A stretch of 35,301 bases of DNA from Rhizobium sp. Q54 (GCA_945901195.1 CAMDKB010000002.1:1-35301), one strand, 5' to 3'; shown: positions 1 to 35,301, numbered from the stretch's first letter. Numbers and translations are program-made. Notes: a model not told the origin generated them from the letters alone.

Positions 1-1
1 G

Positions 2-154
2 CTCTCGAACCGCGTCTTCGAAAGCTACGACGCCATCATCGAGGCGATGTGCGAGGCCTGGAACAAACTCGTGGCGATTCCCGACGCCATCAAATCAATC
101 GGATTGCGCGAATGGGCGCATGTGGGTAGGTGCAAATCACCCTTGGTATCATAA
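2..154 (+). pseudogene. C-terminal end of an IS630-family-like transposase (cut by window edge)
   Basis: Frame 2 reads LSNRVFESYDAIIEAMCEAWNKLVAIPDAIKSIGLREWAHVGRCKSPLVS*, typical of IS630/DDE endonuclease C-termini; not in the ORF track. Confidence 0.7.
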
Positions 155-187
155 CCGTGATTCCTTCAATTTGGATTTCGCATGATC

Positions 188-541
188 TCAGATCTGACGG
201 CCCGTAGCTGCGCGCAAATCCGTATTCACCGCTGCTCGCGTTTGTCCCGAAAGACTGCGGATGACTTGCGCCAACATGGAAAGCGTTAGACTTGACATGA
301 GCGACGCAAATATCGCGCCTTGAAGCATTCCTGAAACATGCGCATAGCTTGCAGGAATACTCAGATTGGCGACTAAAAATCCCGCGCTTGCGAGCGCCAG
401 GAAGATCGCCAGAAACTGTACGGCAGGAAGGAGCTGCCGGCACAGTATTTCTCTCTCGGCATTCTTCTGTTCAAGCTCATTGACGCGTTTTAACAGCCGT
501 TGCAGCTGGTCTTCGACATTTTCCGGCAGGTTCGGCAGCAT
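188..541 (-). CDS. Hypothetical membrane protein, coiled-coil N-terminus and two hydrophobic segments
   Basis: ORF from internal ATG (MLPNLPENVEDQLQRLLKRVNELEQKNAE...LLPAVQFLAIFLALASAGFLVANL); longer ORF start at 676 seems unlikely. Confidence 0.5.
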   Translation of the reverse strand: MLPNLPENVEDQLQRLLKRVNELEQKNAEREILCRQLLPAVQFLAIFLALASAGFLVANLSIPASYAHVSGMLQGAIFASLMSSLTLSMLAQVIRSLSGQTRAAVNTDLRAATGRQI

Positions 542-690
542 GGGGTCATCCTTCACATATTGCGGATTTCGAGCGCCAATATGTGCGTAGAGATGCCGAA
601 AATCCGTGCAAATTCGCACATGGAAGGGATGAGAACGTCTCCAGACAGAGCCGAGCTTCCTCCCAATCGCGCGCACACCACGGATTTGAC

Positions 691-713
691 AATGTAATCA
701 CAATGATTACATT
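691..713. promoter_or_regulatory. Inverted repeat AATGTAATC-ACAAT-GATTACATT, candidate antitoxin operator
   Basis: Perfect 9-bp arms with 5-bp spacer, 25 bp upstream of the RHH antitoxin ATG at 739. Confidence 0.5.
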
Positions 714-738
714 CGAATCAGATTGTGAGTACGCCACC

Positions 739-1029
739 ATGACTGTAAAAGCAGAAAATCTATCTGTTCGCCTGCCACCCGAAATCCGCCAGCAGGTGGA
801 CAATCTCGCCCGCGCGACAAGACGCTCCCGCTCGTTCATCATCAATGAAGCTGTGGCTACCTATGTCCGCAGTCAGGCTGAATACGCACGTGAAATAGAC
901 GATGCATTGAAGTCGACCCAAAGCGGCATCGGCCATTCCAGGGAACAGGTTTTCGCATGGATGGATTTATGGGCGGCCTCTGGCAAGAAGCCGCCTGTCC
1001 CCAAGCCCGATATTGGTCCAAAGAAATAA
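739..1029 (+). CDS. Ribbon-helix-helix (CopG/ParD-like) antitoxin
   Basis: MTVKAENLSVRLPPEIRQQVDNLARATRRSRSFIINEAVATYV is a typical RHH domain; start inside the longer ORF 583..1029. Confidence 0.8.
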   Translation: MTVKAENLSVRLPPEIRQQVDNLARATRRSRSFIINEAVATYVRSQAEYAREIDDALKSTQSGIGHSREQVFAWMDLWAASGKKPPVPKPDIGPKK

Positions 1030-1035
1030 AAACTG

Positions 1036-1343
1036 ATGGCATTACTTTTCTCTGAAGCAGCATTTGAAGATCTTGCTGGACTCGACGCGTGGCTGTCTGA
1101 AAAGAACCCGCTGGGCTGAAAAACGTTCTCAACGCGCTCAAGATCATTTTCGCGCACATAGAAACTTTCCCTCACTATGGCCGCCCTACTCACCGTAAAG
1201 ATTTGCGTATCGCCATCGAGCCCAAATATAATTACGTTCTGCCCTATTATATCGATGGCGCCGATATCTGGATTTTGCGCATTTACGATTCTCGGCGCGC
1301 GCCTCTGGAATACATGGCGCTAGATTTGCCGCCCATGTCCTGA
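1036..1343 (+). pseudogene. ParE/RelE-like toxin, disrupted by a frameshift
   Basis: MALLFSEAAFEDLAGLDAWLSEKNPLG* followed in another frame by LKNVLNALKIIFAHIETFPHYGRPTHRKDLRIAIEPKYNYVLPYYIDGADIWILRIYDSRRAPLEYMALDLPPMS*; ParE-like fold signature. Confidence 0.75.
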
Positions 1344-1379
1344 ATTTCTGTGTTCCGCAATAATCTACGATCTCGTCTT

Positions 1380-1658
1380 CTACCGCCCCGGCGCCCTCAC
1401 GCATCCCACAGCCGGGCAATTGCTCGCAAATCCGCGCGCATCAAACATGCAGGCAATCACGGATTCACCGCGATAGCGCATGCCATGACAGGCATTGTCC
1501 GCGATGCACACCGCTTTTGTCTTGTGCCGTCCGCACGGATCGCCAACAGGCGAAGCGCACCAATCCGACGGCGATAGACCGCACGGGCGATCTTGCGCAA
1601 GTGCAGCGCCAAAGCAAAACCAAATAACAGCTGCAAACACTTTCAATCGTCTTCGCAC
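1380..1658 (-). CDS. Hypothetical secreted cysteine-rich protein
   Basis: N-terminal signal-like MRRRLKVFAAVIWFCFGAALAQ and 8 Cys in the mature part. Confidence 0.5.
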   Translation of the reverse strand: MRRRLKVFAAVIWFCFGAALAQDRPCGLSPSDWCASPVGDPCGRHKTKAVCIADNACHGMRYRGESVIACMFDARGFASNCPAVGCVRAPGR

Positions 1659-1672
1659 ATCGCCTCCCGCAC

Positions 1673-2332
1673 TCAGTCGATTTTCGTTCGGAACAACTCC
1701 AGCGTCCTGGCCCGCGCCAGCGCAATCACCTCAGCATCAGTTCCCGTAGCGGGGTTATCAAACCCGTGCCCGGCGGGATAAACATAGACAGGCACTTCGG
1801 GAAACGCCGGGTTGATCTTTTCAACGCCTTCGAGCGGAATCATCGGGTCCTTCGCGCCAAAATGGCAGATGGTTGGGCACAGAGGCTTTATGTCCAGCCA
1901 GTGAGGCACATCGCGACCATAATATGAAGACGCCGCGGCAAACGGCAGTCTTTGAGCCGCATACCAAACCACCGAGCCGCCGAAGCAGAAGCCAACAATG
2001 CCAACCTTGCCGTATTCAGTCACGCGCGCGCGCGCCGCTTCAACGTCCATCAAGATGTCGGGCCAGACCACGCGCCCGCGCACAATCTGCGATTCCGCCA
2101 TTCCCTCTGGCGTACGTGGATAATTTGCACCCCGCACCTGCCGGTCATACAGCGCGGGGACGATTGAGGCATAGCCCAGCGCTGCATAGTCCGCCGCAAC
2201 GGAGCGAATATAATCGCCGATGCCGTAAGTGTCCTGAATGATCACCAGCCCGCCACGTGGTTTGCCCTCCGGCAAGTGCAACACTGCCGCCAGTTCGTGC
2301 CCGTCCGCCGCCTTCAACGAAATCATGCCCAC
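1673..2332 (-). CDS. Dienelactone hydrolase family protein
   Basis: GFCFGGSVVWYAA nucleophile motif, DTYGIGDYIRSVAADYAALGY, HGFDNP. Confidence 0.85.
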   Translation of the reverse strand: MGMISLKAADGHELAAVLHLPEGKPRGGLVIIQDTYGIGDYIRSVAADYAALGYASIVPALYDRQVRGANYPRTPEGMAESQIVRGRVVWPDILMDVEAARARVTEYGKVGIVGFCFGGSVVWYAAQRLPFAAASSYYGRDVPHWLDIKPLCPTICHFGAKDPMIPLEGVEKINPAFPEVPVYVYPAGHGFDNPATGTDAEVIALARARTLELFRTKID

Positions 2333-2414
2333 CGCTGCCTCCCAAAATAAATCCAGTCAATTAAACGCCTTGAGAGGCGCAACGCCACTGACTTTTTGTT
2401 CACTTAATGTTCTT

Positions 2415-2764
2415 ATTTATTGCCCGGGCGTCAGCCTGCCGTACCGGACGTTTGACAAGCTGCGATCGGTGAACCGGGCTGCGATTGTCGAGAACAAGCA
2501 GCTTGGCGCAGCACTGGACTATATCGCGGCACGGCAAGCAGGGCGCGAACAAGCCCGAAGCAAAGCGGCTCCCCGCCGCACGGGTCAGCAAAATCATATG
2601 TTTGCGGCTCACATCGAGCGACCCAGCGGGTGAAGTCAGGGCAAATGGCTTTTGACTCTTGCAGTCAAGCCATTTGCCCTGAATTCACGAAACATTGCGC
2701 CAAAGACCAGGAGTGAGACATTTCTAATTTGCCCCGCGTGAGCCATTCTTAAATGGCTTTGACA
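2415..2764 (+). mobile_element. Remnant (3' end) of an IS1202/ISNCY-type insertion sequence
   Basis: VSLPYRTFDKLRSVNRAAIVENKQLGAALDYIAARQAGREQ resembles the C-terminus of ISNCY transposases (LPYR-FDK-R---AIVENK-LG); apparent end ...AAATGGCTTTGACA at 2751-2764. Confidence 0.55.
2637..2691. repeat. Inverted repeat CAGGGCAAATGGCTT(TT)GAC ... GTCAAGCCATTTGCCCTG
   Basis: 18-bp complementary arms around a short loop, directly after the transposase-like stop codon. Confidence 0.75.
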
Positions 2765-2765
2765 C

Positions 2766-3725
2766 AAGGGACAGGAAAGCGCCAAGCGCGCGTTGGAGAT
2801 TGCCGCTACCGGCGGCCATCTCCTCTTGATGAACGGCCCGCCCGGCTCCGGCAAAAGCATGCTGGCCCAGCGCCTGCCATCAATTCTGCCGCCGTTGACG
2901 CCCAAGGAATTGCTCGAAGTCTCCATGATTCATTCGGTGGCCGGCATGTTGGCCGGCGGCGAACTGACCGACCGCCGCCCGTTTCGCGCGCCACATCATT
3001 CAGCGTCAATGGCGGCTCTTGTCGGCGGCGGCATCAAAGCCAAACCTGGCGAAGTCTCGCTGGCGCATCACGGAGTTCTGTTTCTTGATGAATTGCCGGA
3101 ATTTCACGCGCAGGTGCTGGATTCGCTCCGTCAACCCATAGAGACGGACGAAGTCGCAATCTCCCGCGCCACTCATCGCGTTGTTTATCCTGCCCGTTTT
3201 CAGGTCGTCGCCGCAATGAACCCCTGCCGCTGCGGTCATGCAACCGAACCCGGATTTGCCTGCAAACGCATGCCGAATGAACGCTGCATCGCATCTTATC
3301 AAGCCAAACTGTCAGGACCCCTTCTCGACCGGTTCGATCTGTCCATTGAAGTGCCGGCCGTGTCTGCTGCAGACCTGATATTGCCGCCACCGGAGGAAGG
3401 CTCGGCTGAAGTCGCCGTACGTGTGGCCGCCGCGCGCAGAATCCAGCAGGAGCGCTACGCGGCTCTGGGGCTGCCGCATGTCGGCACCAATGCCGCCGCC
3501 CCCGCCAATGTCATTGAAACCATAACAAAACTCGATGGCCCTGCACTTACGCTTGTGCGCGGCGCCGCCGAACGCATGCGTCTATCAGCGCGCGGATTCC
3601 ACCGGGTGCTGAAGCTCGCCCGCACATTGGCCGACCTTGATGGCACAGAACGGGTGGGACGTATTCATCTTGCCGAGGCCCTGAGCTATCGTGGCGCTTC
3701 CATGCAAAGCAGCGCCGCTGCCTAG
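2766..3725 (+). pseudogene. comM: 5'-truncated ComM/YifB-like Mg chelatase-type AAA+ ATPase
   Basis: Reading resumes at KGQESAKRALEIAATGGHLLLMNGPPGSGKSMLAQRLPSILPPL; C-terminal ~320 aa present, N-terminal domain replaced by IS remnant. Confidence 0.8.
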
Positions 3726-3788
3726 ATTTTTTCCATGACCGGCAGCAGTGATCCTGTCGGCTGTCTCACGAATCGATATAAGAGAGGC

Positions 3789-5285
3789 ATGCAGACTCAG
3801 CCCGCTCAATACGACATCATCATAATCGGCGGCGGAATTAACGGATGCGGGATTGCGCGCGATGCCGCCGGGCGTGGCCTGAAAGTCGCAGTCCTGGAAA
3901 TGGGTGATCTCGCACAAGGTACTTCGTCAGCCTCGACAAAACTCATACACGGCGGACTGCGTTATCTCGAACATTACGCCTTCAGGCTGGTGCATGAAGC
4001 TTTGAAAGAGCGCGAAGTACTTCTGGGTCTTGCGCCACACATCGTCTGGCCGCTTCGATTTGTGCTGCCGCAGATGCAGGGAATGCGACCGGCCTGGATG
4101 CTGCGCCTCGGACTATTCATGTATGATCATCTGGGCGGGCGAAAAATACTGCCTGATACACAAGCGCTGGATCTGCGTGAACATTTTGCAGGCGCTGACT
4201 TGAAGCCGGGTTTTACCCGCGGCTTTGAATATTCCGATTGCTGGGTTGACGACGCACGCCTTGTTGTTCTCAACGCAATGGATGCAGCCGCAAACGGCGC
4301 CGAAATCATGGTGCGCACGAAGGCTGTGTCTGCCCGCCGCGCACACGATCAATGGGCTGTCGATATTGCGCCAGAAGGGGGATTACCGCGAACACTAACA
4401 TCCCGCGCGCTCGTAAACGCCAGCGGCCCCTGGGCAGACGATGTCACTAGCAACATATTGGGGGCGGGATCATCGAAACATGTACGGCTGGTTCAGGGAA
4501 GCCACATCATTGTACCCAAGCTCTGGACCCACGACCGCGCCTATATTTTTCAAAACAGCGACGGCCGCATTGTCTTTGCCATCCCCTATGAAGACGACTT
4601 CACATTGATAGGCACCACAGACCGCGATTTCGCAGGCGACCCTGCACACGCCTGTGTGAGCGAGGACGAAATCACTTATCTCCTGAACGCGATCAGCGGC
4701 TATTTTGCCAGACCGCCATCCCGGACTGATGTCATCTGGAGCTATTGCGGAATCCGCGCCCTCTTTAACGACGGCGCCAGCGCAGCCAAGGACGCCACGC
4801 GGGAATATGTCTTGCAATTCGCTGTCGGCACCCCACCATTGCTCAATGTGTTTGGTGGAAAAATTACAACCTACCGGACCCTGGCAGAGGCAGCGCTGGA
4901 CAAGCTTGCACCCGTTTTTCCCCAGATGCCGCGCGCGTCCTGGTCAGGAACCACGCCACTGCCAGGCGGTAATTTGCCCCGAGGCGGGCAACAGCAATCA
5001 TTCCTGCAATTGCGCGCCGAATACCCATGGCTGACGTCGCAAATCCTGCACCGCCTCGTACGCAGTTATGGCGCGCTGGCCAGCGAAGTTCTGGCGGGCG
5101 CAAAAGATATCTCTGCGCTCGGCCAGCATTTCGGCGCAGGCCTTTACGAGCGCGAAGTGCGCTGGCTGATGCAGCGCGAATGGGCGCGCTCCGCTGAGGA
5201 TGTCCTGTGGCGGCGCAGCAAACTGGGGCTGCGGCTCACTCAAGCTGAAAGGGACGAGCTTGCGCGCTTCATGGCTCAAGGCTAG
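3789..5285 (+). CDS. glpD: FAD-dependent glycerol-3-phosphate dehydrogenase
   Basis: MQTQPAQYDIIIIGGGINGCGIARDAAGRGLKVAVLEMGDLAQGTSSASTKLIHGGLRYLEHY. Confidence 0.93.
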   Translation: MQTQPAQYDIIIIGGGINGCGIARDAAGRGLKVAVLEMGDLAQGTSSASTKLIHGGLRYLEHYAFRLVHEALKEREVLLGLAPHIVWPLRFVLPQMQGMRPAWMLRLGLFMYDHLGGRKILPDTQALDLREHFAGADLKPGFTRGFEYSDCWVDDARLVVLNAMDAAANGAEIMVRTKAVSARRAHDQWAVDIAPEGGLPRTLTSRALVNASGPWADDVTSNILGAGSSKHVRLVQGSHIIVPKLWTHDRAYIFQNSDGRIVFAIPYEDDFTLIGTTDRDFAGDPAHACVSEDEITYLLNAISGYFARPPSRTDVIWSYCGIRALFNDGASAAKDATREYVLQFAVGTPPLLNVFGGKITTYRTLAEAALDKLAPVFPQMPRASWSGTTPLPGGNLPRGGQQQSFLQLRAEYPWLTSQILHRLVRSYGALASEVLAGAKDISALGQHFGAGLYEREVRWLMQREWARSAEDVLWRRSKLGLRLTQAERDELARFMAQG

Positions 5286-5318
5286 TGATTCAGCCAATTG
5301 AAAACCGGGGAGATCTAC

Positions 5319-6524
5319 ATGTCGGAAGCTTTTCTTTGCGCGGGTGCGCGCACGCCAGTCGGCCGCTATGGCGGCGCGCTCGCCAACTTACGGCCGGACG
5401 ATCTTCTCGCAGAAGCCATCAAGGCGATGCTGGCGCGCGCACCCGGCCTTCCAGCGCAAGCCATTGACGAAGTTTTTGCCGGCTGCGCCAACCAGTCCGG
5501 CGAGGACAACCGCAATGTCGCACGTATGGCGCTGCTACTCGCCGGCCTGCCGTTGGAAATCCCCGGCGTGACGCTGAACCGCCTCTGCGGCTCCGGCCTT
5601 GATGCCGTCGGCACGGCGGCCCGCGCTGTGAAAACAGGCGAACTCGATGTCGCAATTGCCTGCGGCGTCGAGAGCATGTCACGTGCGCCTTTCGTGATGG
5701 GCAAAGCAACCGAGGCTTTCGCGCGCAATCCGGAAATCTTCGACACAACGCTCGGCTGGCGTTTCATCAATCCGAAGATGCGCGCCCAATATGGCGTCGA
5801 CGCCATGGGCGAAACTGCGGAAAACCTCGCGCAGGAGCAACAGATTTCCCGCGATGATCAAGACGCCTTCGCCCTCCGCTCGCAAGCGCGCGCAGCACGC
5901 GCCATCGCCAGCGGTCGCCTGGCGAAGGAGATTTTTGGCGTCGAATTGAAAGACCGCAAGGGTAACGTCACCACCGTGAGCCAGGACGAGCACCCGCGCG
6001 AGACGACGGTGGAAAAGCTCGGCGCATTGAAGACCATTTTCCGCAAGGATGGCAGTGTCACCGCTGGCAATTCTTCGGGGATCAATGACGGCGCAGCTGC
6101 CATGTTGATAGCATCGGGCAAGGCAGTCGAAAAATACGGGTTGACGCCGATTGCCCGGATCACCGGCCTGGCGACTGCCGGTGTTCCGCCACGCATCATG
6201 GGTTTCGGGCCGGTTCCTGCGACACAGAAGCTGATGACGCGGCAGGGCCTCAAGATCAGCGATTTCGATGTACTCGAATTCAACGAAGCCTTTGCAGCAC
6301 AGGCCCTCGCCTGCACCCGCAATCTCGGCCTTGCTGACGATGCAGAAAACGTGAACCCCAACGGCGGCGCAATCGCAATCGGGCATCCGCTTGGTATGTC
6401 CGGCGTGCGCATTGCATTGACGGCGGCAATGGAAATGAATGAGCGCAAGGTCAGGCGCGCATTGGCGACCATGTGCATCGGCGTGGGACAAGGCATTGCG
6501 CTGAGCATGGAAGCGGTGAGTTAG
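5319..6524 (+). CDS. Acetyl-CoA acyltransferase / 3-oxoadipyl-CoA thiolase-like
   Basis: NRLCGSGLDAVGTAARAVKTGE, NEAFAAQALACTR, NPNGGAIAIGHPLGMSG thiolase motifs; RBS-like GGGGAG before ATG. Confidence 0.9.
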   Translation: MSEAFLCAGARTPVGRYGGALANLRPDDLLAEAIKAMLARAPGLPAQAIDEVFAGCANQSGEDNRNVARMALLLAGLPLEIPGVTLNRLCGSGLDAVGTAARAVKTGELDVAIACGVESMSRAPFVMGKATEAFARNPEIFDTTLGWRFINPKMRAQYGVDAMGETAENLAQEQQISRDDQDAFALRSQARAARAIASGRLAKEIFGVELKDRKGNVTTVSQDEHPRETTVEKLGALKTIFRKDGSVTAGNSSGINDGAAAMLIASGKAVEKYGLTPIARITGLATAGVPPRIMGFGPVPATQKLMTRQGLKISDFDVLEFNEAFAAQALACTRNLGLADDAENVNPNGGAIAIGHPLGMSGVRIALTAAMEMNERKVRRALATMCIGVGQGIALSMEAVS

Positions 6525-6587
6525 CCTTTTGCCGTCTTCCCGGACGGCGAAGCTGATCCGGGACCTTATGAAGTAATCATCAATGCA

Positions 6588-6619
6588 ATCCCGCATAAAT
6601 GCTTCGCATTTTGCGGGAT
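6588..6619. repeat. Stem-loop ATCCCGCATAAATGC-ttc-GCATTTTGCGGGAT
   Basis: Near-perfect inverted repeat between thiolase stop and nitrilase ATG. Confidence 0.65.
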
Positions 6620-6637
6620 GACACTCTGGAGCATCCC

Positions 6638-7459
6638 ATGAAAGTCGCCCTCATCCAGATGAATTCCGGCAGCGACAAGGCCGCCAATCTGGCTTCAGCG
6701 AAATTGCTCATCGAGCAGGCTGTCAAAGAGGAAAAACCGGACTGGATTTGCCTGCCTGAAGTTTTCGACTTCATGGGCGGTTCAATGAAGGACAAACAGG
6801 CGGCCGCCGAAAAACTGCCCGATGGACCAGCCTGGACCATGACGCGCGACCTCGCAAGAAAGCACGGCGTATTCATCCATGGCGGCTCCATACTGGAAAA
6901 GCTCGATGGCGAGGATCGGCTCGGCAACACCACAGTCGCATTCAATCGCCAGGGCGACGAAGTCGCGCGCTATCGCAAGATTCACATGTTCGACATTGTT
7001 GCTCCCGATGGCCAGGAATATCGCGAGAGCAAGGCCTACAAGCCGGGCAACACAGTGGCAACCTATGATTGCGAAGGCATAACGATCGGCTGTTCCATTT
7101 GTTACGATCTGCGTTTCCCTGAAATATTTCAGGCGCTGGTTGCGCGCGGAGCAGAAGTCATCGCGCTACCCTCCGCCTTTACGTTGCAGACCGGCAAGGA
7201 TCACTGGGAAGTGCTGATCCGCGCTCGCGCCATCGAAACTGAAACCTATATGTGCGCGGCGGGGCAGACCGGAACCCACACTCAGGGCAATGAAGTGCGC
7301 GCAACTTACGGCCATTCCCTTGTTGCCGACCCATGGGGACATGTTGTCGCAAAAGCGTCAGACGGGGTCGGCTATGTTGCGGCCCGCATTGACCCGGCGC
7401 GTGTGAAGAAAGTACGCTCCATGATACCAGTCGCCCAGCACAAGGTGAAACTCACATGA
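6638..7459 (+). CDS. Carbon-nitrogen hydrolase (nitrilase superfamily, NIT2-like amidase)
   Basis: LPEVFDFM, YRKIHMFD, GCSICYDLRFPEIFQ = Glu-Lys-Cys catalytic motifs. Confidence 0.9.
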   Translation: MKVALIQMNSGSDKAANLASAKLLIEQAVKEEKPDWICLPEVFDFMGGSMKDKQAAAEKLPDGPAWTMTRDLARKHGVFIHGGSILEKLDGEDRLGNTTVAFNRQGDEVARYRKIHMFDIVAPDGQEYRESKAYKPGNTVATYDCEGITIGCSICYDLRFPEIFQALVARGAEVIALPSAFTLQTGKDHWEVLIRARAIETETYMCAAGQTGTHTQGNEVRATYGHSLVADPWGHVVAKASDGVGYVAARIDPARVKKVRSMIPVAQHKVKLT

Positions 7460-8478
7460 GCGTTGCCACCAAGTCACCGTTGTCGAAGATTGATCTCAAT
7501 CGTTTACTCGCACCGGAGACGGGGCGCTCTGCAGAGATGGAAGCCGTCTGGCAATATGTTCTGGAAGAAGACAAGAAGCTGCCCGATCAATCCAGGATGG
7601 CGCTCCCCGAACAACGCCAGGTGTTTGGCCTGCGCGCCAAACGCTGGAACAGCGACCTGCCTGATCTGGCGAAGCTCGAACGCATATCCGTACCCGGACT
7701 CAATGGCGCCCCTGCCGTCGTCTGCGATCTCATGACACCGGCAGATGCGCAACCTGGTTGCCTTGTGTTCATTCACGGCGGCGGCTGGGCATTCGGGTCC
7801 ATCGACACTCACGCCCGCATTCCGCGAACGCTCGCCAATACGCTGAAAGTGCGTGTCCTCTCGGTGGAATACCGCCTGACGCCTGAACATCCCTATCCCG
7901 CACCGCTCGAGGATTGCGTGGCCGCATGGCGCTGGACGGTTGCACAATCGCTGTCGCAGGCAGATTTCAAGGGGCCCCTAAGCATTGCAGGCGACAGCGC
8001 GGGCGCCAATTTGGCGGTTGCTACAATCATGCATGAAAATCGCCAGGGCAAACGCGCGGCCGATGTCGGCATGCTGTTTTACGGCGTTTATGGCGCAGAC
8101 TTCGAAACGCCATCGTATCTGCGTTACGGCGCCGGGTACGGGCTGGCCAAAGTAGGTATGGAAAAATTCATGGACTGGTATGCCCCGGGTGGCAGCAGTC
8201 CTGACGATTTACGTTTCGACCCGCTGGTCAGCCCCATTCATGCGCCCGAAGCCACGCTGGCGAGGCTGCCCCCGCTTTACCTTTGCGCTGCCGGGCTGGA
8301 TCCACTGCTTTGCGATACCTACGGTTTTGCCCAACGTCTGGACGAAGCGGGCGTTCGCTATGACGTGAACGTACATGAGGGCGTGCACCATGGCTTCATG
8401 CAGATTACACAAAGGCTCAGTGAAGCGCGCCGCGCCTACGATCTGGTGAAGGCATTTTATGACGGTGTGACGACCTGA
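7456..8478 (+). CDS. Alpha/beta hydrolase (HSL-type esterase/lipase)
   Basis: HGGGWAFGS oxyanion motif and GDSAGANLAVA nucleophile motif; ATGA overlap with preceding gene. Confidence 0.9.
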   Translation: MSVATKSPLSKIDLNRLLAPETGRSAEMEAVWQYVLEEDKKLPDQSRMALPEQRQVFGLRAKRWNSDLPDLAKLERISVPGLNGAPAVVCDLMTPADAQPGCLVFIHGGGWAFGSIDTHARIPRTLANTLKVRVLSVEYRLTPEHPYPAPLEDCVAAWRWTVAQSLSQADFKGPLSIAGDSAGANLAVATIMHENRQGKRAADVGMLFYGVYGADFETPSYLRYGAGYGLAKVGMEKFMDWYAPGGSSPDDLRFDPLVSPIHAPEATLARLPPLYLCAAGLDPLLCDTYGFAQRLDEAGVRYDVNVHEGVHHGFMQITQRLSEARRAYDLVKAFYDGVTT

Positions 8479-8502
8479 ACGGCCGCCCAACCGCGCAGAA
8501 GT

Positions 8503-8799
8503 TTACAATCCGCCGACTTCCGCAGGCGTAATGACCTCCACGGTGCGCCCTACAACAAACTCGGCGCCTTTGGCGCGCCACAGCTTGAAGTGGTCAGTCT
8601 GGGTGTGTGCTTCCAGATGCGCCTTGCTCTCCCATCGCTCGACGAAGACTATCTTTTCGGGCTCGGTGATGCTGACATGAACATCGTAGGAAATGCAGCC
8701 ATTTTCCTTGACGGTCTCAGCGATGCAAGGACGCGCGGCAGCAAGGCAGGCATCCAGAGATCCAGGCTTGATGCGCGCTGTAGCGATAACGAAAATCAT
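8503..8799 (-). CDS. Antibiotic biosynthesis monooxygenase (ABM) domain protein
   Basis: MIFVIATARIKPGSLDACLAAA...ENGCISYDVHVSITEPEKIVFVERWESKAHLEAHTQTDHFK. Confidence 0.85.
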   Translation of the reverse strand: MIFVIATARIKPGSLDACLAAARPCIAETVKENGCISYDVHVSITEPEKIVFVERWESKAHLEAHTQTDHFKLWRAKGAEFVVGRTVEVITPAEVGGL

Positions 8800-8834
8800 G
8801 AATTGCTCCCCCGGCAAGAAAGATGCCGGGAATT

Positions 8835-10547
8835 CTAATACATGAAATATCGCTGCGCCATCGGCAATTCGGAAGCCGGTTCGCAGACCAGCAATTCGCC
8901 ATCAGCACGGACAGTATAAGTCTCGGGATCAACTTCGACGTTTGGTGTAGCGTCGTTGTTGATCATCGATTTTTTAGATATGCCCCCGCGCGTATTCTCA
9001 ACAGCCACCAGCTTTTTCGAAACACCGAGGCGTCCCGCCAATCCGCCATCCAGCGACGCTTGTGAAACAAAGGTCAGCGACGTCGACGTCACCGCACGAC
9101 CATAAGCGCCAAACATCGGCCTGTAGTGCACCGGTTGCGGTGTCGGAATGGAGGCGTTGGGATCACCCATCGGCGCGGCGGCGATCATCCCGCCCTTGAT
9201 CACGCATTCAGGTTTGACGCCGAAGAAGGCCGGCGACCACATAACAAGATCCGCTAGCTTGCCCGGCTCAATCGAGCCGATGTGCCGGGATACCCCATGT
9301 GCAATGGCGGGATTGATCGTATATTTCGCAACGTAGCGTTTGGCGCGCGTGTTGTCGTTTCGTGAACTGTCGCCGCGCAACTCGCCCCGTTGGCGTTTCA
9401 TCTTGTCGGCCGTTTGCCATGTGCGGATGATGACCTCGCCAACGCGTCCCATCGCCTGGGAATCCGAAGACATCATCGACAGCGCGCCAATATCATGAAG
9501 GATATCTTCCGCTGCAATGGTTTCCTTGCGGATACGGCTTTCGGCAAAGGCAAGATCTTCAGCTATGGATGGATCGAGGTGGTGGCACACCATCAGCATA
9601 TCCAGATGCTCGTCCAGCGTATTGATCGTAAAGGGCCGCGTCGGATTGGTTGAAGATGGAAGCACGTTGGGCAATCCACACACCTTGATGATATCTGGCG
9701 CATGACCGCCGCCCGCGCCTTCAGTATGGAAGGCGTGGATAGTACGCCCCTTGAAGGCGGCAATCGTATCTTCGACAAAGCCGGATTCATTCAACGTATC
9801 GGTGTGTATCATCACCTGAATGTCGGTGGCTTCTGCAACACTGAGACAATTGTCAATCGCAGCGGGTGTCGTACCCCAGTCTTCATGCAGCTTTAACGCA
9901 CACGCGCCACCCACGACCTGCTCAAGCAACGCATCAGGCAACGATGCATTGCCCTTGCCAGCAAATCCCAGGTTCATGGGAAACGCATCAGCCGCCTCGA
10001 TCATGCGCGCAATATGCCAGGGCCCAGGCGTGCACGTGGTTGCAAATGTTCCGTGCGCTGGTCCAGTGCCGCCGCCAAGCATCGATGTAACGCCCGACAT
10101 AAGCGCCTCCTCGATCTGTTGCGGACAGATGAAATGGATATGCGTATCGAAACCACCGGCCGTAATGATCTTGCCCTCGCCAGCGATGACTTCGGTACCT
10201 GGCCCGACGATGATATCGACACCCGGCTGGATATCCGGATTACCAGCCTTGCCAATCTTGTGAATATATCCGTCTTTCAGACCGATATCCGCTTTCACAA
10301 TGCCCCAGTGATCGAGAATGACGACATTGGTGATCACTGTATCGACCGCGCCCTGCGCCCGTGTAGTTTGCGCCTGCCCCATGCCGTCACGAATGACCTT
10401 GCCGCCGCCAAACTTCACTTCTTCGCCGTAAGTCGTGAAATCCTCCTCAACCTCAATGATGAGCTGCGTATCGGCAAGCCGGATACGGTCCCCGGTCGTC
10501 GGCCCGAACATGTCTGCATAAGCAGCACGTGAAATCTTAGTCGCCAT
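8835..10547 (-). CDS. ureC: Urease subunit alpha
   Basis: 570 aa; [82 protein letters not shown]. Confidence 0.98.
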
Positions 10548-10567
10548 GATCCAACACTCCCTAGCGA

Positions 10568-10873
10568 TTAAAGCGCGCCCATCACGCCCTGACGAAATCC
10601 ATAGACCTTGCGAAGACCAGACAATGCAACGAGGCGAACTTCCCGCGCTTGTCCCGGTTCAAAACGCACGGCAGTTCCTGCGGCGATATCCAGGCGAAAA
10701 CCGCGCGCTTTTTCGCGTTCAAATGAGAGCGCCGGATTCGTTTCATAAAAATGATAATGCGAACCGACTTGTATCGGCCTGTTACCCGTGTTGGAAACCT
10801 GCAGGGTAATCGTCTCGCGCCCCTCGTTGAGGATAATCTCGCCTACCTGAGTCATGATTTCGCCGGGAATCAT
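10568..10873 (-). CDS. ureB: Urease subunit beta
   Basis: MIPGEI...[16 protein letters not shown]. Confidence 0.96.
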
Positions 10874-10883
10874 AGCTTTCTCC

Positions 10884-11186
10884 TTAACGGATAGGATCGT
10901 GAACGGTCACCAGTTTGGTGCCGTCAGGGAATGTCGCTTCCACCTGCACATCATGGATCATCTCTGCGATGCCATCCATCACCTGATCCCGCGTCACAAC
11001 CTTTGCCGCAGCCTGCATCAGGTCTGCGACGGACCGCCCGTCGCGCGCGCCTTCCATGACAAAGTCAGTTATCAGGGCGATCGATTCAGGATGATTAAGC
11101 TTTACGCCGCGTTGCAGGCGCCCACGCGCCACCATGGCGGCCAGAGATATGAGGAGCTTGTCTTTTTCACGAGGCGTTAAATTCAT
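10884..11186 (-). CDS. ureA: Urease subunit gamma
   Basis: [39 protein letters not shown]. Confidence 0.97.
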
Positions 11187-11208
11187 GCATTCCTCCGATA
11201 TCTTTTCT

Positions 11209-12075
11209 TCACGTAGACCAGCCGCGCGGCAGCGTCAGCCCTTCAATCGCACTCACGCATGCGATGACGCAACCCCGCAGACTCTGCCCATCGGCCGCAG
11301 CGAAGCGCGCGATGACAATATCATCGTATTCCGTAACGCCAGCCTCGCACCTAGATTCATGACCAGGCAATGCCGCGCGCATTTTCTCGCAAGCGAAAGC
11401 AGCGTCAACACCCAGATAGACCAGCGTGGCAAATGCGTGTGTCCCCGCGCCCATTGACTTGCGCGACAGATGCGCCAGCGCGTCGCCGTCGATGCGTGTG
11501 TCTTCAGCCACCACGAGCCGGCCATCGCGCCTGATGCGCCACCTTTCGCGCCAGGCGAGGTCGTCGACAGTTTCTCCCATCGCGGCGCGGCCGAGAATGG
11601 TCATTTCGCAGGCGACAAAACGCGCAGTGCTGGCTACGTCAGCTTCAAGCGTACGCACCAGATTGGCCTTGTTAAAAATGATCGTTTCCTGCGGCAGCCA
11701 GATGCAGGAAGCGTCAGCTTCAGCGCTTAACGTGACCGATACACGAGTGGCTTGCCCCGTCGTGCGATAAACCTTTTCGGCAGCTGCAGACGACACAAAC
11801 AATTGCGCGCCAACACCTGCATCAAATCGCAGGTCAAATTCATCGCCTCCGGTCATGCCCCCCGCCACGTTGACAATTGTCGCATCGAGCCGAGAAAAAT
11901 GCTCGCGGGGAAACCGTACACGCAAAGCGCCGGCTTCATGCACGTCGCCGCGCACGCTCTTTTCTCCCCTTCGCCCGGCTTGCACAAGAATGGAGCCCCG
12001 CGCGCGTACGCAGGCGAGCGAACTCTCCATGGCCGAGAGGGTTTGGTCAGATTGCGATTCTCTTGCGTACAGCAT
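11209..12075 (-). CDS. ureD: Urease accessory protein UreD
   Basis: [38 protein letters not shown]. Confidence 0.93.
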
Positions 12076-12742
12076 CGTCAGCCAGTTCCGCCTTGCCGCC
12101 TGCCATCACAACTTCCCCCCGCTCCAGCAAGACAAAGCTGTCCGCCAGTTCGCGGGCAAAATCGAAATATTGCTCTACGAGCAGAATGGCCATCTCTCCC
12201 TTGCGCCGCAAGTAGTCAATGGCCCGGCCGATGTCTTTTATGATTGAAGGCTGAATACCTTCGGTTGGCTCATCCAGAACAAGAAGCTTCGGCCGCATCA
12301 CCAGCGCACGACCGATTGCCAATTGCTGCTGCTGACCGCCTGACAGATCACCACCGCGACGATGCATCATGCTCGCCAGAACCGGAAACAGATCGAAAAT
12401 TTCGTCCGATACATAACGGTCGCGACGCGGAAGTGGAGCAAATCCCGTTTCAAGATTTTCTTTCACCGTCAGGAGCGGGAAAATCTCGCGCCCCTGTGGC
12501 ACAAAGGCAATTCCAAGCCGGGCGCGTTCATAGGGCGCCATGCGCGAGATATCCTTGCCCGCAAATTCGATGCGGCCGTTGGCAATAGGCTGATGCCCGG
12601 TAATTGCGCGCATCAAGGATGTCTTGCCCACGCCGTTTCGGCCAAGGACGCATGAGACTTGCCCTGCCTGCGCCATCAAACTCACAGAGCGCAACGCTTG
12701 CGCAGCGCCGTACGAGAGATCGATGTTTTCAACTTTCAACAT
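12047..12742 (-). CDS. urtE: Urea ABC transporter ATP-binding protein UrtE
   Basis: GRNGVGKTSLMRAITGHQP, LSGGQQQQLAIGRALVMRPKLLVLDEPTEGIQPSI; position in urt operon. Confidence 0.95.
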   Translation of the reverse strand: MLKVENIDLSYGAAQALRSVSLMAQAGQVSCVLGRNGVGKTSLMRAITGHQPIANGRIEFAGKDISRMAPYERARLGIAFVPQGREIFPLLTVKENLETGFAPLPRRDRYVSDEIFDLFPVLASMMHRRGGDLSGGQQQQLAIGRALVMRPKLLVLDEPTEGIQPSIIKDIGRAIDYLRRKGEMAILLVEQYFDFARELADSFVLLERGEVVMAGGKAELADDAVRKRIAI

Positions 12743-12757
12743 ATATCGCCCGATCTG

Positions 12758-13522
12758 CTATCGTCCGAGATAAACTTCGATGACCCGCTGATCGCCCGCC
12801 ACCTGGTCAAGCGTACCTTCTGCGAGGACCGATCCTTCATGCAAGCACGTGACCTTGCAATCGAGCGCTTTTACGAAAGCCATGTCATGCTCGACGACAA
12901 CTACAGAGTGAGTTTTGTTGATTTCCCGCAACAAATCAGCTGTCTGCACGGTCTCCGCATCTGTCATGCCGGCAACCGGCTCATCGACGAGCAGAATGGC
13001 TGGGTCTTGTGCCAGCAGCATTCCGATTTCGAGCCATTGCTTCTGACCGTGAGAGATTTCACCGGCTGGCCGTTCGCGCAAGGCAGCCAGCCCACAAGTT
13101 TCCAGGATCGCGTCGATTTTCTCGCGCTCCACATTATTGCGCCAGCCAAACAACGAGGCAAACGGCGAGCGAGGCCCCTTGAGCGCAAGGAGGATATTGT
13201 CCGCAACGCTATGCATTTCGAAAACCGTCGGCTTTTGAAATTTGCGGCCAATCCCCAATTCTGCGATTGCGGTTTCATCGAGTTGTGTCAGGTCGTGGCG
13301 GCCGCTATCAAATAAAATATCGCCCGTATCGGGCCGCGTCTTGCCCGTTACAATATCCATCATCGTGGTCTTGCCCGCGCCATTCGGGCCAATGACAGCC
13401 CGCATTTCACCTTTCGCAAGATAGAGCGACAGGTTGTTGATGGCCCTGTATCCATCAAAGCTGACGCTGACGCCATCAAGGTAGAGCAGTGCTTGAGTTA
13501 CGAGAGATTCCTTGTTGGTCAT
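12758..13522 (-). CDS. urtD: Urea ABC transporter ATP-binding protein UrtD
   Basis: GPNGAGKTTMMDIVTGKTRPDTGDI, SHGQKQWLEIGMLLAQDPAILLVDEPVAGMTDAE. Confidence 0.95.
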   Translation of the reverse strand: MTNKESLVTQALLYLDGVSVSFDGYRAINNLSLYLAKGEMRAVIGPNGAGKTTMMDIVTGKTRPDTGDILFDSGRHDLTQLDETAIAELGIGRKFQKPTVFEMHSVADNILLALKGPRSPFASLFGWRNNVEREKIDAILETCGLAALRERPAGEISHGQKQWLEIGMLLAQDPAILLVDEPVAGMTDAETVQTADLLREINKTHSVVVVEHDMAFVKALDCKVTCLHEGSVLAEGTLDQVAGDQRVIEVYLGR

Positions 13523-13525
13523 CTT

Positions 13526-14674
13526 TCACTCCGCCGCCTGCAGCTTTCCGGAGACGCCGGAGGATTCATTCTTTCGATTGCGTATTTTCGCAAGGAGATC
13601 ATTGAAGGCGCCCAGTATGCCCCTCGGCAACAGCAGCGTCACAACGACAAACAAACCGCCAAGCGCGAACAACCAGTAGGGTGCGAGCGCTCCCGTCGTA
13701 AAAACGCTCTTGAGAAAATTCACGGCGACTGCGCCAATGGCTGCGCCCACAAGGGTGCCACGTCCACCCACTGCCACCCATATGACGGCCTCAATGGAAT
13801 TTGCCGGCGAAAATTCAGAAGGATTGATAATGCCAACCTGAGGCACATAAAGGGCGCCAGCCAGACCCGCCATCGCCGCAGATACGGTAAAAACCAGCAA
13901 TTTGAAATGCTCGACGCGATAGCCAAGAAAGCGTGTGCGGCTTTCAGCATCGCGCACTGCGATGAGCACTTTACCGTACGCTGTCGAAACCATCCAGCGC
14001 GAAATCACGAATACGATGATAAGGGATAGCGCGGTCAGAAAGAACAACGCCGCACGTGTGCCTTGCGCCTGTATATTGAAGCCCAGAATTTCCTTGAAAT
14101 CGGTCAGGCCATTGTTGCCGCCAAAGCCCATGTCGTTCCGGAAAAAGGCCAGCAAAAGGGCATAGGTCATGGCTTGCGTGATGATGGAGAGATAAACCCC
14201 CGTCACCCGTGATCGAAATGCAAACCACCCGAAGGTAAACGCCAGTAGTCCCGGCACCAGCAGAATCATCACGGCTGTGAACCAGAACATATCAAAGCCA
14301 TGCCAGAACCATGGCAATTCTTTCCAGTTCAGGAACACCATGAAATCAGGCAAAATCGGATGCGAATAGACGCCACGCGTTCCGATTTGACGCATCAGAT
14401 ACATACCCATCGCATAGCCGCCCAATGCGAAAAACGCACCATGGCCAAGCGAAAGTATGCCGCAATAACCCCAAACCAGATCAAGCGAAATTGCAAGGAT
14501 GGCATAGCAAAGATACTTCCCCATCAACGCCACTAGATAGGTTGGCACATGAAACACCGAGGTTGTCGGCAATAGCAGATTCGATAGGGGCACGAATATC
14601 GCTATCGCTATCATCACGATGACAAACCAGAACGCCAGCCGGTCAAACCTGGAGAAGAAGGCTTTCGTAATCAT
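13526..14674 (-). CDS. urtC: Urea ABC transporter permease UrtC
   Basis: LivM-like permease, DLVWGYCGILSLGHGAFFALGGYAMGMYLMRQIG. Confidence 0.95.
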   Translation of the reverse strand: MITKAFFSRFDRLAFWFVIVMIAIAIFVPLSNLLLPTTSVFHVPTYLVALMGKYLCYAILAISLDLVWGYCGILSLGHGAFFALGGYAMGMYLMRQIGTRGVYSHPILPDFMVFLNWKELPWFWHGFDMFWFTAVMILLVPGLLAFTFGWFAFRSRVTGVYLSIITQAMTYALLLAFFRNDMGFGGNNGLTDFKEILGFNIQAQGTRAALFFLTALSLIIVFVISRWMVSTAYGKVLIAVRDAESRTRFLGYRVEHFKLLVFTVSAAMAGLAGALYVPQVGIINPSEFSPANSIEAVIWVAVGGRGTLVGAAIGAVAVNFLKSVFTTGALAPYWLFALGGLFVVVTLLLPRGILGAFNDLLAKIRNRKNESSGVSGKLQAAE

Positions 14675-16356
14675 GCTTCAACAGCCCTTCCCTTGAGTGC
14701 GAAAAGGCCACGCGGACGTTTTTGGATAAACAGGATCAAGAGAACCAGAATGAAAATTTTGGCAAGAACCGCCCCTGCCACAGGTTCGAGAAATTTGTTG
14801 GCGACACCAAGCGCAAAGGCTGAAACCAAAGTACCCCAAAGATTTCCAACCCCGCCGAAGACGACAACCATGAAACTGTCGATGATATAGGTCTGACCAA
14901 GATTGGGCGAAACATTATCGATCTGAGACAAGGCCACCCCTGCCAGGCCGGCAAGACCTGAACCAAAACCAAAAGTCATCGCATCAACGAAAGGTGTGCG
15001 AATGCCCATCGAACTCGCCATGCGCCGGTTTTGTGTCACTGCCCTCATTTGCAAGCCCAATGGCGTTGCCTTGAGTGCGATCAACAAGGTGGCAAAAAGC
15101 GCAAGGGTAAAAAAGATGATCCACATACGGCCCCACGTTATGGACAATCCCATCAGATCAAACGCCCCGGACATATATCCGGGCGCAGTTACTTCCCGGT
15201 TCGTCGGCCCGAATATGGTGCGGACCGCTTGCTGAAGAATCAGACTTACACCCCATGTCGCCAGCAAGGTTTCCAGCGGCCTGCCATAAAGAAAACGAAT
15301 AACGCCACGCTCAATGGCGATGCCGACAAGACCCGTCACAATAAAGGCCATGGGCAATGCGATCGGCAGCGACCAGCCAAGATAGGCAGGGGCATAGGCA
15401 CGGAACACTTCCTGCACCACAAATGTAGTATAGGCGCCAATCATGACCATTTCACCATGGGCCATATTGATAACGCCCATCACACCAAAGGTGATGGCGA
15501 GTCCAATAGCCGCCAGCAAAAGAACTGAGCCCAAAGACAGCCCATACCAAACGTTCTGCACATATCCGATCAATTGCTGCCGCTCTTCAATTCGAAGAAT
15601 TGCGGTATTCGCCATCATCTTGATTTCGGAATCTGCGCTGGCATGAACGCCCCGTAAAACAGCTGCTGCGGCAGGATCGCGACGCGCCGCAAGTGTCTCT
15701 ATCGCTGCGATACGATCCTGACGGGACGAGGACTCTCGGGCCAGCAATATGGCTGCCCTGGCCTCGGCAAACTTTGTTGCGACCTTTGCGTCCTTTTCAA
15801 CCTTCATCGCGCCTTCCAGCGCTTCAAGCGATCCCTCATCGCGAGTCTTGAAAATTGATTCCGCTGCACTGATCCGCCGGATGGGATCACTGGCACGCAA
15901 TGTAAGCGATCCGACTGCCGCCAGAACATCGCCGCGTATTCTGTTGTTGATGCGCACGCTATCCAGCTTGTCCGGCGTTGTCGCAGGCGTTCCAGTTGCT
16001 GCCAGAAAAGTTTTACCGTCGGCAGACTTATAATAAACCAGCTTGGTAGCGGGATCGACAAACACCCGGCTGGACCCCAGCGCATCTAATATATCAGCGG
16101 CATGATCTGCGCCAGATATCGTAATTTCTTCAATAGCCAGGCGGGTTTCAGAAAAGCTGTCTTCTGCGAATCTGGATACCTGTTTTGAAATATCGGCTGC
16201 GGCTGCGCCAACCGGCAGTCCAATGCATATGGTGACAAGTGTAATTAACATGAAAGCGAAGTGGCGCATCTTGCCTTGGACATTCAGGAAGGGCCACATT
16301 TCAGCATCCTTGGTACAAACAGTTGGGCCAGTTTGAATAAATACGCCGCCTGCCAA
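14671..16356 (-). CDS. urtB: Urea ABC transporter permease UrtB (exact start uncertain; ATG around 16270 plausible)
   Basis: Long N-terminal periplasmic domain plus LivH-like permease (GVMGVINMAHGEMVMIGAYTTFVVQ); 4-nt overlap with urtC. Confidence 0.95.
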   Translation of the reverse strand: MAGGVFIQTGPTVCTKDAEMWPFLNVQGKMRHFAFMLITLVTICIGLPVGAAAADISKQVSRFAEDSFSETRLAIEEITISGADHAADILDALGSSRVFVDPATKLVYYKSADGKTFLAATGTPATTPDKLDSVRINNRIRGDVLAAVGSLTLRASDPIRRISAAESIFKTRDEGSLEALEGAMKVEKDAKVATKFAEARAAILLARESSSRQDRIAAIETLAARRDPAAAAVLRGVHASADSEIKMMANTAILRIEERQQLIGYVQNVWYGLSLGSVLLLAAIGLAITFGVMGVINMAHGEMVMIGAYTTFVVQEVFRAYAPAYLGWSLPIALPMAFIVTGLVGIAIERGVIRFLYGRPLETLLATWGVSLILQQAVRTIFGPTNREVTAPGYMSGAFDLMGLSITWGRMWIIFFTLALFATLLIALKATPLGLQMRAVTQNRRMASSMGIRTPFVDAMTFGFGSGLAGLAGVALSQIDNVSPNLGQTYIIDSFMVVVFGGVGNLWGTLVSAFALGVANKFLEPVAGAVLAKIFILVLLILFIQKRPRGLFALKGRAVEA

Positions 16357-16370
16357 TGCGGCAGGCGGCG
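16344..16370 (-). promoter_or_regulatory. Strong stem-loop in urtA-urtB intergenic region
   Basis: CGCCGCCTGCC-AATGC-GGCAGGCGGCG: perfect 11-bp arms; on the minus strand followed by TATTTATTC. Confidence 0.7.
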
Positions 16371-16405
16371 CCGCTAGTCTAGTTAGACTATCCGCAGAAG
16401 ATCAA

Positions 16406-17713
16406 TCAGCTGCCGCACTTATTGGTGACGGTGTTGAAGTTGCCGCATTTCTTGCCAACCCAGTCGGCTTCGAGGTCTTTTGAACCTTCGAGGAATTTCG
16501 ACCAGGCGTCACCAGCAACCAGTCCCTTGGTCTGCCACACCACATCAAACTGCCCATCCTTGCGGATTTCACCGATCATGACCGGCTTGGTGATATGGTG
16601 GTTCGGGAGCATTTTGGACATGCCACCGGTCAGGTTCGGAGCCTCGGTGCCCGGCAATGCGTCAATCACCTTGTCCGTGTCAATAGTACCGGCCTTTTCG
16701 ACAGCCTTGACCCACATGTTGAAGCCAACCACATGCGCTTCCATCGGATCATTGGTCACGCGCTTGGCGTTCTTTGTGAATGTCTGCCATTGCTTGATGA
16801 ACGCGTCATTGGCGGGCGTCTTCACTGACTGGAAGTAGTTCCAGGCCGCAAGGTGGCCAATAAGGTTGGACGTATCGATGCCGGCCAGTTCTTCTTCACC
16901 CACCGAGAAAGCGACAACTGGTATGTCCGTCGCCTTGATGCCAGCGTTAGCAAGTTCTTTGTAGAAAGGCACGTTGGCATCGCCATTGATGGTCGATACC
17001 ACAGCTGTTTTCTTACCAGCAGAACCGAACTTCTTGATGTCGGCCACGATCGTCTGCCAATCGGAATGTCCGAAGGGGGTGTAGTTGATCATGATGTCTT
17101 CTGCGGGAACGCCCTTGGCTTTCAGATAGGCTTCGAGAATTTTGTTGGTCGTGCGAGGATAAACATAGTCAGTTCCCGCCAGAATCCAGCGCTTCACTTC
17201 ACCGCCATCCTTGCTCATCAGATAGTCAACGGCAGGAATGGCCTGCTGATTGGGCGCAGCGCCAGTGTAAAACACGTTGCGCTCGCTTTCCTCGCCTTCA
17301 TATTGGACTGGATAAAAGAGGATGCTGTTGAGTTCTTTGAACACGGGCAGCACCGATTTCCGGCTCACCGAGGTCCAGCAGCCAAACACTGCGGCGACTT
17401 TTTGTTGAGCGATCAGTTCGCGCGCCTTTTCAGCAAACAGCGGCCAGTTCGAAGCGGGATCGACAACCACGGCTTCCAGTTTCTTGCCGAGCAATCCACC
17501 CTTTTTGTTCTGCTCTTCGATAAGCATAAGCATAACGTCTTTCAGCGTCGTCTCGCTGATCGCCATTGTTCCGGAAAGTGAATGCAGAATTCCGACCTTG
17601 ATCGTCTCCTGCGCGAAGGCAGGAATTGAGGCGCCCAGCATCATTGCGCCACCCAAGACTGCGGACAATGCGCCGCGCCTGCTGATCTTCCCAAAACTCA
17701 TGTCGAACCTCAT
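16406..17713 (-). CDS. urtA: Urea ABC transporter substrate-binding protein UrtA
   Basis: TAT-like leader SRRGALSAVLGGAMMLGASIPAFAQ; ETIKVGILHSLSGTMAISETTLKDVMLMLIEEQN. Confidence 0.96.
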   Translation of the reverse strand: MRFDMSFGKISRRGALSAVLGGAMMLGASIPAFAQETIKVGILHSLSGTMAISETTLKDVMLMLIEEQNKKGGLLGKKLEAVVVDPASNWPLFAEKARELIAQQKVAAVFGCWTSVSRKSVLPVFKELNSILFYPVQYEGEESERNVFYTGAAPNQQAIPAVDYLMSKDGGEVKRWILAGTDYVYPRTTNKILEAYLKAKGVPAEDIMINYTPFGHSDWQTIVADIKKFGSAGKKTAVVSTINGDANVPFYKELANAGIKATDIPVVAFSVGEEELAGIDTSNLIGHLAAWNYFQSVKTPANDAFIKQWQTFTKNAKRVTNDPMEAHVVGFNMWVKAVEKAGTIDTDKVIDALPGTEAPNLTGGMSKMLPNHHITKPVMIGEIRKDGQFDVVWQTKGLVAGDAWSKFLEGSKDLEADWVGKKCGNFNTVTNKCGS

Positions 17714-17741
17714 TTAGCGGCTTCATTGCCGTTAACTGTTC

Positions 17742-17757
17742 AGCAAGCTGTGTGCCA
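17742..17757 (-). promoter_or_regulatory. Sigma-54 (-24/-12) promoter for urtA
   Basis: Minus strand TGGCACA-CAGC-TTGCT; GG and GC separated by 10 nt; 29 bp from the ATG of the urtA ORF. Confidence 0.8.
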
Positions 17758-17944
17758 AGTCCGATACATTTCGACAAGTATATGTTTTTATTGAAGATTG
17801 TAACTCACAATGGCGCTATAACCCACTGCACCGCATCCAGCTTCTATGCCTAAATAAATGGCAAACATCTGCTTAAATGATGAGCGTTTGATAGGTTCGA
17901 ATGCACGCACAGATTCAAACGCAGGCGTCATGGTGATAAATTCA

Positions 17945-18571
17945 TCAGCCGGGGAGCCCGCCGCGCGCTATTATGAATCGAGTGACCACATCAAGCCCCT
18001 GCCCCGTTCGCATATTGGTGAAAACGAAGGGCCGGTCGCCACGCTGACGCTTGGTGTCGCTTTCCATGATGGAGAGATCAGCGCCAACCATTGGCGCAAG
18101 ATCGATCTTGTTGATCACCAGCAAATCTGATCGGGTAATGCCGGGCCCGCCCTTGCGCGGTATCTTTTCGCCCTGAGCCACATCGATCACATAGATGGTG
18201 AGGTCGGCAAGTTCCGGACTGAAGGTCGCCGCCAGATTATCACCGCCCGATTCGATGAGGATGAGATCAAGCAAGGGAAATTTTGCCCGCATTTGCGCCA
18301 CCGCATGGAGATTGATGGAGCAATCCTCGCGAATGGCTGTATGCGGGCACCCACCCGTCTCAACGCCTAGAATACGTTCTTGCGGCAGCGCGCCTGCTGC
18401 AGTCAGAATCCGCGCGTCCTCCTGCGTATAAATATCATTGGTGATGGCACAGAGATCGTAGGTATCCCGCAGCCTTTTGCAGATATTCTCAACCAGCGCC
18501 GTCTTGCCGGCGCCCACCGGACCACCTATGCCCACGCGCAATGGACCATTATTGTTGCTGACTGCATTCAT
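17945..18571 (-). CDS. ureG: Urease accessory GTPase UreG
   Basis: [58 protein letters not shown]. Confidence 0.97.
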
Positions 18572-19245
18572 GAGCGGAACAACCTCGAATTCTGAGTTTC
18601 ATGGCGCATGGCGGCTATATCGGCACGAAAAGCTGATCCGCCAAGCTCGTCAAGCGAAGATTGTTCTGCGCGATCAGCGACCGCTCGCGCCACCGTGGTA
18701 AGTTCGGCGATGGCCTTCTGTCCGTCAGTCTGTCCGATCACATTCAAACGCACGCAAGCTGAAACGAGATTGGAAGCAAAAGCAGAAACAAAACTCTCCA
18801 ATGTCGGCCGTAATGGAATATCATGGGCCGCGGCCGCAGCAGCGAATACGATACAATACGGTGTATTCCCGCCAACTGCCTCTGCAAAGCGTTCAATATC
18901 TGGATGCGGCCAGGCGGCGCGCGTGGCTGCAAGGAACGCTGCGCCTTGCTGCAAGGACTCAAGACGCCGCTCGCGCGAGGCAGCCAGTGCGACAGCTAGT
19001 TCGGCCAGCACAGGCAGTCGCCCGCCGCCCGCCTGTGCATCATGCAAGGCATTGACGAACAGAACCGCATCGTTATGGCCGGAGCCATGAACCAGAATGC
19101 CTGCCACCCAATCGACAAGAGAGGCGCGGTCTTTGATGTCGCCTGCTTCGACAGCCCATTCGAGACCATGCGAATAGGCATAGGCGCCAACCGGGTAGGC
19201 CGGCGAAAGCCAGGCCATCAGCGTCAGAGCGCTGCCATCGCTCAC
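18568..19245 (-). CDS. ureF: Urease accessory protein UreF
   Basis: [37 protein letters not shown] overlap with ureG. Confidence 0.95.
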
Positions 19246-19254
19246 TTTTGAGAC

Positions 19255-19971
19255 TTAATGCTTGTGGTCATGTTTATGGCCATGAGCGCCGTGATCGTGA
19301 TGGTCGTGCCCGTGATCCGCATGACCATGATGTTCATGTTCACAGGACGCATCGTGTACGTGGCCCGCCTCACCATGCGCAGGCTTGTGGCCATGATCAT
19401 GATGATCGTGCTTGTGATCATGGTCATGTCCATGCTCGTGTTTGCTATGATCATGCTTGGCGTGATCATGCTTGGCGTGATCGTGTTTGCCATGATCATG
19501 CTTGCCATGCGCGTGCGGCTGTGCGGATTGCGCTTCCTGCACGGCCTCATAGGCGCCGCCATCCGGCTCGAACGGCGCTTCTATATGGATGACTTTTGCC
19601 CCCAGCGACTTCACCATGTCTTCCAGCACGTGATCACGTCGGATGCGGATACTTTTTGGGAGAATTTCGGCGGGCGCGTGCCGGTTGCCCAGATGATAGG
19701 CAAGCCGGACCACCAGTCGGGGATCACTGGTGCGGACTTCAGCCAGCTCTTCAGGCGCTGCGACGACTTCGATCAGACGGCCGTCTTCCAGAACAAGGGC
19801 ATCGCCGCCGCGAATATGCACTGCATCGGGCAGATCCAGCAGAAACTCCGTACCGCGCACCCCCGTCATGGTTACACGCCGGCGGTGCCGCTCCTCATAG
19901 TCAAGCACAACGGAATCAGCAGCCTTCGCCTGCCAGGCGCCCTTGCCGGAAATGAAATTCGCGCGGATCAT
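19255..19971 (-). CDS. ureE: Urease accessory protein UreE with long His-rich C-terminal tail
   Basis: [14 protein letters not shown]..., [40 protein letters not shown]; tail of 86 aa with 37 His. Confidence 0.93.
19441..19515. repeat. Five degenerate 15-bp tandem repeats encoding (K-H-[DE]-H-X)n in ureE
   Basis: TTTGCTATGATCATG / CTTGGCGTGATCATG / CTTGGCGTGATCGTG / TTTGCCATGATCATG / CTTGCCATGCGCGTG. Confidence 0.85.
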
Positions 19972-20063
19972 GATGGTCTCCTTCACAACACTGGATATGG
20001 CAGGCGGAGACGCTCTGCAACTGGCCGCGCCAAACCAGCGATTTCGCTCTTGCCGACTGAAAA

Positions 20064-20741
20064 CTATAAAACCCCGCTTTGGCGAAAGTGTTGGATGCCT
20101 CCCGGCCCTGAAATCTCGTCCAGAACCCGAATCGCACCGGGAATTTCTGCAGAACGCTTGAGGACTCCCCCCGCATACATCAGCGGCAAATCGAATTGGG
20201 GCGGCACCGAGCCGCCATAGTCTGTTCCCTTGGCCCGCCAGGCCATCAATTCGGTGGTCGGGCCGAAGGCTAGCGTATTCCCGTCGCCGCCGGCCAACGC
20301 CGCCAGCATCTCGGTGGCCCGTTCAAAAGTCCGGAGTTTACCATTCAGCGCGGCGGACAGACCAACCCCGGCAAGCCAGGCGCGCATATGGACCCCCGTC
20401 GGCGCACTTGTCAGATATAGCTGCCCCGCTCCATTCACGGCGCGCGCCAGCGCTTCACCGTCTGTCATAGCTGGGACGGGTTGACCGGATTTGACCGCAT
20501 AGCCAATACCGGTGAAGCCGAACCGCCGCCGCGAGCCATCGGCGAGCAAGCCGCGCTTTTCCAGATCCTCGATCATGTCTTCGGGAATGATCAAAATATC
20601 CCCATCGCTTTTGCCATGCAAAGCAGCTTCATGAATGAGGTGCCCGTGATCAGTCGCAATTTCGATCCGTGCGCGCGGCAGCAGCGACCCAACCGCCGCC
20701 CGCGCCCCATACAGCGTCGATCCTGCAGACAGGATTTTCAT
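20064..20741 (-). CDS. ModA-like periplasmic-binding-fold protein lacking an obvious signal peptide
   Basis: [34 protein letters not shown]..., molybdate-type SBP pattern; start inside ORF 20064..20834. Confidence 0.7.
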
Positions 20742-20764
20742 GGTCAGACCTTCTCCGCCACCGT

Positions 20765-21793
20765 TCATTGCAGCCTGATCACTTCCTTTGCGCGTTCGAC
20801 GATCTCGGGCGGCGTTGCGGTGAACCCCTTCCAAAGCTTTTCAACGGCCTCGCCCGTCATGGGTGAAATCTCAAGACCCGTTCTGGTTGCGTCCTCCACA
20901 AACTTCGCATCGCGCATCGTGTCCATGAATGCCTTGCGCAACGCCTCTACACGCGGCTGAGGAACTCCGGGCGGCAGCATATACAAGCGTCCAAGTACTT
21001 GCACATCAAGGAGGATGCCGAACAATTGCTTGTCCGCTTCGGTCTTTGCAAAGTCGCGTGCATGCGGAATATCGCCCAGCGCCTTCATCGGCTCACCACT
21101 GAGCTGGACGATCACCTTGAACTCACCGGTGTCGACTTCGCTTTTCCAGAAAGAATTGATTGTAGACCAACCAAGGCCGCAGATGCCGTGAACCTCGCCA
21201 TTCAACATCGCTGCTTTCACGCTGGCCGAGCCTTTGTAGCCCGGCACGATACGAAGTTTTCCACCCATGAGATTTTTCACGGCCAGGGCGGAAACAATCA
21301 ACGGGCCTGTCGGACCAGTTGCACCGAAAATGGTTTCTTTCTTCTGCAGATCGGCAAAGGTCTTGATGCCCGATTGCGCTGAAACCCCACAGAGCGAATT
21401 TGTCTGTTCTGCGTTCCCGATCCAGATGAATTTTGATGGATCGAATTTCGCCGCCTTGTTGCCGAACAAGGGCTCCAGCGGAACGTTCTGGGTGAAAGTT
21501 GCCATCACTGTTCCGTCACGCGGCGCAATGTTATAAAGCCAGTTGGCCGATTGGATGCCGCTGGCCCCCGGCATGTTCTGTACGATCATCGACGGCGAAC
21601 CAGGAATATAACGCGCCATGTGCCGGTAGATCACGCGCGTATAAATATCAAAGCCGGTGCCCGGCTCATGGCCAACCACCATCGAAATGGTTTTGCCTGT
21701 ATAGAAATCGGAAACTTCATCGGCGCTCGCAGGGGCGACCATCGTTAAGCAGACAAGCCAGCCACCGCCGAGCATCCTGAGCCAAAGAGCCAT
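20765..21793 (-). CDS. Tripartite tricarboxylate transporter (TTT/Bug) family substrate-binding protein
   Basis: Signal peptide; DFYTGKTISMVVGHEPGTGFDIYTRVIYRHMARYIPGSPSMIVQNMPGASG. Confidence 0.85.
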   Translation of the reverse strand: MALWLRMLGGGWLVCLTMVAPASADEVSDFYTGKTISMVVGHEPGTGFDIYTRVIYRHMARYIPGSPSMIVQNMPGASGIQSANWLYNIAPRDGTVMATFTQNVPLEPLFGNKAAKFDPSKFIWIGNAEQTNSLCGVSAQSGIKTFADLQKKETIFGATGPTGPLIVSALAVKNLMGGKLRIVPGYKGSASVKAAMLNGEVHGICGLGWSTINSFWKSEVDTGEFKVIVQLSGEPMKALGDIPHARDFAKTEADKQLFGILLDVQVLGRLYMLPPGVPQPRVEALRKAFMDTMRDAKFVEDATRTGLEISPMTGEAVEKLWKGFTATPPEIVERAKEVIRLQ

Positions 21794-22166
21794 TTATGCC
21801 TCCCGTTTCCCAACCTGACAGCAAGCTTAGGCTCCCGGGACACCGCACACAAGAAATAGCGGGCTATTGCAGTGGTTGGGTCAGCTCATATCAGCGCTTG
21901 TGAGCCAATCAATAGCACTGGCTATCCATTCCTGCTCTATCGGCAGATCGGAGAACAAATTCGGCCCAATCACCGTACCGCATCATTTGCCCCAAGGCTC
22001 CCAAGCCGATTGAACCTGCAATTTTTCGCACTGCACTAGCCATGCGCCAAAATCCGGTGTATGAGCGCGCCGACGAATTCACGGCATGGGTCGATCACCC
22101 CACAGGCGTTTTTGCGCCTTGATCAGGGTGTGTTTCCCGGCCTTCAGACATCGAACGGAGTTTAAA

Positions 22167-22358
22167 ATGGCAGTTCCCAGACGTAAAACATCGCCCTCGC
22201 GCCGCGGCATGCGCCGTTCCGCCGATGCCCTCGCCAAGCCCACCTACGTGGAAGACAAGGATTCCGGCGAACTTCGCCGTCCCCACCATGTCGATCTGAA
22301 AACCGGCATGTATCGTGGCCGCCAGATCTTGAAGCCTAAAAAGGCTATCGTAGAATAA
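22167..22358 (+). CDS. rpmF: 50S ribosomal protein L32
   Basis: [55 protein letters not shown]. Confidence 0.96.
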
Positions 22359-22381
22359 CATCCGCTTGAGACAGCAATACG

Positions 22382-22407
22382 AAGGCGGGCCACGGCTCGC
22401 CTTTTTT
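22382..22407 (+). terminator. Rho-independent terminator of rpmF
   Basis: GGCGGGCC-ac-GGCTCGCC stem followed by TTTTTT. Confidence 0.75.
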
Positions 22408-22419
22408 GTTGCGCCGGCT

Positions 22420-23073
22420 TCATTGATTTTCGCGGGTGCTTTTCTGCCCCGGCAGAAAATAGTTCGGTATGATGTCCCGGTTCCTTTCCGTATGGCCGAA
22501 AGTGACATCGCCCAGATAGCTGGCAGACAACAGGCCCGAAGCCCCAGCAAATTTCGTCCCCCAGAAATCCGCCAAACCGTGAAAATTTGCCCCCTGGAAC
22601 GCTGCATACCCCGTGAAAGCGCAACTATTGAATTGGCCCGGTCCGAGAAAAACTGCCCCTGAAAAGCTCACCGCATTGATGAATATCGAATTTTTTAAAT
22701 TGAAAATCGCCGGGAACACAAAGCCTTCAAAAGAAACAGGCTCCTCGAAGGAGGTACGGCTGAAATCCACGCTCACATCGGGTCCGGGCAATTCACGGCA
22801 GCCCATGGGCAGGCGCGCTTCCAGCAATTCAATAAAAGCCTGCAATTCAGCTTCGTGATAAGGTTGCAGTTCAGCCAGATTGATCCCTCTGGCTAACAGG
22901 GCTTCGAATCTTGGCCCGTCGACCAGACCCGTCATCCAGCGATTCCAGGCCACACGATTTCTGGCCGCCATCTCCGTGTCATAGCCCGATCCGGTCTGCT
23001 CGCCGAAAAGCGTAGCCAGGCAATACCAGGGATTCTGGTTTGCTGATCTGAGCCCGCCGTGGTGTTCACTCAT
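22420..23073 (-). CDS. Pentapeptide-repeat-like protein
   Basis: VDFSRTSFEEPVSFEGFVFPAIFNLKNSIFINAVSFSGAVFLGPGQFNSCAFTGYAAFQGANFHGLADFWGTKF: A/F at every fifth residue. Confidence 0.75.
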   Translation of the reverse strand: MSEHHGGLRSANQNPWYCLATLFGEQTGSGYDTEMAARNRVAWNRWMTGLVDGPRFEALLARGINLAELQPYHEAELQAFIELLEARLPMGCRELPGPDVSVDFSRTSFEEPVSFEGFVFPAIFNLKNSIFINAVSFSGAVFLGPGQFNSCAFTGYAAFQGANFHGLADFWGTKFAGASGLLSASYLGDVTFGHTERNRDIIPNYFLPGQKSTRENQ

Positions 23074-23318
23074 GTTATTTCGCCCGAAATCTTGCGCCCA
23101 ATGGTCTTGCCAAACGTCAACTCTGCGACCGCAGCTTCAGGCGGCACGGGTTAAACGCGGCTCTGCTTAGACAGCGCCAGCGGGCGCTCCGGTGTGCGTC
23201 ACGGCACAAGGCCATCTGGTGCAAAGCTTGCGACTTCAACGAAACGCGACTGGATTTGTTTCAAACCCGGAAAAAGCGTCACGAAACGGCGCAAAACGCG
23301 CCCTGCCGAGGGCTAGCT

Positions 23319-23600
23319 ATGGTCGCGAGCGGAAACTGGGAATGTGCTGGACCGCACAGGCGCAGATCTCTGATTGCTGGCGTGGCCGCGCTGATCTTGC
23401 TCGGTTCGGATCCAGTTCAGGCAGCCGGCAGCACAATCGGCCGCGCATTTCGGGTACAGGTTACGATGCTGCCATCGGGACAAATAGCCCAAGCCCCAAC
23501 CCAGACCTCCAGCGGCGCAAACACGCCACTATCAGCCAGCCAAAAGCAGCAATTGCTGAAATCCACGCCTGCACCCAGCGTGACAATCACCTGGCAGTAA
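23319..23600 (+). CDS. Small hypothetical secreted protein
   Basis: MVASGNWECAGPHRRRSLIAGVAALILLGSDPVQAAGSTIGRAFRVQVTML signal-like leader. Confidence 0.45.
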   Translation: MVASGNWECAGPHRRRSLIAGVAALILLGSDPVQAAGSTIGRAFRVQVTMLPSGQIAQAPTQTSSGANTPLSASQKQQLLKSTPAPSVTITWQ

Positions 23601-23647
23601 GGCGCTGCGGTATGATGGGCTCGTCATAGGATCAGGACCGCAGCGGA

Positions 23648-24949
23648 CTATTCGGCGGCTTCCCGCCCGCCAAATCTCTTCTCTATGTAATCAGCCACAA
23701 TGGATTGGAATTCTTGGGCAATTCCGGCTCCACGCAATGTCATGGCTTTTTCCCCGTCGATGAAAACAGGCGCCGCGGGCGCTTCACCTGTACCGGGCAG
23801 CGAAATGCCGATATCGGCATGTTTGCTCTCACCGGGACCGTTGACGATGCAGCCCATCACCGCGACATTCAGGCCTTCGACGCCCGGATATTTTTGCTTC
23901 CACCCGGGCATCTCGTCACGGATGTATCCCTGTATTTGCTGCGCCAGCTCCTGGAAGGTTGTTGATGTCGTGCGTCCGCAGCCCGGGCAAGCGGCCACAA
24001 GCGGAATGAACGTGCGAAAGCCCATGGTTTGCAAAAGTTCTTGCGCGACCTTCACTTCTAGCGTTCGGTCCCCGCCGGGCTCAGGGGTCAGGGACACGCG
24101 GATTGTATCGCCAATGCCTTCCTGCAGCAGAATTCCCATCGCAGCCGATGAAGCCACAATGCCCTTGGAACCCATCCCGGCTTCGGTAAGCCCGAGATGA
24201 AGTGCGTAATCACAGCGCTGGGCCAGCATGCGGTAGACGGCGATAAGATCCTGCACAGCAGAAACTTTCGCCGAAAGGATGATGCGGTCCTTGCCAAGCC
24301 CGAGCTGTTGCGCCCGTTCCGCCGACCATATGGCAGACCGGACCAGCGCTTCACGCGTGACAGCGCGCGCATCCAGAGGTCTGGCGGAACGGGCGTTGAT
24401 GTCCATCATGCCAGTCAGCAAGTCCTGATCCAGCGATCCCCAATTCGCGCCAATGCGCACGGATTTGCCGTGTTCGATTGCTTTCTCGACAATTGCCGAG
24501 AACTGGCGATCCTTCTTGTCCTTGAAGCCGACATTTCCCGGATTGATCCGGTATTTGTCCAGTGCCCGCGCGCAGGCGGGATGATCGGCCAGCAATTTGT
24601 GGCCGATATAATGAAAGTCACCGACGAGAGGCGCGTGCACGCCCATCTTGAGCAATTTTTCCTTGATATGGGGAACTGCCGCCGCAGCTTCGTCCCGGTC
24701 CACGGTGATGCGGACAATTTCCGAACCCGCGCGTGCGAGATCGGCGCATTGTTTCACCGTCGCTTCGATATCGGCTGTGTCGGTGTTGGTCATCGACTGC
24801 ACGATAATTGGCCCGTCGCCACCCACTATAACTGCGCCCGGCGCCTCGCCGACGCGCACACCGATGCTACGGTGCCTGGGCAAAGGTTCAGCGCGGACAA
24901 TGAGCCTTTCATCCAAAGATTTTTTCGGCGCCGCTGCGTCGATGTTCAT
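23648..24949 (-). CDS. ispG: 4-hydroxy-3-methylbut-2-en-1-yl diphosphate synthase
   Basis: [54 protein letters not shown]. Confidence 0.96.
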
Positions 24950-24972
24950 TGCTTTGTTCCGTTCGTTAGAAT

Positions 24973-25467
24973 TCAGGCAGCACGGCAACCGGCACACAAG
25001 CCGGTGACTTCGACCACCTGGTTGCGGCGAATGAAACTGGATTCGTTCGCCAACACGTCGAGATCATGCCCGAGTGATTCCGAACCGCGCTCGCTGACAG
25101 CGCCACAAGAATCGCAGATCAGAAAAACCAGAGGCTCGTTCGCAGCATGCCGATGCCCGCAAGCCAGATAAGCATTGCGAGACGAGAGCCGATGCACAAG
25201 GCCATTATCCAGCAGAAAATCCAGCGCGCGATACACAGAAATTGGCGCGAGCCGCTTGCCACCCTGAGCCGCCAGTTTGTCGATCATGTCATAGGCGCCA
25301 AGCGGCTTGGCTTCCGCGCACAACAGGTCGAGGATCGCACGCCGTCCTGCGGTCAGGCGCAGCCCGCGCGTGTTCTCACCATGGCCTTCGCAATGCGAAT
25401 GGTCGTGGGGCGCCAAGGGATCCACGGATTTCGATTCCATCTCCAAACCATACAGCTTCACAAGCAA
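24973..25467 (-). CDS. Fur family transcriptional regulator, Zur-like
   Basis: [64 protein letters not shown] and CAGC pairs; His/Cys-rich N-terminus. Confidence 0.88.
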
Positions 25468-25605
25468 AAGAGCGACCCCCTGCTAATGTGAACATGGACA
25501 ATCCTTCATGCCCATACAATATTGTGCATTGCAATATAAATTGCAGCGGTGCATGTTTGGACTATTGCAAGCCTGACCTGGACAGCCGTCAGATAAGGAG
25601 TTCCA

Positions 25606-26391
25606 ATGAGCCTGAAATCCCGCAACGCCCTTATTACCGGCTCGACCAGCGGCATTGGCCTCGCTTATGCGCGCGCGCTGGCCAAAGAGGGTGCGAACAT
25701 TTGCATCAATGGTTTCGGCGAGGCCGCCGCGATTGAGGCAGAACGCGCGGGAATCGAAAAGGAATTCGGCGTCACCAGCATTTATAACGGCGCGGATATG
25801 ACCCAAGGCGCCGAAATTGCCGCACTGGTAAAAGACGTTGAGACCCGCCTCGGCTCCGTCGATATCCTCATCAACAACGCCGGCATCCAGTTTGTCTCGC
25901 CAATCGAGGACTTCCCTGTCGAAAAATGGGATCAGATCATCGCCATCAACCTCACCTCAGCGTTTCACGCCATGCGAGCGGCTGTCCCGGGGATGAAAGC
26001 GCGTAAATGGGGACGCATCATCAACACCGCGTCGGCACACTCGCTTGTAGCATCGCCTTTCAAGGCCGCTTACGTCGCAGCCAAGCATGGCATCCTGGGC
26101 CTGACAAAAACTGTGGCGCTTGAAGTCGCTGCGTTTGGCGTCACAGCCAATTCGATTTCTCCGGGGTATGTCTGGACGCCTCTGGTGGAAAAGCAGATCC
26201 CGGACACGATGAAAGCGCGCAACATGACCAAGGAACAGGTCATCAACGATGTCTTGTTGTCGGCCCAGCCAACAAAGCAATTCGTCACTGTCGAGCAGGT
26301 TGCGGCTACCGCCGTGTTCCTGTGTTCAGATGCTGCTGTGAACATAACAGGCTCCAATATCGTTATGGACGGCGGGTGGACCGCAGCATGA
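25606..26391 (+). CDS. 3-hydroxybutyrate dehydrogenase (SDR family)
   Basis: NALITGSTSGIGLAYARALA, NNAGIQFVSPIEDFP, SAHSLVASPFKAAYVAAKHG, DGGWTAA C-terminus. Confidence 0.9.
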   Translation: MSLKSRNALITGSTSGIGLAYARALAKEGANICINGFGEAAAIEAERAGIEKEFGVTSIYNGADMTQGAEIAALVKDVETRLGSVDILINNAGIQFVSPIEDFPVEKWDQIIAINLTSAFHAMRAAVPGMKARKWGRIINTASAHSLVASPFKAAYVAAKHGILGLTKTVALEVAAFGVTANSISPGYVWTPLVEKQIPDTMKARNMTKEQVINDVLLSAQPTKQFVTVEQVAATAVFLCSDAAVNITGSNIVMDGGWTAA

Positions 26392-26401
26392 GGCGCTGTC
26401 G

Positions 26402-27487
26402 ATGTGCGCAAAACCAATCAAGTGGGACGGCAAGAAAAAGATCAATCTTGCCTTGCAGGGTGGCGGCTCGCATGGCGCCTTCACCTGGGGCGTTCTGGAT
26501 GAAATCCTGCAGGACGACCGCCTGGACATAGAAGCGATAACCGGAACGAGCGCAGGCGCAATGAACGCGGTCGCTCTCGTCCAGGGATATCTTGAAGACG
26601 GGCGGCCAGGTGCACGCCGGAAGCTGGAAGAATTCTGGTCTTCAATCTGCGAAGAAAATGCGCTGACCATCGGCCAGCGTGACTTCATCGATACGTTTTT
26701 CGGTTCCTGGAAACTCGACGATTCGCCTTTCCGGATGTGGACCGATTACCTAGGCAGTTTTACCAGCCCCTATTCCTTGAACCCGCTCAACATCAATCCG
26801 CTGTGCGAACTGCTGGAGAAGATCATCGACTTCGAAAAGGTCCGCGCCTGCGAAGAAGTCAAAGTTTTCGTTGCCGCCACCAATGTCCACTCCGGGCATA
26901 TCGCTATATTTCCCCGCGAGAAACTCACCGCCAATCACGTGATGGCATCGGCCTACCTCCCAACAGTATTTCAGGCCGTCGAGATAGACGGCGTTCCCCA
27001 TTGGGATGGTGGCTACATGGGCAACCCCGCGCTATTCCCGCTATTTTATGAAAGCGCCACGCCGGACATCCTCATCGTGCAGATCAATCCTGTTGAGCGC
27101 AAAACAACGCCACGGACGCAGCGCGAAATTCAAAACCGCCTCAACGAAATTACGTTTAACGGCGCACTGCTGAGCGAGTTGCGGTCAATCGATTTTGTGA
27201 ATCGTCTCGTCGATACTGGCAAACTAAAGCGCGCCACCAGCATCATTGGACGCATGATGAACCGGGGCCGCCATTCCCATGAAGCCTACATGCGCCCATT
27301 CGTGCATCGGATAGATGGCGTCGCGGAAGTTTCATCATTTGCTTCGGACTCGAAAATGGATACACGCTGGGTCTTTCTGACCCAGCTTCGGGATATCGGC
27401 CGGGCTTCAGCCAAGACATGGCTCGCGAAGAATTACGATTCCATTGGAGTAAACAGTACGCTTGATCTTGATATTGCATTCAACTGA
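26402..27487 (+). CDS. Patatin-like phospholipase
   Basis: ALQGGGSHGAFTWGVLDEIL, GTSAGAMNA nucleophile elbow, DGGYMGNPAL catalytic Asp motif. Confidence 0.92.
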   Translation: MCAKPIKWDGKKKINLALQGGGSHGAFTWGVLDEILQDDRLDIEAITGTSAGAMNAVALVQGYLEDGRPGARRKLEEFWSSICEENALTIGQRDFIDTFFGSWKLDDSPFRMWTDYLGSFTSPYSLNPLNINPLCELLEKIIDFEKVRACEEVKVFVAATNVHSGHIAIFPREKLTANHVMASAYLPTVFQAVEIDGVPHWDGGYMGNPALFPLFYESATPDILIVQINPVERKTTPRTQREIQNRLNEITFNGALLSELRSIDFVNRLVDTGKLKRATSIIGRMMNRGRHSHEAYMRPFVHRIDGVAEVSSFASDSKMDTRWVFLTQLRDIGRASAKTWLAKNYDSIGVNSTLDLDIAFN

Positions 27488-27515
27488 CAGCCCAGCTTTA
27501 TTATTACTGGCGGAA

Positions 27516-28535
27516 TCAACTTTGAAGTGCAACACCACTTTCAAGGTTTTTGCATAGGGAAGAGGCGCAGTAAACTTCTTCTGGGGTGAGGAAGCCGAGC
27601 TTTTTTCTGGGTCTGGTGTTTAGTTTGTCGGCGATGGCGTTGAGATCGGCTTGAGAGAAGGCGTTGAGGTCAGAGCTTTTAGGTAAATACTCGCGAAGCA
27701 AGCCGTTGGTATTTTCGTTAGAGCCTCGTTGCCACGGGGCATGCGGGTCACAAAAATAGACAGCGAGATTGAGAGTTGCCGCCAACAGATTGTGCTGTGC
27801 CATCTCGCGACCTTGGTCATAGGTGATGGACTTCAACAAGTCTGACGGCACGCCTTTCAGTTCACGCACGAAGCCTTCTCGAACAGTGTCGGCTTTCGCG
27901 TTGTCTAATTGAACGAGGATCACATAACGCGAAGTGCGTTCGACGAAGGTGCCGACCGACGAGCGATTATATTTGCCCTTGATCAAATAGCCTTCCCAGT
28001 GACCTAAAATCTCGCGACTGTCGATTTCCTTCGGTCTATCAGCGATAAGCGTCATGTTTTGGATTTTGCCTCGACGGTCTTCGCCGCGTGCCCGAGACTT
28101 GCGTGTCTTGTGGGACTTGCGTAACAGCCTGATCATTTCGGTACGCAGGCCGCCGCGAGGATACGCATAGATATGCGCATAAATCGTCTCGTGGCTCACA
28201 TGCTGGCTGGGGTCATCGGGGTGCATACGTTTGAGTTTGCCCGCAACTTGTTCCCGCGACTAGCCCTTACCCATCAGCACCTGTATTTTCAACCAAAGCG
28301 AAGGGGCATTCGACAAGAGCTTCTTGCGCCGGAACTTGCGTTCTTTGCACCGTGCCGCCGCATCTTGCGGCAGATAATCATCATTGGCTCCAGCATTACG
28401 ATTAATCTCCCGGCTCACCGTGCAAACCGGCCGTTTAAGCAGGAGGGCAATTGCCCTCCTGCTTAAACCATGCGCCAAACCGACCGCTATAACGCTCCGT
28501 TCTTCTGTTTCTCACTGCTTGTATTCTCTGCCCAT
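27516..28535 (-). pseudogene. IS30-family transposase with two in-frame stop codons
   Basis: MGREYKQ*ETEERSVIAVGLAHGLSRRAIALLLKRPVCTVSREINRNAG...LMGKG*SREQVAGKLKRMHPDDPSQHVSHETIYAHIYAYPRGGL...SRYVILVQLDNAKADTV...PWQRGSNENTNGLLREYLPK, all in one frame. Confidence 0.85.
28433..28468. repeat. 36-bp perfect palindrome inside the IS30 transposase gene
   Basis: GTTTAAGCAGGAGGGCAATTGCCCTCCTGCTTAAAC is self-complementary. Confidence 0.97.
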
Positions 28536-28796
28536 AAAGTACCTCCACCGACACTATTGCATGGTGTTGCACTTCATCTTTGAGCCGACCGCTCCAACAC
28601 AGGAGCTGCGGCGTCTTCGTTCAAGACGACAAAAGCTTGACCCTCGCTTTCGCAAGCGCGACCGCGTCTTATGGTTTGTTTGACCCATGATTTAATATAA
28701 CCAAACCATTGAATAAAGGTGCGATTTCACACATATTGTGCTCGTTCGCCATGATATAAAGGCAACAACATTGGCAATGCGTGTGGAGTAACGTGC

Positions 28797-29021
28797 ATGT
28801 TTCGCTTGATCGCGATGATACTGATCACACTATCGGGAGCCGTCATCGGCGGCATCATCGGTCTTGTCGGCGGGGCCGCATTTCTCGAATCTGGCCGCAC
28901 GGCGTGTGAAGCGGCCACCTGTGCGGACACGATTTTACACAGCTTTGTTCCGGCCGGAATCTTCCTGGGCGCCCTGATGGGGCTTGCAAAAGTCTTGGCC
29001 ATTCGCGCCGGACGGGTATAG
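28797..29021 (+). CDS. Small membrane protein with two TM segments
   Basis: MFRLIAMILITLSGAVIGGIIGLVGGAAFLESGR...HSFVPAGIFLGALMGLAKVLAI. Confidence 0.55.
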   Translation: MFRLIAMILITLSGAVIGGIIGLVGGAAFLESGRTACEAATCADTILHSFVPAGIFLGALMGLAKVLAIRAGRV

Positions 29022-29122
29022 ACCACCCGCCCTTTTGCCCTGCCAATTGCAATTTTCTGCCCGGACTCTAGCCATGCTTCGCAGAAGTAGTCATGTTATG
29101 TTTCCCAAACGGGGAGACCTTC

Positions 29123-30169
29123 ATGATGCTTGTGCGCAATCTTGCCTTCCGTATCGCTGCCTGCTGGATTGCCACAAGCGGTATCCATCCTTCAGTCCAT
29201 GCGCAGGAAGTGGAAAACTTCTATCGCAACCGCAACGTAAGTCTGCTCGTCGGCACAACTCCGGGCGGCTATTACGATATCGGCAGCCGCGTCGTCGCGC
29301 GCCACATCGGCCAGTTTATTCCGGGCAAGCCCAACATCGTCGTCCAGAATCAACCGGGAGCTGGCGGCTATTTCGTCGTCAATCGTCTCCTCAATGCCAT
29401 TGAACGTGATGGCGCTACATTTGCAACAATTAACCGAGGCTTGCCGCAAGTAGCACTGACTGGCGATCCAAAAGTCAATTTTGATCCGTTGCGCCTGACC
29501 TGGCTCGGCAGTCTGAGTTCCTACAAGGACGACGCTTATCTCGCCGTGGTCAACTCATCAGGCCCTATCAAATCTCTCGCTGATCTGAAGGGCAACATGC
29601 CCGTGCATTTTGGCAGCACCGGAACAGGCTCAACCAACACGGCGTTCGCCCTGCTCGCCAACGAAATCCTCGGGTTGAAGCTGGATGTCGTGAGGGGTTT
29701 TCCGGGTGTCGCGCAGGTTTGGCTTGCTATGGAGACGGGCGAAGTCGACGGACAGATCATCGACATCAGCGCCATACTCGTTGGGCGGCCAGGGTTGTGG
29801 CGGGATGGAAAGTTGCGGCCCGTCGTCGCCTTCGGTCGCACCGCAAGACTGAAGGAATTTCCCGATGTTCCCGTCGCGCGGGAACTCGTGACAGACCCGA
29901 AAGACCGCGCTTTGCTGGAGTTCGCCGAATTCAGCTTCTTCATGGCCTTGCCCTTTGCTGCGCCACCTGAACTTCCGCCCGCGCGTGAAAGAGCGTTGCG
30001 CGAAGCCTTCATGAAGATGACCGCCGATCCGGCCTATGAAACCGACATTCGGAAGGTGGGGCTTCTGCCAAGCCCGATAGATGGTGCAGTAATTGTTGAA
30101 CTCATAAAGAATGCGATGAAAACGCCGGAGGATGTCCGCCGGCGCTTCGGTAAGATGCTGTCGGACTGA
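29123..30169 (+). CDS. TTT/Bug-family substrate-binding protein
   Basis: Signal peptide ending VHAQ; VENFYRNRNVSLLVGTTPGGYYDIGSRVVARHIGQFIPGKPNIVVQNQPGAGG. Confidence 0.88.
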   Translation: MMLVRNLAFRIAACWIATSGIHPSVHAQEVENFYRNRNVSLLVGTTPGGYYDIGSRVVARHIGQFIPGKPNIVVQNQPGAGGYFVVNRLLNAIERDGATFATINRGLPQVALTGDPKVNFDPLRLTWLGSLSSYKDDAYLAVVNSSGPIKSLADLKGNMPVHFGSTGTGSTNTAFALLANEILGLKLDVVRGFPGVAQVWLAMETGEVDGQIIDISAILVGRPGLWRDGKLRPVVAFGRTARLKEFPDVPVARELVTDPKDRALLEFAEFSFFMALPFAAPPELPPARERALREAFMKMTADPAYETDIRKVGLLPSPIDGAVIVELIKNAMKTPEDVRRRFGKMLSD

Positions 30170-30211
30170 TTGTTACAAGAACACTCCATAAATATTAGGG
30201 AAGGATCGGAA

Positions 30212-31045
30212 ATGAGTGAGTACTTGCTGGTCGATATCATTCGCGATGGGCAGATCGCAACAATCGAACTTAAACGTCTCGAACGGCAATTACGCGAAAT
30301 GATGTCAGGCCGCCCTGGCGGCGTGCAAAGGGCTGCGGAAGTCGGCCGTGCGCTGAACGAACTGCGCAACGACAATTCCGTACGTGTCATCATTATCACG
30401 GGCAAGGAGGACGTTTTTACTATACCGCCATCGTCTTACGGACATCACGGCAATCCCGGCGTCGATTGGGATATCATGAATGGCGTGACACGGGCAGTCG
30501 AAATCATGTGCACGATTGAAAAGCCAGTCATCGCGAAGGTCAACGGCCACGCCGTCGGCTTTGGAGCAAACCTTGTGCTGGCATGCGATTTCATAGTCGC
30601 GCGCGAAGACGCTATAATTGCCGATCATCACATGAGCGCCGGCGAATTGATGATCGACGGCGAGCAAAAAGGCTCCGCCGATCATTGCATGGTGACTGGC
30701 GATGGCGGCGCAGTATTTGCACCGATGAAAATGCCAATGAACATGGCAAAGGAATACCTCATGCTGGCCCGCCCGTTCACTGCGAAGGAACTCGCAGCCA
30801 TGGGCGTTGTAAACTATGCTTTGGCAGCCGACCAGATTGACGCCAAGACACAGGAAATCGCTGAACGGCTTCTGAAACGCAATCCATATGCGCTGGCACT
30901 GACCAAACGTGTGCTGAACAAGCAGCTGCTGGCGCAGTTCAATATGGTGCACGATGCCTCTCTGGGCTATGAATTCCTGAATTTCTATATGCAAACGCCG
31001 CAAGCGCGGGAGCAAGGCAAGGGCCGGGGTGAAGAGACACTCTGA
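30212..31045 (+). CDS. Enoyl-CoA hydratase/isomerase (crotonase) family protein, divergent
   Basis: VRVIIITGKEDVFT, IEKPVIAKVNGHAVGFGANLVLACDFIVA crotonase motif. Confidence 0.83.
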   Translation: MSEYLLVDIIRDGQIATIELKRLERQLREMMSGRPGGVQRAAEVGRALNELRNDNSVRVIIITGKEDVFTIPPSSYGHHGNPGVDWDIMNGVTRAVEIMCTIEKPVIAKVNGHAVGFGANLVLACDFIVAREDAIIADHHMSAGELMIDGEQKGSADHCMVTGDGGAVFAPMKMPMNMAKEYLMLARPFTAKELAAMGVVNYALAADQIDAKTQEIAERLLKRNPYALALTKRVLNKQLLAQFNMVHDASLGYEFLNFYMQTPQAREQGKGRGEETL

Positions 31046-31090
31046 GGCCACGCCTACGCATACACAAACAAGATATCAAAGGGGGAAACG

Positions 31091-32122
31091 ATGAAACGAA
31101 TTATGGTCACAACATTGAGCCTGTGCCTGCTCGGTTTCGCACCGGCGGCGCACGCACAACCTGCAGCCGATTTTTATAAAAGCCGCACGGTTACGCTCAT
31201 CGTTCCATTTTCGGCAGGTGGCATTTATGACATCGCCAGCCGGCTTCTCGCGCGGCACATGCCAAGGCACATTCCCGGCAACCCGAACATGATCGTCCAG
31301 AATCAGCCGGGGGGCGGTGGAATTACATCAGCCAACCGGCTGGCCTCGGCGATTGAAAAAGACGGCCTCACCTTTGCATCAATCAGTCGCGGCATCCCGC
31401 AGCTTGCTATCGTCGGAGAGCCTAATATTCACTTTGATCCGGCGAAACTGACCTGGCTGGGTTCGATTTCCTCCTATGCCGATGACGCTTACCTCCTGAC
31501 GATCATGACGACTAACAAGATCAATTCGGTTAAGGATGCTCAAGCCTCCACAATTCATATGGGCGGCGTCGGCGCAGGTGCAACCAACACAACATTCGCG
31601 ATGCTGGCCCGCGATTTGCTTGGCATGAAGGTCGAAGTTGTCAAAGGCTTTCCCGGCGCCAATGATATCTGGCTTGGTATGGAACGCGGCGAAGTAGATG
31701 GACAGACGATTGACGTCAGCGCCATCAAATCATCCCGTCCCGCTTTGTGGAACGAAAAGAAGGTCAAATTTCTCGTGCAATTTGCTCGTGCAACCCGTCT
31801 GACTTACATGCCCGATGTACCAACAGGCCGTGAACTGACTCGAAACGCTGAAGACAAGGCCTTGCTCGAATTTGCCGAAAGTCCATTCTTCATGGCTCTG
31901 CCTTACGCAGCGCCTCCAGACATTCCTGCGGATCGCGCCAGGATTTTGACCACCGCATTCATGGCCACCACCACGAGCCGCGAATTTCTCGAAGAAGTTG
32001 AAAAAGTAGGTATCAACGCAAGCCCTATCGACGGCGAGGCCGTGAGAAGGATAGTGATGGAAGCTGCCCAAACCCCCAAACCTATCCGCGATCGCCTCGC
32101 AGAATTCCTTTTAGCCAAATGA
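31091..32122 (+). CDS. TTT/Bug-family substrate-binding protein, close paralog of 29123..30169
   Basis: ADFYKSRTVTLIVPFSAGGIYDIASRLLARHMPRHIPGNPNMIVQNQPGGGG. Confidence 0.88.
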   Translation: MKRIMVTTLSLCLLGFAPAAHAQPAADFYKSRTVTLIVPFSAGGIYDIASRLLARHMPRHIPGNPNMIVQNQPGGGGITSANRLASAIEKDGLTFASISRGIPQLAIVGEPNIHFDPAKLTWLGSISSYADDAYLLTIMTTNKINSVKDAQASTIHMGGVGAGATNTTFAMLARDLLGMKVEVVKGFPGANDIWLGMERGEVDGQTIDVSAIKSSRPALWNEKKVKFLVQFARATRLTYMPDVPTGRELTRNAEDKALLEFAESPFFMALPYAAPPDIPADRARILTTAFMATTTSREFLEEVEKVGINASPIDGEAVRRIVMEAAQTPKPIRDRLAEFLLAK

Positions 32123-33129
32123 GTGTCTCCATGCAGAAACAAAAGCGCATCATGGTAATGGCCGGCCCCGGCACTTTGCCCTCCCAAGGCCGGGATCGCA
32201 TGGACCTTACCCATTATAACGTCAAATTCAGCGGCAAGCCCCGGCTGACCCCGGTTGAAATGCTCGATGCCTGGCCCGAAATTTCTCAATATGCGGAAAC
32301 ATGCACCGACGATGGTCCTGTTATGGAAGTAGCAACCCATGATGACTTGCACCGTCTGTCATTGCGGATTCAGGAAATTTTGCAGCGCAGTGATATTAAT
32401 GGCCTGGTCTGGATTCAGGGTACAAATACACTGGAAGAGACCGCGTTCTTTCTCAACCTGACCGTGCGAAGCGACAAGCCAGTCGTCGTTGTCGGCGCCC
32501 AACGTCCTTTCACCGCCATCAGTACCGACGCCCATCTTAATCTGGTCAATGCCGTGCGCGTCGCAGCGTGCACGGATACGCGAGGCAAGGGCGTTGTCAC
32601 CGTCACTAATAGTGAAATCAATGCTGCACGTGATGTGACAAAAACATCCACGTTTCAGGTACAAACATTTCGCAGCCGTGATCTCGGTGTGATGGGTTAC
32701 GCCGATGCTGACCGCATTGTTTATTATCGAGCGCCGGTTCGGCGCCACACGACGCTTTCGGAATTCGACCTCGACAAGGTGACTGAGATGCCGCGCGTCG
32801 AAATTCTCTACGGCCATACGGGAGCCGATCCGCGTCTTGCGCGCTCAGCGGTCGAGCTAGGTGCTCAAGGGCTTGTGTTTGCCGGAATCGGTGCAGGCGC
32901 ACTTGGCGTCTATACCGATGAACTGAGAAAGCTCGCTTCAGAAGGCATTCTCATCGCACGAAGCGCCCGTGTTGGCGAAGGCCGCGTCCTCAACATCGGC
33001 AATACCTATGAGGAAGGCATGGCGGCTGCGGACAATCTGAATCCCCAAAAGGCCGCGCTTTTGCTTGCGTTGGGTATGACCCGGACACGCGATATCAATG
33101 AAATCCAGCGCGTGTTCGACGAATATTGA
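32119..33129 (+). CDS. Asparaginase/glutaminase-family amidohydrolase-like protein
   Basis: VWIQGTNTLEETAFFLNLTVRSDKPVVVVGAQRP, AARDVTKTSTFQVQTFRS; ATGA overlap with upstream SBP. Confidence 0.85.
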   Translation: MSVSMQKQKRIMVMAGPGTLPSQGRDRMDLTHYNVKFSGKPRLTPVEMLDAWPEISQYAETCTDDGPVMEVATHDDLHRLSLRIQEILQRSDINGLVWIQGTNTLEETAFFLNLTVRSDKPVVVVGAQRPFTAISTDAHLNLVNAVRVAACTDTRGKGVVTVTNSEINAARDVTKTSTFQVQTFRSRDLGVMGYADADRIVYYRAPVRRHTTLSEFDLDKVTEMPRVEILYGHTGADPRLARSAVELGAQGLVFAGIGAGALGVYTDELRKLASEGILIARSARVGEGRVLNIGNTYEEGMAAADNLNPQKAALLLALGMTRTRDINEIQRVFDEY

Positions 33130-33423
33130 ATCGCAATCAAAAATGCCCGGTCACCCCGGCATTGCGTAACACCAGAGAGGATGAGGCTTGACTCATCGCT
33201 CTGGGCGCACGCGCTCCGGATATCTCTAGGGCTAAGCTGCCGGTTGCCGCGGGATGACTGGGAGGTGAACTTTTTGATACAGGCTCGCTCAAAAATTGTG
33301 CAGTGCGTAATCAAAGTGCAATTGGCGAAATCTTCATCACCCCTCAAGGCCGAATTGGCCAAATTATACAAGTTAAGCTGTCTAACGAATTGATTTAATA
33401 ATTATATTATAATTTTTGTGCAC

Positions 33424-33439
33424 TGGTACAAGGGTTGCT
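33424..33439 (+). promoter_or_regulatory. Sigma-54 (-24/-12) promoter for the nitrate-type ABC genes
   Basis: TGGTACA-AGGG-TTGCT; GG and GC separated by 10 nt; 54 bp upstream of the ATG at 33494. Confidence 0.78.
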
Positions 33440-33493
33440 TTCTCCTATGGGCGCGAACGGATTGACCCTCCGCATCCCCGCAGGAGCTGAAGA

Positions 33494-34813
33494 ATGAACA
33501 ATAAATTTTTGCGTTGCAGCAATGAGAATGTGTCTGGCGTCAACCGCCGTGAACTTTTGCGGACTGGCGCCGCCACCGCGCTGATTTCAGCGGTATCGTC
33601 AACCTTTCCGTCGGGAGTTTTTGCGCAAACGTCCGGTCCGGAAGTGAAAGGCACAAAACTCGGTTATATCGCCCTGACGGACGCAGCGCCGCTCGTGATT
33701 GCTCAGGAAAAGGGTTTATTCGCCAAGCACGGCTTGCCCGAAATGGAGATTCTGAAGCAGGCCTCATGGGGCGCCATGCGCGACAACATGGCGCTTGGGA
33801 CAAAATCAAACGGCATTGATGGCGGGCATATTCTAAGGCCCAAGACGCATCTTTATTCGACCGGCAAGGTCATGCAGAACAATCAGCCATTGCCAATGTA
33901 CACGCTGATAAGTCTGAATGAGGATTGTCAGGGCCTGTCGGTCTCCAATGAATATAAAGATCTCAAAATTGGAACTGACAGCACCGCTCTGAAGGAAGCT
34001 TTTGCAAAAAAGAAGGCGTCCGGCAAAGACATAAAAGTCGCGATGACTTTTCCCGGCGGGACACATGATCTCTGGATACGTTATTGGCTTGCAGCAGGCG
34101 GAATCGATCCCGACAAGGACATCTCGACCATAGTCGTTCCACCACCGCAGATGGTCGCGAACATGAAGGTCGGCAATATGGATGCTTTCTGCGTTGGTGA
34201 GCCGTGGAACGAACAGCTCGTCAATCAGGATATCGGGTTCACCGCCGCCACCACCGGTGAAATCTGGTTCAAACACCCGGAAAAAATCCTGGGTATGCGC
34301 GCTGATTGGGTCGACGCCAATCCGAAGGCCGCACTTGCCATCATGATGGCAGTGATGGAAGCCCAGATGTGGTGCGAAAAAATGGAAAACAAGGAAGAGA
34401 TGGCGACCATCATAGGCCGTCGTCAATGGTTCAATGTCCCGGTGCCCGACATCATCGGCCGTATCAAGGGTGACATAAATTATGGCCGCGGACGTGTCGT
34501 AAAGGGCACCAATTTGCTGATGAAATTCTGGGGCGAAAAAGGCGAAGTTTCATATCCCTGGAAAAGTCTGGATTCGTGGTTCATTACCGAGAATATCCGT
34601 TGGGGCAAATTCGAACCGTCGCTGGATATCAAGGCGCTGGTGAACAAAACCAACCGCAGCGATCTTTGGCTGGAAGCGGCCAAAGGACTTGGGCTGAAAA
34701 GCACGCCAACAGGCGATAGCCGCGGTATCGAGAAATTCTTTGACGGCAAGACCTTCGACCCCGCCGATCCGCAAGCCTATCTCAAATCTCTCAGCATAAA
34801 GCGCATTGCATGA
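33494..34813 (+). CDS. Nitrate/nitrite-type ABC transporter substrate-binding protein (NrtA/CmpA family)
   Basis: TAT-like NRRELLRTGAATALISAV; KLGYIALTDAAPLVIAQEKGLFAKHGL, GTHDLWIRYWLAAGGIDPDKD, GNMDAFCVGEPWNEQ. Confidence 0.9.
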   Translation: MNNKFLRCSNENVSGVNRRELLRTGAATALISAVSSTFPSGVFAQTSGPEVKGTKLGYIALTDAAPLVIAQEKGLFAKHGLPEMEILKQASWGAMRDNMALGTKSNGIDGGHILRPKTHLYSTGKVMQNNQPLPMYTLISLNEDCQGLSVSNEYKDLKIGTDSTALKEAFAKKKASGKDIKVAMTFPGGTHDLWIRYWLAAGGIDPDKDISTIVVPPPQMVANMKVGNMDAFCVGEPWNEQLVNQDIGFTAATTGEIWFKHPEKILGMRADWVDANPKAALAIMMAVMEAQMWCEKMENKEEMATIIGRRQWFNVPVPDIIGRIKGDINYGRGRVVKGTNLLMKFWGEKGEVSYPWKSLDSWFITENIRWGKFEPSLDIKALVNKTNRSDLWLEAAKGLGLKSTPTGDSRGIEKFFDGKTFDPADPQAYLKSLSIKRIA

Positions 34814-34880
34814 GTATCGATGAGGAACTGATCGGCAAATCGCCGATCAATCCCCGCACCACACATCACTGGACTTTCAC

Positions 34881-35237
34881 ATGTCAGCAACAGTCAGAAG
34901 ACTCGAAGTGATAGAAACACAACCCAAGCTCACCCTTGTGTCAAATCCCGTCACAACCGAGCAAGGCCATCCAGCGGTCATCGCATTGCCTGCGGTGAAA
35001 TCACTGGCCCTGCAAAATTGGCAGCGGCGCGGACGTGATTTTCTCACTGCAGTCTTGCCGCCGCTGCTGGTATTGATAGCGCTGCTTGTCATATGGGAGA
35101 TCGCGACATCCGGCGCGAAGGCCACGTTGCCATCGCCCATTCGCATCTGGAAAGAAGCCAGCGATCTCATCCTTAATCCGTTCTTCGTCAATGGCCCGCA
35201 AGATATCGGTCTTGGCTACCTGTGCCATCCCGGATGA
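34881..35237 (+). pseudogene. NrtB-like ABC permease N-terminus, reading frame broken near the window end
   Basis: LPPLLVLIALLVIWEIATSGAKATLPSPIRIWKEASDLILNPFFVNGPQDIGLGY then non-homologous LCHPG*. Confidence 0.65.
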
Positions 35238-35301
35238 TCACATAGACCCTCGTCGCTCTGCTTTTTTCATGGCAAGATCGATCCTGAGGGACATTCGAAG
35301 C

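Follow-up and report, generated by a model that had tools for sequence, protein, structure and literature searches.

The systems closest to the locus examined here are the orphan TctC/Bug-type solute-binding proteins (SBPs) of Bordetella and Rhodoplanes, where TctC-type SBPs are present in surplus over TctA/TctB (PMC5994714). There is precedent for orphan SBPs adjoining catabolic enzymes (PMC4996985), and orphan TTT receptors adjoining AMDases in particular have been reported (PMC4996985). The present locus resembles the first group in its surplus of SBPs, in the position of their genes away from TctAB and in a matching fold (PMC5994714), but differs from it in that a single SBP clade goes with a single enzyme in 20 genomes and a sister clade goes mostly with an AMDase-family protein. 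With the AMDase clusters it shares the arrangement of a cofactor-free catabolic enzyme beside an orphan TTT receptor, whereas the enzyme here is a crotonase-fold protein and an asparaginase-like gene can be added to the pair (PMC4996985). Literature searches brought up no fitting account of a crotonase/TTT/asparaginase cluster, nor of isonicotinate/citrazinate pathways.

The window, by which is meant the whole stretch of 35,301 nucleotides analysed (Rhizobium sp. Q54, GCA_945901195.1 CAMDKB010000002.1:1-35301), carries four open reading frames on its plus strand, separated by short gaps, whose profile matches agree with the families given in the initial annotation. The first, SBP1 (29123-30169), encodes a TctC/Bug-type periplasmic solute-binding protein of 348 aa with an apparent signal peptide and is followed by a crotonase-fold enzyme, CRO (30206-31045; 277-279 aa; PF00378 (ECH_1), 102.5 bits), which probably starts at 30212 rather than 30206 and is apparently cytoplasmic. 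A second TctC/Bug-type protein, SBP2 (31091-32122; 343 aa), also has an apparent signal peptide, and both SBPs exceed the PF03401 gathering cut-off of 27 bits (46.1 bits for SBP1 and 31.7 for SBP2). The fourth gene encodes an asparaginase-fold amidohydrolase, ASN (32119-33129; PF00710 (Asparaginase N) 132 bits, PF17763 (C) 81 bits), without an apparent signal peptide. An ATGA overlap between SBP2 and ASN, earlier taken as a sign of tight co-expression, is indeed present at 32119-32122, but the sister genome G139 reads GTGA there. Because the ATG common to both genomes sits 12 bp downstream of the overlap, the true start of ASN may be 32131 rather than 32119; the spacing of the two genes is tight with either start. 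Since dN/dS against G139 lies between 0.017 and 0.068 (SBP1 0.025, CRO 0.017, SBP2 0.026, ASN 0.068), all four genes are predicted to be functional and maintained under strong purifying selection. A broken IS30-family transposase, with its N-terminal part in a separate frame, occupies window positions 27516-28418, ~0.7 kb upstream of SBP1.

Within the genome neither SBP has a closer paralogue than the other, with 50% identity, and the two are the only matches at E<=1e-75; they also fall into sister clades in the tree, so that their description as paralogous TTT SBPs holds. An AlphaFold model of SBP1 (pLDDT 86) has the TTT SBP fold, its best fold matches being TphC, terephthalate-binding protein (TBP), MatC and Bug27. 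The initial annotation had also drawn attention to the lack of TctAB. This is true, as none of the nine TctA matches of the genome lies on the contig of the window (C2) and there is no complete TTT operon, but it is uninformative: the 4.3 Mb draft genome (G000) has at least 150 TctC matches but only ~7 TctA genes, represented by those nine matches, so SBPs without TctAB partners are the norm in it. The expansion of TctC-type SBPs is thus strong in this Beijerinckiaceae-type genus.

Conservation was surveyed in 51 genomes of the genus, drafts of varying completeness in which absences are soft, with genes of the relatives, which are GC-rich, called by a simple codon-model caller. A CRO orthologue (>=70% identity) was found in 23 of the 51, and SBP1 adjoins it in 20 of these. 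The three exceptions are G217, in which CRO lies with another SBP and an AMDase-family gene, and G215 and G203, which have no adjacent SBP. In a tree of 90 SBPs the 20 CRO-adjacent SBP1s form a single clade, sister to the SBP2 clade. The first set of SBP1-clade sequences was chosen via CRO loci and hence biased, and it was retested with SBPs chosen by their likeness to SBP2 and with a direct SBP1 search. None of 24 further SBPs fetched by SBP2 similarity alone belonged to the SBP1 clade. The strongest matches in the direct search all fell within the SBP1 and SBP2 clades, and no SBP1-clade gene apart from CRO was found in the 51 genomes among the candidates scored (at most 41 per genome). The distance matrices of SBP1 and CRO are correlated (r 0.81, Mantel p 0.0005), with CRO changing much more slowly than SBP1 (median distance 0.17 vs 0.38).

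The linkage of the other two genes is looser. An ASN orthologue occurs in 10/51 genomes and is linked to the SBP1-CRO pair in seven, in three gene orders: SBP1-CRO-SBP2-ASN in the window genome G000 and in G139, CRO-SBP1 divergent from SBP2-ASN in G230 and G231, and ASN-SBP1-CRO in G181, G210 and G239. In a further genome (G237) ASN lies on a different contig from CRO, and in two (G226 and G233) ASN is found without CRO, beside a molybdenum hydroxylase; a frameshift or sequencing error divides the G233 orthologue (L097:9363-10366) into two ORFs. Co-occurrence of ASN with CRO (8/10 ASN genomes) gave a hypergeometric p of 0.016, a value not corrected for phylogeny. Repeated re-linkage in different orders argues for a functional tie of ASN to the pair. 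An obligate module is disfavoured, since ASN is missing from 15 of the 23 CRO genomes, and CRO is missing from two of the ten with ASN. The full quartet, in its two arrangements, is confined to 4/51 genomes, the order seen in the window to two, and the four genes are not co-inherited and clustered as a conserved module. Of the co-conservation expected of the whole cassette, therefore, the part concerning SBP1 and CRO is strongly borne out and that concerning the quartet only weakly; the lasting unit is the SBP1-CRO pair, to which SBP2 and ASN are a looser add-on.

The window and its relatives belong to a little-known lineage of Beijerinckiaceae type, and several relatives with a close CRO may come from lakes or ponds. 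Wider sampling covered ~200 genomes of the family and 385 of the class. Outside the genus only scattered CRO homologues, of 44-46% identity, were found in these samples, and the class search gave no ASN homologue above 44% in the 385 genomes. A spread of the set across Alphaproteobacteria was thus not seen, occurrence at the level of orthologues being limited to one genus in the sampled genomes. Two of the distant CRO homologues (G022 and G292) lie beside TRAP transporter genes. The G022 homologue shares what looks like an operon with short-chain dehydrogenases, an amidase (PF01425), a cyclase-family hydrolase and a complete TRAP set (DctPQM). The genes divergent from the G292 homologue were recognised, by sequence alone, as a TRAP-like DctPQM set. 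The G022 amidase is of another family than ASN and may be an independent hint at amide chemistry.

CRO belongs by fold and profile to the enoyl-CoA hydratase/crotonase superfamily, which includes beta-diketone hydrolase and 6-oxocamphor hydrolase. The catalytic glutamates of enoyl-CoA hydratase are Glu144 and Glu164 in the rat enzyme, and 6-oxocamphor hydrolase is a retro-Claisen C-C hydrolase with a catalytic His/Asp pair, His145/Asp154. CRO departs from the superfamily in the replacement of its Glu pair, in an insert and in scores below every NCBIfam cut-off shown. The positions aligned to the two glutamates are Asn120 and His140, so CRO lacks the catalytic pair expected of an enoyl-CoA hydratase (EC 4.2.1.17). 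His140 and Asp164, the Asp of a GDGG motif, are invariant in 17/17 aligned homologues, down to 42% identity, and in CROs of the genus they are separated by an insert of ~15 residues that carries a conserved GSADHCM. This pair may be comparable with His145/Asp154 of 6-oxocamphor hydrolase, which lie in the same region. Profile matches of CRO to beta-diketone hydrolase and 6-oxocamphor hydrolase were no better than those to hydratases, and the nearest folds to a low-depth structure model (pLDDT 75) were generic enoyl-CoA hydratases and not discriminating. The loss of both hydratase glutamates, together with the retention of an invariant His and Asp, makes an enoyl-CoA hydratase the less likely identity of CRO. 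A hydrolase or lyase is favoured, whose reaction could for example be the retro-Claisen cleavage of a C-C bond in a 1,3-dicarbonyl.

ASN presents a similar case. It resembles type II L-asparaginase in both Pfam domains and, by comparison with homologues, in retaining the equivalents of Thr12, Tyr25, Thr89 and Lys162. It differs from that enzyme in its apparent lack of a signal peptide, in a TIGR00520 score of 277.7 bits, below the type II cut-off of 314.3, and at the Asp90 position, which is Asn in 10/10 orthologues and sets ASN apart from type II L-asparaginases. Asp90 is invariant in L-asparaginases and critical for the binding of canonical substrates (PMC6667453), and its loss suggests that ASN acts on some amide that is not L-asparagine and that perhaps lacks an alpha-amino group. 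The homologues sampled from other alphaproteobacteria often have Ala at this position, so the loss of Asp90 extends to a wider asparaginase-like set. At the loci L078-L088 most such homologues read HGTA in place of HGTD, and thus also have no Asp90; they may be mis-annotated as L-asparaginases.

Downstream of the cassette, and outside it, lies an NMT1-type ABC substrate-binding protein gene (33494-34813, plus strand; PF13379, 335 bits), preceded by an exact match to a sigma-54-type promoter, TGGTACAAGGGTTGCT (33424-33439, plus strand). In G139 the NMT1-type gene is followed by permease, ATPase and nitrate/nitrite-reductase-like genes. The other of the two exact sigma-54-type matches in the window, TGGCACACAGCTTGCT (17742-17757, minus strand), immediately precedes an ABC-type SBP gene (16406-17713, minus strand) in a region that seems to encode a urea transporter and urease. 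The cassette had been linked to the neighbouring, nitrogen-regulated ABC system. A scan of the window found no exact sigma-54-type match upstream of SBP1, however, and among the genomes surveyed none but those of the window and G139 have the cassette next to the NMT1-type gene. There is thus no support for nitrogen control of the cassette, whose membership of a nitrogen regulon was rejected.

Taken with the gene anatomy, the selection on the genes, the conservation of the pair and the residue changes, these comparisons are best explained by two nested functional pairs serving the uptake and catabolism of organic acids or amides, not by one fixed four-gene system, a reading to which we give roughly an even chance. 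The locus is most likely an uptake-plus-catabolism locus for an organic acid or amide, with a conjectured chemistry for which we infer ligands, an unlinked permease, reaction types and an order of steps. In the core pair SBP1 would bind a periplasmic organic acid for import by a membrane component encoded elsewhere, one of the few TctAB sets of the genome, and cytoplasmic CRO would act on the imported acid or on a product of it. In the accessory pair SBP2 would add uptake of a related ligand and ASN would release ammonia from an amide. The suggestion of the initial annotation, that an amide- or CoA-linked compound is taken up or sensed and is broken down, is a plausible one.

Sensing in place of import is an unlikely alternative. 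Loaded SBP1 and SBP2 would then address a sensor kinase encoded elsewhere, the role described for BctC of Bordetella, and the enzymes would metabolise the signal compound. The count of at least 150 SBPs to ~7 TctA is in keeping with such a role, which has been discussed for orphan TTT SBPs (PMC5994714, PMC4996985), but among the part of the neighbours that was profiled no conserved kinase or regulator was found at SBP1-CRO loci, and the distant CRO homologues beside TRAP transporters favour uptake. We are more doubtful still of a dedicated N-heteroaromatic route, in which a molybdenum hydroxylase would act first, CRO would open the ring or hydrolyse a C-C bond and ASN would deamidate the product. 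ASN adjoins a pair of 2Fe-2S and Mo-binding hydroxylase genes at two loci (L090 and L097), CRO lies near such genes, recognised by likeness of sequence, at two others (L116 and L117), the G022 operon unites a CRO homologue with an amidase, and quinolinate is bound by two Bordetella Bug proteins (PMC11452294). However, genomes of the genus have 12-40 molybdenum hydroxylase (MoCoBD_2) matches each. At such numbers one can be expected within 10 kb fairly frequently, and nearness was down-weighted as a pathway clue; there is no molybdenum hydroxylase by the cassette of the window. At one of these loci a TPP-dependent enzyme with an apparent twin-arginine signal lies beside a cytochrome c (L090:3232-5534), which suggests an exported TPP enzyme. 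A chance neighbourhood in an SBP-rich genome, where any enzyme may adjoin an SBP and ~7% of genes are by estimate expected to have an SBP neighbour, is very unlikely overall and is refuted for SBP1-CRO by the same SBP clade lying beside CRO in 20 genomes and nowhere else among the SBPs scored, but it may apply partly to SBP2-ASN-NMT1.

The pairing of SBP1 with CRO has a parallel. Of the 20 loci fetched for a third SBP clade, sister to SBP1/SBP2, 14 have an AMDase-family (PF17645) protein beside the SBP. At the loci L132-L150 (e.g. L133:4101-7034), where the third-clade SBP is mostly accompanied by the AMDase-family protein, a cupin and an EutA-like gene precede in several. The SBP1-CRO pair fits the same plan, that of one receptor clade and one enzyme. 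The parts are of known kinds, and the SBP-crotonase combination, sometimes joined by SBP2 and ASN, looks like a small, unstudied route for the uptake and breakdown of organic acids. A more specific proposal, which we regard as speculative and improbable in its full form, is a catabolic route in which a CRO C-C hydrolase with its own receptor and a non-canonical ASN with a sister receptor would degrade an amide-bearing cyclic or dicarbonyl acid, possibly derived from an N-heteroaromatic compound, the receptor-enzyme pairs co-evolving.

With both active sites altered, automatic annotation would mislabel CRO as an enoyl-CoA hydratase and ASN as an L-asparaginase. For the role of the hundreds of orphan TTT binding proteins, the one-to-one inheritance of receptor and enzyme gives a handle: the substrate of the enzyme and the ligand of the receptor should match, so that one assay can identify the other.
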